From positions 1,612,001-1,676,000 of the forward strand of contig JACPYL010000010.1 in NCBI GenBank assembly GCA_016196065.1: a DNA stretch of 64,000 nucleotides, read 5' to 3'. This stretch comes from Acidobacteriota bacterium (GTDB lineage: Bacteria > Acidobacteriota > Terriglobia > Terriglobales > Acidobacteriaceae). The notes below the pieces were generated by a model. That model was not told the DNA's origin, made no database searches, and saw only the letters and a program-made list of their open reading frames with translations. The translations under genes were made by a program, and so were the position numbers. This document shows positions 1 through 64,000 of this stretch, one piece after another (positions within the stretch are counted from its first letter, which is position 1; every line of letters begins with the position of its first letter).

Positions 1-502
1 CCACCGCTATCGTGCCCAGGGTTCCAGGCGCCTGCTCCCAATTCTGGAGGCAGTAGTTGTACCGGTAGATGAAGGCCGCTGTGTTGAGTCCCCATACTTC
101 GTATGGGTGGCAGTCGTCGGCGTAGCCGATGCCTACGGCGATGAAATCGAGAACACCCGGCATCAATGAGAAAACCCATTTTGTTCCGGTCAGAGTAGCG
201 CTGTAGACATTTCCTGCTGCACTAATCCCCCAGACCGCGTCGGGTTGAGTCAAACTGCCTCCGCCGGCCGCAATCTGTGTCAGGACCAGGTTCTTCGCCA
301 TGGCGAATTGACCGCCCTTGTAGACGTACGGGTGGCCATTACTGGCGAGTGCCCAGACGCTCGAATCCCCAGCCGCGATCTGAACGATTGGCACGCTTCC
401 TTTGACGGGGACTCGCTTGAACGATTGCGCAGTTGCGGCTTGAATGCAAATCAACCCCACAGCCAAAGCCAGTAAGGGCAATGAGAGAATTTTGTTTTTC
501 AT
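1..502 (-). CDS. Secreted tectonin-like beta-propeller repeat protein, C-terminus beyond window
   Basis: The reading frame opens at ATG 502 and stays open to the left edge of the window (167 codons visible), so the C-terminus is missing. An AAGGAG ribosome site lies six bases upstream. A signal peptide of about 25 residues ends near ATAQS. Repeats of the form 'I-AVG/AAG-(G)-S-VWALASNG-H-PY-YKGG' follow, which is the tectonin / Hyd_WA propeller pattern. It is a close paralogue of the next gene (start 1446), 32 bases upstream in the transcript, and the leader and ribosome site are duplicated too. Such proteins are usually secreted or surface-bound, and some members bind glycans; no ligand can be read here. 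Confidence 0.8.
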   Translation of the reverse strand, partial: MKNKILSLPLLALAVGLICIQAATAQSFKRVPVKGSVPIVQIAAGDSSVWALASNGHPYVYKGGQFAMAKNLVLTQIAAGGGSLTQPDAVWGISAAGNVYSATLTGTKWVFSLMPGVLDFIAVGIGYADDCHPYEVWGLNTAAFIYRYNYCLQNWEQAPGTLGTIAV

Positions 503-534
503 CGTCGTCTCCTTGGACCATCCCCGAGTGCGGC

Positions 535-1446
535 CTAGGGCGTAGAAAAGTTGTAGATTTCGTTGGAGCTATTGATTCCCCACACGCCAGCGCCGCCCAC
601 GCTGATGTTGTAGAGCTGGGGAGATGAACGCGAAAATATGTGCGGGATTCGATCGAAATTCAGCGTGTAGGGATCGAAGTGAAAAACACTATGGAACCCA
701 TCGATTGCCCAGGCCCCGTTCCCGCCCGCCTGAATCTGAACACCGGGTCCCAGGTTAAAGAATTCGCCCAAAAGCTTGTCGTATGCGTAAACCCTACTGC
801 CGTCGGTCGCCCAAGCCCCATTGGGACCGACAGAGATCTGGCTTAGCGTGCCGTGGACGAATGCCTGGTCGAAACTGAGGGTCGAAAAATTGAATACAAA
901 GGGTAGGCCGCCGCCAATTCCCCAAACTTCGCCACCGCCTACCGCTATCGTGCCGAGGGTTCCAGGCGCCTGCTCCCAATTCTGGAGGCAGTAGTTGTAC
1001 CGGTAGATGAAGGCCGCTGTGTTGAGTCCCCATACTTCGTAAGGGTGGCAGCTATCGTGGTAACCGATGCCCACGGCGATGAAGTCCAGAACACCCGGCA
1101 TCTGCGAGAAGACCCACTTTGTTCCCGTAAGAGTTGCGCTGTAAACGGCGCCAGCCGCATTGATCCCCCACACCGCATCTGGTTGAGACAGACTGCCGCC
1201 CCCAGCCGCGATCTGTGTCAGAGCCAGGTTCTGCGCCATGACGAATTGACCGCCTTTATAGAAGTAAGGGTGCCCGTTGCTGGCGAGTGCCCATACGCTT
1301 GATCCGCCAGCCGAGACCTGCACGATCGGTGCCCCTCCCTTTACAGCAACCTTTTTGAATGTTTGTGAAGGAGCGGTTTGGGCACAAACCATTCCTAAAA
1401 TGAGGGCAAGGATTTTAACGAATGACATTCCTGGTTGATTTTCCAA
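535..1446 (-). CDS. Secreted tectonin-like beta-propeller repeat protein
   Basis: 303 residues with a hydrophobic signal segment (about 7-28), then several WD-propeller-like blades of about 35-45 residues, each with 'IAVGGG-VWGI' or 'GNGAWAIDG' cores and an aromatic end (YNF, FHF). The last blade reads GGAGVWGINSSNEIYNF. The start is taken as TTG 1446 because AAGGAG sits at the same spacing as before the ATG of the downstream paralogue; ATG 1428 is the alternative. The family is tectonin/Hyd_WA (established). An extracellular lectin-like or scaffold role is inference. It forms a tandem pair with the gene ending beyond the left edge. Confidence 0.8.
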   Translation of the reverse strand: MENQPGMSFVKILALILGMVCAQTAPSQTFKKVAVKGGAPIVQVSAGGSSVWALASNGHPYFYKGGQFVMAQNLALTQIAAGGGSLSQPDAVWGINAAGAVYSATLTGTKWVFSQMPGVLDFIAVGIGYHDSCHPYEVWGLNTAAFIYRYNYCLQNWEQAPGTLGTIAVGGGEVWGIGGGLPFVFNFSTLSFDQAFVHGTLSQISVGPNGAWATDGSRVYAYDKLLGEFFNLGPGVQIQAGGNGAWAIDGFHSVFHFDPYTLNFDRIPHIFSRSSPQLYNISVGGAGVWGINSSNEIYNFSTP

Positions 1447-1564
1447 GGTGGTCTCCTTTGGACCATTCCGTAGTGGCGGGGGGCGTCCACAACGGACTCT
1501 ACTTGGGATAAACGGAAGCCGCGCGCAAACTACGACAGGAGAATTCAGGAAATATTAGGGGCGT

Positions 1565-4318
1565 TCATGGTCTGGCAGCGTCGAGGCCCGCGAGCTGGCG
1601 GGCACTGCGGGTATCGGGGTGGTCGGGGCCCAGCGTGTTCTCGAGGTGCGTGGATGCGGATCGCAATGCGAGGACGCTGTCGTCGGCTTTGGTTTTTCCT
1701 TTGTCCTTGGCCAGATGGGCCAACCCCAGGGCCAGGTACGCGCGCCCGATGTCGCAGGAGAATGTACCGGGTTGCGCGTCGCGCTGGAGTTGGTCCAAAG
1801 CCAGTTTTGCGTCCGTAACCGCTTCGGCCGTCCGGCCGAGGGGGCGCTCCATGTTCGATCGGTAGGTTAGGAAAATCGGGATCAGATCGGCGCCTTTCTT
1901 GCCGGCTCTCACGGAGGCTTCGGCTATCGCCACCGAACGATTGATCGAATCCAGAGCCGCGGGCAAATCGCCCTGCGCCTGCTCGATCAGGGCGCTCTCC
2001 GCCAGAAACGAAGCTGCGAAAACATCTCCAGGCGGTAGGGTGCGCAACCGGGGTTGTAGTTCAGCCAACAGCTTTTTCGCTTCGCCTGGGTTGCCGCGGA
2101 TTCGCGCGATTGAAACGCCGATCAGGCGGGCCTGATCGGCTCCGATCGGGTCGCCGCCCTTCAGGGATTTAACGTAGCCGCGACGCGCCTGTTCGTCGGC
2201 TTGATCGAGGTGGCCGAGGTCGCGCAGGGCGCGCGCATGGGCGACCAACTGCCAGGGTACGACATCGGGATCGTCTTCGCCGTCACTGAAAACCATGATG
2301 GCCCGATGGATCAGTTTCTCGGCTTCCAAAGGACGTCCGAGTGCAAGCAGAGACTGCCCCCATTTGTAATACGTGGACCCGGCCAATCCCAATTTGTCCT
2401 GCCCGAGTTCCTTGAGGCGTGAGGCAGTCTGCTCGTAGTAAGTACAAGCGTCGCGATGGCGGCCGATCTGCCGGAACGAATCGGCCAGGGACATCGATGC
2501 CCGTAGATCGAGCATTTGCGAATGCGGGGGCGCCACTCTTAACGATTGCTGAGCACGCTGCAATCGATCGATGGCTTCGGTTGGCAGACCGTTGGCCCGG
2601 GAGACGGCTCCCCCGGCGACCAGGCAAAACGCTCGATCCAAGGCGTATTGCGGTTCGTCGGGAAGTGTGTTCAGCCCCTCGCGGATCAACTCGCCCGCTC
2701 GTGGCAGTTGCTCGCCCCCGGAAAGCGCTTCCGCCAGCGCACAGGCGGCGTTGGCGCGAGTGGACGGTTCATTCTCCTGGCGCGAGACCCGGTAAGCTTC
2801 CTCCAGGACTTGGGTGCCTCGGTCGCCTCCTTGCCGAAGCTCGATCTGACTGCCCAAGGCAATCAGAACTTGCACTCGGCTCGCGACGCTGATTCCTTGC
2901 TGGCGTCCGAGGACTTCACGCGCGAGATCAAAATTTTCTACGGAGACGGGCGATTGGGTGAGGATAAAAAAGTTGAGATCGTTGATAGCTTCCGCTCGCG
3001 ATAGCTGACGCAGAGCGAAGTCGCGTTGCACTCGAGCGGCCCGAGCCTGGATCAACGTTCCGACCATCCCCGCGACCGTGGCCAAGACTGCGAGCACAGT
3101 CAATGCAACTGCCGTCCGATGGCGACGGACAAATTTTGCAGCACGATACACGATCGTGTCTGGCCGCGCGCTGATGGGTTCATGCTTGAGATAGCGGCCC
3201 AGATCATCAGCAAATGCCGCCACAGAGCTGTAGCGCTCCTGCGGATTTTTCTTCAGCGCTTTCGCCACGACGGTGTCAAGGTCTCCGCGAAGCAGCCGCC
3301 GAAGTCTGTCGGGGGTCGATGTGCGGCGCGTGGCGTTGCCGGTTGTGGTCTCGCCATTCACCTTTGGAGACGTCACGATGTCGGACAGACGCTGAGGGTC
3401 GGAGTCCACGATCGCTTTCACCAGGTCGGCGGCAGAGCGCGGACCGCGTCCCGTAGGATGCTGTCCGGTGAGTAAGACGTAGAGCAACACGCCCAGCGTA
3501 TACACGTCGGTTGCGGTGGTGACCGGCGCTCCCGTCACTTGCTCGGGCGCGGCATACTCGGGCGTCATCGCTCGTCCGCCTTGCACGGTCAACAGGGTGG
3601 CTTCTCCATCCTGGCCATCCCCTTCCAGCAGTTTCGCGATGCCGAAGTCCAGCAACTTCACCTGTCCGTCTTTGCTCACGAGCACATTCGAGGGCTTAAG
3701 GTCACGATGCACGATCAGGTTGGAGTGGGCATGCGCGACCGCCGCGGCGACGTCGAGGAAGAGTCGAAGCCGCGCCGTCACATCGAGCCGATGCTGGTCG
3801 CAGTATTGGTCGATGTGGTCGCCCTCGACATGCTCCAGGACCAGATACGGAGAGCCAGTAGTCGATACCCCCGCATCCACGAGTTCGGCGATATGAGGAT
3901 GCGACAGCCGTCCCAGAATGCGGCCTTCCCGCTTGAACCGCTCTTCGCCTCCCTGGCCCAGCAGCGCGACGTTCAGAAACTTCACTGCCACTCGCCGCGC
4001 GAAGCGGCCGTCGGTGCGCTCGCCCAGCCAGACGCTTCCCATTCCGCCCTGGCCAAGCAACGAGATGAGCGTGTAAGGGCCGACGACTTGTCCGGCGAGT
4101 CCGGGAGCGCTTGCTGGCAGCGTGAGACTGCCTTCCAGGAAACCTGCCTGCGCCAGCTCCTGGTGCTCCTCCAGAAGCGAAGTCAGCTGGCCGGCCAATT
4201 CCGGATTCTGAGCGCGGATCGACGAGAGCCACGCGCCGCGCTCGTCATCGCTCATATCGAGCGCCTGCTCAATGTACGGGCGAAGAGCCTGCCACTGCTC
4301 GGGACTGAGTGTGGACAT
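1565..4318 (-). CDS. Membrane Ser/Thr protein kinase with C-terminal TPR-like region
   Basis: 917 residues. An N-terminal helical segment (1-65) of the type found in acidobacterial kinases is followed by a Hanks-type kinase domain: P-loop GQGGMGSV at 89-96, catalytic Lys 113, HRDLKPSN at 204-211, DFG at 224-226 and APEQ at 257-260. All key residues are present. One transmembrane helix lies near 402-423. The extracytoplasmic part (about 430-917) is rich in Ala/Leu helices of TPR type. The gene starts six bases after the stop of the ECF sigma gene, so the two are probably co-transcribed. Kinase activity is well supported; the substrate is unknown, though control of the sigma factor is an obvious possibility. 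Confidence 0.93.
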   Translation of the reverse strand: MSTLSPEQWQALRPYIEQALDMSDDERGAWLSSIRAQNPELAGQLTSLLEEHQELAQAGFLEGSLTLPASAPGLAGQVVGPYTLISLLGQGGMGSVWLGERTDGRFARRVAVKFLNVALLGQGGEERFKREGRILGRLSHPHIAELVDAGVSTTGSPYLVLEHVEGDHIDQYCDQHRLDVTARLRLFLDVAAAVAHAHSNLIVHRDLKPSNVLVSKDGQVKLLDFGIAKLLEGDGQDGEATLLTVQGGRAMTPEYAAPEQVTGAPVTTATDVYTLGVLLYVLLTGQHPTGRGPRSAADLVKAIVDSDPQRLSDIVTSPKVNGETTTGNATRRTSTPDRLRRLLRGDLDTVVAKALKKNPQERYSSVAAFADDLGRYLKHEPISARPDTIVYRAAKFVRRHRTAVALTVLAVLATVAGMVGTLIQARAARVQRDFALRQLSRAEAINDLNFFILTQSPVSVENFDLAREVLGRQQGISVASRVQVLIALGSQIELRQGGDRGTQVLEEAYRVSRQENEPSTRANAACALAEALSGGEQLPRAGELIREGLNTLPDEPQYALDRAFCLVAGGAVSRANGLPTEAIDRLQRAQQSLRVAPPHSQMLDLRASMSLADSFRQIGRHRDACTYYEQTASRLKELGQDKLGLAGSTYYKWGQSLLALGRPLEAEKLIHRAIMVFSDGEDDPDVVPWQLVAHARALRDLGHLDQADEQARRGYVKSLKGGDPIGADQARLIGVSIARIRGNPGEAKKLLAELQPRLRTLPPGDVFAASFLAESALIEQAQGDLPAALDSINRSVAIAEASVRAGKKGADLIPIFLTYRSNMERPLGRTAEAVTDAKLALDQLQRDAQPGTFSCDIGRAYLALGLAHLAKDKGKTKADDSVLALRSASTHLENTLGPDHPDTRSARQLAGLDAARP

Positions 4319-4324
4319 AGGGCT

Positions 4325-4924
4325 TCAGACCAATAGATCAGAGCGAAGTTTGCGGTGGAGGTAGAGTCGTGCCCTCTCCCAATTTCGCTGTACCGTGCGT
4401 TCGGATACATCCCGCATGGCGGCAATCTCGCCAAAAGAAAGGCCGCAGAAAAACTTCAGGTCGATGATCTCGGCAAGCGCAGGCTCGATTTTGCCTAGCT
4501 CGTCCAGAGCCTCACTGATTTCGGTGAGTTGAACGTGGTTGACTGCGTTCTCGAGGGCATCGGTGTCCAGCGAAGTGATTTCGAACATGCCGCCCCGTTT
4601 TTGGGCATGCCGCTCCCGGACGTGGTCGATGATGAGTCTCCGCATCACGCGGGCAGCGTAGCCCATGAAACGAAGCTCGTCGGGGAACTTGGGATCGCCG
4701 CGGGAAGACATCGCCAGGTAGGCTTCGTGCAGCAACGTGGTCGCACTGAGGCTTACCGCCCCACTCCGGCGAGCGAGTTCACGCTTGGCGGTACGGTGCA
4801 ACTCAGCATAAAGGACCCCAAAAAGCCGCTCGGAAGCGGTCCGATCCCCTCGCTCGACCGCCCCGATCAGCGACGAAATGGTAGGTTCCACATCCCCGTC
4901 AAGCACTTTCAAACCTGCGGACAA
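4325..4924 (-). CDS. ECF-type RNA polymerase sigma factor
   Basis: 199 residues with region 2 (ERLFGVLYAELHRTAKRELARR, LHEAYLAM, FMGYAARVMRRLIIDHVRER) and region 4 (LAEIIDLKFFCGLSFGEIAAM then DVSERTVQRNWERARLYLHR). This is the layout of the acidobacterial/planctomycete ECF group usually encoded next to Ser/Thr kinases. It is the first gene of an operon with the kinase that starts at 4318. No anti-sigma gene is adjacent, so regulation by phosphorylation is plausible (inference). Confidence 0.9.
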   Translation of the reverse strand: MSAGLKVLDGDVEPTISSLIGAVERGDRTASERLFGVLYAELHRTAKRELARRSGAVSLSATTLLHEAYLAMSSRGDPKFPDELRFMGYAARVMRRLIIDHVRERHAQKRGGMFEITSLDTDALENAVNHVQLTEISEALDELGKIEPALAEIIDLKFFCGLSFGEIAAMRDVSERTVQRNWERARLYLHRKLRSDLLV

Positions 4925-4981
4925 GAGTCTCGCATTTCCTACGGATAGTCAACAAACCTGGACGGCAGGTAGTGGCTCTAT

Positions 4982-5083
4982 TTACCACGAAGGTCACGAA
5001 GTTTCGCACGAAGTATCACGAAGGAAGTCTTGGCCCAAAGCCTTCGTGATACTTCGTGCGACCCATCGTGACCTTCGTGGTAA
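4982..5083. repeat. Long hairpin built of CACGAAG units
   Basis: Two 43-base arms (4982-5024 and 5041-5083) are complementary at 40 of 43 positions, with a 16-base loop. Each arm contains four CACGAAG words at spacings of 9, 12 and 10 bases. It lies in the 304-base gap between the ECF sigma promoter side and tRNA-Arg; nothing else was recognised in that gap. It resembles the hairpin at 36196-36260 in design but not in exact sequence. Confidence 0.9.
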
Positions 5084-5228
5084 TGTTTCTGGAAGCGGAC
5101 ACAACATGACCCACTCCCGGATGGCAGACCACTCCTGCGGCAATTCGGGTGAAGAAGCAGACCTTCTGGTATTGCCCAACGTGACCTTTCCCGACAGCGT
5201 CACTCGTTGAACGATGGAAGAGGATAAA

Positions 5229-5305
5229 TGGTGCGCCCTGAGAGATTCGAACTCCCGACCTTCTGGTTCGTAGCCAGACGCTCTATCCAGCTGAGCTAAG
5301 GGCGC
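5229..5305 (-). tRNA. tRNA-Arg (anticodon ACG)
   Basis: Read on the minus strand, the acceptor stem GCGCCCT pairs with AGGGCGC, the D-arm contains TTAGCTCAGCTGGATAGAG, the anticodon stem CTGGC/ACCAG encloses ACG, and the T-arm has GTTCGAATC. CCA is encoded at the 3' end (5229-5231). The cloverleaf is complete. Confidence 0.97.
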
Positions 5306-5438
5306 GCGCGATTGCGCGATGAGTTCGATTATAACGGATACGAAAAGATTTCCGCCACATTCCCGGCTCTCGGTGTCAGCTCTTAGCTTTCAGTCGAAAT
5401 GTCTTCACCGAGAGCGGATGGCCGGGAGCCGAGAAGCT

Positions 5439-7910
5439 TTAGAACGCGTACCGCACTGAAAGTGTCACCAGGTTTCCGCGGAAGTTCCGCGGCGCAAACG
5501 AGTCCTGCACCGCTCCTGCCGTCGGATCTTCGTGATAGCCGTAGTAGTCCCAATATGCCTTCCCGGTCCACGATTTCGCAATCCGGTAGTCGATTCCTCC
5601 ATAAGGATGGAGATATTTCGAGTCCAGAGGTCCGCTGACCGCACTCGGAATCAATGCCTGCGGATCGAGACGCAGTTCGTTGCCGCTCGTCCCAGTCAGG
5701 TTCGCGCCCAGCCTGGCCGTCACTCGGCGAATCGGTGTGACCGTGATGTCGAAGTATCCATAGTGCGACTTGTTGGTGTAGGTCGAAAGTTGCTGCACCA
5801 GTCCCGGAACATCCGGACACGCTTGAATGCCCGGTCCCGGTTGCCCATTGGCAACGCTGATGTAGCAGATCAGAAGTTGCGAGAAGACATCGTTGTATTC
5901 GTAACCAATTTCCATCCCCCACTTGTCATTCGGCTGGATGCTCGCCCCAAACCCGTAGGCCCGGTTGTGATGGAGATCGTTAATCTCGAACACATTGTTG
6001 CGCCCTTCAAAGATCGTTACCGACCCATTCAGGTTGAGCCACTCTTTCACTTTGTACTTGGATCGCAGCCGGTACTCCTGCAATTGTCGCGGGCTGATGC
6101 GCGTAAAAGCACCATCCGCGCTCATGAGTTCGGTGTCAAAGCTGACGCGGAAGTTGCGATTGGGGCGCACCCAGATTCCGAACACGATGGCGTGTTCGGA
6201 AATCAGCGTCTCAGCGGTATCGTTCGATCCAGGATCCACAAACGAGATCGATCCGTCCAGATTCTGGGTACAGCCGTCCGGCAGGATTCCCGCCACCAGC
6301 GCGCAGGCGCCACGCGCGGCATTACTGGGAAAATAAATCGCACTCGTGGTCGTAAAGAGTCCATCCGCAATCGCCCGATGACGAAAACGATAGCCCAGGC
6401 GAGTGCCGATTTTGGGCGAGAACTGATATTCCAGCTCTGCCAGATTTGTCTTTTCGTCCTGCTTCAGGAGTTTGTTGTTCAGCACCACGGCGACGTCCGC
6501 ACCGGAACTGGTGCTGTGTACTGGAGTGCCCAACGTCCCGTCACCGGGCGCCGTACAAGGTGCAGGAAGAGTTGCAGTGGGCGTGAAGACGTTCGCCGGA
6601 GTCAGCAGGTTCGCACTGAAAAACGAACATGCGGTCGACGTAAAACTTACCGGATTGTGCCAGTTCGAATAGTGGAAGGAATCGATGAAACTGAGCTGCT
6701 TCGTGATGTGCCAGGTTGCACCAAAATCTCCGCTCGCCGTGACATGCCGGCCATGGACCGGCCCCGTGGTCAATCCGTTCCGCAGGTTCGTCCGCGATTC
6801 CCTGCCGAACATCGACTGCACATAGTCCGTGACATCCGTGTCCCCACCCGAATAACTCATCCGTGCCGACAGATCCCACGCCTTCCAGTAGTTCGTCTGC
6901 AGACTCAACTGTTCGGTCGGGATATTGGTTCGCGTTCGTCCGTGATCCAGATAGCTGAAATAGGCACTGCAAGCAGGATTGACGAAACTTGTTCCCACCG
7001 CAAAAGTTGATCCGCAAGGCTGGTTTGCGCCTGCATTGAGCGAGAAGCCCAGGTCGACGGGTTGTCCATTCGACAACAGGAACAGCGGATTCTGAAAGGG
7101 ATCGGTTTGTACCGAGTCTCCCTTGTTGAAGGTGAAGATCTGGTCGTAACTGATGTTGGTGCGCGGCAGAACCCGGACGTCAATTCCGGCGCGATACGTG
7201 TTCACAGTGGTGCGCCATTCCTGCAGCAACATCTGTTCCGTACCCTGGTGAATCGCCGAGAGCGCAGGCCCTTCCACAGTATTCCGCGCATACCCCAGCC
7301 GGAAGCGAATATTGCTTTCGGGGCGGAGTAAGAGGTTGTAGTCGCCGAGCTTTCTTCGCGTGTCCTGCAGGTGCGGTGAATTCGCCAACACGCACGCCGT
7401 GCAGGCTACGCCTCCGAATCCGGTGGGACCATTGGCAAAAGGCGTGGTTGGATTGAGCGGGTTCGCCTGCAACGAGTAGTTCCAGACATTCTGATCCTTC
7501 CGGAAACTAGCTTCAAAGTTGTACCAGCGATTCTTCCCGATCCGCAGGCGCGAGACGTCATTCGGGTCTCCGCCATAGCCGTAGTTATTGAAATACAGGT
7601 TGTCGAACAGCGTCCCATGATGGTTCAGGGAACGCATTTCCGTCGTAAAACCAAACAGCCGGATTCCATCCCGCAGGTTCACGATCGTGCCATAGGATCC
7701 CGGATCGCCCGAAGTGCTCGTGATCCGTCCGCCGAATTCAATCGACTGCTTGATATTGTAGCTATCCTGCTCCACGCCTTTCTGTTCTTCATCCTGTTGC
7801 GCAAATGCAGTCGAGGCGAGGATTGCCAGCAGTACTGCCCACGCGAATGGGCGTGCGAGGAGGGCTGGAGTTTTTCTCGTGGATTTTTGTCCTGCTTCCG
7901 ATATTGGCAT
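5439..7910 (-). CDS. MtrB/PioB-family outer-membrane porin of a multiheme cytochrome conduit
   Basis: 823 residues from ATG 7910, which has a GGAGAGG ribosome site; an upstream in-frame ATG at 7961 would overlap the cytochrome gene and lacks a signal. A signal peptide ends at STAFAQQ. The rest is alternating beta-strand sequence rich in Tyr/Asn/Asp and ends in the porin-type signature LSVRYAF with a terminal Phe. The order, directly after a decaheme cytochrome, and the length match MtrB/PioB/DmsF proteins that sheath a decaheme cytochrome across the outer membrane. A CTAC motif lies in the N-terminal third. The likely role is electron transfer between periplasm and outside; the electron acceptor is unknown and no outer cytochrome gene (MtrC-like) is in the window. 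Confidence 0.85.
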   Translation of the reverse strand: MPISEAGQKSTRKTPALLARPFAWAVLLAILASTAFAQQDEEQKGVEQDSYNIKQSIEFGGRITSTSGDPGSYGTIVNLRDGIRLFGFTTEMRSLNHHGTLFDNLYFNNYGYGGDPNDVSRLRIGKNRWYNFEASFRKDQNVWNYSLQANPLNPTTPFANGPTGFGGVACTACVLANSPHLQDTRRKLGDYNLLLRPESNIRFRLGYARNTVEGPALSAIHQGTEQMLLQEWRTTVNTYRAGIDVRVLPRTNISYDQIFTFNKGDSVQTDPFQNPLFLLSNGQPVDLGFSLNAGANQPCGSTFAVGTSFVNPACSAYFSYLDHGRTRTNIPTEQLSLQTNYWKAWDLSARMSYSGGDTDVTDYVQSMFGRESRTNLRNGLTTGPVHGRHVTASGDFGATWHITKQLSFIDSFHYSNWHNPVSFTSTACSFFSANLLTPANVFTPTATLPAPCTAPGDGTLGTPVHSTSSGADVAVVLNNKLLKQDEKTNLAELEYQFSPKIGTRLGYRFRHRAIADGLFTTTSAIYFPSNAARGACALVAGILPDGCTQNLDGSISFVDPGSNDTAETLISEHAIVFGIWVRPNRNFRVSFDTELMSADGAFTRISPRQLQEYRLRSKYKVKEWLNLNGSVTIFEGRNNVFEINDLHHNRAYGFGASIQPNDKWGMEIGYEYNDVFSQLLICYISVANGQPGPGIQACPDVPGLVQQLSTYTNKSHYGYFDITVTPIRRVTARLGANLTGTSGNELRLDPQALIPSAVSGPLDSKYLHPYGGIDYRIAKSWTGKAYWDYYGYHEDPTAGAVQDSFAPRNFRGNLVTLSVRYAF

Positions 7911-7923
7911 GGCAACCTCTCCT

Positions 7924-8904
7924 CTACGGAGTGAAGAACACCTGACTGCTGTTCGATCCATGAATGGCCGTGTGGCACAACGTGCATGCCTGATATTTCT
8001 GCGCCTGGTTGTGGAACGTCGGAATCGCCGGCGATCCCTCGTCCGCCGAGAACGAGTGACAATCCAGACAAAGCAAATTCACATGAGCGCGGTTCAGCAG
8101 TCGCGGGTTCGATGACCCGTGCGGCGTGTGGCAGCCCACGCAGCCTTCAACCTTTACCGCCGCATGCTCGTAGACAAATGGCCCGGCCTTGTCACTGTGG
8201 CATTTGAAGCAACCCGTGTCCTGCGCGGACGTGGCCCGCAACGCGCGATTCAGGAAGCCGCCATGTGGATTGTGGCAGTCATTGCACTGCACCAACCCTT
8301 CGTTTACTTTGTGGCGGAACGGACGGTTGAACTGCTGTTTCACTTCCTGATGGCAGCCGTAGCACAGTTGCGGCGCCTTCTCCTTCATCAGGAACTGTCC
8401 TTCTTTAGCGTGATGCGGAGAATGGCAATCGATGCAACTCACATTGTTCTGCAGGTGCGCCGAGCGCGCGAAATTACTGTGCTCTTCCCCATAGTCATGG
8501 CAGGTCAGACAGCGCGCGCTGATTTCTTTCGCGGACGCATCCTTGAAGGCGAAGATCTTCGCCTTATCCCCGCCGCCATCGACGTGTTCCTTGCCCGGCC
8601 CATGGCAGGACTCGCATCCATGCCACTCCGGACCCTTTTTCGTATCGAGAGTCGTAACAAAATGGCGGGATTCCTCGAAGTTCTTATAGAAGCCCTTGGT
8701 GGGCGTGTCCTCATGGCAGGTCTTGCAGACTTCCGCGCCCACATATTGTGAGGGGTCGGTCACAGGTTGATACTCGGACTGCTTGCCCTTATTTTTGTCT
8801 TTGCCTGTCTGCCCGCTGGCGGCAGCGCCCGGCATGGCCAAAATGACGGCCACGAGGAGCGTAGTTATGAGTGCGACCGTATGCTGAAATCGCGTCTTTC
8901 GCAT
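7924..8904 (-). CDS. Periplasmic decaheme c-type cytochrome (MtrA/DmsE-like)
   Basis: 326 residues from ATG 8904, which begins a clear signal peptide (MRKTRFQHTVALITTLLVAV...GAAAS). An upstream ATG at 9108 in the same frame is rejected because it precedes the signal peptide by 68 residues. Ten CXXCH heme motifs are present (CKTCH, CESCH, CLTCH, CIDCH, CYGCH, CNDCH, CFKCH, CVGCH, CLDCH, CTLCH). Ten hemes in about 320 residues is the MtrA/DmsE size. The MtrB-like porin begins 14 bases downstream, so the two form an operon for electron transfer across the outer membrane. Confidence 0.93.
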   Translation of the reverse strand: MRKTRFQHTVALITTLLVAVILAMPGAAASGQTGKDKNKGKQSEYQPVTDPSQYVGAEVCKTCHEDTPTKGFYKNFEESRHFVTTLDTKKGPEWHGCESCHGPGKEHVDGGGDKAKIFAFKDASAKEISARCLTCHDYGEEHSNFARSAHLQNNVSCIDCHSPHHAKEGQFLMKEKAPQLCYGCHQEVKQQFNRPFRHKVNEGLVQCNDCHNPHGGFLNRALRATSAQDTGCFKCHSDKAGPFVYEHAAVKVEGCVGCHTPHGSSNPRLLNRAHVNLLCLDCHSFSADEGSPAIPTFHNQAQKYQACTLCHTAIHGSNSSQVFFTP

Positions 8905-9309
8905 TGAGTCCCCCGTCCAAGACGACCTACCTGGAACTACTCGTAAGTTGGTGCACCCATCATTAACACAGTTATCCGCTTTGTATGTGAGCTTACTCAC
9001 CCGACTTTTGTGACAAATCATGTGAGTAAACATTCTTGATCCCTCGCTCGCAAAATACGACGAAAAGGCATGCGAAGCAATGACCAGATGGGCACGGCCC
9101 GTGCACAAAGGTCCGTGGCAGTGTCAAAACAAGAAAATAAGAGTTCCTCAATCTTCTTGTACACCGCTGAGGTGGCGAGGATCAAAGACAAACATGAGTG
9201 ACGAGGTTTGCTGGGATTGCCGAAAGCTGCGATCTGTCATCCTTCGCGATGCGCAGGATATTCAGATGGCCGACGTGCTGGAGGGTTTCAGTTCGGGGCG
9301 ACAGACTCG
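8905..9309 (-). promoter_or_regulatory. Leader of the cytochrome operon with a CRP/FNR-like site
   Basis: This 405-base gap precedes the decaheme cytochrome gene. At 8986-9001 it holds TGTGA-N6-TCACC, nine of ten positions of the classical CRP half-site pair TGTGA-N6-TCACA, with a perfect GTGAG/CTCAC inverted repeat. It lies about 82 bases upstream of the start codon. A second half-site like sequence (ATGTGAGTAA) lies near 9020. No CRP-family gene is in the window. Nothing gene-like was seen in the rest of the gap. Confidence 0.45.
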
Positions 9310-9771
9310 CTATCGCGCCGCAGGCTTCTTGGTCAGATTCGTGTGACTTGCCACACATTGCCACTGTCCATCGGACGAGATCCAAGTATCGGTGAACCTC
9401 CCGTAGTGATCGAATGGCTTGCCCCGGTTGGTCCCTTTGGCGTGATAGGCCCCGGTAACAATCGCAAATCCGGGATAAAAATGCACGTCCACATCATTGT
9501 TCGCGACCAAAGTCGTGTCCACCGACGGATCCTTACTGCCGGTGATGAACTGCGCTTTGTTCAGGAGCGTGCCGTCCCAGTCGGTATAGACGAATTTGTC
9601 TGCGATCAACCGGCTGAGCGCTTCGCCATCGCGATGGATTTGGGCCTGGTTCCAGGCGTTTTCGAGCGCGATGAGCATACTCTTTTCCGCCTTGGCGTCG
9701 CGGACCGGCGCCTGCGCATCGGCGACCATCGCGCAAGCCAGCACGAGAATACTGCCCAGAATCCACTTCAT
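9310..9771 (-). CDS. Secreted SnoaL/DUF4440-like protein
   Basis: 153 residues from ATG 9771, with GGGGAG upstream and a signal peptide ending at VADAQA. An earlier in-frame start (9849) would precede the signal peptide. The body (ENAWNQAQIHRDGEALSRLIADKFVYTDWDG..., HFYPGFAIVTGAYHAKG, GRFTDTWISSDGQWQCVASH) is the NTF2-like/DUF4440 cone fold. Proteins of this kind bind small ligands or act as simple lyases or isomerases; no activity can be assigned here. Confidence 0.8.
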   Translation of the reverse strand: MKWILGSILVLACAMVADAQAPVRDAKAEKSMLIALENAWNQAQIHRDGEALSRLIADKFVYTDWDGTLLNKAQFITGSKDPSVDTTLVANNDVDVHFYPGFAIVTGAYHAKGTNRGKPFDHYGRFTDTWISSDGQWQCVASHTNLTKKPAAR

Positions 9772-9909
9772 ACCGATACTCCCCGACCCCACGACTTTTC
9801 GGGCACGACCTGACAGGAGTCTAGAACGAAGGGCGCTGGCGACCCACATTACTGCGGTAATCCTTCGTGATGCGGAGGCTACGACGGTTGCCTGGGGCGA
9901 AGCGTCCCT

Positions 9910-10572
9910 CTAGGCTTCTCCCACGATGCCATCGTCTACCCACTTGTGGCCGCATGAATCGCACGTCCACTCAAAGTCCGAGGGCGTGGCTCCCGGTTGG
10001 ACTGGAGGTTGATCGGCAAGCTCATCGATCAATTCTCCGAATACGACTTCCGTGGAATGACACTTCGGACAACGCACGGGATGCTCTTCTTCCTGATCTT
10101 CCTGTTCCTTTTCTGATGGGGGTTCATCGACCGGGAAATAGTTCTTCATGGCCTGACGAGCCCAAGGCCTGCCAATGCTCATGATCTTGACGCCGAGGCC
10201 CTTGCTGAAATCGGAGGTGACTTCCTCCACGCCCGTTGCCAACTCGGGACCGATGTAGAACGGAATTCCCGCTCCATCCAGCACAGCCTGAAGCCGCATT
10301 GCGTCGGCCGAACTCCACACCGTGCTGATCTCCACCAACTCGCGATCCTTAGCGTAAGGAGAATCAGGATCTGTTTTGGGAATGGAACGAACCGGAACGG
10401 CGGGAGCGGGTATGCTCAGCTTGCGGTAGGAAATTTCCTGCGTCAGCGCCTGCTGAGCGATATCCGTCAACTCGGAACTTTCGCGCGCCAGCACGAGCAG
10501 TTCCTCGTCGCTCATCTGGCGATATCGTTCGGAGAGTTCGCGCCACTCGCCTGCCGGATCTGGGTTGGGCAT
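9910..10572 (-). CDS. DUF2007-like protein with C-terminal zinc ribbon
   Basis: 220 residues. The N-terminal helix (YRQMSDEELLVLARES) is followed by a DUF2007-like segment (ELVEISTVWSSADAMRLQAVLDGAGIPFYI). The C-terminus has CPKCHSTEVVF and CDSCGHKWVDD, a zinc ribbon with two CxxC pairs. Cytoplasmic, no signal peptide. DUF2007 is described as a putative signal-transducing domain; the specific role is unknown. Confidence 0.75.
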   Translation of the reverse strand: MPNPDPAGEWRELSERYRQMSDEELLVLARESSELTDIAQQALTQEISYRKLSIPAPAVPVRSIPKTDPDSPYAKDRELVEISTVWSSADAMRLQAVLDGAGIPFYIGPELATGVEEVTSDFSKGLGVKIMSIGRPWARQAMKNYFPVDEPPSEKEQEDQEEEHPVRCPKCHSTEVVFGELIDELADQPPVQPGATPSDFEWTCDSCGHKWVDDGIVGEA

Positions 10573-10597
10573 AGGATCGGCAGTAATTCTAGCTGGT

Positions 10598-11368
10598 CTA
10601 CGCCACAGCCGACAAAACTGCGCGCTTCACGTTCTTGAACGCCTCTGATCGCGGATCGATGAAATCGAAGTGTCCGGCCTGCGCGACCTCGATCAGTTCG
10701 ACCGTCTCCCCAGTTTTCTTCTTCGCCGCAGCATAGTCGCGACTGAACGATACCGGCACCGTGTCGTCCTTAGTTCCGTGCAGGAGCCATTGCCGGGCGC
10801 GAGGCACTCGGAGCTCCATTGGATCTGCTTCGTGATAGTGTTCCGGCACCTCGGAAGGTGTTCCGCCCAGAAACTCCACCACCGCATCATTGCTCAGGTG
10901 AAGCGTAAATGTTCGTTTGAGATCAACCACTCCGGCCAGCGAGATCGCCGATTGCAGCGACGGTTCATGCCCCGCCAGGCACAGGGCCAACTGGCCGCCC
11001 GCCGAGTGTCCCATCGCCGTCACACGTTTTTCGTCCAGATGAAAACGCCCATGTGCCTGACGAATGTAGTTGTACGCAGACCGGATATCCGCAAAACTCC
11101 CCGGCCAGCCGCCCCCTTCATTGCCGACCCGGCGATACTCGATGTTGAACGTTGCCACTCCCGCCGATCGCAGTGCCTCGCACAGATGCCCGGCATGCAC
11201 CAGATCATATTTCGCACGCCAGAACCCACCGTGAATGTTCAGCAAAGCTGGAAACGGCCCCTTCCCACCGGGCACGCGAACATCGACAAACTGATTCGGA
11301 TCCTCACCGTACGCCACCCGCTGATCCGCTGCCGGCGGAGGCAAGCTCAGAATGTCTTCTGCAGACAT
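10598..11368 (-). CDS. Alpha/beta hydrolase (esterase / acyl-aminoacyl hydrolase type)
   Basis: 256 residues from ATG 11368. The frame is open further upstream (to 11524) but that part overlaps the neighbouring 80-residue gene and has no family similarity. Motifs: oxyanion HGGFW, nucleophile elbow GHSAGGQ, acid near GTKDDTVP and His in QAGHFDF, the complete catalytic triad of kynurenine-formamidase-like and carboxylesterase families. No signal peptide, so probably cytoplasmic. The substrate is unknown. Confidence 0.85.
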   Translation of the reverse strand: MSAEDILSLPPPAADQRVAYGEDPNQFVDVRVPGGKGPFPALLNIHGGFWRAKYDLVHAGHLCEALRSAGVATFNIEYRRVGNEGGGWPGSFADIRSAYNYIRQAHGRFHLDEKRVTAMGHSAGGQLALCLAGHEPSLQSAISLAGVVDLKRTFTLHLSNDAVVEFLGGTPSEVPEHYHEADPMELRVPRARQWLLHGTKDDTVPVSFSRDYAAAKKKTGETVELIEVAQAGHFDFIDPRSEAFKNVKRAVLSAVA

Positions 11369-11442
11369 AGCTTCGTAGATAACTCCCGGCGCGTAATGCA
11401 GCCGTCGGGGATTTCGCCCCAGCTCTTCCCCGCTTCCCGCCG

Positions 11443-11685
11443 CTACTCTTTCAACTTCAACTTGCTCTTGTTTTCTTCCAGGAAATTCTTCAAGTCGCCG
11501 GACGCGTCCAGCAAACGGTTCCACTGTTCGTAGTAAAGCGTGACCGGAAATCGTCCCAGCCCGTACACGCTGACACCGCCCTTTTCGCCCACGCGAAACT
11601 CCAGCGTGCCACTGCGTTTCTTATCTGCCTGCTTCTCCAGTGTTTCCAACCGCGCCTTCAACTCTTCGTAAGTAGGTTCTGTCAT
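11443..11685 (-). CDS. Conserved small hypothetical protein
   Basis: 80 residues: an N-terminal coiled-coil-like helix (EELKARLETLEKQADKKR), then a short beta region (TLEFRVGEKGGVSVYGLGRFPVTLYYEQW) and a Lys/Glu-rich helical tail. A GTGAGG ribosome site precedes the ATG. It sits just upstream of the hydrolase gene in the same direction. Domain composition and codon use look like a real gene; the function is unknown. Confidence 0.65.
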   Translation of the reverse strand: MTEPTYEELKARLETLEKQADKKRSGTLEFRVGEKGGVSVYGLGRFPVTLYYEQWNRLLDASGDLKNFLEENKSKLKLKE

Positions 11686-11868
11686 ACGATGACCTCACAA
11701 GAATATATGTTCTGATCATCATAGGGTGATGGCGATGCTTTCGTCGACTGGTCCCCGATGTTAAAATGCATGCAAGCGGTATGAGGCGAGAGACGCCAGA
11801 GAATCGTGTGCGCTGGACGCACCTCTGCAATCTGACTTCTCACCTCTGACCTGTCCTTTGGGGGCGTA

Positions 11869-12009
11869 ATGTCGAAAGCCTTTCACTTATCGTTGCTTGA
11901 GAAAGTTCCTGTCTTGATCCTGTTGGGCATTCTTGCCGGAGCGGTCGGGGGCCTCGGCATTGGCCTCATTCAGATGAAGAGTTCCACGCCAGCCTCCGCC
12001 GGAAAGTAG
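11869..12009 (+). CDS. Small single-span membrane protein (46 residues)
   Basis: ATG at 11869, preceded by a purine-rich GGGGG, opens a 46-codon frame ending in TAG. The translation has a short N-terminus (MSKAFHLSLLEKVP) and one strong hydrophobic helix rich in Gly and Leu (VLILLGILAGAVGGLGIGLI), then a short polar tail. It lies directly before tRNA-Gly. This is a small-protein candidate; no family is recognised. Confidence 0.5.
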   Translation: MSKAFHLSLLEKVPVLILLGILAGAVGGLGIGLIQMKSSTPASAGK

Positions 12010-12077
12010 CCGCACAATTGGGTATCGTTGCCCGTTGCGTTTCACGGACAACGGATGGTAGTCTAAACGCCGTTGAT

Positions 12078-12152
12078 GCGGGAGTAGTTCAGCGGTAGAA
12101 CGCCACCTTCCCAAGGTGGATGTCGAGGGTTCAACTCCCTCCTCCCGCTCCA
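12078..12152 (+). tRNA. tRNA-Gly (anticodon CCC)
   Basis: The acceptor stem GCGGGAG pairs with CTCCCGC, the D-arm is AGTTCAGCGGTAGAAC, the anticodon stem CCACC/GGTGG encloses TTCCCAA with CCC, and the T-arm holds GGTTCAACTCC. CCA is encoded at 12150-12152. Confidence 0.97.
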
Positions 12153-12455
12153 TCTTTTTTGAAATTCTCACGGTCGCGTTGAGAGCCGCTCACGCTTGTT
12201 GCCCACGTTCTCCCGGCACCCTGTAGGCCCAAAGCGAGAGCATGTACCGCCTGATTCGTCACTCCTTTTCCCATTTTGGTATTCACTAACCCCATTTTAG
12301 ATGTCCTAGTAACTTATTACTCTTCAGTCGTAGGATATCGCACCGTTGTCTACCCTACTTACTTAGTCACAACCAAATAGTTACCGCAATAGTAAGTACC
12401 TGTTCGGCCCTTGTCATTTTGCTTCGCTACCTGACGTTCCAGAAAAATGGAGTCA
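12153..12455. other. Intergenic region, no gene seen
   Basis: About 300 bases between tRNA-Gly and the ASH/FN3 protein gene. It is more AT-rich than the genes around it and starts with a T-run (CATCTTTTTT) that could end the tRNA transcript. No open frame, hairpin repeat or riboswitch was recognised. It presumably holds the promoter of the downstream secreted protein. Confidence 0.4.
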
Positions 12456-13397
12456 ATGACATTCCTCCCCCGAATGCTAGTTGTTTCTATTTTTCTTGCG
12501 TGTCCGTTTTCATTCGTTGCAGCGCAGCTTCAATGCACTCCATGCACTTTTGATTACGGACAAGTCCAGATCGGATCTTCCAAGCAATCCAGCTTTCAAT
12601 TGAAAAACGTTGGCAGTCAGAACGTGACCATCATTGCGCGGCGCAAGGGGAACAAGAATTTCTCGTTCGGTACTTTTTCGGTGCCCGTCACCGTCCTCCC
12701 TGGAGCGAGCGTGCAACTGCCGGTCAATTTTGCGCCGATAATAGCCGGGAACGTCAAAACAACGATCTCCATCATCAGCAGCGCTCCAACTCCAAAACTG
12801 CTGATCAATGTCTCGGGTACGGGCGTGAACGCAAACACAGCCACGCTCGCGGTTTCGCCCACCAGTTTGAATTTCGGCAACGTTACCGTAGGGTCCACGG
12901 CCAACCTGCCAATCACGCTGACGGCAATGAATGGACCCGTAACGATCTCGTCCGCTCAGATCAACAGTTCCGAATTCAGTCTCCCTGGATTCGTCGTCCC
13001 AAAGACCATCAGCACTGGACAGAGTCTCACCGTAACCGCGGCTTTTACTCCCAAACTCGCGGGCACCGCTTCCGCCAACTTGGTCTTGACGAGCGATGCG
13101 GCTAATTCCCCCAACACTGTTCCCCTGACTGGAGTCGGAGTCGCCGTCATCGCCCACAACGTGGCGCTTACATGGAACGCCAGCCAGGACGTCGTGATCG
13201 GCTATGACGTCTATCGCGCCGCGACTCAAGGCGGCTCGTACACAAAAATCAACCCTGTCCTCGATTCCTCGACCAGTTACACCGACAGCACCGTGAAGTC
13301 CGGCACAACTTATTACTACGTCGTAACCGCTATCGATGCCAACGATGTGGAAAGCGCTCGCTCCAACGAGGTGCAGGCAGTCGTTCCCTCTCCTTGA
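12456..13397 (+). CDS. Secreted choice-of-anchor D (ASH-type) and fibronectin III protein
   Basis: 313 residues from ATG 12456; ATG 12447 is also possible. A signal peptide ends at SFVAAQ. Two ASPM-SPD-2-Hydin-like immunoglobulin domains follow (FDYGQVQIGSSKQSSFQLKN..., then LNFGNVTVGSTANLPITL), each with the typical FG-V-VG-S start and a 'GTASANLVLTSDA' end. A fibronectin type III domain closes the protein (VALTWNASQDVVIGYDVYRA...YYYVVTAIDANDVES). It is extracytoplasmic and probably an adhesive or structural surface protein; no catalytic residues are seen. Confidence 0.85.
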   Translation: MTFLPRMLVVSIFLACPFSFVAAQLQCTPCTFDYGQVQIGSSKQSSFQLKNVGSQNVTIIARRKGNKNFSFGTFSVPVTVLPGASVQLPVNFAPIIAGNVKTTISIISSAPTPKLLINVSGTGVNANTATLAVSPTSLNFGNVTVGSTANLPITLTAMNGPVTISSAQINSSEFSLPGFVVPKTISTGQSLTVTAAFTPKLAGTASANLVLTSDAANSPNTVPLTGVGVAVIAHNVALTWNASQDVVIGYDVYRAATQGGSYTKINPVLDSSTSYTDSTVKSGTTYYYVVTAIDANDVESARSNEVQAVVPSP

Positions 13398-13522
13398 CGC
13401 CGGTTGTCGGGCACGCTTCGGGGCGAGTGCGGGAAGGAGATGGCAGATGCGCCGCACGTTTGCCATCCTCACCGCTCTCTCGTAAGATTCCGGTTCAGAC
13501 TACTTCCCTGCCGGAGTCCTCG

Positions 13523-15187
13523 ATGTCCAAAGATCCGTCGCCAGCTTCCCGTTCCCGCCGCAGTTTTCTACGCGCCGGAATTGCTACCTCCGTGGTGTCT
13601 GCGGCGGTCCCGGCACTCGCCGCTGCTCGCGTGAACGGCCCTGCATCCCAGGCATCCGAGTCCAACGTGATCCCGCGCGAGTTCGAACTCGACGAACTCA
13701 CCATCGACGACCTGCAACAGGCCATGCAGGCCGGAAAATATTCCGCCCGCAGCCTCACCGAGAAGTATCTCGCCCGCATCCAGGACATCGACAAAGGGGG
13801 ACCTCGGATTAACAGCGTGATAGAGGTCAATCCCGAAGCTCTCGAGATCGCCGAAGCCCTCGACCGCGAACGCAAGGACAAAGGAGCTCGCGGCCCGCTC
13901 CACGGTATCCCGCTGCTCATCAAAGACAACATCGACACCGCCGACCGTATGAACACCACCGCCGGATCCCTGGCGTTACTTGGATCGACGCCGCTGAAAG
14001 ATGCGTTCGTTGCCGGACAGCTCCGCAAAGCCGGAGCCGTCATCCTTGGAAAAACCAATCTCAGCGAGTGGGCCAACATTCGCAGTTCTCATTCCACCAG
14101 CGGATGGTCCGGGCGCGGCGGGCTGACTCGCAACCCCTACGCCCTCGATCGCAATCCTTGCGGATCAAGCTCGGGCACGGGTGCAGCGGTCTCTGCCAAT
14201 TTGTGTGCCGCCGGTGTAGGTACCGAAACCGATGGCTCCGTGGTGTGCCCGTCGTCGGCCAACGGCCTTGCCGGGATGAAGCCTACCCTTGGCCTGATCA
14301 GCCGCAGCGGCATCATTCCGATTGCCCATAGTCAGGACACATCCGGCCCCATGGCGCGCACTGTTCGCGATGCTGCCATCCTGCTTGGCGCAATGGCCGG
14401 AATCGACCCCGACGACAAAGAAACTGCAGCCAGTTCAGGCAAGAGCCAGCCTGACTACACGAAGTTTCTGGATGCCAACGGACTAAAGGGCGCGCGCATT
14501 GGCGTCGTCCGAAAATATTTCGGCTTCAACGACGCCGTCGATCAGCTTATGAACACTCTTATCGACGAGATGAAACGTGCCGGCGCCGACATCACCGATC
14601 CCGCCGACATCCCTACTCTTGGAAAGTTCGATGACACGGAGCTTCTGGTCCTCCTCTATGAACTCAAAGCCGATCTCGCCGCTTACCTCGCTCGCCTCGG
14701 CGAGAGCGCACAAGTGAAGACCCTCAAAGATGTCATCGAGTTCAACGACAAGCACATCGCAAAAGAGATGCCCTACTTCGGCCAGGACATGTTTCTGAAA
14801 GCGGAAGAGAAAGGTCCCCTCACGTCCAAAGAATATCTCGATGCCCTCGCTAACAACCGCAAATCAACTCGCGCCGATGGCATCGACTTCATCATGGACA
14901 AATACAAACTCGACGCTCTCGTCGCCCCGACGGGCGGCCCCGCCTGGCTGACCGACCTCATCAACGGCGATCACTCAGCGGGTGGCAGTTCGAACGCCGC
15001 TGCCGTCGCCGGATATCCCAACATCAACGTCACCGCCGGATACCTCTACGGACTCCCCGTCGGCATCTCCTTCTTCGGACGCGCCTGGAGCGAACCCACC
15101 CTCCTGAAAATCGCCTACGCCTTCGAACAACTCACCAAGGCCCGCCAGAAACCAATGTTCCTGCCTTCAATCCCGCTGGGGGCGTAA
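13523..15187 (+). CDS. Tat-exported amidase (amidase signature family)
   Basis: 554 residues from ATG 13523 with GGAG eight bases upstream. The N-terminus carries a twin-arginine signal (SRSRRSFLRAG) and ends near AAARVNG. Amidase-signature hallmarks: Lys in LLIKDNIDT, the Gly/Ser stretch CGSSSGTGAAVSA and the cis-Ser/Ser segment GTETDGSVVCPSS, giving a complete Ser-cisSer-Lys triad. The family hydrolyses C-N amide bonds of small amides or peptides. Periplasmic by the Tat signal; the substrate is unknown. The open frame extends upstream to 13394 without a plausible start. Confidence 0.92.
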   Translation: MSKDPSPASRSRRSFLRAGIATSVVSAAVPALAAARVNGPASQASESNVIPREFELDELTIDDLQQAMQAGKYSARSLTEKYLARIQDIDKGGPRINSVIEVNPEALEIAEALDRERKDKGARGPLHGIPLLIKDNIDTADRMNTTAGSLALLGSTPLKDAFVAGQLRKAGAVILGKTNLSEWANIRSSHSTSGWSGRGGLTRNPYALDRNPCGSSSGTGAAVSANLCAAGVGTETDGSVVCPSSANGLAGMKPTLGLISRSGIIPIAHSQDTSGPMARTVRDAAILLGAMAGIDPDDKETAASSGKSQPDYTKFLDANGLKGARIGVVRKYFGFNDAVDQLMNTLIDEMKRAGADITDPADIPTLGKFDDTELLVLLYELKADLAAYLARLGESAQVKTLKDVIEFNDKHIAKEMPYFGQDMFLKAEEKGPLTSKEYLDALANNRKSTRADGIDFIMDKYKLDALVAPTGGPAWLTDLINGDHSAGGSSNAAAVAGYPNINVTAGYLYGLPVGISFFGRAWSEPTLLKIAYAFEQLTKARQKPMFLPSIPLGA

Positions 15188-15364
15188 AACCTACTTGTCA
15201 TCCTGAGCGGAGCATATTTCTGCGCTTCGCGCAGAGGTATGCGGAGTCGAAGGACCCCTGGATCGAATGGAATCATTTCATAGTTGCAAGGCATTCTCCC
15301 ATTGCTCTCAATGCCGATAGTGGCCCTTATTCGCGACGGAGTTTGCTCGTGAGAGTCGCGGCGC

Positions 15365-15820
15365 TTAGCGCGAACCGCTCTCCTTCGATCCCACCTCGAT
15401 CATTTTCTTCGTCAACAGGACTAACCCGAATATCTGCGTCCATTCCGAAACGATGTTGCCGACCACTTGCCCCCATTTGCTGCCCGGTTCCATGCCTCGA
15501 AAGGCGACGACCCACGCCGCACCCGTAATCACGAGAAAAATGGTCAGAGAATGTTCGCGTAGGAACTCCATCACCGCCGACGGCAGCATGCCTTTCGGTT
15601 GTTTGCTCTCCGCCGAGCCTTTTTCATAAAGATGCTTGGTCATCAGGACCGTGACGAAGACTCCTGTCCAGTCTGCAATCGCGTTTCCGAAGAATGAGCC
15701 CCAGTGCGTCGCTGGATTCGCATTTGAATAGAGGACGATCATCAGGGCCACGATCGCGAACGAGGACAGGCTCAACGAATGCCGGCGGAGGTAAGATTTT
15801 GAGCTAAGCTTTTGCGCCAT
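15365..15820 (-). CDS. Membrane protein of two duplicated two-helix units
   Basis: 151 residues with about four membrane helices. The protein is an internal duplication: LRRHSLSLSSFAIVAL...HWGSFFGNAIADWTGVFVTVLMTKHLYEKGSAES is echoed by LREHSLTIFLVITGAA...KWGQVVGNIVSEWTQIFGLVLLTKKMIEVGSKES. Conserved W-G--(F/V)GN-(I/A)--W in both halves suggests a pseudo-symmetric membrane bundle. No known family is recognised. Confidence 0.75.
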   Translation of the reverse strand: MAQKLSSKSYLRRHSLSLSSFAIVALMIVLYSNANPATHWGSFFGNAIADWTGVFVTVLMTKHLYEKGSAESKQPKGMLPSAVMEFLREHSLTIFLVITGAAWVVAFRGMEPGSKWGQVVGNIVSEWTQIFGLVLLTKKMIEVGSKESGSR

Positions 15821-15979
15821 CGTTATACTTTAATAGACGGCAGTCCGGGACGAGTCGTGCTTCCGCCGGAGCCAAGTTTCTTCTGTACAGACACAGAGTC
15901 TCCGGTTCCGCCCCCCGCCCCGCTCTGACATCTCATCGTTGACTCGAATTGGGAGTCGCGAAAGAGGGAGCACTTGACC

Positions 15980-16168
15980 ATGCCAACCACGAATGATCAG
16001 AAATCCGACCAATCGTCATCCACCGCCAGCGCTCATATTGTGAGCGCCCAGCAGATACTGAAAACGTTGCAGGCCAAAATTGGAGAGCATCCCGAACTCG
16101 GTGCCGCCATCACCAAACTCGAGATGGCTCTCAACGACCTCGCCATCCAGACCGGCGGAATGCTGTAA
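15980..16168 (+). CDS. Small soluble hypothetical protein (62 residues)
   Basis: ATG 15980 lies nine bases after a strong GAGGGAG site. The product has a polar Ser/Thr/Gln N-terminus and a predicted helical core (HIVSAQQILKTLQAKIGEHPELGAAITKLEMALNDLAIQTGGML). It is divergent from the membrane protein starting at 15820. The function is unknown. Confidence 0.65.
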   Translation: MPTTNDQKSDQSSSTASAHIVSAQQILKTLQAKIGEHPELGAAITKLEMALNDLAIQTGGML

Positions 16169-16341
16169 TTCTCTGAGATCGAGCAGGACCGTAGCGCCGG
16201 CGACCCGCCGGCTGTTTGGAGGGCGACTCGCCCTCCGAATCCGGATCACTACACTAAGGGCAGCGTCAGTCCTGCCGGTGGGGTCGGCTTTCTTCTAAAA
16301 AAAGTTCTCATCTGGCTTGACTCCGTGAACCCGCATCGTAT

Positions 16342-16357
16342 ATAACCACAACGTTAT
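16342..16357. promoter_or_regulatory. Candidate ArsR operator overlapping the start codon
   Basis: ATAAC-N6-GTTAT, a perfect five-base inverted repeat within TATAACCACAACGTTAT, ends in the ATG of the ArsR gene (16356). ArsR/SRPBCC operons commonly have TATAACC-type palindromes at their promoters, so autoregulation is likely. Confidence 0.5.
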
Positions 16358-16787
16358 GCAACCGAGCGGTTATCAATCGTCGCAATTTTCCCTGGACTCC
16401 ACTTTCGCCGCGCTTGCCGACCCTACCCGTCGTGCCATCCTGGCCAGGCTAGCTTCGGGCGAGGCATCCGTAAACGAACTGGCCGAGCCCTTCGCAATGA
16501 GCCAGCCCGCCATCTCCAAACACCTGAAAGTGCTGGAGCGCGCGGGCCTGATTTCGCGTGGCAGTGACGCCCAGCGCCGTCCCCGCCGACTCGAGGCCCG
16601 GCCGCTCGCGGAGGCGAATCAGTGGCTCGAAGCCTATCGCCAGTTCTGGGAAGCAAACTTCCAGCGACTCGACGACCTACTCAGTGCGATGCAGGGTGAA
16701 ATGAAATCGCGCTCCCGCGGTGCGAAACATCAACCACGGCGCAAGCACTTTCTAAAATCAAGAACTCAACGAGGAGATATCCAATGA
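16356..16787 (+). CDS. ArsR-family (SdpR-like) transcriptional regulator
   Basis: 143 residues. A winged helix occupies about 12-95: FAALADPTRRAILARL, SVNELAEPFAMSQPAISKHLKVLERAGLIS. No metal-binding ELCVCDL-type motif is present, so this belongs to the non-metal SdpR-like group that pairs with SRPBCC proteins. The stop overlaps the ATG of the next gene (ATGA), showing an operon. The basic C-terminal tail (residues 120-143) is poorly conserved in type. Confidence 0.9.
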   Translation: MQPSGYQSSQFSLDSTFAALADPTRRAILARLASGEASVNELAEPFAMSQPAISKHLKVLERAGLISRGSDAQRRPRRLEARPLAEANQWLEAYRQFWEANFQRLDDLLSAMQGEMKSRSRGAKHQPRRKHFLKSRTQRGDIQ

Positions 16788-17281
16788 GGAACAGTGAAAC
16801 CTTCAAGATTTCCACGCGTGGCGACCGCGAACTCGTGATAACGCGCGAGTTTGACGCCCCCCGCCACCTGGTCTTTGATGCGTTCACTAAACCCGAACTC
16901 GTTCGAAGATGGCTACTCGGCCCGGATGGCTGGACGATGCCCGTTTGCGAAATCGATCTCAGAGTCGGCGGCAGCTATCGCTACGTATGGCGCCACGCCA
17001 GCGGAAATGAAATGGGGATGGGCGGCGTCTTTCGCGAAATCGTCCCGCCCGAGCGCATCGTCTCAACCGAGAAATTCGATCATGCCTGGTATCCCGGAGA
17101 GGCCATCGGCACGATCGTCCTCACCGAACGCGCCGGCAAAACCACGCTGACGCAGATCGTTGCTTACCAATCCGCGGAAGCCCTGCAAGAGGTTCTCAAG
17201 TCTCCGATGGAGTCCGGTGTAGCCGCTGGATACAACCGCTTGGAGGAGATTCTGTCCTCACTACCGGGAGGCGCCAAATGA
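16784..17281 (+). CDS. SRPBCC / AHSA1-type domain protein
   Basis: 165 residues with the AHSA1 layout: ELVITREFDAPRHLVFDAFTKPELVRRWLLGP, GGSYRYVWR, MGMGGVFREIVPPERIVSTEKFD and a C-terminal helix GVAAGYNRLEEIL. It forms the helix-grip fold that encloses a hydrophobic ligand. It is translationally coupled to ArsR on its left and to the membrane protein on its right. Confidence 0.9.
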   Translation: MRNSETFKISTRGDRELVITREFDAPRHLVFDAFTKPELVRRWLLGPDGWTMPVCEIDLRVGGSYRYVWRHASGNEMGMGGVFREIVPPERIVSTEKFDHAWYPGEAIGTIVLTERAGKTTLTQIVAYQSAEALQEVLKSPMESGVAAGYNRLEEILSSLPGGAK

Positions 17282-17706
17282 CGACTGCCGCCGTCGTGGC
17301 GAGTCCTCGCGGCAATTGGCTGCGAAGCACCGGCGCCGTTGTTCTCGGAGCGGTTGTCCCAATCGCGCTTGCTCTCGGTACCGACCAGCTTCTACGCGTG
17401 CTTCATATCTTTCCTAAGCTGGCGGACCCGATGCCCCAGTCTGGACTGAACCTGCTGGCGCTGACGTATCGCACGCTGTACGGGGTCCTCGGTGCGTACC
17501 TCACTGCCCGGGTTGCCCCGCGCAATCCAATGCGTCATGCCCTGATCCTCGGAACACTGGGCTTCATCGTGAACGTGGTGGGAGTAGTTGTCACTTTACC
17601 CCTGCATCTGGGTCCAGCGTGGTATCCGATCGGACTCGCGGTTACTGCCCTGCCTACTGCATGGTTGGGCGGATTCCTCTTTCGCGGTGGGCAGAAAAAG
17701 TCATGA
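17278..17706 (+). CDS. Four-helix membrane protein of the ArsR operon
   Basis: 142 residues with about four hydrophobic segments (STGAVVLGAVVPIALALGTD, LLALTYRTLYGVLGAYLTARV, HALILGTLGFIVNVVGVVVTLP, WYPIGLAVTALPTAWLGGFLF). Its ATG overlaps the stop of the SRPBCC gene. The function is unknown; its fixed place beside ArsR and SRPBCC genes suggests a shared role. Confidence 0.8.
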   Translation: MTTAAVVASPRGNWLRSTGAVVLGAVVPIALALGTDQLLRVLHIFPKLADPMPQSGLNLLALTYRTLYGVLGAYLTARVAPRNPMRHALILGTLGFIVNVVGVVVTLPLHLGPAWYPIGLAVTALPTAWLGGFLFRGGQKKS

Positions 17707-17741
17707 CAGTTTCATCTCAATGATCAAACAGGAGCACTCCC

Positions 17742-18215
17742 ATGCAAAAAATCACTCCCTTCCTATGGTTCGACGGTAAAGCCGAAGATGCTATGAACTT
17801 CTACGTGTCGATCTTCAAGAACTCACAAATTGTAAAAGTCTCTCGCTGCGGAGATGCCGGTCCCGGGCCGAAGGGCTCCGTCATGTCCGCTACCTTTCAA
17901 CTCGAAGGCCAGGATTTCTTCGCGCTCAATGGAGGCCCGCAGTTTACGTTCACGCCCGCCATCTCACTTTTCGTCAACTGCGAAACGCAAGCAGAAGTCG
18001 ATGAGTTGTGGCAAAAGCTTTCGGACGGCGGCAAAGAAGAAAGGTGCGGCTGGCTCAAGGATCGATTCGGCCTGTCGTGGCAGATTATTCCTTCAGCACT
18101 CGGCAAACTGATGAACGACCCCGATCCTCAAAAAGCCAGTCGCGTCATGATGGCTATGCTGCAGATGGTCAAGATCGATATCGCTGGCCTGCAACGCGCC
18201 TACGACGGAAAATAA
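17742..18215 (+). CDS. VOC-fold protein, PhnB/3-dmu-9_3-mt type
   Basis: 157 residues beginning [28 protein letters not shown]. It carries the PhnB-like signature ([28 protein letters not shown] equivalent, [12 protein letters not shown]). GGAG precedes the ATG. VOC proteins of this group commonly follow ArsR and AHSA1 genes. The biochemical function of the group is not established. Confidence 0.9.
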
Positions 18216-18360
18216 TCCCTTCCTTGCGGGTTACGTTCAGGCGTGACCCGAGTTGCCAATCTGGCCGGGTACTCGCATCCCATCGCGCCGACAGGTACTA
18301 TTTCATCGAGAGCGTTCTAATCCCTGTATCTGCCGGTCCATCATTGAGGACACCGACTGC

Positions 18361-19746
18361 ATGATCGTTAACTTTGCCGAGCGGGCGCACAATCACAACT
18401 GGGAACTCGATCCCGTCATCCGCTCGCTGCTCGACACCGACTTCTACAAGCTCCTGATGTTGCAGTTCATCTGGAAAAACTACGCGAAGACGAAGGTCTC
18501 GTTCTCTCTACTGAATCGCACGTCGTCGGTGCGGCTCGCCGACATGTTCCCTACCCGCGAGATTACCGACCAGTTGGAGCATGTCCGTAAGCTTCGATTT
18601 CGGAAATCAGAATTAGTCTGGCTCGCCGGCAACACGTTCTACGGACGCCGCGGCATCTTTCAGCCTGCATTCCTGGAATGGCTGGAGAACGACTTTCGCC
18701 TCTCTGACTACCAGTTGTCGATTCACGACGGCCAGTTCCAGCTCACTTTTGAAGGCAACTGGCCCGAAACCACCATGTGGGAACTCTATGCGCTCTCGAT
18801 CTTCGACGAGCTGCGCACCAGGTCCAACATGAAGAAGCTGACCGAGTTTTACCTCGACATTCTCTATGCTCGGGCCAAGACCACTCTCTGGAGCAAGATC
18901 GAACGCTTGCGCGGATTGCCCGGCCTGACCGTCGCCGATTTCGGCACGCGCCGCCGCCATAGCTTTCTTTGGCAGGAATATGTGGTGAAAGCCATGGCAT
19001 CGAATCTCGGCAGCGGTTTTATTGGAACGTCCAATGCTTTCCTCGCCCACAAGCACGATCTGGAAGCGATCGGAACTAATGCCCACGAAATTCCCATGGT
19101 GCTGGCTGCTCTCTGCGACGACGACGAGGCGCTGAAAGCCTCGCAATATCGCGTCCTCGACATGTGGCAGAACACTTACGACGGCGCCCTGCGCATCATG
19201 CTTCCCGACACCTTCGGCACCACGCAATTCCTGAAAAGCGCCCCCGACTGGACTGCCGACTGGACCGGTCAGCGCGTTGACAGCAAGAATCCCTACGTCG
19301 CCGGCGACGAATACATTGAATGGCTGAAGGCCCGCGGCCACGATCCTCGCGAGAAGAGACTCATCGCCTCCGACTCCCTCGACATCGACGAAATCATCGG
19401 CCTGCACGCGTACTTCGGCGGAACCATGAAGGGCGGTAGCACCGCCAGCGACTTCCGCAGTGCCGCCGATTTTCATGACACTAAGAGATGGGTGCCCGAA
19501 CGCCGTATCCGCTTCAGCGCCGGCTGGGGCACTCTTCTGACCAACGATTTCCGTGGATGCGATCCGCACGGCAGTCGCGACTTCGATCCCATCGGACTGA
19601 TCTGCAAAGTTTCCGAAGCCGAAGGCCGTCCCACAGTTAAACTCTCTGACAACTACGCGAAAGCCCTCGGCACCCCATCCGAAATTGAACGCTACCGCCG
19701 AGTCTTCGGCACCGCCGGCATGAGCAACATCCCACTGGTCGCGTAA
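18361..19746 (+). CDS. pncB: Nicotinate phosphoribosyltransferase
   Basis: 461 residues from ATG 18361, with GAGGAC upstream. The N-terminus has the family mark LLDTDFYKLLMLQFIWKNY; later come RRRHSFLWQEY, GTSNAFLAHKH and KLSDNYAKALGT. It makes nicotinate mononucleotide from nicotinate and PRPP in NAD salvage (established for the family). It is longer than E. coli PncB (about 400). The open frame continues to 18253 without a ribosome site. It is not clearly in an operon. Confidence 0.88.
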   Translation: MIVNFAERAHNHNWELDPVIRSLLDTDFYKLLMLQFIWKNYAKTKVSFSLLNRTSSVRLADMFPTREITDQLEHVRKLRFRKSELVWLAGNTFYGRRGIFQPAFLEWLENDFRLSDYQLSIHDGQFQLTFEGNWPETTMWELYALSIFDELRTRSNMKKLTEFYLDILYARAKTTLWSKIERLRGLPGLTVADFGTRRRHSFLWQEYVVKAMASNLGSGFIGTSNAFLAHKHDLEAIGTNAHEIPMVLAALCDDDEALKASQYRVLDMWQNTYDGALRIMLPDTFGTTQFLKSAPDWTADWTGQRVDSKNPYVAGDEYIEWLKARGHDPREKRLIASDSLDIDEIIGLHAYFGGTMKGGSTASDFRSAADFHDTKRWVPERRIRFSAGWGTLLTNDFRGCDPHGSRDFDPIGLICKVSEAEGRPTVKLSDNYAKALGTPSEIERYRRVFGTAGMSNIPLVA

Positions 19747-19777
19747 CGCGGTTCGCTGGGAGCAGGAAAGCTTCGGA

Positions 19778-19845
19778 TTTTGGGTGGCGCAGCGGTTCAC
19801 CGCTGCGAAGGATGTTCTGCTCGAATTCGGCTTTAGCCGCTGAGG
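19778..19845 (+). repeat. Dispersed repeat family A, copy 1
   Basis: TTTTGGGTGGCGCAGCGGTTCACCGCTGCG, then about 20 variable bases, then CGGCTTTAGCCGCTGAGG. Each block is self-complementary (GCAGCGGT-ACCGCTGC and CGGCTTTAGCCG), so it can fold as two hairpins. It lies between pncB and the cysteine desulfurase gene. Confidence 0.9.
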
Positions 19846-19890
19846 GCTCCTCGCAGACTATCGTCGCCCCGTTACAATAGGGTCTGTCCC

Positions 19891-21057
19891 ATGCGCCGCA
19901 TCTATCTCGACAATAACGCGACCACGCCCGTGCTCCCTGAAGTTCTGGACGCCATGCGTCCCTTCTTCACCGACCATTTCGGCAACCCGTCTTCCATCCA
20001 TCACCATGGACAAGAAACGCGTGCCGCCATTGAGCACGCCCGCGAGTCGGTTGCCAAGTTGCTCGGTTGCCACACGTCCGAGATCGTCTTCACCAGCGGT
20101 GGCACCGAGTCCGACAATCTTGGCATCTTCGGCATCGCACACTCTGGCGATCACATCATCACCTCGACTATCGAACATCACGCCGTGATGAACGCCTGCA
20201 AGCGTCTTGAAAAAAAGGGATGCGAAGTCACCAGCGTCCCGGTCGACGCCCGCGGCCAGGTCGATCCCGATGACGTCAAGCGAGCCTTACGCCCGAACAC
20301 AAAACTCATCACCATCATGACGGCGAACAACGAGACTGGCGTCCTACAGCCCGTAGAAGAAATCGGGAAGATCGCCGCCGATGCGGACGTCTACTTCCAC
20401 ACCGACGCTGTCCAGGCCGCCGGAAAGATTCCGATCGATGTCAACCAGATCGCCTGCGACCTGCTGACGATCTCCGGCCACAAGATTCATGCACCGCAAG
20501 GAATCGGCGCACTCTACGTCCGCAAAGGCACCAAGCTGGAAGCGATGCTCTACGGCGGAACTCACGAACGCCAGCGCCGCGCCGGAACCGAAAACGTCCC
20601 CGGCATTATCGGCCTCGGCAAAGCCGCCGAACTGGCCCGAGCTGCCTTCGATCGCGGAGACGACCGCAAGATGGCCGCTCTGCGCGATCATCTCGAAAGC
20701 ACTCTTCGCCAGATCGAATCCACCGGCACCAACGGAGAAGGCGCGCCCCGCGTACCGAATACCGCCAACATTTCTTTCGACGGAATCGAAGGCGAGGCCC
20801 TGGTGATCTCTCTGGACCTGAAAGGCATTGCTGTCTCGACCGGTGCCGCCTGTTCCTCTGGTGCCATTGAGGCCTCCCATGTCCTCACCGCGATGGGCCT
20901 GCGTCCCCATCAAGCCAGAGGCAGTATTCGCTTTAGCCTCGGCAAGCAGACCACCGCCGAAGATGTGAACTACGCGTTGTCGCTGGTACCAGAAACGGTG
21001 GCGCGACTGCGCGAGCTCTCTCCCGTTTACAATAGATCAGCAAGCCCAAAGGCCTGA
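19891..21057 (+). CDS. Cysteine desulfurase (NifS/IscS type)
   Basis: 388 residues. Fold-type I aminotransferase landmarks: MRRIYLDNNATTPVLPEV, TSGGTESDN, HHAVMN, TMTANNETGVLQP-like segment, PLP lysine in ISGHKIHAPQGIGALYV, and the catalytic cysteine loop STGAACSSGAIEASHVL. The downstream mnmA begins 21 bases later, so the sulfur probably feeds tRNA 2-thiolation. No iscU or iscR is near; whether it also serves Fe-S assembly cannot be said. Confidence 0.93.
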   Translation: MRRIYLDNNATTPVLPEVLDAMRPFFTDHFGNPSSIHHHGQETRAAIEHARESVAKLLGCHTSEIVFTSGGTESDNLGIFGIAHSGDHIITSTIEHHAVMNACKRLEKKGCEVTSVPVDARGQVDPDDVKRALRPNTKLITIMTANNETGVLQPVEEIGKIAADADVYFHTDAVQAAGKIPIDVNQIACDLLTISGHKIHAPQGIGALYVRKGTKLEAMLYGGTHERQRRAGTENVPGIIGLGKAAELARAAFDRGDDRKMAALRDHLESTLRQIESTGTNGEGAPRVPNTANISFDGIEGEALVISLDLKGIAVSTGAACSSGAIEASHVLTAMGLRPHQARGSIRFSLGKQTTAEDVNYALSLVPETVARLRELSPVYNRSASPKA

Positions 21058-21077
21058 GCTAAACGGCCGAGTGCCAG

Positions 21078-22211
21078 ATGCTGACTGCTGCTTCCACCAT
21101 CGCCGTCGCCATGTCCGGAGGAGTTGATTCCTCCGTGGTCGCTGCCATGCTTCGCGCCGACGGTCACAATGTCATCGGCCTGACCATGCAGCTTTGGAAT
21201 CAGCGCCGTCTCGCCGGACACGAAGGCATGCCCGAGTCTGTCCAGGGACGTTGCTGTTCCCTCGACGACGTCTACGACGCCCGCCGCGTTGCCGAGACCA
21301 TCGGTATCCCCTACTACGTGGTCAATCACGAGGAGCGTTTCGAGCGCGACGTTGTCCGTCCTTTCGTCAACGAGTACCTCTCCGGACGCACGCCTATCCC
21401 CTGCAGTCTCTGCAACAATCACTTGAAGTTTGATCAGCTTCTGGTTGTAGCCAGGCAGATTGGCGCTGACAGCGTTGCGACTGGGCACTACGCTCAAGTG
21501 CTGTTCGACGAAGCCTCTGGGCGCTGGCTCCTCAAGCGCCCCATCGACCATGCCAAGGACCAGACCTACTTCCTGTTTGGACTCACTCAGGAACAGCTCA
21601 GCCGAACGATGTTCCCTCTCGGCGGGATGACCAAGCCGGAAGTCCGAGAACTCGCGCGCAAGCATGCGCTCGTCATCGCCGAGAAGCCCGACTCACAGGA
21701 AATCTGCTTCGTCCCCGGCGGAGACTATAAAAAGTTCCTCGACGCCTATCTCGCCGAGCAAGGTGAGCCGCCGCTCGAAACTCCCGGCGAAATGGTCACC
21801 ACCGACGGCCGCGTTATAGGAGAACACACCGGCATCCACAATTTCACCGTTGGCCAGCGAAAGGGATTAGGCGTCGCTACCGGCTCGCCCCTCTATGTCC
21901 TGCAGATCAAGGGAGACACGCGCGAGGTCATCGTCGGCAACAACGAGGAACTCTATTCGAGGACTCTGCGTACGCACCGGGTCAACCTGATTTCGGTAGC
22001 CGAGCTCCACGAGCCCAAGCGAGTCGGAGTCAAGATCCGCCATCGCCACCAGCCCGCCCCGGCAATGATCGAGTCGACCGGCCCTGACCAGATCACCGTC
22101 ACTTTCGACGATCCCCAGCGCGCCATCACCCCCGGCCAGGCCGCCGTCTTCTACGACGGTGACACGGTCGTCGGCGGCGGCTGGATTGAGACCACAGTGA
22201 TCAGTGGTTAG
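21078..22211 (+). CDS. mnmA: tRNA-specific 2-thiouridylase MnmA
   Basis: 377 residues. The PP-loop AVAMSGGVDSSVVAAML binds ATP; the catalytic cysteines are in PCSLCNNHLKF and SQEICFVPGGDY, both present. Also seen: TGHYAQ, KDQTYFLFGL and the C-terminal beta-barrel with FTVGQRKGLG. It thiolates U34 of tRNA Lys/Glu/Gln using sulfur passed from a cysteine desulfurase, which is encoded directly upstream. Confidence 0.95.
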   Translation: MLTAASTIAVAMSGGVDSSVVAAMLRADGHNVIGLTMQLWNQRRLAGHEGMPESVQGRCCSLDDVYDARRVAETIGIPYYVVNHEERFERDVVRPFVNEYLSGRTPIPCSLCNNHLKFDQLLVVARQIGADSVATGHYAQVLFDEASGRWLLKRPIDHAKDQTYFLFGLTQEQLSRTMFPLGGMTKPEVRELARKHALVIAEKPDSQEICFVPGGDYKKFLDAYLAEQGEPPLETPGEMVTTDGRVIGEHTGIHNFTVGQRKGLGVATGSPLYVLQIKGDTREVIVGNNEELYSRTLRTHRVNLISVAELHEPKRVGVKIRHRHQPAPAMIESTGPDQITVTFDDPQRAITPGQAAVFYDGDTVVGGGWIETTVISG

Positions 22212-22274
22212 TGATTAGTTAACCCCACAAGACAAAGGTTGGACGAACCACTGACCACTAGCCACTAACCACTG
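22202..22274. repeat. Inverted repeat of CAGTGGTTAGTG units at the mnmA stop
   Basis: Arms 22202-22219 and 22257-22274 are complementary at 16 of 18 positions. The left arm overlaps the mnmA stop codon. Related words (GTCAGTGG, GGCCACTGG) bracket the gene between carA and carB. A terminator or mRNA-end role is likely. Confidence 0.8.
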
Positions 22275-22420
22275 TCCGGTAACCACTCCCCCTATGACCT
22301 TCGCTCCATTCCATAGCACTTTCGTGGACTGGACCGGCCGATATACCAGATGTACGTTGATCTCACGGCGGATGGCTCGAATTTCTCCCCAAGTCGAGTC
22401 CGGCGCGGGGAGGGCTTTTT

Positions 22421-22549
22421 ATGAATACGAGACTGATGCACATCTGTTACGCGGCATTGGGCCTGGCGGTGGCACGCTGGATTTTCAAGCGTCAATCTAT
22501 GCCCGTTGCCGATCCAGTTTCACGGTTCCGTACTTCTGGCCTGCTGTAG
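22421..22549 (+). CDS. Possible small membrane protein (42 residues)
   Basis: A GGGGAGGG site lies six bases before ATG 22421. The frame encodes MNTRLMHICYAALGLAVARW followed by a basic Pro-containing tail and stops at TAG 22547. One short hydrophobic helix is present. Only the ribosome site and hydropathy support it. The gap around it (22212-22881) otherwise holds repeats only. Confidence 0.35.
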   Translation: MNTRLMHICYAALGLAVARWIFKRQSMPVADPVSRFRTSGLL

Positions 22550-22720
22550 TGTCTCTCTGACGGGAGTTCTGGGCGCGCCCCGTTGCGCGTCGCTTCGATT
22601 CGAGCGCGCCCAGACCTTCTACCCTCCGCACTAGTGCTACTACCTTCGTGTCCCTTAGTAACTTCCATCCGGTTACGACTCGCCTAGAATTTCTGTAGGA
22701 CCCGTCGCTCACTTGATTTC

Positions 22721-22865
22721 TGTCATCCCGAACGAAGTGAGGGATCTGCAGCCTAATCAATTCTGTCGTTCCGAACTGAGCGAGGGATCTGCAGCTTTTG
22801 GGTGGCGCAGCGGTTTACCGCTGCGTTTCACTAGCTTGTTTTGATTGCGGCTTTAGCCGCTGCGG
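22721..22865 (+). repeat. Family D repeat (two copies) joined to family A copy 2
   Basis: 22721-22751 reads TGTCATCCCGAACGAAGTGA then GGGATCTGCAG; 22764-22794 is a diverged second copy (TGTCGTTCCGAACTGAGCGA...). A family A element follows at once (22796-22865: TTTTGGGTGGCGCAGCGG...CGGCTTTAGCCGCTG). Two repeat families stacked upstream of the secreted-protein gene at 22882. Confidence 0.88.
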
Positions 22866-22881
22866 TCCGCCGCTCAACGCG

Positions 22882-23688
22882 ATGAAGTCGACCATCAAAC
22901 TCGCGATCGCCCTCCTGCTGCTGGCGCCCTTCCTAGCCTTCGCGCAGGACGATCAGCCCTCCCTGGGCGACATTGCCCGCAATCTGCGAAAAAGCAAAGC
23001 ACCCCAGCAACTGGTAGCGCCGCTCATCGACAACGACAACCTCGCACAGGCCACCGAGGACGCCAAGAACCGTCGCCCGGTCACGCCGAACAAAGACAAG
23101 TTTGTTCTCTCCATCGACCCCACCGCCAAGACCATCAAGGCCTCCTCGCCGGACGTCACCTGCAGTCTCTCCTTCAACGCCCGCGCCGGTTCCCTGCTGG
23201 TCAAGCCGGTGATGCTCGAGACACTGCCATTACCGGAACTCCTGAAGATCGATGGCCCAGCTTCCATCCAGGACGAAAATTTTCAGATTGAAGTGTTCAA
23301 CGGAACTGACTGGGATCTGCGTGAAATTACCGTAGGACTTACCCTCGAACGCAAGCCCGGTGAAGCCGCCGAGTTAGCCGCTCGCGCTCGCGTCATCCCT
23401 GCATCGCAGAATTCCATGGTGCCGACCGTGGAAAAGCGTTCGGACGTCACTCTGCTCTATCACCTGAAGGCCGCCGCCAAGCCGTTCAGCACAGCCACCT
23501 TCAAGGAAAATATTGGGATTACTCCCGGCCCCGACGAAGATTGGCGCTGGTCGATCGTCGAAGCCAAAGGCGTGCGCCAACAGGAAACCCAAATGCCGCC
23601 CGAATGGCTAGGCCCAATTCCGGCCCCGACGCTCGATCTTCCCGCGCCTCTACCGCCCAGCGGTCCGCCGCCAACGCCCAACGAGTAA
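22882..23688 (+). CDS. Secreted hypothetical protein
   Basis: 268 residues from ATG 22882; the longer frame from 22798 runs through the family A repeat and is rejected. The signal peptide (KLAIALLLLAPFLAFAQ) is followed by a polar region (DIARNLRKSKAPQQ), a beta-rich core containing FQIEVFNGTDWDLREITVGLTLER, and a Pro-rich tail. No family is recognised. It converges with citrate synthase across a terminator. Confidence 0.8.
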   Translation: MKSTIKLAIALLLLAPFLAFAQDDQPSLGDIARNLRKSKAPQQLVAPLIDNDNLAQATEDAKNRRPVTPNKDKFVLSIDPTAKTIKASSPDVTCSLSFNARAGSLLVKPVMLETLPLPELLKIDGPASIQDENFQIEVFNGTDWDLREITVGLTLERKPGEAAELAARARVIPASQNSMVPTVEKRSDVTLLYHLKAAAKPFSTATFKENIGITPGPDEDWRWSIVEAKGVRQQETQMPPEWLGPIPAPTLDLPAPLPPSGPPPTPNE

Positions 23689-23734
23689 GAATTTAGTAAA
23701 TAGAATTGCCGAAGAGAACGAAGGTCCGTCCGTA

Positions 23735-23756
23735 GAGACGCGGCTTGCCGCGTCTC
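23735..23756. terminator. Bidirectional hairpin, GAGACGCGGC type
   Basis: A perfect 10-base stem GAGACGCGGC/GCCGCGTCTC with a TT loop lies between two convergent genes (stops at 23688 and 23839). The same hairpin recurs at 27314-27337 between another convergent pair. No long T-run follows on either side. Confidence 0.7.
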
Positions 23757-23838
23757 GCTATGCGTGAAATGAAATGCTGCAGGACGAGACGAGGCAAGCC
23801 TTGTCTCCAAGAAATGTTTTCTTTACGAATGCTACGAA

Positions 23839-24981
23839 CTACCGCCGGTCCATCCCCACGTACTTCTGTGGATACACCGGCCCCAGGTACTCCGCGCGCG
23901 GACGAATCAGCCGGTTGTCATCCAATTGTTCGATGACATGTGCCGTCCATCCGCTGACGCGCGACACAGCGAAGATCGGCGTAAACAAATCCACATCGAT
24001 TCCCAGTGTGTGGTACGTAGACGCCGAATAGAAGTCGACATTCGCGTTCAGTTTCTTATCGGCCTTCACGAATTCTTCGATGTCATGCGAATACTCAAAC
24101 CATTTCGGATTCCCACTCGCATTCCCCAGATCCCGTGACATGCTCCGCAGGTGGGTCGCGCGCGGATCTTCGGTGTGATACACGCGATGCCCGAAGCCCG
24201 GAATCTTTTTCTTCTGCGCGAGCAGTCCCTTTACGTACTCCACCGGGTCCGCTCCATCCTTGTCGATGTCCATCAAGATCTTGAACACCGCTTCGTTCGC
24301 TCCTCCATGCAGAGGTCCCTTCAGCGTGCCGATCGCGGACGTCACCGCGGAGTGCATATCGGAAAGCGTGGCTGCCGTGACGCGCGCCGCGAACGTCGAA
24401 GCATTCAATTCGTGATCCGCATGCAGAATGAGCGCGATATCGAATGCCCGCTCAGCGGTTGGCGAAGGCGCGGTTCCATTCAACATCAACAGAAAATTGG
24501 CGGCGTGAGAGAGCGATCGGTCCGGCTCAACCACCGCTTTTCCCTTCCTCATCCGGTCGTAATGAGCCACCAGCATGGGCAGTTGGGCTGTCAATCGGAT
24601 GGCCTTATGCACATTTGCGTCGTGGTCGTTGCGGTCAAATTCTGGATCGTAATACGACAGCATGGACACCAAGGTCCGCAACACATCCATCGGAAGGACG
24701 TGCTTGGGCAGCAGTTCCAGTCGGTACAGGATGGATGCATCCAGCTTGCGTTCTTCCGCCAGGCGCTGCTTCAGCGATTTGAGTTCGTCGGCCTTCGGCA
24801 GTCGCCCAAACCACAGCAGGTAGCAGACTTCCTCAAACGTCGAATGATCGGCGAGGTCGTGAATGTCGATTCCACGATAGGCGAGTACGCCTTTGTCACC
24901 ATCGATATAACAGATGCTCGAGGTGGTCGCGACCACCCCTTCCAACCCCTTGGACGCGTGCGTTGTGCTGACGCTTGACAT
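23839..24981 (-). CDS. gltA: Citrate synthase
   Basis: 380 residues from ATG 24981 with GAGGAA upstream; the frame extends to 25113 without support. Catalytic motifs: GPLHGGANE (His), FGHRVYHTEDPRA (His) and NVDFYSASTYHTLGI (Asp). The short length without an N-terminal extension fits the Gram-positive/archaeal-like hexamer-lacking type, and methylcitrate synthase is the alternative because the two cannot be told apart by eye. It condenses oxaloacetate with acetyl-CoA in the TCA cycle. Confidence 0.92.
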   Translation of the reverse strand: MSSVSTTHASKGLEGVVATTSSICYIDGDKGVLAYRGIDIHDLADHSTFEEVCYLLWFGRLPKADELKSLKQRLAEERKLDASILYRLELLPKHVLPMDVLRTLVSMLSYYDPEFDRNDHDANVHKAIRLTAQLPMLVAHYDRMRKGKAVVEPDRSLSHAANFLLMLNGTAPSPTAERAFDIALILHADHELNASTFAARVTAATLSDMHSAVTSAIGTLKGPLHGGANEAVFKILMDIDKDGADPVEYVKGLLAQKKKIPGFGHRVYHTEDPRATHLRSMSRDLGNASGNPKWFEYSHDIEEFVKADKKLNANVDFYSASTYHTLGIDVDLFTPIFAVSRVSGWTAHVIEQLDDNRLIRPRAEYLGPVYPQKYVGMDRR

Positions 24982-25208
24982 GATTCCTCGCTTGCCCTTG
25001 CTTATGAATGCTGGTTTTTCGTGGGAAAGTTCACCGGAATATTGAACCAATCCACAACCCTCTTTTATACGCCAAAGCCGCACTACTTTCCATCCACTCC
25101 CGTGGCCGTTCATCGCCGTTCGGCGTATATTTATGGGTTGCGCCCCTACCCAAAGTACGCATGGTTCCTCGGCGGAAATCCTATTTCTTCATCGATGGAG
25201 AGACCTTC

Positions 25209-27290
25209 ATGAAATCCAGATTCCTGATCCTCGCAATAGTTTTGACTACGCTTGCACCCGCGGCCCTTGCAGACGAAGGCATGTGGCTGTTCAACGCATT
25301 CCCGAAAGACCGCGTCAAGGCCACCTACGGATTCCTGCCGACCGACGCCTGGCTCAACCATCTTCAGATGTCGTCCGTCCGCTTCAATAACGGCGGCTCG
25401 GGATCATTCGTCTCCGAAGACGGCTTGACCTTCACCAATCATCACGTTGGAGCCGACTGTATCCAGAAGCTCAGCAAAGCCGGCACCGACTATATGAAGA
25501 CCGGGTTCTATGCCAAGACCCAGGCCGACGAAGCGAAGTGTCCCGACCTTGAGTTGAACGTGCTGGTCGGGATCGAGGACGTTTCCGCCAAGGTAAAAGC
25601 CGCGACTACTCCGGACATGCCTGCCGCCGAAGCCGCCCAGGCCCAGCGCGCCGCCATGAGCGCGATCGAAAAGACCTGTTCGACGGCAACACAACTGCGT
25701 TGCGACGTGGTCACGCTCTATTCCGGCGAAGTCTACCACCTCTATCAGTACAAGAAATACACGGATGTCCGCCTCGTGTTTGCGCCCGAATTTGAAATGG
25801 CTTTCTTCGGCGGCGACCCCGACAACTTTACGTATCCTCGATACGATCTCGACATCACCTTCTTCCGCATTTATGAGAATGACAAGCCCGCTCACCTCAC
25901 GAATTTCCTGCAATGGTCAAAGAACGGCGTCAAGGACGGCGAACTGATCTTCGTCTCCGGACATCCTGGCAATACCGATCGACTGAAGACCGCGGCGCAG
26001 TTGGAATTCCTCAAGAATGTCGACTACCCTTCGCGTCTGGCGAGCTACAAACGCCGTATCACCCTTTTCCAGAAGTTCAGCGCGGAGTCTCCCGAGAACG
26101 CCCGCATCGCGCAGGAAGAAATCTTCGGATATCAAAATTCTCAGAAAGCGATCACCGGATATTTCTCAGGCCTGCAGGATACTGCTGCGATGTCGGCCAA
26201 GGACGCATCCGAACGCGAACAGCAAAAGAAGTATCTCGATAAGCATCCGCAAAGTAAGAATCCGTGGGAAGAAATCGCAAAGGCAATGAAGGTCGAGACG
26301 GAAATCTATGCCCCGCATCTCTACACCGAACGGCTTCGCGGCTTCAACTCGGAACTGGCGCAGTTCGCCCGCTGGATCGTCCGCGCCGCCGAGGAAAAGC
26401 CCAAGCCCAACGGCGAGCGCCTGCGCGAATTCCGCGATTCGGCCCTGGCTTCCCTCGAACAGAGACTGTTCACCAGCGCTCCCATCTATAAGAACTTCGA
26501 GGAACTTCAGTTCGCCGACTCCCTTGCCCAGATGCAGGAAGCGCTCGGCGCAGACAATCCTGCCGTCAAAGCCGTTTTAGCCGGCAAGTCGCCTGAAGAA
26601 GTGGCCAGGAACGCGTTCGAAGGCACCAAACTCGACGACGTAGCCGTTCGCAAACAGCTCTACGAAGGTGGCGAAGCTGCCGTAGCGGCCAGCACCGATC
26701 CCATGATCGTGATCTTGCGCAACGTCGACCCGATCGCGCGCTCGTTTCGTAAGCGTTACGACGACGAAGTCGAAGCCGTTGAGCGCCGCGAAGGCTCGAC
26801 CATCGCCAAGGCCCGTTTCGAACAGAGCGGCTTTACCCAGCCTCCGGACGCTACCTTTACATTGCGTTTGAGCTATGGAGCCGCGAAGGGCTACGAAGAA
26901 AACGGCAAGAAGATTCCCTACTTCACCACCATGGGCGGAGCCTTCCAGCACGCCGATGAGCACCAGAGCAAGGCACCCTACACCCTGCCCGAGAGCTGGA
27001 TCAAGATGAAGTCCAAGCTCAAACTCTCCACTCCGATGAACACCGTTTCCACCGCGGACATCATCGGCGGCAATTCCGGCAGTCCGACCGTCAATAAGGC
27101 CGCAGAGGTCGTTGGCATCATTTTCGACGGAAACATCCAGTCGCTGGTCTGGAATTTTTTCTTCGACGAGCGTCAGGGACGAGCCGTCACCGTCGATTCC
27201 CGCGGCATCATCGAAGCCCTGCGCAAAGTCTACGGAGCGAATGCCCTGGCAGACGAACTGACTGGAGCCAAGGCCGCCGCCAGGAAATAG
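25209..27290 (+). CDS. S46-family dipeptidyl-peptidase (DPP7/DPP11 type)
   Basis: 693 residues from ATG 25209, which follows GGAGAG and begins the signal peptide (MKSRFLILAIVLTTLAPAALA). Family marks: DEGMWLFN at the mature start, catalytic His in TFTNHHVGADC (about 78-79), Asp region FGGDPDNFTYPRYDLDI and catalytic Ser in GGNSGSP (about 623). Complete chymotrypsin-fold triad. It removes dipeptides from the N-terminus of peptides in the periplasm, so it serves peptide feeding. Substrate class (DPP7 or DPP11) is not decided. Confidence 0.94.
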   Translation: MKSRFLILAIVLTTLAPAALADEGMWLFNAFPKDRVKATYGFLPTDAWLNHLQMSSVRFNNGGSGSFVSEDGLTFTNHHVGADCIQKLSKAGTDYMKTGFYAKTQADEAKCPDLELNVLVGIEDVSAKVKAATTPDMPAAEAAQAQRAAMSAIEKTCSTATQLRCDVVTLYSGEVYHLYQYKKYTDVRLVFAPEFEMAFFGGDPDNFTYPRYDLDITFFRIYENDKPAHLTNFLQWSKNGVKDGELIFVSGHPGNTDRLKTAAQLEFLKNVDYPSRLASYKRRITLFQKFSAESPENARIAQEEIFGYQNSQKAITGYFSGLQDTAAMSAKDASEREQQKKYLDKHPQSKNPWEEIAKAMKVETEIYAPHLYTERLRGFNSELAQFARWIVRAAEEKPKPNGERLREFRDSALASLEQRLFTSAPIYKNFEELQFADSLAQMQEALGADNPAVKAVLAGKSPEEVARNAFEGTKLDDVAVRKQLYEGGEAAVAASTDPMIVILRNVDPIARSFRKRYDDEVEAVERREGSTIAKARFEQSGFTQPPDATFTLRLSYGAAKGYEENGKKIPYFTTMGGAFQHADEHQSKAPYTLPESWIKMKSKLKLSTPMNTVSTADIIGGNSGSPTVNKAAEVVGIIFDGNIQSLVWNFFFDERQGRAVTVDSRGIIEALRKVYGANALADELTGAKAAARK

Positions 27291-27313
27291 ATCGTCGTGG
27301 AAAGAAATCGCAT

Positions 27314-27337
27314 AGAGACGCGGTTCGCCGCGTCTCT
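27314..27337. terminator. Bidirectional hairpin, AGAGACGCGG type
   Basis: AGAGACGCGG-TTCG-CCGCGTCTCT, a perfect 10-base stem closed by a stable UUCG tetraloop, lies 24 bases after the S46 peptidase stop and 21 bases before the stop of the convergent gene. It belongs to the same family as 23735-23756. Confidence 0.75.
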
Positions 27338-27357
27338 TTGCACAACCTTGGGAAAAA

Positions 27358-27792
27358 TCAACGCAGCTTCCGAGTGAAATCAAGCGTCCCCAAGCCAATG
27401 AGTTCTTCCGCCTCTTTCAGGGTGCGAACAACTTGATAGTCTGACCGCTTTCCTTCGATCAACAGGCCATACATTCTACTCAGGCCGTAAGCTACTGTCT
27501 GCGGTGCCACGGCAACACGGAGCTTCATTGGAGGATGGGCAGGATCTTTGGTCGCAAACGACTGCACGTAGGTAGAGGTGACTCGAATCTCGGTTACAGC
27601 GGAATAGTCAAAGATTCCGAAGTCAGCGCCTTCATCGGCAAGAAACTGTCTTACCGCTGCATCAGCGGTGGACACGGTCTCGTTCCTAAGAACGCCGAAT
27701 GGGGATATCCGCAGCACTCTACAGCGCGGGTCAAAGTCGATGGAGAAACCAGAATGCGGCGATGCACCGGGTGGAGTACTGAAATCGGTCAT
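27358..27792 (-). CDS. Hypothetical protein, possibly SpoIIAA/STAS-like
   Basis: 144 residues from ATG 27792 (GGGGGT upstream). The order of strands and helices (GFSIDFDPRCRVLRISPFGVL, ADFGIFDYSAVTEIRVTSTYVQSFA, KLRVAVAPQTVAYGLSRMYGLLIEG, YQVVRTLKEAEELIGL) resembles the STAS-like fold of SpoIIAA-type proteins. No conserved phospho-Ser site is evident. The function is unknown. Confidence 0.65.
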   Translation of the reverse strand: MTDFSTPPGASPHSGFSIDFDPRCRVLRISPFGVLRNETVSTADAAVRQFLADEGADFGIFDYSAVTEIRVTSTYVQSFATKDPAHPPMKLRVAVAPQTVAYGLSRMYGLLIEGKRSDYQVVRTLKEAEELIGLGTLDFTRKLR

Positions 27793-28198
27793 CACTGTAC
27801 CCCCGCAAATCACTCACTACTTTCGTGGGTAGCCTGCTGATCGTAGTTTCCCCCGATCAGGTACACGTGAGCTTACTACCATTCCTGCAACAAATCATCA
27901 ACGCCGCAGTCAATGATTGTTGGGCGGCGCTTATGCCATATCGAGTCCATGGAGCAGCACACAGTAACCTGAGTTATGTACGCTCAGTAGTCTTACCTGG
28001 AAAGGGTCTCGGTGAACTATGCGACCAATCCCCACAGTGTGCAATTTTGAACAGACTGGGTTGCTGTTTTAGTCGACAATCGCGCCTTTCCTTACGGTGA
28101 ATTGGGGCCCAGCGTACCTCGGTAGCGGGCCAGTTATGGAAGCTCAGCCTGATGATCTTCACCTGTCGTAAGGTTAGCTACCCACGTTGGAGGCAAAC
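27793..28198. other. Intergenic region, no gene seen
   Basis: About 400 bases between two divergent genes, the hypothetical protein starting at 27792 and the response regulator starting at 28199. It must hold both promoters. No repeat family, clear palindrome or credible small frame was recognised. Frames that the region does contain lack a ribosome site and hydrophobic or domain-like content. Confidence 0.4.
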
Positions 28199-28519
28199 TT
28201 GGGACAAGCGTATCGTGTTCCGAAGCGCACGATCCTCTGCATCGACGAAAACGACGCAACCCTCGCGTACCTGAAATCACTCATGGAACGATCAGGCTAC
28301 GCGGTTTTGACGGCGTCGTCTGCCGCCCAAGGCATTGGACTTGCATCGATGTTCGACCTTGACGCGGTAGTCCTCGACTACCACCTGCCTGAAATGAGTG
28401 GACACCACGTCGCGGTTGCCATCAAGCGTTGCCAGCCGCGAGCCTTGATTGTGATGTTTTCGGGGAGCGACGTCCCGGATGAAACCCGCCAGCTGGTTGA
28501 TGCTGTTGTTCTTAGGTAA
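28199..28519 (+). CDS. Stand-alone response-regulator receiver protein, truncated C-terminus
   Basis: 106 residues from TTG 28199, chosen because GGAGG lies five bases upstream; TTG 28187 is the alternative. A receiver fold is clear: TILCIDENDATLAYLKSLMERSGYAVLTA with the acidic pocket, phospho-Asp in AVVLDYHLPEMSG and the conserved Ser in VMFSGSDVP. It ends at VDAVVLR, where a Lys plus the last helix (alpha 5) normally follow. The conserved Lys position is Arg and the helix is missing. No partner kinase is nearby. Confidence 0.8.
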   Translation: MGQAYRVPKRTILCIDENDATLAYLKSLMERSGYAVLTASSAAQGIGLASMFDLDAVVLDYHLPEMSGHHVAVAIKRCQPRALIVMFSGSDVPDETRQLVDAVVLR

Positions 28520-28695
28520 CCCCCTCACATTGGCCTTGACCCCTCCTGCACGCCATTGACTGTCGTCGTTTGTTGCCCGCCAAGAATGTCCGCGACAACC
28601 GTAATCCTTACCTGTACACTCATCCGCAAAATCGTCTCAGTCCCCGGGGGTCTGCCATCGCCACCACATCCGTCACCGTCCAACGCGCCGCTTGG

Positions 28696-29331
28696 ATGAA
28701 ACCGAAATATTTGTTGTTCGGTTTCATAGGCGTGATGTTCGCCTATGTTCTCCAACACAACGAGAGCTTCCTCATCAACCCGAACCATCCGATCTGGCAG
28801 CACTACCAGCCATTCAAATGGTGGCTGTTGCCGCATGGCGTCGCCGGAGCCTGTGCCCTCCTGCTTGGCCCGATGCAGTTCTCCGACCGTCTTCGCCAGC
28901 GTTTTACCAAGCTTCATCGAGTCGTTGGGAGGATCTACATTGCCGGAGCGTGCATTGCCGCTCCACTTGGCATCTACATCCAGTATGTGGAGGAACGGAC
29001 CGGCGGGACAAGGTCTTTCTCCATCGCAGCGGGAGTGGACGCCGCTCTGTGGATCACGACCACCCTCATCGCTTTTTCCTTCATCCTCAAAGGAAAAGTC
29101 CAGCAACATCGTCAATGGATGACTCGAAGCCTGGCCGTGTCTCTGGTCTTTGCCGAAGTACGGTTCATCCTCGGCGTGACCGGCTGGGACAAACTCGGCC
29201 CTACCGCAGTCGAAACGGTGGTATGGGTCTGCCTCGCCTTCTCGTTACTCCTGGCCGACGTCGCGCTTCAGTTGCAGGAGCAACTGCGCTCTCGCCCCGC
29301 TGTATCTAAGGTCCCGGTGGCTGCGCGTTAA
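28696..29331 (+). CDS. DUF2306-type integral membrane protein
   Basis: 211 residues from ATG 28696; the frame is open from 28570 and an earlier start is possible. About six membrane helices. The DUF2306 signature is present: LHRVVGRIYIAGACIAAPLGIYI and KGKVQQHRQWMTRSLAVSL, with conserved His and Arg residues that could bind a cofactor. The function of the family is unknown. Confidence 0.82.
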   Translation: MKPKYLLFGFIGVMFAYVLQHNESFLINPNHPIWQHYQPFKWWLLPHGVAGACALLLGPMQFSDRLRQRFTKLHRVVGRIYIAGACIAAPLGIYIQYVEERTGGTRSFSIAAGVDAALWITTTLIAFSFILKGKVQQHRQWMTRSLAVSLVFAEVRFILGVTGWDKLGPTAVETVVWVCLAFSLLLADVALQLQEQLRSRPAVSKVPVAAR

Positions 29332-29496
29332 GTGTTCTTGATCGGGCCGGTCGTTTACCCGGCCACGGTCTTGCGCTTGACAGGGTTTCCATTCGAATAT
29401 ATTTTCCTTGGGAATCAGTTTCTCCTGGATAGACCCAAGTTCCATTCTCCCCCGGACTCTCGTCGCTGAACTGCCATCGAAGGAGTGAACCAAGCC

Positions 29497-30495
29497 ATGA
29501 AATCCCTGCATGTTCGTATTCTCCTATTCCTCTTCACGCTTTTGCTCAGCGTCAACCTGTGGGCCCAGCACTACACCGCGAGACGATTGAACGGGGGCCG
29601 CCAAATATCCGTGAATGGAATTAACAATTCGGGGATGTCCGTTGGCGGGGCCAGTATTTCCCCTCGGTACGCACTTTTATGGCAGCCTAACAACAGCAAT
29701 CCCCTTGACCTTGGAAATCTAGGAGGCCATTACGCGGAGGCCTTCGCCATCAACAATCTCGGCCAAGTAGTCGGGTACTCCGTGTTGGCGGATAAGTCGA
29801 CTTACCACGCATTTCTTTGGAGCTCCGATACCGGCATGCACGATCTGGGAGCGCTCGGTGCCGGTAGTCAGGCAAACGCAATCAATGACCACACTGAGGT
29901 CGTTGGGGGACTGTTCGGAAACACACTCCACGCCTTTCTTTGGACGCAGGCCGGCGGGATGCAGGATCTTGGCACGCTAGGCGGTTCATTCAGTACTGCC
30001 AATGGAATCAATACTGCCGGACACGTAGTGGGCACCGCGACGCGTTCTGGCGAGAATATTGGGCGCGCCTTTATTTGGACCGCCCAGGACGGAATGAAAG
30101 AGCTTGATCTTGGCCAAGCCTCGGCAAGTCAAGCCTGGGCGATCAACGACTCCGATCAGGTGGTCGGAACATTCACCAACCCGCAGGACAACTATTTCCA
30201 CGCCTTCCTCTGGAGTCCAACCGCTGGCATGAAGGACCTGGGAGCGCTCCCTCGCAATGTTGCGAGTATCGCGAGCGCAATCAACAACAGTGGCGATGTT
30301 GTCGGTATCAGTTTTGCCCTGAAGCAAGGAACTCTAAAGGGTTTCAGCGTGATCTGGAAGCATGGCGGCGCAGCTCAAAAATTAGGGTTGCTGGTAGTTC
30401 CGAAAATTGGACTGCCGAGAGGTGCGACCGGAATTAACGAATCCGGCCAGATCGCCGCGAATGGCCCGGGCTCATGGCTCCTGACGCCACAATAG
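29497..30495 (+). CDS. Secreted HAF-repeat protein
   Basis: 332 residues from ATG 29497, 11 bases after GAAGGAG. The signal peptide (VRILLFLFTLLLSVNLWAQ) precedes six or seven repeats of about 45 residues of the form 'HAFLW-GMQDLGTLGG-AxAIN--GQVVG', the extracellular HAF repeat. Such proteins fold as beta-propellers on the surface. The C-terminal repeat ends ATGINESGQIAANGPGSWLL. The ligand is unknown. Confidence 0.9.
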   Translation: MKSLHVRILLFLFTLLLSVNLWAQHYTARRLNGGRQISVNGINNSGMSVGGASISPRYALLWQPNNSNPLDLGNLGGHYAEAFAINNLGQVVGYSVLADKSTYHAFLWSSDTGMHDLGALGAGSQANAINDHTEVVGGLFGNTLHAFLWTQAGGMQDLGTLGGSFSTANGINTAGHVVGTATRSGENIGRAFIWTAQDGMKELDLGQASASQAWAINDSDQVVGTFTNPQDNYFHAFLWSPTAGMKDLGALPRNVASIASAINNSGDVVGISFALKQGTLKGFSVIWKHGGAAQKLGLLVVPKIGLPRGATGINESGQIAANGPGSWLLTPQ

Positions 30496-30681
30496 AGACG
30501 GGGCCCCGGTCATGATGGCAGTAAGGGGAAGGTTTTGATCTCACTGGCGGGTGAAAACTGGGGTCAAACGGATGAGGGGGTAGTACACTTCGGGAAAAAT
30601 TCGGCTACACCCCCTATGGTTTTGATTTGGCCCATGGCCCGCGCGCTAGCGAGTGGGGCGGGTGAGCGAGGGATGCGCAGA

Positions 30682-30708
30682 GTAGTTGGTGTAATCGCCT
30701 GTTTACAT
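30682..30708 (-). terminator. Shared 3' hairpin element, copy 1
   Basis: On the minus strand TGTAAACAGGCGATTACA folds as TGTAA(A)C-AGGC-GATTACA, followed by CCAACTAC. It begins 10 bases after the stop of the 52-residue gene at 30719. The same 27-base element (26 of 27 identical) lies 7 bases after the stop of the membrane-protein gene at 32241. It is not followed by a T-run. Confidence 0.6.
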
Positions 30709-30718
30709 CAACAAGCAA

Positions 30719-30877
30719 TCACCTAGCAGCCGTGTTAGCAGTTCTCAAGTGCGCCCTGAGCCACAGCCATACGGTCTTTACCCCGACCACGATAATAGCA
30801 GTCGCCATCGCTAAGAGCCCAAGCATGGCAATTCCCATCAGAAAGATGAAGGCGAACTTAAAGAACGCGGCTTCCAT
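30719..30877 (-). CDS. Small single-span membrane protein (52 residues)
   Basis: ATG 30877 lies seven bases after a perfect GGAGG. The product begins MEAAFFKFAFIFLMGIAMLG, continues as a long hydrophobic helix (LLAMATAIIVVGVKTVWLWL) and ends with a basic tail (RAHLRTANTAAR). One or two membrane helices. A 3' hairpin follows the stop. No family is recognised, but the ribosome site and hydropathy make it a convincing small gene. Confidence 0.65.
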   Translation of the reverse strand: MEAAFFKFAFIFLMGIAMLGLLAMATAIIVVGVKTVWLWLRAHLRTANTAAR

Positions 30878-30952
30878 ACCAAAACCTCCACTGACTAGAG
30901 TGGCGAAGCCCGATCTTGCTGGGAGGGTTCGCCCTGGCTGTGGGGCGGGATA

Positions 30953-31183
30953 GTGATCGGTGTTTTACTTTTATTGTGGTATGAAAAAAGAAAAACACAC
31001 TCGACGTCCTCTTCAGAACACGTGCGCCCGATGGCTGCTTTTGTGTTCATTTTTTCGCTCAGTTTCTTCATGGGGCTGCTGAAAATTAGATTCCATGCCT
31101 GGCATCACACGACACCTAGCTTGTGGGCGCTGATTTCTCTGCTACTTGCATCATTTGCGGCTTACCGAGAAAGCAGCAGGTGA
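30953..31183 (+). CDS. Possible small membrane protein (76 residues)
   Basis: GTG 30953 follows GGGCGGGA; ATG 31031 is an alternative start. The product has a short hydrophobic N-terminus (VIGVLLLLWYEKRK), then MAAFVFIFSLSFFMGLLKIR and LWALISLLLASFAAYRE, so two or three membrane helices. The HAWHH stretch between helices could bind metal. It is divergent from the 52-residue gene, with 75 bases between starts. Confidence 0.45.
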   Translation: MIGVLLLLWYEKRKTHSTSSSEHVRPMAAFVFIFSLSFFMGLLKIRFHAWHHTTPSLWALISLLLASFAAYRESSR

Positions 31184-31314
31184 AAGCAAAATTGCCAAAC
31201 ACACACCTAGTTATCGTTAAATCGCCATTACACTCATTGACCCACAGGTCACATTGAGCCCCGGCCCGAAGGGAGGGCGAGCACGAATAGATTCAGGTGT
31301 GTCGCACTTGTGTC

Positions 31315-31890
31315 CTATTCCGTCACGTCCTTCAGAACTAGCAGGAACTTGTCTATCGTTGCCGTCGACGCATTAACCGGCCCGATTCCCAAGATGAGCT
31401 GTGGCCGGTCACGATACGTCAGGTTGACCCATTCGTTGACGCGGACGTGTAGCTTCTTGGGCGAGGCAGTCGCTATGAATTCTTGCACGGTGGACCGCAT
31501 CTCGTTGAAGTAGGCTCCAATCGGCCAGTTCTTGTCTAGGTCGGCTGCATCTTTTCGCTGGAGTGTCAGGTGGCTGACTTCCTTGTCCGCCCGTTTTCTC
31601 GCTGCGACCAGCACAGGCGAGGGCGTCCCATTCCAGGAGGCGGGGTCGTCAAAGTAGTCGGCGGCAACCACGTCCGTGTCTCTCGGACTCTGGTGGTAAA
31701 AGAACTCAAACAGGTTGCGAAGGTGGATGGCAAATGATTCGATCAACGCACAACGTTCCAATGCCTCGAATTCAGAACTCTTCGTGAGCAGTGTTTTGGT
31801 CATCCATTGGAACATCTGAACCTCATACAGCAGGTGCTCACCTGAGTAGTCGAGAAGTTCCTGATCGGAGAGAGCAAGTCGAGACGACAT
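31315..31890 (-). CDS. Hypothetical helical protein, possibly HEPN-like
   Basis: 191 residues, all-helical in appearance. The segment ECALIESFAIHLRNLFEFFYHQ followed by RKRADKEVSHLTLQRKD has the look of a HEPN-type four-helix bundle, in which an R/K-x4-H motif near the end of a long helix is typical. The RxxKEVSHL motif fits loosely. HEPN proteins are often toxin ribonucleases, but no antitoxin partner is adjacent. Function unassigned. Confidence 0.6.
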   Translation of the reverse strand: MSSRLALSDQELLDYSGEHLLYEVQMFQWMTKTLLTKSSEFEALERCALIESFAIHLRNLFEFFYHQSPRDTDVVAADYFDDPASWNGTPSPVLVAARKRADKEVSHLTLQRKDAADLDKNWPIGAYFNEMRSTVQEFIATASPKKLHVRVNEWVNLTYRDRPQLILGIGPVNASTATIDKFLLVLKDVTE

Positions 31891-32005
31891 GACGCGTTAC
31901 CTCAATTTCGATCATTTGTACGGCAGCAGTATGGCGAAGAAACGACTGAGACTGCCACGCGCGCTGACTCTTACGAACCCTGCAACACTCCAACTAACTT
32001 CGCCA

Positions 32006-32080
32006 GGCGGGTGGCCCACCTCTCCGTTATCATGAATACACTGGGTGCCCCATTTCTCGCGCTCTTTGCGAGAAGTGGGG
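32006..32080 (+). repeat. Dispersed repeat family B, copy 1
   Basis: GGCGGGTGGCCCACCTCTCC, about 20 variable bases, then GGGTGCCCCATTTCTCGCG-N-TTTGCGAGAAGTGGGG. The second half is a long hairpin (CCCATTTCTCGC/GCGAGAAGTGGGG). It lies in the roughly 350-base gap 31891-32240; apart from it and the 3' element at 32207, nothing was recognised there. Confidence 0.88.
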
Positions 32081-32206
32081 TCCGTTCCACCGCTCCCTGT
32101 TTTCCTGATTCGTCACGAGTGTGCGGTGTGGCCCTCACTGCATAAGAGCTTGTCAGACTCTACTCTAAAGCGTGTGCCCTTCCTCGAACAGGTGCAGGCT
32201 TGGGGC

Positions 32207-32233
32207 GTAGTTGGTGTAATCGCCTGATTACAT
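32207..32233 (-). terminator. Shared 3' hairpin element, copy 2
   Basis: On the minus strand TGTAATC-AGGC-GATTACA is a perfect seven-base stem with a four-base loop, followed by CCAACTAC. It begins seven bases after the stop of the gene at 32241. It is the partner of 30682-30708. Confidence 0.6.
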
Positions 32234-32240
32234 TTTGTCG

Positions 32241-32705
32241 TCACTGTGGATTGCCGTCGAGTGATTCCCGGTAGCGTCGCCTGCCAGACGTGAACCACCA
32301 AACTGGAACCAGGACAGCGCCGACTCCGTAGATTCCGACGACGACATTCCTGGCAATGTCGGAAACCCTCTCGGAACAGCAGCCACCAACGGCGAAAACA
32401 AGGAAAGGCAGAAACAAAGTGGATAGGCCAAGAAGCGCCAACGGTTTGTGACGCCGCAATCTCGCCGTCAGCACCATAGCAGCCACGAATACGATTGGCA
32501 GGACGGTGCCCGGCAAGACGAGAGCCATTCCATAACCTTCTCTTGCGTCGGGTGTGGGAACAGGAACGGTCACAACGGCTAGCAAGGCGATCGCGAAGAG
32601 GCCAATGTAGACGTAGCAGGCATAGGCGCGATCGAGACGCCGAAGACTTTCTTGTTTTGATGATTCTTCGGCAGCGGGTTCCCCAGATCGTTCCGGAATC
32701 GTCAT
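32241..32705 (-). CDS. Four-helix membrane protein, function unknown
   Basis: 154 residues from ATG 32705; the longer frame from 32786 passes through the family B repeat and is rejected. A polar N-terminus (residues 1-28) is followed by about four hydrophobic segments (YACYVYIGLFAIALLAVVTV, MALVLPGTVLPIVFVAAMVL, LALLGLSTLFLPFLVFAVGG, VVGIYGVGAVLVPVWWF) and a basic tail. CC motif after the third helix. No known family. Confidence 0.7.
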   Translation of the reverse strand: MTIPERSGEPAAEESSKQESLRRLDRAYACYVYIGLFAIALLAVVTVPVPTPDAREGYGMALVLPGTVLPIVFVAAMVLTARLRRHKPLALLGLSTLFLPFLVFAVGGCCSERVSDIARNVVVGIYGVGAVLVPVWWFTSGRRRYRESLDGNPQ

Positions 32706-32724
32706 CCAGCCGCTCCGTACTGTT

Positions 32725-32785
32725 GGCGGGCGGGTGGCCCGCTTCTCCCCCAATATTAACTCGGGGTGCCCATTTCTCTCGTTCA
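32725..32785 (+). repeat. Dispersed repeat family B, copy 2
   Basis: GGCGGGCGGGTGGCCCGCTT, CTCC, spacer, then GGGTGCCCATTTCTCTCG; shorter at the right end than the other copies. It flanks the 88-residue gene on its 3' side, with copy 3 on its 5' side. Confidence 0.85.
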
Positions 32786-32804
32786 CTGTGTCCGCCCGCC
32801 GGGG

Positions 32805-33071
32805 TCAATGAGGTCCTCGGCATTGACCTTCCCATAAGCCTCGGTTCGTTTCCTCCGGTTGGTCCAGGGAATAGATCTCGCCAGTTTCCTTGTCCCGAAA
32901 CCACTCCTGTGTAGGCGCAAAACGATTGGGCTTCATCACTGGAACCTGTTCGACGTAGCCTCTTGAAATTGCCTCAGACAGCATACGACGTAGCTCTTTG
33001 TATTCCCGATCGGAAGCAAAGCTCCTTTGCCCGTACATCTCTCTAAAAACTCCCATTGCGCCATCTCTCAT
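32805..33071 (-). CDS. Small hypothetical protein (88 residues)
   Basis: 88 residues: a helical N-terminal half (DREYKELRRMLSEAISRGYVEQVPV) resembling a small winged-helix-like unit and a C-terminal beta hairpin (TQEWFRDKETGEIYSLDQPEE). It is charged and soluble. A start at GVFREMYG (ATG 33056) is also possible. It is bracketed by two family B repeats. Function unknown. Confidence 0.65.
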   Translation of the reverse strand: MRDGAMGVFREMYGQRSFASDREYKELRRMLSEAISRGYVEQVPVMKPNRFAPTQEWFRDKETGEIYSLDQPEETNRGLWEGQCRGPH

Positions 33072-33082
33072 ACTAAGGACGT

Positions 33083-33163
33083 GGCGGGCGGGTGGCCCGC
33101 TTCTCCGGAACCAGTCTCTAACTCAGGGTGCCCCATTTCTCGCGTTTGTTGCGAGAAGTGGGA
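33083..33163 (+). repeat. Dispersed repeat family B, copy 3
   Basis: GGCGGGCGGGTGGCCCGCTT, CTCC, spacer, then GGGTGCCCCATTTCTCGCG-TTTGT-TGCGAGAAGTGGGAG. It lies just upstream of the 88-residue gene and is the fullest copy together with copy 1. Confidence 0.88.
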
Positions 33164-33230
33164 GGCAATACAGTTGGCAGTGAAGTGGTTTGACTCGAGG
33201 TCCGTGCCATCACATCGCGGACACTCATCT

Positions 33231-33557
33231 CTAATACAAGGGCACTTTCGGATCAACCGTCCGCGCCCAGCCATCAATCCCGCCGCGCATGGACTGCACC
33301 TTCTCGAATCCCTGCTGCCGAAGCCAGTTCGCGACACTCAACGACCGCATTCCTCGATGACACATCACAACAATGTGCTCTTCGGGATTAAGTTCCTGAT
33401 GCGCCCGCGTCGGGATGTCTCCCATCGGAATATGTCTTGCACCGTCCAGACGCGAAGCTTCCAATTCCCACGCTTCGCGCACATCGACCAGCGTGAATGG
33501 CTCGCTGTTCTTTTGCAGCAACTTCACTTGTCCGCAGGAAATCTCAAGATCCAGCAT
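33231..33557 (-). CDS. Rhodanese-like domain protein
   Basis: 108 residues: FTLVDVREAWELEASRLDGARHIPMGDI at the N-terminus and the active-site loop VVMCHRGMRSLSVANWLRQQGF with the catalytic Cys, then SMRGGIDGWARTVDP. It is a single cytoplasmic rhodanese domain that transfers sulfane sulfur. It lies downstream of the CoA cluster, separated by a terminator. Confidence 0.92.
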   Translation of the reverse strand: MLDLEISCGQVKLLQKNSEPFTLVDVREAWELEASRLDGARHIPMGDIPTRAHQELNPEEHIVVMCHRGMRSLSVANWLRQQGFEKVQSMRGGIDGWARTVDPKVPLY

Positions 33558-33614
33558 GCGTCCTCACCAAACTACCTTCAGGATAGCCATCCGCGAAACG
33601 GCGGCATAAGAAAG

Positions 33615-33635
33615 CCCGGCAGGATTAGTGCCGGG
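33615..33635 (-). terminator. Rho-independent type hairpin
   Basis: CCCGGCA-N7-TGCCGGG, a seven-base stem, is followed on the minus strand by CTTTCTTAT. It lies 40 bases after the stop of the membrane-protein gene at 33675 and probably ends the CoA-cluster transcript. Confidence 0.7.
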
Positions 33636-33674
33636 TCACAGAAAACCTACGAATTCGCTCCGCCCGAACGGCGC

Positions 33675-34109
33675 TCACTTGCGACCCGCCGCATCCGACC
33701 GCCCCATCGTCACCAGGCTGAGTAGTGCCGCCACGCTCCACAACACACCGGTGCCGAGGCGCGCATTGTGCACTTGCTGGGACGGAACTGAATGCCAAAC
33801 CGTCAGTCCAAAGCCAACCAGGAAATTTGCGACCAGCACTCCAAAAAACATGCGCTCACGCAGGCAATGCGTGTCGAGCATGAGTCCGACCAGAAGAACG
33901 ATCCAGACCACATACGTCGCGGCGGTCCAGTTGTCATGCGGCCAATCGTATTCACCGCGCAGGATGTGCGCGAAAGAAATCCAAGCGAAGTACGCGCAGG
34001 CAAGAAAGCCCATGAGGCCCCAGCCCGAAGCCCGGCACATCAGGTGTCCCGAATTGTACGGACGCTCTGCCGTCGCGCTGCTATTCGTCAAATCTATTTG
34101 CCTGACCAT
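33675..34109 (-). CDS. Four-helix membrane protein coupled to enoyl-CoA hydratase
   Basis: 144 residues with about four hydrophobic segments (GWGLMGFLACAYFAWISFAHIL, AATYVVWIVLLVGLMLD, FFGVLVANFLVGFGLTVWHSV, GVLWSVAALLSLVTMG). Its start overlaps the end of the enoyl-CoA hydratase gene by 16 bases, so translation is coupled. No family is recognised; a role with the CoA cluster is inferred from position only. Confidence 0.7.
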   Translation of the reverse strand: MVRQIDLTNSSATAERPYNSGHLMCRASGWGLMGFLACAYFAWISFAHILRGEYDWPHDNWTAATYVVWIVLLVGLMLDTHCLRERMFFGVLVANFLVGFGLTVWHSVPSQQVHNARLGTGVLWSVAALLSLVTMGRSDAAGRK

Positions 34110-34870
34110 TGCGCTGGCCGCTTTTCAAGAAATGCGGCAATGCCTTCGCGGGCGTCGTCGGTCGCGATCAGTTCTTCCAGGTAGATCTTCTCTGCCCGCG
34201 CCAGCCCTTTGTCAAAATGAATGGCATCCCAAGCATAAATGGATTTCTTCGCCAACGCGAGCGCCGCCGGACTCATCTTTTTGATCTCACCGATAGTTTC
34301 CTCAACCACGGCACCCAGTTCTTCGCTGCGAGCCGAACGGTTCGCGAGCCCAATCGCGACCGCCTCATCCCCGCTGATCTGGCGCCCGGTGAGGATCAAT
34401 TCCGTTGCGCGTTTCTGCCCGACCAGCGCCGGAAGCGCGACCGCCGCCACCGGCGGATAACATCCCAGCTTGATTTCCGGAAATCCCCACTGCGCATCGC
34501 GTGCCGTGAACACCATGTCACACACCGCAGCCAGTTCGGCGCCTCCACCAAAGCATGCTCCCTGCACCGCCGCGATCGTGATCTTTCGCGAACCAACTAC
34601 CGCCCGGATCACCGCATGAAACCCGGTGAGCATTTCGCGGACCTGTTCCGGCAGATGAGCCTTCACATCGACTCCCGCAGAAAACGCCCGCGCATCGCCC
34701 TCAAACAGGATGACCGAAACATCATCCCGGCCTTCGACTTCGGCTAGTAACTCGGAAAGTTCCCGCATCATCGGGATATCGATCACGTTCAAAGGAGCGT
34801 TTGTCAGCCGCAACCTCGCCACCGGAGGCGCAATCTGAATCGTGACCCGGCTCTTAGAAAGTGCTTCCAT
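34094..34870 (-). CDS. Enoyl-CoA hydratase/isomerase family protein
   Basis: 258 residues of crotonase fold. The oxyanion segment AFSAGVDVKAHL and the two acid motifs GGGAELAAVCDMVF and WGFPEIKLGCYPP are present, so both catalytic Glu positions are filled. It is followed by a helical C-terminus ending FLEKRPAQWSGK. The neighbouring BoxB-like oxygenase and second crotonase suggest a CoA-thioester degradation cluster. The exact reaction (hydration, isomerisation or ring cleavage) cannot be read. Confidence 0.88.
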   Translation of the reverse strand: MEALSKSRVTIQIAPPVARLRLTNAPLNVIDIPMMRELSELLAEVEGRDDVSVILFEGDARAFSAGVDVKAHLPEQVREMLTGFHAVIRAVVGSRKITIAAVQGACFGGGAELAAVCDMVFTARDAQWGFPEIKLGCYPPVAAVALPALVGQKRATELILTGRQISGDEAVAIGLANRSARSEELGAVVEETIGEIKKMSPAALALAKKSIYAWDAIHFDKGLARAEKIYLEELIATDDAREGIAAFLEKRPAQWSGK

Positions 34871-34974
34871 GCGTGGTTTTCCTTAGGATCGGGAGAATCG
34901 CTACAACCTCCCACCACTCTAGCGGATACGAGGAATATACATGCAACTATGTAAGTACAATAACGCCATCAAAA

Positions 34975-34990
34975 CGTTCCACGTGGAACA
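34975..34990. other. parS-like palindrome
   Basis: CGTTCCACGTGGAACA contains the perfect 14-base palindrome GTTCCACGTGGAAC and differs at one outer base from TGTTCCACGTGGAACA, the ParB-binding parS form known in pseudomonads. It lies in the 136-base gap between two minus-strand genes. No parA/parB or dnaA gene is in the window. Confidence 0.65.
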
Positions 34991-35006
34991 TAGCGTCAAA
35001 CGAAAC

Positions 35007-36182
35007 CTAAATATTAATCGCCGATTTCCGCGGCTCGCCGATAGTCGACAGCGGATCGCGGGCGCCTTCTTTTTCTTTGATCCACTTCTTTTCGTTGCGA
35101 AGGATGTCAAGCAGAAGCACCTTGTCTTTTGCTCCTGGCAAAGTCTCTTCGCAATGCTGTTCGTACCCGCGGTCGTCCAGGGGTTCGCCGGTTTCGCAAT
35201 GGAACTTCTTCCCTGCCCACCGTCCGATGTTCCGGTTGAATTGCATGTGGGGCGTATAGAACTTCTTCTCGCCCGGCTTCAGGTAAGTGTTCAGGCGCTC
35301 GACCAACCCGGAAACTTCTTTGTGATAAAGATGGCGGTTGTAATCGTTGAGGTCGTCGAGGTCCGCCGTGTGTTCGTTCTGCGGTTCATCGTAACGGCCC
35401 TTGATGCCCCACACATACGCCCAGTGCGCCGATGAGGAATGATCGGTGCCAAACAGATCGTAGGAACTGGAAATCCATTTATTCAAATACTTCTGCATCA
35501 GCCAGCGCGGGATCACTCCCGCCTCCACCACGCGCCGCAGGCCGTCATTGCCTGTGCCCATGTGGAACGCTTCTTCGCGCAGCATGTAGGAAGTCGATCG
35601 CCCCAGCGGCGCAAACGAAGAGTACTTCAACATTTGCAATTGGAACTTTCCGTCACGGTCGACGAAGTCTGTGTAGGTGAAAAAGTCCAACCAGTTGTCG
35701 ATGTCTACGTTGAAGGTGCCGAGCAGTCGCTGATTCTCAAATGCGCGTCGCTCCAGCATCTTCTGTGCTTCCACTTTGCCGGACGATCCGAAGAAGTCGA
35801 TGAGTAATGCGCACATCTGCCAGCCATGCCGCATTTCTTCGATCATGACGCGCGTGAGGGCGCGACGATCCCAGTCGCTGGGCGCGGATTCAAACAGGTT
35901 CCTCTGCTGTTCGACCGATGCGAATTCCGTATCGCCCTGGTAGACGATCATGTTCATTAGCGCATCGCGCATCTGCTGCGTGGGGACTTGTCGAATGTTC
36001 TCCCACTTGCGGCGGCCTTTGTAAGAGCCGAACTGGATGTCATCGGTCTCCACGGCGCCGTAGAGCGTGTCGAAGTGAAACGACGAGACGTCATCCTGGT
36101 TGACGCCAATCTCTTTGCGCCAATCATCAAAGAGACCGACCCAATCGCTGAAGCTTCCAATCTTCGCTACTTTACCTGGCAT
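35007..36182 (-). CDS. BoxB-like diiron oxygenase (CoA-thioester epoxidase family)
   Basis: 391 residues. The stretch GDTEFASVEQQRNLFESAP and the downstream VDRDGKFQLQ are close to benzoyl-CoA 2,3-epoxidase BoxB. All six diiron ligands known for BoxB have equivalents: E86, E116, H119 (IEEMRHG), D177 (RDGKF), E204 and H207 (REEAFHM). It is about 80 residues shorter than BoxB (about 475) and longer than PaaA (about 310). It probably epoxidises an aromatic or unsaturated acyl-CoA. No BoxA reductase is in the window, so the electron donor is unknown. Confidence 0.8.
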   Translation of the reverse strand: MPGKVAKIGSFSDWVGLFDDWRKEIGVNQDDVSSFHFDTLYGAVETDDIQFGSYKGRRKWENIRQVPTQQMRDALMNMIVYQGDTEFASVEQQRNLFESAPSDWDRRALTRVMIEEMRHGWQMCALLIDFFGSSGKVEAQKMLERRAFENQRLLGTFNVDIDNWLDFFTYTDFVDRDGKFQLQMLKYSSFAPLGRSTSYMLREEAFHMGTGNDGLRRVVEAGVIPRWLMQKYLNKWISSSYDLFGTDHSSSAHWAYVWGIKGRYDEPQNEHTADLDDLNDYNRHLYHKEVSGLVERLNTYLKPGEKKFYTPHMQFNRNIGRWAGKKFHCETGEPLDDRGYEQHCEETLPGAKDKVLLLDILRNEKKWIKEKEGARDPLSTIGEPRKSAINI

Positions 36183-36195
36183 TGCTCAACCCCTT

Positions 36196-36260
36196 TTCAC
36201 CACAGAGTCACAGAGAAAATCAGATTCTTGGGTTTGTCTTCTCTGTGACTCTGTGGTGAA
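36196..36260. repeat. Perfect inverted repeat of CACAGAG units
   Basis: Arms 36196-36217 and 36239-36260 are complementary at all 22 positions, with a 21-base loop. Each arm holds CACAGAG-T-CACAGAG. It lies between the crotonase stop (36271) and the BoxB-like start (36182), inside the cluster, so it may be an intra-operon processing or attenuation element. Degenerate single arms occur near 53096 and 59414. Confidence 0.9.
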
Positions 36261-36270
36261 TCCTGTTTGC

Positions 36271-37092
36271 CTATTTCGCTGTGAAGACTGCCGGACGTTT
36301 CTCAACGTAAGCTGCGAGTCCCTCTTTGGCGTCGTCGCTTTGGAAAAGGATCTGCTGATTTTCGCGCTCCACGGCCAATGCGGACTCCATGGGAATCTCC
36401 CATCCCGTCTGGACCGCGCGTTTGATGCGTCCGACGGCCTTGGCGGCCTTGTTGGGCGGCGTGAACTGGCGCGCGTATTCCATGATGTTGTCCATGAAGT
36501 TCTCGCGCTCGAAGATATCGTTGACGATGCCGAACTCTTTTGCTTCTTCAAACGAGAACGTATTCCCGGTAACCATCAGTTCGATGGCCTTGCTCTTCCC
36601 TACCATGCGGGAGAGGCGCTGTGTGCCGCCGGTTCCGGGGAGTACACCGAGATTCACTTCGGGCAATCCGATCTTGCCGGCATCCTTGCGGGCGATGCGG
36701 AGATCAGCAGCCATGGCGATTTCGAGTCCGCCGCCGACGCAGTGTCCGTTGATGGCCGCGATGACAAGCTTCGGCGTATGCTCCAGGCGAAGCAGCGTCT
36801 CGTTGGCGTGCAGGCAGAAGTAATACTTGAAGGTCGGGTCGACGCTCGCCAGCATTTTGATATTCGCACCGGCGGAGAAAAACTTGTCGCCAACTCCGGT
36901 CAGGACAATCACGTAAACATCATTGTCCATGCGGGCCTTGAGGATGGCTTCGTCGAACTGACGATTCATCTCGTAGGTGTAGGTATTGGCAGGCGGATCG
37001 TTCATCTCGATCACAGCGACGCCGCCGTCGGTGCGGTAGTTGATGAGGGTCTTGCTCGCTTCGCTGGTGGCGGGCTGCGTGGTGGTGGCCAT
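36271..37092 (-). CDS. Enoyl-CoA hydratase/isomerase family protein
   Basis: 273 residues. The crotonase marks are clear: FFSAGANIKMLAS (oxyanion), NGHCVGGGLEIAMAADLRIA and IGLPEVNLGVLPGTGGTQRL (both Glu positions). The C-terminus YVEKRPAVFTAK is typical. It is the first gene after the TetR regulator and lies upstream of the BoxB-like gene. It probably acts on an oxidised acyl-CoA intermediate; ring-opening (BoxC-like) activity would need a far larger protein and is not indicated. Confidence 0.9.
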   Translation of the reverse strand: MATTTQPATSEASKTLINYRTDGGVAVIEMNDPPANTYTYEMNRQFDEAILKARMDNDVYVIVLTGVGDKFFSAGANIKMLASVDPTFKYYFCLHANETLLRLEHTPKLVIAAINGHCVGGGLEIAMAADLRIARKDAGKIGLPEVNLGVLPGTGGTQRLSRMVGKSKAIELMVTGNTFSFEEAKEFGIVNDIFERENFMDNIMEYARQFTPPNKAAKAVGRIKRAVQTGWEIPMESALAVERENQQILFQSDDAKEGLAAYVEKRPAVFTAK

Positions 37093-37154
37093 GAGTGTGC
37101 TCCTTCGTGATTGCGATTTCCTTTTTTAGCCGGCAAGATTAGTTGCCAGGCTTA

Positions 37155-37208
37155 CTGCAGATCCCTGGCTCGTCCTCGGCTTCGCCTGCGGACGGCTCGG
37201 GATGACAG
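37155..37208. repeat. Family D repeat, third locus
   Basis: CTGCAGATCCCTGGCTCG ... GGACGGCTCGGGATGACAG, the inverted version of the family D hairpin seen near 22721 and 56451. It lies between the crotonase start (37092) and the TetR stop (37217). Confidence 0.75.
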
Positions 37209-37216
37209 AATAAAAA

Positions 37217-37900
37217 TCAAGGCTTGTGTCGCGTTCTGCCTCTCCTCGGTGCAAGACGTTTCGTGCCGTTGGTGATGCCGCGAAGAAAAATGTCGCCCAT
37301 GCGCTGCGCTAGTTCCCGGGCGCCGCCATCGACGCGCGGGTTGTACCAGGTATAGATCCAGTTCATCATTCCGAACAGGCTCATGACGGCGGTGCGTGCG
37401 TCGAAGTCGAGGCCGCGTTCTCGTTTAAGAGATTCCATGATGCCCAGACAGATGCGGTAGTACTCGCGCTTGATGGCGGCGATCTCGGATCCTAATCCAT
37501 TCTTTAGAGCTTCGTCTTCGTGTGACAGAACCTTCATGCCCTGCTGGTTAACCAGGAAATATTCCAGATGATTCAGGATGAACACTCGAATACGCTCTTC
37601 AGGTTCAGCGCCCTCATCCAATCGCGCCTTGAGTTTTTCAAGGATGGTTGTGAAGGTGTGTTTTTGAATCAGGTAGAGAAGCCGCTCTTTCGACTGGAAA
37701 TAATGGTAAAGGCCCGCGAGCGACATGCCGGAAGCGCGGGACAAGTCGCGCATCGATGCGCCCTCGTATCCCTTCTCGCAGAATACTTCCGTAGCATGCG
37801 CCAGCACTTCTCCAAGCCGGCGATGGAAGCGAGCGTCAGAGACTGGGCTCGCTCCACGGCGGGGACGTCCGGGTGCGCGAGGTGTTGCGGGACGAGGCAT
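37217..37900 (-). CDS. TetR-family regulator of the CoA cluster
   Basis: 227 residues. The helix-turn-helix is EVLAHATEVFCEKGYEGASMRDLSRASGMSLAGLYHYFQSKERLL (about 28-75). The C-terminal ligand domain is variable, in keeping with an acyl-CoA sensor as in PaaR- or FadR-type TetR proteins. A perfect 8-2-8 palindrome lies five bases upstream of its start codon, so it is autoregulated. It is divergent in sense from no gene but lies head of the minus-strand cluster. Confidence 0.9.
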   Translation of the reverse strand: MPRPATPRAPGRPRRGASPVSDARFHRRLGEVLAHATEVFCEKGYEGASMRDLSRASGMSLAGLYHYFQSKERLLYLIQKHTFTTILEKLKARLDEGAEPEERIRVFILNHLEYFLVNQQGMKVLSHEDEALKNGLGSEIAAIKREYYRICLGIMESLKRERGLDFDARTAVMSLFGMMNWIYTWYNPRVDGGARELAQRMGDIFLRGITNGTKRLAPRRGRTRHKP

Positions 37901-37904
37901 TATG

Positions 37905-37922
37905 TTCGAACGTTCGTTCGAA
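37905..37922. promoter_or_regulatory. TetR operator candidate
   Basis: TTCGAACG-TT-CGTTCGAA, a perfect inverted repeat with 8-base arms, overlaps the leader of the TetR gene. No second copy is seen before the crotonase at 37092, so the rest of the cluster may be controlled by read-through. Confidence 0.75.
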
Positions 37923-37971
37923 TGAATTATACGGATTTGTGAGGCGGATCACAAGTGGGTGTGACGCGAGT

Positions 37972-38730
37972 TCAGGGGGTGGCTGGATCCCGCTCGGTCA
38001 GCAGGATTCTCTTCACCTGGTTTCGGTTAAAGGTTTGGCTGTTGCCTCCGATGCGTACCTGAATCTCCATGCCGCTTACGGAGACCAAATCGCCCGAGAG
38101 AATGGAACCGTCCCTGAGTTCGATCGTGTCGTGGGCAGCACTTCCCAGTTCGTAGCTGACATTGCCCCCAGAGGTGTCGTGAGATGTTATCTCAAGTGGG
38201 AACTTCCCTGAATTGAACCCTTCTTTGCTGAATTCGAGAATGTGTTTTCCATTCATGAGTTCGACAATCTTTGGAGTGGTTCCTGCTTCCTTTCCGTCGA
38301 CTCGAAGCAGCGCACCTTGCGGAACGGAGTTGATGGTCATGGAGACGGTGCGCGGAGCCGATGTTACAACCGCTAGCGAAGCCGGAGTTCCAGAGGCGGT
38401 GAGGGTGATCTGAAACTTGACGATCTGGCCTGCGGGAACGTTTGCGAGATTGATGTAGCCGTCGCCGATTCGCGCTTTCGCTTTGTCGAAGACATAGAGT
38501 GACAGGTTCAAGTTTGCCAACGTCTTGTCGGAGACATTCTCAGCCATCGTGTCGCAGATGTAGGTGTGCTCCTTCCCCATAACGGCGACTTCCTTGAATT
38601 TGGCAAATGTCAGCCGCACGGCGGGCTGGCCTGACTCCGGCCAAGACAGCACCTGAAAGGGAGTGTCTTTGGCGGCGAGCGACGAGACACCGAAGGCCAA
38701 TAGCAAAGCGAGAGATAGGTTCTTGAGCAT
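37972..38730 (-). CDS. Secreted PEGA-domain protein (paralogue 1)
   Basis: 252 residues with a signal peptide (MLKNLSLALLLAFGVSSLAA). An N-terminal beta domain (VLSWPESGQPAVRLTFAKF) is followed by a PEGA domain (SVPQGALLRVDGKEAGTTP ... NGKHILEFSKEGF, about 133-185) and a C-terminal beta segment (IELRDGSILSGDLVSVSGMEIQVRIGG) like a Sm-type repeat. PEGA domains are surface or cell-wall linked. A paralogue lies 11 bases upstream in the same direction. Confidence 0.85.
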   Translation of the reverse strand: MLKNLSLALLLAFGVSSLAAKDTPFQVLSWPESGQPAVRLTFAKFKEVAVMGKEHTYICDTMAENVSDKTLANLNLSLYVFDKAKARIGDGYINLANVPAGQIVKFQITLTASGTPASLAVVTSAPRTVSMTINSVPQGALLRVDGKEAGTTPKIVELMNGKHILEFSKEGFNSGKFPLEITSHDTSGGNVSYELGSAAHDTIELRDGSILSGDLVSVSGMEIQVRIGGNSQTFNRNQVKRILLTERDPATP

Positions 38731-38741
38731 TTTTCCTCGAT

Positions 38742-39587
38742 CTAGTGATGCGGAGTCTGCGGCTGCGTATCCGGCGTTTTCGTCTTACTGTCGTCAGCGG
38801 GAGCCACGTGGGTGAGGATGCGTTCTACGAGAAATATCTTGCTGACCTGATTGCGGTCGATGGCGCGATCTTTGCCATCGATACGAAGGACGATGGAGTC
38901 GAGGCTCATCGACATCACGTCCCCATTGAGGCTAGAGCCGTCGCGCAGTTGCACGATGTCGTTGGACAGCCCGCCCAGAGTGATCTTGATACTGCCATAA
39001 GGCGCGTCGTCGGCAGCGATATCGACTGGGGTGGTGGTCAGAGCGTAACCGTCTTTTTGCAACTCAAGGTTATGGTTGCCTACGGTCAAGTTGAGCGTGG
39101 TTGGAGTAAGACCAACATCCTTACCGTCGACTTTCAGGCTGGCTCCTGCTGGAGTGGAAATGACTTGGAGCGGAATCGTCTTAAAGGAAGTCGGTACGCC
39201 TCCGGTGTTCTTGGCTCCGATCGAAAGCGTTGCAGGAGGTCCGACAGATTCACACTGGAACTGTACTTTTGCGGATTCTCCCGGGTTCAGGTCGTTGACG
39301 ACCAGAAGACCGTTGCCGATTCTGATGCGGTCTCTATCAAGCAAGGAAACGCTAAACGATGCCTGGGGAATTACCTTGGACGAGAGGTTCTCCACGATTA
39401 CATCGGTGATCAGCGACATTTTGCCCTCGAAGCCGCCTAGATTACGAAAACGGCCGAAGGTCAGCTTCAAAGTTGGGCTGTCCTGGCTGGGCCATAGCAG
39501 AACCATGGCTGGCTCGTCTTTGGCCAGTAAGTGGGCGGATAAAAAAATTACAAACAGGCTCAGTAAGCAGGCGCGCGTGCGTACCAT
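38742..39587 (-). CDS. Secreted PEGA-domain protein (paralogue 2)
   Basis: 281 residues from ATG 39587; ATG 39623 would put a hydrophilic stretch before the signal peptide (ACLLSLFVIFLSAHLLA). Same plan as the gene at 37972: LLWPSQDSPTLKLTFGRFR, PEGA domain (STPAGASLKVDGKDVGLTP, NHNLELQKDGY) and C-terminal VQLRDGSSLNGDVMSMSLDSIVLRI. It has a longer, Pro/Thr-rich tail ending PQTPHH. The tandem pair arose by duplication. Confidence 0.85.
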   Translation of the reverse strand: MVRTRACLLSLFVIFLSAHLLAKDEPAMVLLWPSQDSPTLKLTFGRFRNLGGFEGKMSLITDVIVENLSSKVIPQASFSVSLLDRDRIRIGNGLLVVNDLNPGESAKVQFQCESVGPPATLSIGAKNTGGVPTSFKTIPLQVISTPAGASLKVDGKDVGLTPTTLNLTVGNHNLELQKDGYALTTTPVDIAADDAPYGSIKITLGGLSNDIVQLRDGSSLNGDVMSMSLDSIVLRIDGKDRAIDRNQVSKIFLVERILTHVAPADDSKTKTPDTQPQTPHH

Positions 39588-39639
39588 GGGCGAGATTGTG
39601 GCATACCGCCAAAACAGGAGCAACTAATAAGTCGAGGGG

Positions 39640-39735
39640 CGAGAAACGGCAACGGCAACTGCAGCGGCAACAACGAGTGCAAGTGCAAGAACAAGTACAA
39701 CTGCAAGAACAACTGCAACTGCAGCGGGCGAGGGC
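39640..39735. repeat. Low-complexity GCAAC-rich tract
   Basis: About 96 bases made of GCAACG, GCAACT, AACAAC and CAAGTG words, with local steps of six and three bases, just before the PEGA-gene start region and after the DapA-family gene stop. It is intergenic (39588-39751) and looks like slippage-prone satellite DNA. A GGGCGAGGGCGCCCGC inverted repeat ends it (39725-39742). Confidence 0.8.
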
Positions 39736-39751
39736 GCCCGCTCCACATCTT

Positions 39752-40819
39752 TTAACTTTTGATTCCGGCCATTAGTTTGTCGATCTCTGACTTCTGTTCT
39801 GCGGTTAGCGGAAGCAATGGCAGACGAGCGGGGCCTCCGTAGTAGCCGTTGATGTCCATGGAGTACTTTACGCCTGGGACGCCGAGGTCTCCGACGACGC
39901 GCTGGGCCGCCAATTTGACGCGTTCCTGTTTTTCGCGAGCCAAGGCGATGTCGCCTTCCTTGAGGGCAGCATAGATTTCGTAACAGGCCATCGGAGCGGG
40001 ACATGCGAACGCCAGGATCGCGCCAACCGCACCGAGTGCAAGCGACGGCTCCAACTGGTGCGCGGCGCCGACCATGACCTGGAAGCCAACTTCTTTTTGA
40101 CGCGTCTTCAGTTTGCCGACGACAGACACAGCCGCCGAGGAAGGCTTGGTTGTGCCGCCGAGGCTTTCGACGGAAACCATTTGTCCGCCATGGGAAGTGT
40201 CGGAGGCCGCCGCTTTCAGCATGCGCGGAGTGACAGCGTCGAAGGTCTCGGTGACGACGGCGGAACGCTTTATCTGGCGCGTGCCGTCAACCATCTGCTT
40301 GACCTTCTCAAGATTTCCGCTCGATTCTTTGATCGCCACAATGTTGGGATGGCCGGCAAGTTCGACAACGATCTCAGCGGGAATGTCGTATCCAGTGGCT
40401 TGCGGAAAGTTGTAAATAACAATCGGTAGAGGAGAACTGTCGGCCACGGTGCGATAGAACGCGAGGATGTTTGCAGGGAGCATCTGCTTCTTGTAGTAAT
40501 GCGGCGTGCGCACCATGGCGGCGTCGTACCCGAGTCCGGCAGCGTAGTCGGTGAGTTTAAGAGTCTCAACCGCCGATTCGATGCCCGTGCCGGCAATCAT
40601 GACTTTGTTCGGGGCCGCAGCGGCGAGCGCGGTCTTCAAGACATCACGACGTTCGTGATCGGAGAGCAGGATGGCTTCTCCGGTTGATCCCAGCACGACG
40701 ATGCCGGCAGCGGGCGTGCGGGAGTAACGCTCCACGTTGGATTCAAGCTTCTTGTGATAGACGTTACCGTCGGGATAGAAGGGCGTTGAGATGGGAGGAA
40801 AGATTCCGTGAAGCAGCAT
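39752..40819 (-). CDS. DapA-family lyase/synthase with an unusual insertion
   Basis: 355 residues; usual length is about 295-300. The fold marks are present: GIFPPISTPFYPDGNV, the GSTGEAILLS phosphate loop, YNFPQATGYDIP with the Tyr, and Schiff-base Lys in PNIVAIKESSGN. About 50 extra residues (SAVVTETFDAVTP ... KTRQKEVGFQVM) lie between the Lys strand and the usual 'LxxG' strand. The family includes dihydrodipicolinate synthase, HOGA-type aldolases and others; no enzyme can be named. Confidence 0.85.
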   Translation of the reverse strand: MLLHGIFPPISTPFYPDGNVYHKKLESNVERYSRTPAAGIVVLGSTGEAILLSDHERRDVLKTALAAAAPNKVMIAGTGIESAVETLKLTDYAAGLGYDAAMVRTPHYYKKQMLPANILAFYRTVADSSPLPIVIYNFPQATGYDIPAEIVVELAGHPNIVAIKESSGNLEKVKQMVDGTRQIKRSAVVTETFDAVTPRMLKAAASDTSHGGQMVSVESLGGTTKPSSAAVSVVGKLKTRQKEVGFQVMVGAAHQLEPSLALGAVGAILAFACPAPMACYEIYAALKEGDIALAREKQERVKLAAQRVVGDLGVPGVKYSMDINGYYGGPARLPLLPLTAEQKSEIDKLMAGIKS

Positions 40820-40961
40820 GACTGGACCCCGCGAGCAGCAGTTTATGAGACTAATCAGATTACGCTGAGCGGGGATAGCGTGTCATCCGGTACTCCGTAC
40901 CGCCGAGTGCACGCACAAAGGGCATGTGATACGATGCGCATCGTTATTTGTGATTTTGCCC

Positions 40962-41678
40962 ATGTCGATCGCGATCACAAAGCCCAAACTCGTCGCGGAC
41001 CATCGCTTCTACGGCGCAGTTTCGCTGATTCTCGCCCTGGTTGTTTTTGCAGGGTTCTCCCGGACCTACTATCTCAAGGGCCTCTTCGGCGCTTCCTCCC
41101 TGCCCTTGCTGGTGCACATGCATGGCGCAGTGATGACGCTCTGGTATGCGCTGTTTATTATGCAGGTTCGATTGGTGGCGAGCAATCGTGTGGCGCTGCA
41201 TCGGAGACTGGGAATCGCGGGAGTATTTCTTGCCGGTGGGGTCGCGGTGTTGGCGACGATGGTCGCGATTGGCCTTGCACATCGTCGTCTGATGGCGAAC
41301 CCAGATTCAAAAGAAGGACCCTTCCTGCTGGGCCTGCAACTGTTTGCGATTGTGCTGGTCTTTGTGGTGCTGATCACCGCCGCCGTCTATCTGCGGCGTC
41401 GCACCGACTACCACAAGCGCTTGATGACGCTAGCCATGTTGACGGTGCTGGGTCCGGCGGTGGTGCGCTTGCCGGTGATTGAAGGCAAGGTACTCGTGGT
41501 AATCAGTATCAACATCTCGTTGATACTGGTCTGCGTGATCGTGGATACCATCAGAAACCGGCGACTGCATCCGGCGTTCGGCTGGGGCGGAGCGCTGGTG
41601 ATTGGCTCGATCTTTCTGGTGTTCCCCTTCGCTGAATCATCCCTGTGGGCGCATTTTGTGCAACGGATGCTCCTATAG
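40962..41678 (+). CDS. Integral membrane protein, function unknown
   Basis: 238 residues from ATG 40962 (ATG 40926 in frame is weaker). Six or seven hydrophobic segments. Conserved His residues (LVHMHGAVMTLWYALFIMQV, HRRLGIAGVFLAGG, YHKRLMTLAMLTVLGPAVVRLP) recall DUF2306/heme-binding-like membrane proteins. It is divergent from the DapA-family gene. No clear family. Confidence 0.75.
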   Translation: MSIAITKPKLVADHRFYGAVSLILALVVFAGFSRTYYLKGLFGASSLPLLVHMHGAVMTLWYALFIMQVRLVASNRVALHRRLGIAGVFLAGGVAVLATMVAIGLAHRRLMANPDSKEGPFLLGLQLFAIVLVFVVLITAAVYLRRRTDYHKRLMTLAMLTVLGPAVVRLPVIEGKVLVVISINISLILVCVIVDTIRNRRLHPAFGWGGALVIGSIFLVFPFAESSLWAHFVQRMLL

Positions 41679-41718
41679 CCCTGGACGATTGCGGAAAAAG
41701 TCGTTTCGGAATCGAGCG

Positions 41719-41787
41719 CCTCAGCGGCTGAAGCCGAATTCAAAACAAAGCCTTATCCGCAGCGGTGAACCGCTGCGCCACCCAAAA
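41719..41787 (-). repeat. Dispersed repeat family A, copy 3
   Basis: CCTCAGCGGCTGAAGCCG, spacer, GCAGCGGTGAACCGCTGCGCC and ACCCAAAA, the reverse complement of the family A plan. It lies between the membrane protein and the OsmC gene, which are convergent. Confidence 0.9.
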
Positions 41788-41833
41788 TCCTGGGCCGCGC
41801 CACCTCGGTCGCGCCAAGTGTTTCTGGGGCCTG

Positions 41834-42253
41834 CTAGACAGTGAGAGGACTTGCCGCGATTCCCGCTTTGATCTCGATCGCAATCGAGGGAGGATTCAGC
41901 AGCGTGTTGTGAATCAAGCATTGATGCACGGAACGCTCGAGTCCGGCGAGGTGGTTGGGGGCGAGATCAATCGGCGCGTCAATGGAGATGCGGAAGTCGT
42001 CCATGCGGGGAGGGTCCTTCTTCTTTTCAGCAGTAACCCGGACGCGGACTCCCTGCTCGGCGAGTTTGTGCTTACGTAAATAGATGGCGGCATAGAAGGC
42101 GGCGCACGATCCCAGGGATGCGAGGAGCAATTCGGGCGGGGTCATGCCTTCGTCGAATCCGCCGTTTTCTGAGGGTTGATCGCATGCGATGGTGTGCTGG
42201 CGAGCTTTGATTTCGAATTGAACTGCGCCGAGATGTTCGACTGAAACTTCCAT
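41834..42253 (-). CDS. OsmC-family peroxiredoxin-like protein
   Basis: 139 residues: PELLLASLGSCAAFYAAIYL carries the first Cys (about 50) and VHQCLIHNTLLNPPSI the second Cys (about 117), the two-cysteine thiol peroxidase arrangement of OsmC/Ohr. It reduces organic hydroperoxides in the cytoplasm (family knowledge). Family A repeats and a tandem array follow its promoter side. Confidence 0.88.
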   Translation of the reverse strand: MEVSVEHLGAVQFEIKARQHTIACDQPSENGGFDEGMTPPELLLASLGSCAAFYAAIYLRKHKLAEQGVRVRVTAEKKKDPPRMDDFRISIDAPIDLAPNHLAGLERSVHQCLIHNTLLNPPSIAIEIKAGIAASPLTV

Positions 42254-42265
42254 ATGAACTCCTGA

Positions 42266-42333
42266 CCTCAGCGGCTAAAGCCGCTCAAATATGAATGCGT
42301 TATCGCAGCGGTAAACCGCTGCGCCACCCAAAA
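42266..42333 (-). repeat. Dispersed repeat family A, copy 4
   Basis: CCTCAGCGGCTAAAGCCGCT, spacer, GCAGCGGTAAACCGCTGCG, CCACCCAAAAG. Its right end merges into the 34-base tandem array that follows. Confidence 0.9.
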
Positions 42334-42555
42334 GCCAATCCTCATGTGACCAATGCGCCACCTAAAGGCCAATCCTCGCCTCACCGATTCACCACCAAGA
42401 ACAAATGCTCGGTTGACCGATGCACCGTCCAAGAGCAAATCCTCATGTCGCCGATGCGCCGTCCAAAAGCAGATCCTCATGTGACCGCTGCACCGTTCAA
42501 AATCAAATGCTCATGACCGATGCGCAATCCAAAAGCAAATCCTCAGATGACCGAC
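42321..42555. repeat. Seven-unit degenerate 34-base tandem array
   Basis: Units start at 42321, 42355, 42389, 42422, 42456, 42490 and 42522 and are 32-34 bases long, with consensus GCGCCGTCCAAAAGCAAATC followed by CTCATGTGACCGAT. Unit 1 begins in the right end of family A copy 4, and unit 7 overlaps the last codons and stop of the ECF sigma gene (42543). It is not a CRISPR array because there are no unique spacers. Confidence 0.9.
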
Positions 42556-43130
42556 TCATGTTGCTCACGCTGTAGCGCTGCGTCCAGTTGCTCTCGCACC
42601 AGGGCACGCGCGCGATGCAGGCGCGACTTCATGGCGGCGGTGGAGAGTTGTAGCTTCTTCGCAACTTCGGGACCGTCCAGATTTTGCAGGTCGCGTAATT
42701 CGTAGACTTGCCGGTATGGTTCGGGCAAGGTTGCGATGGCACCGCGCAACAGTGCTTTCATCTGCGCGAGCTCGACCTGGGAATCGACGGGTGCATCCTC
42801 GGAAGCGAGTTCCCTGCCTTCCTGCTCCAGGGTGGAGAGTTGCAGGATCGGAAGCAGAGCATCCCGCTTGCGGAGTTGCCAGCAGACACGGTTGGCGATT
42901 TTGGCCAGCCAGGCGCGGAAGGCGGCGGCCTCGCGCAGTTGTCCAAGATTCCGGTACGCCTTGAACAAAGCGTCGATCAGCACGTCTTCGGCGTCTTCGC
43001 GATTTCCGCAGACGCGAATCATCTGGCGGTACACGGCGTCTTTGTGCTGGTTGACGAGCGACTCGAAGTTCACACCCCTATCATCGAAGGGAACAAGACA
43101 GCTGTCTGTGATGGCGGTTACATCGTGCAT
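42543..43130 (-). CDS. ECF-type sigma factor
   Basis: 195 residues from ATG 43130. Region 2: ESLVNQHKDAVYRQMIRVCGNREDAEDVLIDALFKAYRNL; region 4: LPEPYRQVYELRDLQNLDGPEVAKKLQLSTAAMKSRLHRARALVREQL. The start overlaps the end of the rhodanese gene by 13 bases, so translation is coupled. No anti-sigma gene is adjacent. The last three codons lie in the tandem repeat array. Confidence 0.92.
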   Translation of the reverse strand: MHDVTAITDSCLVPFDDRGVNFESLVNQHKDAVYRQMIRVCGNREDAEDVLIDALFKAYRNLGQLREAAAFRAWLAKIANRVCWQLRKRDALLPILQLSTLEQEGRELASEDAPVDSQVELAQMKALLRGAIATLPEPYRQVYELRDLQNLDGPEVAKKLQLSTAAMKSRLHRARALVREQLDAALQREQHESVI

Positions 43131-43672
43131 GTTTGGGTAACAGCGGTGGAGCGGCTTCGATTCCACGGAAGTTTCAGGAGCAGAGCGGCCGTCAGGCAAA
43201 GGTCGGTCGCTCCGGCGAAGGTCAGGCCGAGACCGACGAATGCGGCGAGTCCGAGCCAATAGGGGCTTATGGCTGCCGCTAGGAGAAGAGCAGTGAGGAT
43301 AAGGAGTCCTGCAACCAGTCTGACTTGACGCTCCAGAGACCAGCGCGACTTGGTGTTCACGACGAGCGGAAGGCCTGCACTACGCCATGCGGCAGTGCCG
43401 CCTTCGAGGACGCTTACGTCTTTGCGGCAAGGTTCGAGAAGTCCGGCGACCATACGCGCCCGTTTGCCTGACTGGCAGATGAGCAGAACGGGGACATTCG
43501 GGAGCAGGTCGTCGAGCCGAGCTTCGATCTGGTCCATGGGAATGTTGACCGCGCGGGGGACGTGCCCGGAGGAATATTCGGTGGCGGAACGGACGTCGAT
43601 CCATTGCAATTCGGCGGGGCCATTGGAGTGGGAGTACAAGCTGGATGCAGTGTCGATGCTGATTGCGCTCAC
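43118..43672 (-). CDS. Rhodanese with two-helix membrane anchor (YgaP-like)
   Basis: 184 residues. The rhodanese domain (LQWIDVRSATEYSSGHVPRAVNIPMDQIE, active Cys in LICQSGKRARMVAGLL, SVLEGGTAAWRSAGLP) is followed by a DUF2892-like pair of helices (RLVAGLLILTALLLAAAI, LAAFVGLGLTFAGATDLC). This is the plan of YgaP, an inner-membrane sulfur transferase. Its stop overlaps the start of the ECF sigma gene. Confidence 0.9.
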   Translation of the reverse strand: MSAISIDTASSLYSHSNGPAELQWIDVRSATEYSSGHVPRAVNIPMDQIEARLDDLLPNVPVLLICQSGKRARMVAGLLEPCRKDVSVLEGGTAAWRSAGLPLVVNTKSRWSLERQVRLVAGLLILTALLLAAAISPYWLGLAAFVGLGLTFAGATDLCLTAALLLKLPWNRSRSTAVTQTCTM

Positions 43673-43725
43673 GAGAACCTCTATATAGGAAGAGCGCAGG
43701 ATTCTGGAAAAGGATTCAGAGGTGG

Positions 43726-43793
43726 CCTCAGCGGCTGAAGCCGGATTGCAAACACGGCTTCAATCGCAGCGGTGAACCGCTGTGCCACCCAAA
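43726..43793 (-). repeat. Dispersed repeat family A, copy 5
   Basis: CCTCAGCGGCTGAAGCCG, spacer, GCAGCGGTGAACCGCTGTGCC, ACCCAAA. It lies in the gap between carB (stop 43844) and the rhodanese gene (start 43672). Confidence 0.9.
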
Positions 43794-43843
43794 CGCAATT
43801 GCAACATTCGAGCTTTGCGCGACCTGTTGGCTCCGGGTTGCGG

Positions 43844-47155
<3,312 letters not shown>

Positions 47156-47161
47156 TAGAAA

Positions 47162-47196
47162 TCAGTTGTCAGTGGCCAGTTGTCAGTTGTCAGTTG
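47162..47196. repeat. GTTGTCA heptad repeat, left flank of the inserted gene
   Basis: ATCAGTTGTCAGTGGCCAGT followed by TGTCAGTTGTCAGTT: repeats of the heptad GTTGTCA. A complementary block (ACTGGCCACTGA) lies at 47677-47688 on the far side of the small gene. Together they bracket the gene that separates carA from carB. Confidence 0.8.
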
Positions 47197-47209
47197 GCGC
47201 TGCGCGCCT

Positions 47210-47647
47210 TCAATCCACAGTTACAGTAATCCACCAACTCGCACTTCCATCATCTTCGATCTGAAGCCCTTGCTGCGAACAAAGCGTCGAGGACTTCTTT
47301 TGCGGTTCATAGACGACGCCAACGTTGTATTCTTTCCCATTCCATTTCGCAGTTAGCCAATAGTGACCTGGTTTTTCAGGTCGAAATTCGAATTGCCCGT
47401 TCCTCCCTGACACATAGGAGCCAACGCTCTTCAATCCTTCACAACACGCTTGGTTTTCACTGGATTCATACAATTCCAGCGGTACATCTTTCAGGCTCTT
47501 CCTCTTCTCGGAGTAGTTGTCTGTGTGCTTCTTCTCCGGAATCCGTTTCAGGTATTCAACCCGACCGCAGATTTGATCCACGTTCCACGGTTTCTTCTCC
47601 TGTGAATATGACGCCTGAACTACCAGAATCAGCCCCAGTATCCCCAT
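47210..47647 (-). CDS. Secreted protein gene inserted between carA and carB
   Basis: 145 residues from ATG 47647; the frame extends to 47698, into the carA stop. A signal peptide (MGILGLILVVQASYSQ) is followed by a beta-rich domain (GRVEYLKRIPEKKHTD..., GQFEFRPEKPGHYWLTAKWNGKEYNVGVVY), resembling a carboxypeptidase-regulatory-like immunoglobulin fold, with four Cys (NQACCEGL, LCSQQGL). No link to carbamoyl phosphate. GTCAGTGG-type repeats at both ends suggest it entered the carAB operon secondarily. Confidence 0.75.
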   Translation of the reverse strand: MGILGLILVVQASYSQEKKPWNVDQICGRVEYLKRIPEKKHTDNYSEKRKSLKDVPLELYESSENQACCEGLKSVGSYVSGRNGQFEFRPEKPGHYWLTAKWNGKEYNVGVVYEPQKKSSTLCSQQGLQIEDDGSASWWITVTVD

Positions 47648-47687
47648 CACCTTTCGAACTCTTCTGCCGCTGGCCACTGGCCACTGA

Positions 47688-48827
47688 TCACGGACCACTG
47701 GGTTTGCACTCCTCCATCATCTTCACAAAATCCTTGAACAGGTAATGCGAGTCATGTGGCCCGGGCGCTGCTTCAGGGTGATATTGCACCGTGAAGAGCG
47801 GCAGGTTCCGGTGGCGCATGCCTTCGAGTGTGTTGTCGTTTAGATCGATGTGCGTCAGTTCGACTTCGCTTTGCGGAAGCGAATCGGGGTCGACGGCAAA
47901 ATTGTGATTGTGCGCTGTGATTTCGATTTTGCCGGACTTGATTTGCTGTACGGGGTGGTTGCCGCCGTGGTGTCCGAACTTCAGTTTGAAGGTTTTGCCG
48001 CCTACGGCGATTCCGGTGAGTTGGTGGCCGAGGCAGATGCCAAAGATTGGAATGCGTCCCATGAGGCGGCGAATGTTATCGACCGCATAAGTGCAGGGTT
48101 CGGGATCGCCGGGGCCGTTGGAGAGAAACACTCCGTCGGGTTTCAAGGCGAGTACGTCTTCCGCTTGCGTCTGCGCGGGGACGACGGTGACTTTGCATCC
48201 TTCTCCGCGCAGCTTGCGCAAGATGTTCTGCTTGATGCCGAAGTCGTAGGCGACTACGTGGAAACGAGGCTGTTCGTCTTTCACTCCGACGACTTCATCG
48301 GGCAGATGGGAACGCTCGCCGGTTTCCCAGACGTAGGTGTGGCTGGTGCTGACGACTTTGGCCAGGTCGGTGCCGTCCATTTTCGGGATAGCGCGGGCCT
48401 TGGCAACGAGTTTGTCGGTGTCGGCTTCGAGCGTCGAAATCACGCCGCGCATGACTCCGTTGTCGCGCAGGTGGCGCACCAGGGCGCGTGAGTCGATGTC
48501 GGCGAGGACTGGGATCTTGAATTGCTCCATGTACTCGTCGGCAACCTGTTGCGAACGCCAGTTCGAACTGACCTTCGAAAACTCGCGGACAATCAGTCCT
48601 TCAATGTAAGGACGGGTCGACTCGTTGTCTTCGGGATTGGTGCCGTAGTTGCCGATTTCAGGATTGGTGAGAACTACGATCTGTCCAGCGTAGGAAGGGT
48701 CGGTGAAAATTTCCTGATAGCCGGTGATGGAAGTATTAAAAACAACTTCGCCGGAGCATTCGCCCTTGGCACCGTAACCTTTGCCTCGGAAGACTTTACC
48801 GTCCTCGAGTGCAAGGATTGCTTGCAT
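47688..48827 (-). CDS. carA: Carbamoyl-phosphate synthase small (glutaminase) subunit
   Basis: 379 residues from ATG 48827 with AGGAG upstream. N-terminal CPSase domain (ALLALEDGKVFRGKGYG-like; ILALEDGKVFRGKGYGAKGECSGEVVFNTSITGYQEI) and class I glutamine amidotransferase: VFLSNGPGDPEP, nucleophile Cys in PIFGICLGHQLTG and the His/Glu pair in VQYHPEAAPGPHD. It supplies ammonia to CarB. Confidence 0.96.
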   Translation of the reverse strand: MQAILALEDGKVFRGKGYGAKGECSGEVVFNTSITGYQEIFTDPSYAGQIVVLTNPEIGNYGTNPEDNESTRPYIEGLIVREFSKVSSNWRSQQVADEYMEQFKIPVLADIDSRALVRHLRDNGVMRGVISTLEADTDKLVAKARAIPKMDGTDLAKVVSTSHTYVWETGERSHLPDEVVGVKDEQPRFHVVAYDFGIKQNILRKLRGEGCKVTVVPAQTQAEDVLALKPDGVFLSNGPGDPEPCTYAVDNIRRLMGRIPIFGICLGHQLTGIAVGGKTFKLKFGHHGGNHPVQQIKSGKIEITAHNHNFAVDPDSLPQSEVELTHIDLNDNTLEGMRHRNLPLFTVQYHPEAAPGPHDSHYLFKDFVKMMEECKPSGP

Positions 48828-48901
48828 TGGAACTCCTGGGAGTGGATTTTATGAATTCTAGCAGGGATGTGTGTGTGGAAAACAAGAAAGGTGCTGGGTC
48901 T

Positions 48902-48983
48902 CAGGTGTTAGGTGTCAGGAAAATCCTGCGGCGCCGGCGGCAGTTGGTTTGCCTGAGGCCTAACACCTGACACCTGACACCTG
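48902..48983. repeat. Inverted repeat of CAGGTGT heptads
   Basis: Left arm CAGGTGTTAGGTGTCAGG (48902-48919); right arm 48952-48983 holds three CACCTGA heptads (CCTAACACCTGACACCTGAC ACCTG). They pair with two mismatches in the 18-base core. It lies between the lepB stop (48986) and carA start (48827), so it may terminate lepB. Confidence 0.85.
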
Positions 48984-48985
48984 CC

Positions 48986-49558
48986 CTATCTCAGCCTTCC
49001 CAGTTTCTCCATCGGCCAGTATCCGAAGACCGCTTTGCCGTAGATAAAGCGTTCGTTGACAGGGCCAAAGTCGCGGCTGTCGTTCGACATGGTGCGATGG
49101 TCGCCGAGGACGAAGAAGGAATTCACAGGAACCGTAATCTCAGGGTAGGAGCGGGCATCGGCGTAGTCGGAAGGAACATAATCCTCTTCGGCGGCTTGGC
49201 CGTTGACGTAGACCTGGCCGCTATCAATGCGGATGCGGTCGCCGGCCACCCCGATCACGCGTTTGATGTAGCTCTTCGAGATGTCGCGAGGATAGCGAAA
49301 GACGACGATGTCGCCGCGCGCGATCGGCTCCCACCGATACACAAATTTGTTGACGAAGATGCGTTCCTGGTCTTCGAGGCCAGGCATCATGCTGGTGCCT
49401 TCGACCTTCACAGGCTGGTAGAGAAAAATGATGATGAACGCGGAAATGGCCAGCGAGACCATCAAGTCGCGTACCCAGACGGCAACAACCGGCAGGTGGC
49501 GTGTCCCGGATGGAGGAGCCGCCGGGTCGGGCGGCTGCGGGATTTCCACAGTGGTCAT
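48986..49558 (-). CDS. lepB: Signal peptidase I
   Basis: 190 residues. One N-terminal membrane helix (VRDLMVSLAISAFIIIFLY), catalytic Ser56 in EGTSMMPGL and catalytic Lys99 in KSYIKRVIGVAGD, plus box E GDHRTMSNDSRDFGPV. Complete. It removes signal peptides from the many secreted proteins of this organism. Confidence 0.95.
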   Translation of the reverse strand: MTTVEIPQPPDPAAPPSGTRHLPVVAVWVRDLMVSLAISAFIIIFLYQPVKVEGTSMMPGLEDQERIFVNKFVYRWEPIARGDIVVFRYPRDISKSYIKRVIGVAGDRIRIDSGQVYVNGQAAEEDYVPSDYADARSYPEITVPVNSFFVLGDHRTMSNDSRDFGPVNERFIYGKAVFGYWPMEKLGRLR

Positions 49559-49585
49559 CGTGGGGACATTCTATCTTAAGGTCAA

Positions 49586-49679
49586 AGGTTAGAGGTCAGA
49601 TTGCAGAGGTCAGAGCCTTCGGCTTCCGCCGACGGATGGTAGTGCCCCCTTTTTACCTCTACAATCTGACCTCTAACCT
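49586..49679. repeat. Inverted repeat of AGAGGTCAGATTG units
   Basis: Arms 49586-49609 and 49656-49679 match at 23 of 24 positions (AGGTTAGAGGTCAGATTG...). It lies between the divergent lepB and DUF420 genes and so occupies both promoters. A single arm of the same type lies near 11818-11852. Confidence 0.85.
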
Positions 49680-49693
49680 CTGCAATATTTTTT

Positions 49694-50116
49694 ATGGCCG
49701 ACTATTCGATTTTTCCTGTGGTTAACGCGACCTTGAATGGCAGCAGTGCGGTGCTTCTCGTGGTTGGGCGAACGCTGATTTCCCGAGGCAAGATAGCGGC
49801 ACATCGGGCGGTGATGTTGACGGCGGTGGCAACTTCGTCCCTGTTTCTGGTTTCCTATCTTTACTACCACGCACACGTGGGGTCGGTACATTTTCGCGGG
49901 ACGGGATGGTCGCGGCCGGTTTATTTCACTATTTTGACGACGCACACCATTCTCGCGGCAGCGATCGTGCCGATGGTCCTGATCACGTTGAGCCGCGCTT
50001 TGCGCGGGCGGTTTGAACTACATCGGGCGATTGCGCGGTGGACGTTTCCGTTATGGCTGTATGTGTCCGTGACGGGGGTGGTGATTTACGTCATGCTGTA
50101 CCGGGTATTTGTGTAG
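49694..50116 (+). CDS. DUF420-type membrane protein
   Basis: 140 residues with four helices. Family marks: FPVVNATLNGSSAVLLVVGRTLISRGKIAAHRAVMLTAV, SLFLVSYLYYHAHVGS and LHRAIARWTFPLWLYVSVTGVVIYVMLY, with conserved His residues. DUF420 includes CtaM, a cytochrome-oxidase assembly factor; no oxidase gene is near. Start ATG 49694 lies right at the end of the inverted repeat. Confidence 0.88.
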   Translation: MADYSIFPVVNATLNGSSAVLLVVGRTLISRGKIAAHRAVMLTAVATSSLFLVSYLYYHAHVGSVHFRGTGWSRPVYFTILTTHTILAAAIVPMVLITLSRALRGRFELHRAIARWTFPLWLYVSVTGVVIYVMLYRVFV

Positions 50117-50126
50117 TGGTGGCGGT

Positions 50127-50212
50127 GCCGTCCCTGAAGGGACTCGCTCGGATATTCTCCCTAACCCGGCACTACCGTGCCGGGCTTTCCTGTGCCGCCG
50201 CTGCGCGGCTGG
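50127..50212 (+). repeat. Dispersed repeat family C, copy 1, with terminator-like core
   Basis: GTGCCGTCCCTGAAGGGACT, spacer, CCCGGCAC-TACC-GTGCCGGG (50165-50184) followed by CTTTCC, then CGCCGCTGCGCGGCTG. The core is an 8-base stem and could terminate the DUF420 transcript. The second copy is at 54750-54846. Confidence 0.85.
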
Positions 50213-50386
50213 TGTGTCGACCGGACTACCTACCTACTCTTCGACGGCGTTTGGAACAGGTTTCCGAGTGGCGGGGTTCCGCGAATTCATCACAAATTTC
50301 ATGTTCACCGAACACAGCCTCGCACAGGCGCGATTCTGCTATAGTGAGCGTCTTGGACGACAGTTCTCTCGAAGGAGCGCGCAATC

Positions 50387-50866
50387 ATGGCCGGCAAAAG
50401 CGTCAATAAAGTTATCTTGATTGGAAACCTGGGGAAGGATCCGGAAGTGAAGTTCACGCCGCAGGGGACGCCCGTGGCGAAGATCACGCTTGCTACCAAT
50501 GAGCGCTTCAAAAGCAAAGACGGCAACTGGCAGGATCGCACCGAGTGGCACAATGTCGTGCTCTGGCAGCGGCTGGCTGAGATCGCTGGAGAGTATCTGA
50601 AGAAGGGCGGCAAGGTGTACATCGAAGGCCGCCTGCAGACGCGCTCGTGGGACGACAAGCAGACTGGCCAGAAGAAATATATGACTGAAGTTGTCGCTAG
50701 TGATCTGGTCCTGCTGGGCGGACGCGGTGAAGGCGGTGGCGGCGGCGAGTACGCAGGCGGATCTCGAAGTGCGTCCAGTGGCAATAACTTCGATCAGAGC
50801 GTGCCGGAGCCGGAACATGCGCCCATGGGAGCGTCGGCGATTACGGATGAGGATATTCCGTTCTAA
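50387..50866 (+). CDS. ssb: Single-stranded DNA-binding protein
   Basis: 159 residues from ATG 50387 with GAAGGAG upstream. OB-fold marks: VNKVILIGNLGKDPEVKFTPQGTPVAKITLATNERF and GRLQTRSWDDKQTGQKKYMTEVVA. The Gly-rich linker (GGRGEGGGGGEYAGG) and the acidic C-terminal tip DEDIPF, which binds partner proteins, are present. Acts in replication, recombination and repair. Confidence 0.97.
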   Translation: MAGKSVNKVILIGNLGKDPEVKFTPQGTPVAKITLATNERFKSKDGNWQDRTEWHNVVLWQRLAEIAGEYLKKGGKVYIEGRLQTRSWDDKQTGQKKYMTEVVASDLVLLGGRGEGGGGGEYAGGSRSASSGNNFDQSVPEPEHAPMGASAITDEDIPF

Positions 50867-50892
50867 GCGCGGTCTTCCGACTCGAAGCGGTC

Positions 50893-51225
50893 ATGACTTC
50901 TCTCGCCGATAAGACCTGTGTTCCCTGCCGGGGCGGTACTCCTGCTCTCAAAGGAAGCGCCCTCGCTGATTTCCGTCAGCAACTGCCGGAGTGGCAGGTG
51001 GTCGACGAACACCACCTCGTCCGCGTCTATAAATTTCCTGACTTCCGTTCGGCTCTCGCTTTCGTTAACAAGGTTGGCGGGCTTGCGGAGGAGCAGGGAC
51101 ATCATCCGGATATGCTGCTCGCATGGGGCAAGGTGGAGATCACGATCTGGACGCACGCGGTGAACGGGCTGACGGAATCGGACTTCATCCTGGCAGCCAA
51201 AATCCAACGTCTGTACAGCGCTTAG
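50893..51225 (+). CDS. phhB: 4a-hydroxytetrahydrobiopterin dehydratase
   Basis: 110 residues. The pterin-4a-carbinolamine dehydratase signature is complete: EEQGHHPDMLLAWGKVEITIWTHAVNGLTESD, with the HH catalytic pair. It recycles tetrahydropterin after aromatic hydroxylation or acts in molybdopterin/folate salvage. It follows ssb by 26 bases; no hydroxylase is near. Confidence 0.93.
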   Translation: MTSLADKTCVPCRGGTPALKGSALADFRQQLPEWQVVDEHHLVRVYKFPDFRSALAFVNKVGGLAEEQGHHPDMLLAWGKVEITIWTHAVNGLTESDFILAAKIQRLYSA

Positions 51226-51257
51226 GCATCGTTGGCTTTGCGGGCCGCCAGTCTAGA

Positions 51258-52562
51258 TCAAGAGTCCGCGTGTGGTTTCTTCCAGCGAATTGCCATCCCC
51301 CACAATGCTGCCGGGATCAGCATGCATGCTCCCGCTGCGCTCGCGACATGCCGGGCGGCGAAGCCCATGTCGACAAATTTTCCTGCCAGGTAGGCGCCGG
51401 CGGCAATCGTAAACATGCAGAGTCCCAAGTCAGCGGCGAAGACGCGGCCTCGGAATTTATCTTCGCTTTGCAATTGCAGCAGGGTCGTTGAAAACACCCA
51501 GTTGATCGCGCCACCGAAGTGGGCCAGCATCACGCACAAGCAGGCTTGCCACAGATGTCCGGCTACCCCGAGCATCATGTAACCGGCCCCGGAGGCCAGG
51601 AATCCCCAGAAGATGGCGGTCTCCAGTCTTCGAATCTGCTGTCCAGCCCAGGGCGCGGTCACCAGCGGGCCGAGGAGCGCGCCCAGTCCGCGGGCGCCGA
51701 GCAGAAGGCTCATGCCCACGAATGCCCCGCGCGCCGGGGCAAGTCCATGCCAGCGGATGGCAAATTCATTTTGTCCCATCACCGTGAACAGTACCCAGCC
51801 GGGCCCGATCATCAAGTTTCCGGCTTTCAGGAAAATCGCCGAACGCAGACGAGCCTGGGAACGCACGTAGCGGAAGCCCTCGACGATCGGAGAAAAATCC
51901 ACGAGATCGCGAACATGCAGCGGCCGCGCGCCCTCGGCATGTGGCTCGTCAAAGCGCATCCGGAGGATCAGCAGAGCCGAAGCCAGAAAAGACAATGCAT
52001 TCAGGATGAAGACCCAATCCCGTCCCAACAGAGCCGCGACCGCGCCTCCCAAGGTTGCGCCGATCATCAGATTCAGAGACCACGTGGTCGAGGACAGGGT
52101 GTTGGCGAGAACTGCGTCTTCGCGTTTCACGATGTTGGGGATCACCGCGCTACGCGCCGGTTCAAAGAAAGCGGCCAGAAGGGTTTCCGCAATCAGCAGG
52201 GGGTAGACCAGCCACACCATCTCTTTGGAACGTACGAAGAGCATGCAGAACACGATGACCATGCGTCCCAGGTCGGTGGCGATCATGACGTGTTTGCGTC
52301 GAATGCGGTCGTTCACGACGCCGGCCGCCGTGCCGATTACCGTCTGCGGGAGAACTTGCAGAACCAGGGCGAGGGCCACCGATCCGGCGCGCCCGGTGAG
52401 TTGCAGCAGCAGGTTGTAAATCGCCAGAGTGTAGAACCAGTCCCCGATTTCGCTGACCACTTGCGCGCCCCATAGACGCCGGAAATTGGCGTTCCCGCGC
52501 AACAGGCGCAGGTAGGAGGCGAACGAAATGGTGCTGACTTCCTGCTCAGGAGCTGGGTCCAT
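51258..52562 (-). CDS. MFS transporter (EntS-like)
   Basis: 434 residues from ATG 52562; the frame is open to 52697 without support. Twelve helices. Family signs near the N-terminus: FRRLWGAQVVSEIGDWFYTLAIYNLL and RIRRKHVMIATDLGRMV, as in the MFS_3 group of drug/siderophore exporters. The substrate is unknown. Convergent with phhB, divergent from the PEP-CTERM-like gene. Confidence 0.9.
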   Translation of the reverse strand: MDPAPEQEVSTISFASYLRLLRGNANFRRLWGAQVVSEIGDWFYTLAIYNLLLQLTGRAGSVALALVLQVLPQTVIGTAAGVVNDRIRRKHVMIATDLGRMVIVFCMLFVRSKEMVWLVYPLLIAETLLAAFFEPARSAVIPNIVKREDAVLANTLSSTTWSLNLMIGATLGGAVAALLGRDWVFILNALSFLASALLILRMRFDEPHAEGARPLHVRDLVDFSPIVEGFRYVRSQARLRSAIFLKAGNLMIGPGWVLFTVMGQNEFAIRWHGLAPARGAFVGMSLLLGARGLGALLGPLVTAPWAGQQIRRLETAIFWGFLASGAGYMMLGVAGHLWQACLCVMLAHFGGAINWVFSTTLLQLQSEDKFRGRVFAADLGLCMFTIAAGAYLAGKFVDMGFAARHVASAAGACMLIPAALWGMAIRWKKPHADS

Positions 52563-52757
52563 GGGGAGCGTCGTAGAGTCTGACAGGATACCGGATTGTC
52601 GCGGCTGCCGACACAGGATCCCCTGGCACAGGGCAAACCTGTGAAAAGGACTGCACACAATTTGGGTCAGGGATCGGAAAATCCTTAACATTGACAAAAA
52701 TTGTCATGAAATACCCTCTAAAACCAGCTATTTGAACAGTTCGTGACAAGCTGGAGG

Positions 52758-52774
52758 TTGGAGAATCGCTTGCG
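52758..52774 (+). promoter_or_regulatory. Sigma-54-type promoter candidate
   Basis: TTGGAGAATCGCTTGCG has GG and GC at exactly the -24/-12 spacing (10 bases between) with TTGG and TTGC blocks as in the consensus. It lies 28 bases upstream of the start codon of the small PEP-CTERM-like gene. PEP-CTERM gene sets controlled by the sigma-54 regulator PrsR are known; no prsR or exosortase gene is in this window. Confidence 0.5.
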
Positions 52775-52802
52775 GTAGTCAGGGGGATAAAGGAGTTGTC
52801 CC

Positions 52803-52970
52803 GTGCGAATCTCTGGCCCCGCAGTACTGGTTTTGATGACGGTAGCAAATTCCTTTGCCGCTCCGGCAGTTGTGCATTCGTCCACGGCTCCGCAACCCGG
52901 TCTCCTGCTTTTGCTTGGTACCGGACTTGTAGGATTGGCGACACTGGTCCGCCGTCGATTCACGAATTAA
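52803..52970 (+). CDS. Minimal PEP-CTERM-like anchor protein (55 residues)
   Basis: GTG 52803 follows AAGGAG by seven bases. The 55-residue product is almost nothing but a signal segment (VLVLMTVANSFAAPAVV), a short Ser/Thr spacer and a C-terminal sorting tail: a PQPG motif, a Leu/Gly-rich helix (LLLLLGTGLVGLATLV) and RRRF. This is the PEP-CTERM pattern with PQP in place of PEP. Such tails are recognised by exosortase/EpsH (family knowledge). The role is unknown; it may be a tiny surface peptide. Stop TAA 52968. Confidence 0.6.
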   Translation: MRISGPAVLVLMTVANSFAAPAVVHSSTAPQPGLLLLLGTGLVGLATLVRRRFTN

Positions 52971-53143
52971 CCGCTTTTGTTTCGCCTCGTCTGTGCTGTA
53001 GCGCTCGCGCCGCTTCCCTGCGGATTACATCTCTGCCGGTTCTATGACGCGGAGATGTTTGCGAAGGAATTCCTGCTGAAGTAGATCTCTCGTTTACCAC
53101 AGTGGCACAGAGGTGCGGAGGAAACCGCAACCCATGAGCAGGG

Positions 53144-53707
53144 TCAGCGTGTCTCCGTAGTGATCATGTCGAGGAAGTACTGGTGAATGCGGGAATCGTC
53201 GCTCAGTTCGGGATGGAATGTCGCGGCCAGCGTCTTCCCTTTGCGCACCATGACGGAATCGCTGCCTTCTGTGGCAATGATTTCAATCCCGTCGCCGATG
53301 CGCTCGATCTTTGGAGCGCGGATGAATACCATTTCAATGGGATTGTGGAGAAACTGTCCTTCGCGAATGGAACTGTCAACCTGGCGTCCGTAGGCGTTGC
53401 GGCGGATGGTGATGTCGAGGGCGCCTAGTCCTGCCTGCTTCGGGTTTTCCACTTCATTCGCCAGCAGAATCGCTCCGGCGCAGGTGCCGAAGGTTGGCTT
53501 CGTCTGCACGAAGTCTTTCAACTTCTTGAAACCTTCTTCGCCGAGCAGTTTCAAGAATGTGCTCGACTCGCCGCCCGGAATGACAAGAGCGGCAATTTCC
53601 TCAAACTGCTCCGGCTTTTTGACAAGCACGACTTCGGCGCCGAGTTCTTCGAGGCGGCGGCGGTGAGCGTCGAAATCGCCTTGCAGGGCCAGGACACCGA
53701 TTTTCAT
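53144..53707 (-). CDS. pdxT: Pyridoxal 5'-phosphate synthase, glutaminase subunit
   Basis: 187 residues. Class I glutaminase marks: LVIPGGESSTFLKLL, nucleophile Cys in PTFGTCAGAILLA and His/Glu in TFHPELSDD. It supplies ammonia to PdxS in de novo PLP synthesis. It lies about 97 bases downstream of pdxS. Confidence 0.96.
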   Translation of the reverse strand: MKIGVLALQGDFDAHRRRLEELGAEVVLVKKPEQFEEIAALVIPGGESSTFLKLLGEEGFKKLKDFVQTKPTFGTCAGAILLANEVENPKQAGLGALDITIRRNAYGRQVDSSIREGQFLHNPIEMVFIRAPKIERIGDGIEIIATEGSDSVMVRKGKTLAATFHPELSDDSRIHQYFLDMITTETR

Positions 53708-53804
53708 CTTGTTGATAGTTTCCGTCGCTTGCGATTCGCCGTTCGTCCTTCGCGTGTCGGAGACACCAACATAGGCGAACGACGAACAGCGAACGACGCT
53801 GTTT

Positions 53805-54728
53805 CTACCAGCCGCGCGTCTGCAGCATGTGCGCTTCGTCCAAACTGGAAACGGCCAGGCCTTTCATGGCGCCAACCAGATCCTCGCTGACTTCAAGCAG
53901 CACTTTCGGGTCGTTGAAATGGGTAGCGGCTTTGACGATGGCTCGGGCACGCTTTTCCGCTTCCGCCGGATCGGCGAACTCGGTGGAGCTCTTCATGAAG
54001 ATTCCGGAGCCGACGAATACGGCCTCGGCGCCGAGTTGCATGACGAGCGAAGCATCGGCCGGTGTCGCGATGCCACCGGCGGAGAAGTTTGGTACGGGCA
54101 GTTTGCCGTCGCGCGCGACCATCCTCACCAGTTCGTACGGCGCCTGATGTTCCTTGGCTTTCGCGTAGAGTTCTTCTTCACCGAGTACGGTAAGAATTCG
54201 CATCTCCTGTACGATCTGGCGGATATGTTTTACGGCGTGCACCACGTCCCCTGTGCCGGCTTCGCCCTTGGTGCGGATCATGCATGCGCCTTCGGCAATG
54301 CGGCGAAGAGCTTCGCCCAGATTGCGCGCACCGCAAACAAACGGGACCTTGAAGGCATGTTTATCGACGTGGTGGGCTTCGTCGGCGGGGGTAAGGACTT
54401 CGGATTCGTCGATGTAGTCGACACCGAGTTGTTCGAGAATCTGCGCTTCCGCGAAGTGGCCGATACGGCATTTCGCCATGACCGGAATGTCGACGGTCGC
54501 CATGATTTCGCGAATGATCTTGGGAGAGGCCATTCGGGCTACGCCGCCTTCGGCGCGGATTTGCGCGGGAACACGCTCGAGCGCCATGACTGCAACGGCG
54601 CCGGCTCTCTGGGCGATCTCCGCCTGTTGCGGCGTGGTGACGTCCATGATGACGCCGCCTTTGAGCATCTCGGCGAGGCCGGTTTTCAGGCGAAGGCTGG
54701 TGGTGTTGTGTCCGTTGTTCTGCGACAT
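53805..54728 (-). CDS. pdxS: Pyridoxal 5'-phosphate synthase, synthase subunit
   Basis: 307 residues from ATG 54728 with AAGGAGA upstream. The active-site set is complete: Asp in GGVIMDVTT, Lys in [11 protein letters not shown] and Lys in [12 protein letters not shown], with the phosphate site [13 protein letters not shown]. It builds PLP from ribose 5-phosphate, glyceraldehyde 3-phosphate and ammonia from PdxT. Divergent from a MocR/PdxR-type regulator. Confidence 0.97.
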
Positions 54729-54749
54729 GATGATCTCTCCTTGCAACGG

Positions 54750-54846
54750 TTGGGTGCCGTCCCTGCGGGACTCCGCGACCTACGCGCGGCTTTCCCGGCA
54801 CTGCCGTGCCGGGCTCTCACGTTTCGCCGCTTCGCGGCTGCGGTGG
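54750..54846 (+). repeat. Dispersed repeat family C, copy 2
   Basis: GGTGCCGTCCCTGCGGGACT, spacer, CCCGGCAC-TGCC-GTGCCGGG (54794-54813), then CGCCGCTTCGCGGCTGCGG. It sits between the pdxS ribosome site and the divergent operator, so it lies in the pdxS leader, where a strong hairpin could act as an attenuator. Confidence 0.85.
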
Positions 54847-54902
54847 GTATGAACCGCAATGATCTTCCTACCGCAAGACCACGATCAAAGGATAGCGTTT
54901 AG

Positions 54903-54949
54903 AGTGGTATCCTTACTATGTCCATTTGACATAAACACACCATACCACT
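54903..54949. promoter_or_regulatory. Nested palindromes between pdxS and pdxR-like gene
   Basis: An outer pair AGTGGTAT (54903-54910) and ATACCACT (54942-54949) encloses an inner pair TATGTC (54917-54922) and GACATA (54928-54933); both are perfect. The outer arm ends three bases before the regulator's ATG. It is the obvious operator for the divergent MocR-type regulator and pdxS. Confidence 0.65.
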
Positions 54950-54952
54950 GCG

Positions 54953-56422
54953 ATGGGGCGCAAAACTACTTCCTTACCGCTCAGCCTGCCCGCTCCAGCG
55001 GCCGGCGTGCCCCTCTATCACTGGCTCTACGAACAATTGAGGATCGCGATCCTGGAGGGCAGACTCCATCCGGGCGCACGCTTGCCGGCAACGCGCGATC
55101 TCGCCCTTGCCTACAAATTGTCGCGGGCTACGATTGTTACCGCATTCGAGCAACTGAAATCGGAAGGCTACGTCGAAGGCAGGACGGGCTCCGGAACCTA
55201 CGTGAGCAAGGTCTTGCCGGACCAATTGCTGCAGGTTGGAGGAGTGCCGACGGAAAGCCGGTTGCCGCGCCGCGCGGTCACGCTTTCTGAGTATGCGAAA
55301 CGGTTGCAGCCGTTCCGGTCGCGGGTACGATATCCAGTACGCGCGTTTCGTCCGAATCAGGCGGCTCTCAATTTGTTTCCGACGACGCTGTGGGCACAAA
55401 TCGCGGCACGTCGGCTACGGAAAGCTTCCACAAAACTTCTAGCGGGCGGCGAGACGCTTGGCTATCGCCCGTTGCGCGAAGCGGTGGTGGAATATCTCAA
55501 CACTTCGCGGGGTGTGAAATGCACGGCCGATCAAGTGTTGATTGTTTCCGGCGCGCAGGAAGGACTGGACCGCACAGCTCGGCTCCTGCTCAATCCCGGC
55601 GAACCGGCGTGGATGGAGGAGCCGGGATATCCAGGGGCGGCAGCCGTGCTGCGGGCGGTCGGGGCGAAGATATGCGGAGTGCCCGTCGATGCGGAGGGGC
55701 TGGATCTGCAGCGTGGAATCAAACGCTGGCCGCGTCCGAAACTGGTTTACGTTACGCCTGCTCACCAGTTCCCTCTTGGCGTAACGATGAGCCTGCGACG
55801 AAGGCTGGCATTGCTGGAATGGGCGCGCAAGTCCGGCGTGTTGATCTTCGAGGATGACTACGACAGTGAATATCGCTATTCGGGTCGTCCAGTGCCGGCA
55901 TTGCAGGGACTGGATCGGGCGGGCGTGGTCATTTTTGGAGGAAGTTTCAGTGCAGTAATGTTCCCTGCGATGCGCCTGGGATATCTCGTCGTCCCACCGG
56001 AAATGGTGGACGTATTTGCCGCGGCGCAGTCGGTGAGTACACATCATCCGCCGCTGCTGGGACAGGCGGTGTTGTGCGACTTCATCCGCGAAGGGCATTT
56101 CGCGAGGCACATTCGACGCATGCGCGAAGTGTATGCAGAACGGCTAGGAGTGTTGCTGAAGGGAGCGCGCGAGAAATTGGCCGGACTCGTGGATATTTCG
56201 AATGTCGAGGCGGGTTTACAGACGATTGGCTGGCTCGGGGATGGGTTGCTTGCGGAAGATGTGGCCGAGGCTGCAGCGAAGAAGAACGTGGAAGTCATCC
56301 CCCTTCGTCGCTATGCCTTTGGAAGAGTTCGAGGCAATGGGATTGTGTTGGGATTCGCTGCGGTGGAGCCGCGGGAGTTGCGGCGCGGGGTGGAAGAGTT
56401 GGCGGCGGTTCTTCGGCCGTGA
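54953..56422 (+). CDS. MocR/PdxR-type GntR regulator with aminotransferase domain, PLP lysine replaced
   Basis: 489 residues. The N-terminal GntR helix-turn-helix (ARLPATRDLALAYKLSRATIVTAFEQLKSEGYVEGRTGSGTYV, about 43-83) is linked to a fold-type I aminotransferase domain (GYRPLREAVVEYLNTSRGVKCTADQVLIVSGAQEGLD, TPAHQFPLGVTMSLRRRLALLEWA, FEDDYDSEYRYSGRP). In the PLP-lysine motif SFSK the Lys is Ala334 (GCA). No ribosome site precedes the ATG, so the mRNA may be leaderless. It is divergent from pdxS, where PdxR proteins regulate PLP synthesis. Confidence 0.9.
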   Translation: MGRKTTSLPLSLPAPAAGVPLYHWLYEQLRIAILEGRLHPGARLPATRDLALAYKLSRATIVTAFEQLKSEGYVEGRTGSGTYVSKVLPDQLLQVGGVPTESRLPRRAVTLSEYAKRLQPFRSRVRYPVRAFRPNQAALNLFPTTLWAQIAARRLRKASTKLLAGGETLGYRPLREAVVEYLNTSRGVKCTADQVLIVSGAQEGLDRTARLLLNPGEPAWMEEPGYPGAAAVLRAVGAKICGVPVDAEGLDLQRGIKRWPRPKLVYVTPAHQFPLGVTMSLRRRLALLEWARKSGVLIFEDDYDSEYRYSGRPVPALQGLDRAGVVIFGGSFSAVMFPAMRLGYLVVPPEMVDVFAAAQSVSTHHPPLLGQAVLCDFIREGHFARHIRRMREVYAERLGVLLKGAREKLAGLVDISNVEAGLQTIGWLGDGLLAEDVAEAAAKKNVEVIPLRRYAFGRVRGNGIVLGFAAVEPRELRRGVEELAAVLRP

Positions 56423-56450
56423 CGTTGGACGCAACGTAACTTTTTCGGAA

Positions 56451-56523
56451 CTGTCATCCCGAACGAAGTGAGGGATCTGTATTGTGCCGAACTGCAGATC
56501 CCTCACTTCGTTCGGGATGACAG
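56451..56523. terminator. Perfect bidirectional hairpin, family D
   Basis: 29-base arms (56451-56479: CTGTCATCCCGAACGAAGTG then AGGGATCTG; 56495-56523) are fully complementary with a 15-base loop. It lies between convergent genes (stops at 56422 and 56576). Although it lacks a T-run, it is a plausible terminator for both. Confidence 0.8.
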
Positions 56524-56575
56524 ATATTAAGATTTATTCCTTTACACCACTGCTGGCCAGCTTTCCCTGCGAGAG

Positions 56576-57052
56576 TTAGCGATCCACAAATCCTGCGAAC
56601 ATCTTGTGTGGATCGATGGCGATGAACAGGCCTTGTCCGCGGGCCAGTACTTCGTCTTTCTGATTCAGGATCTCGGCCATATTCATGTGGCGACGTCCTT
56701 TTACTTTTACTTCTCGGGACTCGACGCGCAGAGGCTTATTCAGGGGCACAGGTTTCAGGTAGTGAATCGTGATCTCCGAAGTGAGCGCGACTACCTGGCG
56801 GAGTTTGTTCACTTTGCCCATGGCTTCGTCGAGGATGGTGGCGATGATGCCGCCGTGGCAGTGCCCGGGCGGTCCGGTGTAGCGCTTGTCAAGGCGGAAG
56901 CGGCAGACGTAGCCATTGCGTTTTTCGTCGTACGTGAAGCGCAGGCGCATGCCGTCTGGATTGTTCTTGCCACAGGCGAAGCAGTAGTTTTTTTGCAGGC
57001 GGACGTACACCGTGCTGTGTCCGCGTCCGCGGGCGGATTTCCTGGTAGCCAT
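56576..57052 (-). CDS. PaaI-type hotdog thioesterase
   Basis: 158 residues. The hotdog marks are CHGGIIATILDEAMG (active loop), LTSEITIHYLKPVPLNKPLRVES and the N-terminal YCFACGKNNPDGMRLRF, which carries Cys-x2-Cys as in many bacterial acyl-CoA thioesterases. It hydrolyses acyl-CoA esters; the substrate is unknown. Confidence 0.9.
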   Translation of the reverse strand: MATRKSARGRGHSTVYVRLQKNYCFACGKNNPDGMRLRFTYDEKRNGYVCRFRLDKRYTGPPGHCHGGIIATILDEAMGKVNKLRQVVALTSEITIHYLKPVPLNKPLRVESREVKVKGRRHMNMAEILNQKDEVLARGQGLFIAIDPHKMFAGFVDR

Positions 57053-57108
57053 CGGCTGAGATTCTATCGTGATTTTCCGATTCGATTGAGTATCATGACG
57101 TCGCAGAG

Positions 57109-57744
57109 GTGGCTGCCATGGCTGTTGTGAAATCGTCCAGTGGCTTGTATAGCGTGCATCCGGGACTCGCCATGATGCAGAAGTGGATCCACGACCTGCC
57201 CGAGAAGACCGGGCGATCGCCGGACGAGTGGATTGCCTTCGTGAAGCAGATGGGACCGCCCACGGAGAAAGAACGCCGCGAATGGCTCAAGAGGGAGCAC
57301 AAACTCGGGACCAACTCAGCAATCTGTATTGCCGAGCGCGCCGATGGCAAAGGAACCGAAGAAGACTCTCCAGAAGCCTATCTGACGGCTGCGGAGGCGT
57401 GGGTGGAGGCGATGTTTACGGGACCCCGTGTGGCGCTGCGTCCGGCGTATGACCAGCTGCTGAAAGTGGTCTTGGCCGTGGGCAAGGATGCAAAGGCTTG
57501 TCCCGGGAAGACTGCAGTGGCGATCTATCGGAATCATGTGTTTGCCAACATTAAAGTCTCGACGAACACACGCATCGATCTCGGTCTGGCCCTGAAGAAC
57601 ATGAAAACACCGAAGCGGCTGATCGATACCGGCGGGTACGAGAAGAAAGACCGGATTACGCGGCGGATTGAGGTCAGGGCCACGTCCGATATTGACTCGG
57701 CGTTGAAGGACTGGCTGAGGAAGGCGTGGGAGATGGATGCATAA
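57109..57744 (+). CDS. DUF4287/DUF5655-type protein
   Basis: 211 residues from ATG 57118 or 57109. N-terminal part: PGLAMMQKWIHDLPEKTGRSPDEWIAFVKQ...WLKREHKLGTNSA (DUF4287-like helical domain). C-terminal part: DQLLKVVLAVGKDAKACPGKTAVAIYRNHVFANIKVSTNTRIDLGLAL (DUF5655, an alpha/beta domain common in unrelated small proteins). Soluble; the function is unknown. Confidence 0.82.
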   Translation: MAAMAVVKSSSGLYSVHPGLAMMQKWIHDLPEKTGRSPDEWIAFVKQMGPPTEKERREWLKREHKLGTNSAICIAERADGKGTEEDSPEAYLTAAEAWVEAMFTGPRVALRPAYDQLLKVVLAVGKDAKACPGKTAVAIYRNHVFANIKVSTNTRIDLGLALKNMKTPKRLIDTGGYEKKDRITRRIEVRATSDIDSALKDWLRKAWEMDA

Positions 57745-57872
57745 ATACTCCCAGCCTCGCGCCGCACGGTGTGAGCGACGCTTAGAGTGATTTGCACTTC
57801 CCGGCTGAAGAAGTGACGATCGCCTTGTCAGATCTCACTGCAACGCGGGCGGGGGCGCCTGCGCCACACAAA

Positions 57873-59252
<1,380 letters not shown>

Positions 59253-59438
59253 TTGGGATCAGTCCTTGTCGCTTCAAATAGTAGTAGGCAAACAGATATG
59301 TTCTCTCATTTGTAGGTAGCATTGCAAACACGCGGGGATTGTATGGCGTAAATTGTGCGGCGAGTGGCGCTTCTCAGCAATCCAATTGCATGTTGGATGA
59401 GAGGCTGAAATCTTTACCACAGAGGACACGGAGAAATC

Positions 59439-60284
59439 ATGTCTGACAAGATTGCGGTGATCACCGGATCGTCGAGCGGCTTTGGATTGCTCACGGCGAT
59501 TGAACTGGCAAAGGCTGGATATCGCGTAGTGGCGTCGATGCGCGATCTCGGACGGCGCAGCCGCTTGGACGAGGCAGCCGCGGCTGCCGGAGTGGCAGCG
59601 AAGATCGAAGTGCGAAGGCTGGACGTGACCGAGATCGACACGATCCCTGCATTTGTCGATGGGGTCGTGCGTGACTACGGACACATCGATGTGCTCGTCA
59701 ACAACGCCGGATTCGCCGTCGCTGGATTTGCCGAAGACATCAAGCTGGAAGAACTGCGCACGCAGTTCGAGACGAATTTCTTTGGTCCGGTGGCGCTGAC
59801 CAAAGCCGTTCTTCCCGTGATGCGGCGGCAGGGCTCGGGACACATCATCATGATCTCGTCGATCGGTGGCCTGCAGGGCGCGATCACGGTTTCCAGCTAT
59901 GCGGCGTCCAAGTTCGCGCTGGAAGGCTGGACGGAGTCGCTGCGGCTGGAAGTGAATGCGCTTGGCATCAATGTCGTGCTGGTGGAGCCGGGGGCGTTCC
60001 AGACCGATATATGGACGCGCGGGGCGCAGATGGGAGAGAAGGCGACTTCGGATGCTTCTCCAAATTTTCAGCGCAGCTTGAAAATGCGGGAGCGTGTGAA
60101 CGCGATGCCGAAGCGGGATCCGATTGCCGTGGCGCACGTGATCACCCGGGTGGCACAGGATCCGAATCCGCGGCTACGGTATCTGGTTGGTCCGGATGCC
60201 AAGATTCAACTCGCGATGAAACGGATTCTGCCGTGGAAGTGGAACGAAAAGGTGATTGCGAAATTCCTGAAGATCGACGGATAG
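59439..60284 (+). CDS. Short-chain dehydrogenase/reductase
   Basis: 281 residues. TGSSSGFGLLTAI (NADP loop), NNAGFAVAG, ISSIGG and the catalytic SYAASKFALEGW (Ser-Tyr-Lys). Longer C-terminal part (PKRDPIAVAHVITRVAQDPNPRLRYLVGPDAK) as in classical retinol-dehydrogenase-like SDRs. The ribosome site GGAC ACGGAG lies inside a degenerate arm of the CACAGAG repeat. Substrate unknown. Confidence 0.9.
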   Translation: MSDKIAVITGSSSGFGLLTAIELAKAGYRVVASMRDLGRRSRLDEAAAAAGVAAKIEVRRLDVTEIDTIPAFVDGVVRDYGHIDVLVNNAGFAVAGFAEDIKLEELRTQFETNFFGPVALTKAVLPVMRRQGSGHIIMISSIGGLQGAITVSSYAASKFALEGWTESLRLEVNALGINVVLVEPGAFQTDIWTRGAQMGEKATSDASPNFQRSLKMRERVNAMPKRDPIAVAHVITRVAQDPNPRLRYLVGPDAKIQLAMKRILPWKWNEKVIAKFLKIDG

Positions 60285-60297
60285 CGCGGCGGGATTC

Positions 60298-60735
60298 CTA
60301 CTTCCCGTCCAGGTCCATGGTCCGCACCGGCAGGTCCCAATGCGAGAGCAGGATCTCGAACCTGCGCTGCTCTTCTTTCAGATAGGTGGCTTGGTCGGGC
60401 CAGAGCTGCTTCTTCAGTTCGGTTTCGTCAAAGGGTTCGTTGGCGATGGTCGCGTTCTTGAATACGATCGTCACGCGATAATCCCAGCGGCCGTCTTCGG
60501 TGGTGTGATAGCGGGGCTGGTCGACGGACACTTTGAGCATGCGCCCCATTTCCACTTCCTTCTTAAGGAGTGGGTAGTGATTCTTCTTGAAAAGCTGGAG
60601 GAATTCGTCAGCCGATCCCCACTTGGCCTTGTAGTAGTACTCGACGACGAAGGGCTTACCAGCGGTATCGGCAGTCTGAGCCGGCAGGGCTGCGGGAAGC
60701 AAGATAGCAAGAAGAAGCAGGAAGCGAAGTTTCAT
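60298..60735 (-). CDS. Secreted hypothetical protein
   Basis: 145 residues from ATG 60735 (the frame extends to 60774). A signal peptide (LRFLLLLAILLPAALPAQ) is followed by an alpha/beta region (VVEYYYKAKWGSADEFLQLFKKNHYPLL, WDYRVTIVFKNA, LKKQLWPDQATYLKEEQRRFEILLSHWDLP) that recalls the dimeric alpha/beta barrel (EthD/NIPSNAP-like) fold. Convergent with the SDR gene, with 13 bases between the stops. Confidence 0.7.
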   Translation of the reverse strand: MKLRFLLLLAILLPAALPAQTADTAGKPFVVEYYYKAKWGSADEFLQLFKKNHYPLLKKEVEMGRMLKVSVDQPRYHTTEDGRWDYRVTIVFKNATIANEPFDETELKKQLWPDQATYLKEEQRRFEILLSHWDLPVRTMDLDGK

Positions 60736-60841
60736 GTCAGGTCTCCGAGCCCAAGATTGTCGCACAGACGCCAAAGCCGCGAAAATTCATGACCCGATTC
60801 CCCGCTCCTTTTCCGCATATGACATGTAGGAGGAGAAGAAT

Positions 60842-61399
60842 ATGAAGAAGCTTCTTTTACTGATCGCGGCTCTCAGCCTGTCGGCCTTCGCCCAGAACGG
60901 AACGGATATCGTGGAAACTGCCACCCAGCATTTTACGACCGGCTGGGACAATTTCAGCGAGCCTCTGAACCTGGCTTCGAGCAACGTGAAGTGGTCAGTG
61001 TCGAATTCTCGCAAGATGACGGTAACTTTCAGCCTGGTCGGGGCTGTTCCGAACAAACTCTACCAGGTGGGAGTCCACATTTTTTGCACCACCACACCCG
61101 GCACATTCGGCCAGTTTCCCGCCAATCCATCGAGCGGCAATTGCGGGCAGATTACCAAGCAGAATTTCACCGGTTCCGTGGCCTCGGTGGAAATGGGCGT
61201 CGTAACGACCGATATGCATGGGAAGGGATCCTTCAAAGTAACGGTCGGCCCGATCGCTTCCGGCACCTACAATCTGGAGTTCACCATCCGCAACGGAGCG
61301 GGGTGCAATCTGATTGGCGGCGCTGGCAATGCCGGGTGCGCTGTTGATTTCCAATCCCCGGGACCGTTCGGAACGACGACGTCGGTCGTTGTGCCCTGA
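60842..61399 (+). CDS. Secreted beta-rich hypothetical protein
   Basis: 185 residues with a strong AGGAGGAG site and a signal peptide (KKLLLLIAALSLSAFAQ). The mature part is beta-rich (VKWSVSNSRKMTVTFSLVG, LYQVGVHIFCTTT, GKGSFKVTVGPIASGTYNLEFTIRN) with four Cys that could form two disulfides (IFC, GNC, GC, GC). No family is recognised. Confidence 0.8.
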   Translation: MKKLLLLIAALSLSAFAQNGTDIVETATQHFTTGWDNFSEPLNLASSNVKWSVSNSRKMTVTFSLVGAVPNKLYQVGVHIFCTTTPGTFGQFPANPSSGNCGQITKQNFTGSVASVEMGVVTTDMHGKGSFKVTVGPIASGTYNLEFTIRNGAGCNLIGGAGNAGCAVDFQSPGPFGTTTSVVVP

Positions 61400-61447
61400 T
61401 TCTTCGGCCTTGTGGGGCCGGGTTCAGAGAGCCGGTCCCACAACTGA

Positions 61448-62332
61448 ATGTTAAAATCGACTGTGGCTGCCGATTCTCTCCGAATGATTGCCGTCGATAT
61501 TGACGGTACCCTGCTGAACCCTCAATTTCAGATTTCAGAAACTGACCTGGCGGCATTGCGCAACGCCCATGCACAAGGGATCGAGGTCATCCTCGTGACC
61601 GGCCGTCGGCACGCCTTTGCGCTTCCCATTGCGAAGCAGCTTGGCTTCGACCTATGGCTGATCTGCTGCAACGGAGCAGTGACGCGGTCGCTTGCGGGAG
61701 AGACTTTTCATCGTGACATGTTGCCGCTCGAAACGTGTCGAAGACTGCTCGGCACGATGCAAGAATTCCGGGGGCAGACCGTTCTTACCTTTGACAAGGA
61801 AAGTAAGGGCGCGATCGTGCTCGAGCATCTGCGGGAACTGGAGGGCAGTATCCGGCACTGGCTGGAAAAGAACTTGGACTACATCGAGTTCGTGATACCG
61901 ATCGAGAGTGCCCTAACTACTGACCCGGTGCAGGCGATGTTCTGCGGTCCGGTTGGGCTGATGCAGCAGGTTTTGCGGGCGCTTGATGCCAGCGGGTTGC
62001 CGATTACGGTGCTCCGCACTGAGTATCCGGGCCGCGACTTGTCGATTGTTGACGTATTGAACGCGGGCTGTTCCAAAGGGCATGCTTTGGAGCGCTGGAC
62101 CAATTACCGTGGGATTACTCGCGATCAGGTCATGGCCGTTGGTGACAACTACAACGACATTGAAATGCTTGCCTTCGCCGGGCGGCCTTTTATCATGGGA
62201 AATGCGTCCAAGGAACTATTGGGCCGGGGCTGGACGATGACTCGCTCGAATTCGGAAAACGGAGTCGCGGCGGCGATCGATCATGTGCTGCGTGGTGCCC
62301 CCTTGGAATCCGTGGTGAGCAAGGCGGAATGA
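61448..62332 (+). CDS. Cof-type HAD hydrolase
   Basis: 294 residues. Motif I DIDGTLLNPQ, motif II VTGRR, motif III Lys near KGHALERW and motif IV GDNYNDIEMLAFAG are all present, with a C2 cap between. Cof-like phosphatases act on sugar phosphates or cofactors. The gene overlaps the next (ATGA), so the two are co-translated. Confidence 0.93.
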   Translation: MLKSTVAADSLRMIAVDIDGTLLNPQFQISETDLAALRNAHAQGIEVILVTGRRHAFALPIAKQLGFDLWLICCNGAVTRSLAGETFHRDMLPLETCRRLLGTMQEFRGQTVLTFDKESKGAIVLEHLRELEGSIRHWLEKNLDYIEFVIPIESALTTDPVQAMFCGPVGLMQQVLRALDASGLPITVLRTEYPGRDLSIVDVLNAGCSKGHALERWTNYRGITRDQVMAVGDNYNDIEMLAFAGRPFIMGNASKELLGRGWTMTRSNSENGVAAAIDHVLRGAPLESVVSKAE

Positions 62333-63066
62333 AGAGACTGCAATCCATTCGGCGAACGATCGTGGCGGGGGCGTTGACCCTGGCTTGTCTGCCGAGTTGC
62401 GTCGCTGCCGATCTGGCGCTCCTGCGCAACGGCTTCACGATCCGGCACGAGCGGCACCAGGTGCTCGGAGAAAATACGCGGCTGTTTATGGGAAGTAGCG
62501 ATTCAGGCTACGTAGATGTGCCGACATCGGACATTGAAGGCTTCGAAAAGGATTTGTCCCTGCCGCCGCACCTGGCCAAGTCGGTCTCGCCTGCAAATTC
62601 CGTGGACTTGAATCAAGTCGTGAAATCCGCTAGCGCGAACTACCACCTTGATCCGGATCTGGTGAACAGTGTGATCCGCGCCGAGAGCGGATTTAATACG
62701 CGGGCAGTTTCGCGCAAAGGCGCGCAAGGGCTGATGCAACTCATGCCGGGCACGGCGGAAAAACTGGGAGTGACGAATCCACTGGACCCCGCAGCCAATG
62801 TCGACGGTGGAGCGCGCTACCTGCGCACGCTACTAGAGCGCTACAACTACGATCTGGTGAAAGCACTGGCGGCGTATAATGCTGGCCCGATGCGGGTGGA
62901 GCAGTATCGGGGAGTGCCTCCATACAGGGAGACACGGGCGTATGTGAATGGGATCGTGCGCGACTACAACCGCAAGAAGATCGCGCAGGAAAAAGCGGCG
63001 AAACGCGCTGGGCGTCCGGCAGGGGCTAAAGCCCACGATCAGGCTGGCTCTCTATCGCAGCGGTGA
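62329..63066 (+). CDS. Lytic transglycosylase (SLT domain) with a repeat-derived tail
   Basis: 245 residues. The signal peptide (TIVAGALTLACLPSCVAA) precedes a small N-terminal domain and the SLT lysozyme-like domain (HLDPDLVNSVIRAESGFNTRAVSRKGAQGLMQLMPGTAEKLG, NVDGGARYLRTLLERYNYDLVKALAAYNAGP), with catalytic Glu in RAESGF. It cleaves peptidoglycan. The last 16 codons (GRPAGAKAHDQAGSLSQR) and the stop are encoded by a family A repeat (63018 on), so the C-terminus was acquired or replaced by repeat insertion. Confidence 0.92.
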   Translation: MKRLQSIRRTIVAGALTLACLPSCVAADLALLRNGFTIRHERHQVLGENTRLFMGSSDSGYVDVPTSDIEGFEKDLSLPPHLAKSVSPANSVDLNQVVKSASANYHLDPDLVNSVIRAESGFNTRAVSRKGAQGLMQLMPGTAEKLGVTNPLDPAANVDGGARYLRTLLERYNYDLVKALAAYNAGPMRVEQYRGVPPYRETRAYVNGIVRDYNRKKIAQEKAAKRAGRPAGAKAHDQAGSLSQR

Positions 63067-63084
63067 ACCGCTGCGCCACCCAAA
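63018..63084 (-). repeat. Dispersed repeat family A, copy 6, inside the transglycosylase gene end
   Basis: GGCAGGGGCTAAAGCCC, spacer, GCAGCGGTGAACCGCTGCGCC and ACCCAAAA. Its left end supplies the last codons and stop of the transglycosylase. Bases 63019-63085 are identical to the copy 230 bases to the right. Confidence 0.9.
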
Positions 63085-63247
63085 ACGAACTGCCCAGAAA
63101 CAGACCATGTTCCCGACTTGCCGTCGTATGCCTGCTATCGTCTAAGCCTAGTTGCGGCCGTCTGAGACTAGATGCCGCACTCTGAGACGCGACCAGCCGC
63201 AGGAAAATTGCTAAGGATGTCGCGAGAGGGTCTCGCGCTCGGCATCC

Positions 63248-63315
63248 CGCAGGGGCTAAAGCCCACGATCAGGCTGGCTCTCTATCGCAGCGGTGAACCG
63301 CTGCGCCACCCAAAA
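63248..63315 (-). repeat. Dispersed repeat family A, copy 7
   Basis: Same plan and, over 67 bases, the same sequence as copy 6. Both lie in the 369-base region between the transglycosylase and the last gene; the part between the two copies (63085-63247) has no recognised feature. Confidence 0.9.
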
Positions 63316-63435
63316 GCAACTGCCCGGAAATTGCTGGGCATCCAACACTGCGTACGTTGACCCTGCCTGCTCTGTCATATACCTTCATGCAGGGGACGTG
63401 CCCGGCGCGCAATTGACCTTCCTCTGTTCACATTC

Positions 63436-64000
63436 ATGAAAAAGAAATATCTCGTTTATGGCGTAGTGTTCCTGGTGCTGGTAGTGCTGGTTTATCTCCA
63501 GTTCAGGACATGGAAGAATTTCGACTGGGCGCGCTTCTGGCAGACTCGTCCACAGAACTGGTTTCACATCGCGCATGGCGTGGCTCTGATCTATCTGGCG
63601 TATGTCGTGCGGGCGATCCGGTGGAAGATTTTTTTGAAACCCGTAAGGCCGAAAGCGTCGTCGATGAGTTTGGTTGCCCCCACGATCATTGGTTTTACAG
63701 GGCTTGCTTTGCTTGGACGCCCGGGAGAATTGATTCGTCCCTACCTGGTGGCACGCCGGCATGATTTGACGTTTTCGTCGCAGATGGCGGTATGGGCGGT
63801 CGAGCGGATCTTCGACATCGGAGCATTCACGGTCTTGTTGGTGTCGATCATCTTCTTCGCGGAAGGTCCGAAAGAATTGCCGTTCTACCAGGCATTTCAA
63901 CGAGGCGGAATCATCCTCAGTTTGCTCGTGGTGGGATTGGTATTGGGCACCATGGCTGTGCATGCGAAAGGCGAGGCGATCGCCAATTGGGTGGAGCGGC
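63436..64000 (+). CDS. Flippase-like/lysylphosphatidylglycerol-synthase TM-domain protein, partial
   Basis: ATG 63436 opens a frame that runs off the right edge (188 codons seen). Several helices follow MKKKYLVYGVVFLVLVVLVYL, and the family motif GRPGELIRPYLVARRHD is present, as in the LPG_synthase_TM/UPF0104 (AglD/MprF N-terminal) group. These proteins are thought to move lipid-linked molecules. No ribosome site is evident. The C-terminus is outside the window. Confidence 0.88.
   Translation, partial: MKKKYLVYGVVFLVLVVLVYLQFRTWKNFDWARFWQTRPQNWFHIAHGVALIYLAYVVRAIRWKIFLKPVRPKASSMSLVAPTIIGFTGLALLGRPGELIRPYLVARRHDLTFSSQMAVWAVERIFDIGAFTVLLVSIIFFAEGPKELPFYQAFQRGGIILSLLVVGLVLGTMAVHAKGEAIANWVER

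Follow-up and report, generated by a model that had tools for sequence, protein, structure and literature searches.

The locus studied here raises the question of how a BoxB-like diiron oxygenase could work in the absence of BoxA and of a full-size BoxC: which CoA ester it oxidises, which protein passes electrons to its diiron centre, and how small a crotonase suffices to open the resulting epoxide. Experiments on the box pathway have been carried out in Alpha- and Betaproteobacteria (PMC10803450). Among papers open without subscription, we found none that joins BoxB with Acidobacteria and none that joins 4-hydroxybenzoyl-CoA reductase (HCR) with the box pathway.

The gene cluster

The window, a stretch of 64,000 nt from an Acidobacteriota bacterium (GCA_016196065.1, JACPYL010000010.1:1612001-1676000), belongs to a genome of 5.53 Mb that is 100% complete (G000). 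An earlier note on this DNA had described a compact cluster of a TetR gene, a crotonase gene, a BoxB-like oxygenase gene and a second crotonase gene. All four were confirmed on the minus strand, and the perfect palindrome reported as the TetR operator is real. The features are as follows:

37905-37922, no strand: TetR operator, TTCGAACG-TT-CGTTCGAA, with perfect 8-bp arms and a 2-nt centre, lying 5 bp ahead of the TetR start codon
37217-37900, minus strand: TetR-family regulator P0004, 227 aa (TetR_N and TetR_C_24), the first gene of the operon and conserved
36271-37092, minus strand: ECH1 (P0003), a single-domain crotonase of 273 aa, nearest to 2PPY and the BoxC catalytic half, with C93, E124, E145 and N97-E-T
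36196-36260, no strand: perfect 22-nt inverted repeat in the gap between ECH1 and the BoxB-like gene, the site of the aldehyde dehydrogenase gene in relatives
35007-36182, minus strand: compact BoxB-like diiron oxygenase P0001, 391 aa, ligands E86, E116, H119, D175, E204 and H207
34094-34870, minus strand: Cro2 (P0002), a crotonase of 258 aa, nearest to the cyclohexa-1,5-dienecarbonyl-CoA hydratase family (164 bits, below the cut-off of 292.5)
33675-34109, minus strand: small conserved membrane-type protein, sharing its first 16 nt with the end of the Cro2 gene, a probable operon member
33231-33557, minus strand: rhodanese-domain protein, a conserved downstream operon gene, 65% to the copy of a relative

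The oxygenase

In a phmmer alignment with BoxB 3PER, E86, E116, H119, D175, E204 and H207 of P0001 fall on E120, E150, H153, D211, E240 and H243, which are reported in the 2011 structure paper to be the diiron ligands of BoxB. The six ligands (E/E/H/D/E/H) are invariant in all 35 compact family members, in agreement with the earlier reading that P0001 keeps the full set. The deficit of about 80 residues relative to BoxB was likewise borne out; it lies outside the four-helix core, at both termini, with fewer residues before E86 than in BoxB and a median of 172 vs 231 after H207. Within the core, the ligand spacings are the same or nearly the same in the compact and canonical proteins.

Residues 83-94 of P0001 read GDTEFASVEQQR. 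The BoxB-specific shell residues that were checked are Q82, G83, D84, T85, S89, E91, Q92, Q93, W164, D177 and F190. All of them are unchanged in the 35 compact and in 11-12 canonical proteins, whereas several are altered in a third clade and most in PaaA. Their retention is our main argument from sequence that benzoyl-CoA, or a very similar compound, is the probable substrate of the compact enzyme.

P0001 reaches neither the TIGR03225 cut-off for BoxB (228.3 vs 499.1 bits) nor the TIGR02156 cut-off for PaaA (39.8 vs 280 bits), and its only Pfam match is PaaA_PaaC. Its solved relatives are, in order, BoxB 3PER, Sulfolobus 4MUD and PaaA. BoxB was also the top match in a fold search that started from a low-confidence AlphaFold model; the models (pLDDT 52 and 46) served for this search only.

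The P0001 gene is present as a single copy in the genome, and homologues were found in 43 of the 61 relatives searched, a count swelled by a small number of canonical BoxB proteins and weak PaaA-type matches. The BoxB-like proteins of 396 sampled acidobacterial genomes comprise compact (18), canonical-size (65) and third-clade (22; approximately 420-450 aa) forms, and the shorter family, distinct from canonical BoxB, is widespread in Terriglobia. A search of plasmids returned canonical BoxB and PaaA matches and no compact BoxB-like protein. In the tree, canonical BoxB and the third clade are each well delimited (100/100 for both), and neither contains P0001; the compact proteins are arranged as a grade, with the position of the root uncertain. 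P0001 is thus placed as a relative of BoxB outside canonical BoxB, and we saw neither nesting within that clade together with a boxA gene elsewhere nor misaligned ligands. Should the compact forms prove ancestral, the origin of canonical BoxB and of the two-domain BoxC would be seen in them.

The operon in relatives

The operon is conserved across 80 loci, all from Terriglobales, the only hits kept in a single scan of genome contigs. As judged from these alignments and gene orders, P0001 is a diiron enzyme of this class encoded in a conserved operon. The genes usually follow one another as TetR, ECH1, aldehyde dehydrogenase, BoxB-like, glutaconate-CoA-transferase-like B subunit, Cro2, A subunit, rhodanese, HCR gamma, alpha and beta, and amidohydrolase. 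The CoA-transferase pair is often, not always, present; a glutaconate CoA-transferase fits these genes much better than the steroid ring-cleaving IpdAB, which was rejected. Within the genus of the window, the aldehyde dehydrogenase and HCR are frequently absent from the operon.

All three HCR subunits are encoded in the operons of relatives. At 1041.9 bits the alpha subunit exceeds the NCBIfam cut-off of 994.55, and it scores 833 bits to 1RM6; in the beta subunit, the four loop cysteines that bind a 4Fe-4S cluster in the known enzyme are all present. By these marks the operons of relatives hold a genuine 4-hydroxybenzoyl-CoA reductase, an enzyme whose product is benzoyl-CoA. In the genome of the window, the HCR alpha subunit had no match at the threshold used, so that the reductase appears to have been lost there, and no benzoate-CoA ligase exceeded its cut-off; several of the 21 genomes tested for the ligase have one. 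Acidobacteria are abundant in soil and peat, and an operon that pairs a benzoyl-CoA-type epoxidase with HCR would be a plausible route for lignin-derived aromatics in these organisms.

BoxA, BoxC and the electron donor

No BoxA exceeded its cut-off in any of the 33 genomes tested, which include that of the window and three acidobacteria with canonical BoxB and BoxC. Because BoxA is equally absent from these three, its absence is uninformative on the substrate and was ruled out as the sign of a new one. The best BoxA match in the genome (57.8 bits, L031) is merely the flavin/NAD part of a stand-alone reductase and was rejected as BoxA. Full-length BoxC is also missing from the genome (TIGR03222, cut-off 712) and, among the genomes tested, is confined to those with canonical BoxB. 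The earlier observation that neither BoxA nor a ring-opening protein of BoxC size lies near the oxygenase gene therefore holds genome-wide at these cut-offs.

Some lineages have another candidate reductase. NuoF-like and NuoE/2Fe-2S-ferredoxin-like proteins adjoin the oxygenase in five distant compact-BoxB genomes, and in a sixth (G056) the NuoE-like gene alone lies beside the oxygenase, with an unlinked NuoF-like copy. The linked NuoF-like proteins and the G056 copy fall into one clade, which excludes all other NuoF-type proteins of the sampled genomes (quick tree, SH-aLRT 100). No such pair adjoins the oxygenase within the family of the window, and this reductase was rejected as the donor here because the best homologue in the genome groups with the NuoF-type proteins of relatives, outside the linked clade.

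The flanking crotonases

The two crotonases had been described as being of ordinary length. The lengths stand, but ECH1 is set apart by its kinship to BoxC: it is the best BoxC match in the genome (88 bits, cut-off 712; next crotonase 44 bits), and compact-BoxB genomes within the same family and order again have ECH1 as their closest match to BoxC (approximately 78-97 bits), nearly always directly beside the oxygenase. Its best PDB match is 2PPY (238 bits, runner-up 169), which is likewise the top match of BoxC outside BoxC itself. In the crotonase tree, ECH1, 2PPY and BoxC form one clade (100/99), with PaaF, PaaG, Cro2 and the other sampled crotonases apart. C93, E124 and E145 of ECH1 align with Cys111, Glu146 and Glu168 of BoxC, the catalytic residues reported in the 2009 structure paper. 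BoxC has a two-domain structure with its active centre in the N-terminal domain only (PMC4498308). By these scores and the tree, the nearest kin of the BoxC catalytic half among single-domain crotonases is ECH1.

Across the 396 genomes, a BoxB-like protein was present in 105, ECH1 in 75 and both in 67 (Fisher p 4e-39, uncorrected for kinship). In other Acidobacteriota, ECH1 also occurs in operons with canonical BoxC and BoxB (L350-L357); several operons have the order BoxC, BoxB, ECH1, followed in some by an aldehyde dehydrogenase and/or a 3-hydroxyacyl-CoA dehydrogenase. Because ECH1 lies beside canonical BoxC and BoxB and co-occurs with BoxB-like proteins, it is a general crotonase of the box pathway, and the same operons weaken the idea that it is no more than a shortened BoxC. 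Its Cys is replaced by Ser, Ala or Gly in several of the distant genomes with compact BoxB, and ECH1 is absent from 2 of the 18 compact-BoxB genomes.

The best family of Cro2 is TIGR03189. Its place beside the oxygenase is conserved throughout the family and order of the window; it lacks both the BoxC Cys and the NET motif and lies far from BoxC in the tree. For compact systems that have no BoxC, we infer that ECH1 is the best candidate for the ring-opening enzyme, with Cro2 as its rival.

The TetR operator

A 12-bp operator core, GAACGAACGTTC, recurs in 76 of the 81 loci that encode a TetR homologue, in most cases immediately ahead of that gene. The exact operator 13-mer has two copies in the genome, one at the locus and the other (L293) away from any obvious promoter. 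In three other acidobacterial genomes (L215, L358 and L360), the core also stands immediately ahead of canonical boxC, and the same genomes carry TetR homologues with 39-41% identity (L358, L360 and, for G241, L215 with L346). An operator common to the compact and the canonical boxC operons suggests to us that the two systems respond to similar cues, probably an aryl-CoA.

Together, the shell residues and this shared operator make benzoyl-CoA or a near analogue more likely than an unrelated substrate. The proposal that the substrate is not benzoyl-CoA is not supported, in view of the uninformative absence of BoxA, the unchanged shell, HCR in relatives, the operator in front of canonical boxC and the kinship of ECH1 to BoxC.

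A possible pathway and its alternatives

We see about an even chance that these genes are the central part of the aerobic benzoyl-CoA (box) pathway in an acidobacterial variant; its substrate, electron donor, ring-opening enzyme and regulator ligand are what we infer from the comparisons above. In such a pathway, TetR would sit on the palindrome and be released when aryl-CoA esters build up. Benzoyl-CoA would be supplied in relatives by the HCR of the same operon. With electrons from a donor other than BoxA, whose gene lies elsewhere, the compact diiron enzyme would convert benzoyl-CoA, or a closely similar aryl-CoA, into the 2,3-epoxide by inserting one of the two O atoms of O2. Hydrolytic ring opening, the task of BoxC in the canonical pathway, would then fall to one of the single-domain crotonases on either side, with ECH1 the most likely, and yield a CoA-bound semialdehyde. 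This product would be oxidised by the aldehyde dehydrogenase of the operon in relatives and by an enzyme encoded elsewhere in the genome of the window, and Cro2 may isomerise or hydrate the product on its way to beta-oxidation. The more specific form of this pathway, in which a compact epoxidase works without BoxA, an ECH1-type ring-opener replaces BoxC, HCR feeds the pathway in many relatives and a NuoF/NuoE-like diaphorase serves some lineages, is put forward tentatively, at clearly less than an even chance. Counted against the box-pathway reading as a whole are the coexistence of ECH1 with BoxC, where ECH1 has a role other than replacing BoxC, the Cys substitutions in distant ECH1s and the two compact-BoxB genomes without ECH1, as well as the lack of HCR and benzoate-CoA ligase over the cut-offs in the genome of the window.

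A box-type pathway could also place ECH1 downstream, in the isomerisation or hydration of 3,4-dehydroadipyl-CoA, and leave ring opening to Cro2 or to an unlinked crotonase. The BoxC-BoxB-ECH1 order with its occasional dehydrogenases would suit this arrangement, as would the retention of Cro2 beside the oxygenase and the substrate of TIGR03189, a ring-containing dienoyl-CoA. We nevertheless consider it unlikely, given that Cro2 stays well under the TIGR03189 cut-off and lacks the BoxC Cys, the NET motif and proximity to BoxC in the tree. That the enzyme epoxidises another CoA ester, for instance an aryl-CoA with substituents or an enoyl-CoA that is not aromatic, seems to us rather improbable: the checked shell residues are unchanged, HCR in the operons of relatives makes benzoyl-CoA, and the operator is common with canonical boxC operons. 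Consistent with another ester are the separate position and shorter termini of P0001, the missing HCR and benzoate-CoA ligase, and the amidohydrolase and CoA-transferase pair of unassigned role in relatives. An ordinary canonical BoxB, with boxA and boxC elsewhere in the genome, would explain the homology to BoxB across most of the protein, but this was ruled out, to the point of being exceedingly improbable, by the genome-wide searches in a 100%-complete genome, the score of 228 against 499 bits and the position of P0001 outside the canonical clade (100/100).

Comparison with known systems

With BoxB (benzoyl-CoA 2,3-epoxidase, TIGR03225; 3PER and 3PM5), P0001 shares the six ligands, the QGDTExxSxEQQ block, the equivalents of W164, D177 and F190 and the form of a single-polypeptide oxygenase; it differs in its missing N- and C-terminal parts, its place outside the canonical clade and below the cut-off, and a genome without BoxA and full BoxC. 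With PaaA (phenylacetyl-CoA epoxidase), it shares the fold and the diiron ligand pattern but not the shell residues, and no paaB or paaC lies beside it. ECH1 resembles BoxC (PDB 2W3P) in grouping with its N-terminal catalytic half, in the C111/E146/E168 equivalents and in the NET and N-x-Y motifs, whereas BoxC has approximately 550 aa and two crotonase-fold domains and ECH1 has one domain; the two coexist in some operons. The FC...NET motif of ECH1 is shared with 2PPY, by name an enoyl-CoA hydratase of Geobacillus kaustophilus. HcrABC (PDB 1RM6), known from anaerobic aromatic metabolism, is matched in relatives by three subunits, an alpha subunit over the cut-off and the beta cysteines; here it adjoins an oxygenase gene, and the genome of the window is without it. 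A shorter oxygenase, with no dedicated reductase and no full-size ring-opener, points to a simplified form of the route by which other bacteria cleave benzoate-like rings with the help of oxygen.

Relatives of the oxygenase system

A third clade of BoxB-like proteins of about 420-450 aa (L204-L212, L217 and L218 among its loci) was found in 22 of the 396 acidobacterial genomes surveyed. Its members keep all six diiron ligands, and their shell residues are changed to S84, H93, V177, F164 and Y190 (numbering of the window's oxygenase); ECH1, the single-domain crotonase, is present in every one of these genomes (22/22). The substrate of this clade probably differs.

In distant families, NuoF-like and NuoE-like genes that adjoin compact BoxB form a separate clade, and the pair is a candidate dedicated reductase for the neighbouring oxygenase. 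In G052, the NuoF-like gene is closely followed, on its downstream side, by one for a distant second PaaA/PaaC-family protein.

NuoF-like and NuoE-like neighbours of compact BoxB: L054, L190, L191, L197, L198
L054, about 4936-5709: second PaaA/PaaC-family protein (26% identity), genome G052

Operon surroundings

Window, 36196-36260: TTCACCACAGAGTCACAGAGAA, a perfect inverted repeat of 22 nt in the gap that separates ECH1 from the oxygenase gene
Window, 39752-40819: DapA-family gene, upstream of the operon
L291, 5626-15372: TetR-ECH1-aldehyde dehydrogenase-...-reductase-amidohydrolase operon, genome G055

The repeat, which has no second close copy elsewhere within the window, occupies the site of the aldehyde dehydrogenase gene in many relatives. 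The DapA-family gene, whose product carries a mid-protein inserted stretch, keeps its upstream position across relatives. In G055, canonical BoxB and BoxC are encoded on a different contig from the L291 operon, where a PaaG-like crotonase stands in place of the oxygenase gene; gene set and operator are otherwise the same as in the relatives' compact-BoxB operon.

Follow-up and report, generated by a model that had tools for sequence, protein, structure and literature searches.

A MocR regulator encoded beside the PLP synthase genes of an acidobacterium has lost the lysine to which these proteins anchor PLP, and our alignments indicate that this loss is a natural change that has become fixed across a clade of related proteins. 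The gene lies at positions 54953–56422 (+ strand) of the window, that is, the whole 64,000-nucleotide stretch of DNA that we analysed, and is an intact open reading frame for 489 amino acids. A first-pass annotation had reported that the SFSK motif of MocR proteins reads SFSA here, and this holds: inside GGSFSAVMFPAMRLGY, codon 334 (GCA; positions 55952–55954, + strand) specifies alanine where the lysine that forms the Schiff base with PLP would stand; HMMER alignments place Lys312 of GabR and the lysine of Bacillus clausii PdxR (7pq9) at this site. We lean towards a reading in which the protein is an autoregulator of pdxST that senses, without a covalent bond, PLP or a B6 phosphate related to it, and in which the branch that first shows the gene next to pdxS is also the one that lost the anchor lysine. 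The ligand and the direction of control are what we infer from sequence; in broader terms, the regulator probably reads vitamin B6 (PLP), or a product made from B6, without the usual chemical bond.

The protein has the architecture of a MocR regulator. Pfam matched both PF00392 (GntR winged helix–turn–helix, wHTH) and PF00155 (aminotransferase class I/II), with the wHTH at residues 22–84, a linker at about 85–135 and an aminotransferase domain of fold type I at about 138–487. The AlphaFold model (mean pLDDT 86.6) and Foldseek, whose best PDB matches include GabR (4n0b) and DNA-bound holo-PdxR, likewise give a GntR wHTH at the N terminus joined to an aminotransferase fold. The motifs HQFP (271–274) and EDDYDSEYRY (300–309) read as first described; the third aminotransferase motif is kept too, but as MRLGY (340–344), not LRLGY. 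Against the NCBIfam PdxR model NF052282 the protein scores 414 bits (cut-off 320), a score that does not discriminate, because lysine-containing sisters encoded beside cupin or EamA genes also exceed the cut-off. Its earlier description as PdxR-like is apt by position and NCBIfam score but not by descent, as its nearest kin are those lysine-containing MocRs beside cupin or EamA genes.

Relatives were collected from the relatives of the genome, its family, order and class; a further source was a GTDB scan covering about 85,000 species genomes, of which the best 80 loci were used. Lysine occupies the position equivalent to 334 in 94 of the 114 distinct aligned sequences (query included). The lysine-less proteins number 19 with the query, having Ala (10), Asp (4), Glu (4) or Leu (1) there; one of the four Glu proteins is a copy interrupted by Ns. 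This alignment of many MocR relatives, which the first-pass annotation had proposed as a check, thus extends the absence of the lysine to 18 proteins and the gapped copy, and the whole clade, with A, D, E or L at 334, lacks the internal-aldimine lysine of a MocR protein. Because these proteins come from different species and their codons vary (GCA, GCG, GCC, GCT, GAC, GAA, GAG and CTG), chance and sequencing error can be excluded. In a maximum-likelihood tree computed without the position-334 column and without the gapped copy, the 18 proteins form a single clade (ultrafast bootstrap 100, SH-aLRT 98), and its sister clade comprises 45 proteins that all keep the lysine (support 100/99). Given this topology, one loss on the main branch suffices, with at least three further residue changes within the clade, and we set aside many independent losses. 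A distant MocR with arginine at the Schiff-base position (L027), which the genome search returned and which belongs to another family of the same order, falls outside the clade. The members represent different species of one family of soil Acidobacteria (Acidobacteriota) and diverge to as low as 66% identity. No further members were found outside the family among matches at E 1e-175 or better in the order- and class-wide samples, and no lysine-less proteins outside Acidobacteriota appeared among the best 80 loci of the GTDB scan.

The lysine-less regulators also share a genomic position. In the window, pdxS (53805–54746, − strand; PF01680; the start may be the ATG at 54728) encodes the PLP synthase subunit and pdxT (53144–53707, − strand; PF01174) the glutaminase subunit, and the divergent arrangement of regulator and pdxS noted at first reading recurs in every member of the clade. 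Beyond pdxS lies pdxT in most clade loci whose contig extends far enough; in L039, L042 and L043, about 1 kb of other sequence separates the two. No pdxS was found near the 45 lysine-containing sisters within the flanking DNA examined (about 3 kb per side for many). Their divergent neighbours are other genes, in many cases one for a cupin protein and in some one for an EamA transporter; in L044, L050, L053, L122 and L129 the partner is a small, apparently secreted cupin-like protein. Since all lysine-less regulators adjoin pdxS and none of the 45 sisters does, the loss of the lysine and the association with pdxS fall on the same branch. Lysine-containing MocRs also occur near pdxS in two other Terriglobia, but they are distant in the tree and not the nearest kin of the clade.

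Many genomes of the same genus lack the regulator. In these congeners pdxS usually follows the same 4HBT thioesterase gene (56576–57052, − strand, in the window) with a gap of 70–285 bp (longer in two); in regulator-bearing genomes the gap is 1.6–3 kb, with the regulator between. The adjacency of pdxS and the thioesterase gene in most gene-free congeners therefore marks the site that the regulator gene occupies. In one of the two other Terriglobia, the distant lysine-containing MocR (45% identity; L086:2757-4918) sits at this same site and is preceded by three similarly arranged boxes (TTGGTCC / TACCATTATT / TACCATT), an apparent case of one MocR replaced by another at the same locus. Directly downstream of the regulator gene in the window, positions 56451–56524 hold a near-perfect palindrome (GTCATCCCGAACGAAGTGAGGGATCTG...CAGATCCCTCACTTCGTTCGGGATGAC) with a predicted fold of −61.5 kcal/mol (z −11.5); judged by its matches to about 40 other genome sites (82 match rows, both strands counted), it is a member of a dispersed REP- or MITE-like family.

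An operator had been proposed between the regulator and pdxS, and it proved to be real, being conserved in 19/19 pdxS–regulator intergenic regions of the clade. In the window it spans 54905–54947 and consists of TGGTAT (54905–54910), GTCCATTT (54920–54927) and ATACCA (54942–54947); boxes 2 and 3 point the same way, and box 1 points the opposite way. The common pattern across the 19 regions is TGG...CCATTT...TACCA with almost constant spacing, so that each has the mixed direct and inverted boxes in a target promoter region that are typical of PdxR. The exact pattern of the window's operator has a single match in the 5.5-Mb genome, with no second site that would indicate a wider regulon, and nothing operator-like was found upstream of pdxS in congeners without the regulator gene; together these observations point to a local circuit made up of pdxST and the regulator gene itself. 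Sister operators share the architecture TGGnnn / GTCCATTTA / TACCACTT, and because of this DNA recognition was probably inherited. A consensus scan of the regulator–pdxS intergenic region gave no match to a sigma-70-type promoter, which leaves promoter placement uncertain and makes any choice between activation and repression of pdxST a guess.

In the mechanism that we favour, a dimer would bind the three boxes and set pdxST expression, and it would also repress its own gene, as suggested by the position of boxes 2 and 3 just before the regulator start codon. The pocket would hold PLP or a different B6 phosphate (for example, PMP) through phosphate, ring-stacking and ring-nitrogen contacts. 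With no internal aldimine, the ligand would exchange freely, and the regulator would read the pool of free ligand and, like PdxR, move from one box arrangement to another. The first-pass suggestion that PLP is sensed differently, or that another ligand is sensed, would accordingly follow. MocR operators often combine boxes in direct and in inverted orientation, and which of these PdxR prefers is altered by PLP (PMC5320631). PLP enzymes with a mutated lysine often still bind PLP non-covalently and form external aldimines (PMC6424897). Against the mechanism stand two engineered regulators: EnuR K302H, which does not bind PLP, is a constitutive repressor (PMC8739950), and MpaR K314A gave no reporter activity and a lower protein level (PMC10790758).

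The evidence for a B6 ligand comes from the rest of the pocket. We mapped GabR residues, the functions of several of which have been described (PMC6677901), onto the clade through pairwise alignment. The equivalents of Tyr205, His248, Phe250, Asp279, Tyr281, Asp282, Gly308 and Arg319 are identical in 18/18 lysine-less proteins, with zero entropy; among them is D301, the counterpart of Asp279, which binds the pyridine nitrogen. The retention of the other aminotransferase-domain motifs noted at first reading thus extends to all eight pocket positions checked. Position 334 itself ranks 39th of 360 in variability within the domain, in the most variable tenth or so. Pairwise dN/dS values are mostly 0.03–0.1 in both domains, indicating strong purifying selection, and the aminotransferase domain is no less constrained than in lysine-containing kin. 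This selection and the intact relatives rule out a decaying gene or pseudogene. G166, R207 and W220 are among the residues that are fixed in the lysine-less clade and different in the sisters.

An alternative that we consider unlikely, yet the strongest of the rivals, is that the pocket reads not free PLP but a B6 adduct (a PLP–amino acid aldimine, which would be stable with no lysine to displace it) or PMP; the amine of PMP would be well matched to the Asp or Glu that some members have at 334. An acidic residue is present there in 7/18 proteins and in the gapped copy, but the acid is not required, as Ala stands there in the window protein and Leu in one other. The equivalent of GabR Arg430 (R453) is present in 16/17 lysine-less proteins versus 24/45 sisters, a contrast that is confounded by descent. 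The external aldimines still formed by the PLP-enzyme lysine mutants would be in keeping with an adduct, and no PdxH scored above the cut-off in the genome, so that this enzyme might not be available to turn PMP back into PLP. If this reading were true, PLP synthesis would be linked to amino-acid or amine supply.

Slightly less probable again is that the regulator binds no B6 at all and is locked as a repressor or an activator, its aminotransferase domain serving only to dimerize or to sense an unrelated ligand. EnuR K302H, which retains dimerization, behaves in this way, and the free variability of position 334 would fit. However, the PLP-contact residues should drift in an empty pocket, whereas all eight are invariant in proteins with as little as 66% identity; because residues with a known role in PLP contact have stayed invariant, we consider a B6 ligand likelier than an empty pocket. 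Very improbable is the remaining idea, that another lysine took over the Schiff base or that the codon reflects a sequencing error or a decaying gene: the query carries 16 lysines besides position 334, but in the alignment of the 18 proteins none is newly conserved. K189 (14/18; RGVKC segment) is the sole lysine to reach a frequency of 60% in the clade, and the sister group, too, most commonly has R/K there. Intact genes under strong selection carry the change as a fixed feature, so that both of the objections raised at first reading fail.

Compared with known systems, the clade is, by sequence, MocR-like in architecture and linked to pdxS as PdxR is, but without the defining lysine. It resembles the PdxR proteins of B. 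clausii, Corynebacterium glutamicum and Listeria, which are MocR regulators of pdxST, in its divergence from pdxS, its wHTH and aminotransferase fold and its multi-box operator; it differs in the missing Schiff-base lysine and in its kinship, in the tree, with MocRs whose neighbours are cupin or EamA genes. GabR of Bacillus subtilis is the best structural match (4n0b), and its pocket residues are conserved, with the Arg430 equivalent retained, but Lys312 is replaced by Ala334 and Arg207 by Gly228, and the neighbour is pdxS, not gabTD. The lysine-containing sisters (about 58–64% identity for L044, L050, L053 and L080, for example) have the operator architecture in common, but they keep the lysine and are divergent from cupin, EamA or other genes, never from pdxS in the examined set. 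EnuR K302H and MpaR K314A have the same lysine replaced; they are engineered and lost control, whereas the present clade is natural, fixed and under selection.

The PLP lysine has been stated to be conserved across MocR clusters (PMC6677901) and present in all MocR-like regulators (PMC2018728). We found no description of a natural lysine-less MocR in the open-access literature; an earlier mention elsewhere is possible. The loss goes unnoticed in automated annotation with the NCBIfam PdxR model. We give an even chance to the fuller proposal that, in this natural MocR lineage, a B6 phosphate or a PLP–amine adduct is sensed without an internal aldimine, and that losing the lysine was adaptive, making a free-pool sensor out of a cofactor-dependent regulator as it took control of pdxST. 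The lysine is regarded as a hallmark of MocR proteins, and its removal abolished control in both engineered cases; the natural clade suggests that a sensor measuring the cofactor itself may not need the covalent bond. It thereby makes testable a general question about MocR sensors, namely whether PLP serves them as a cofactor or as a ligand.
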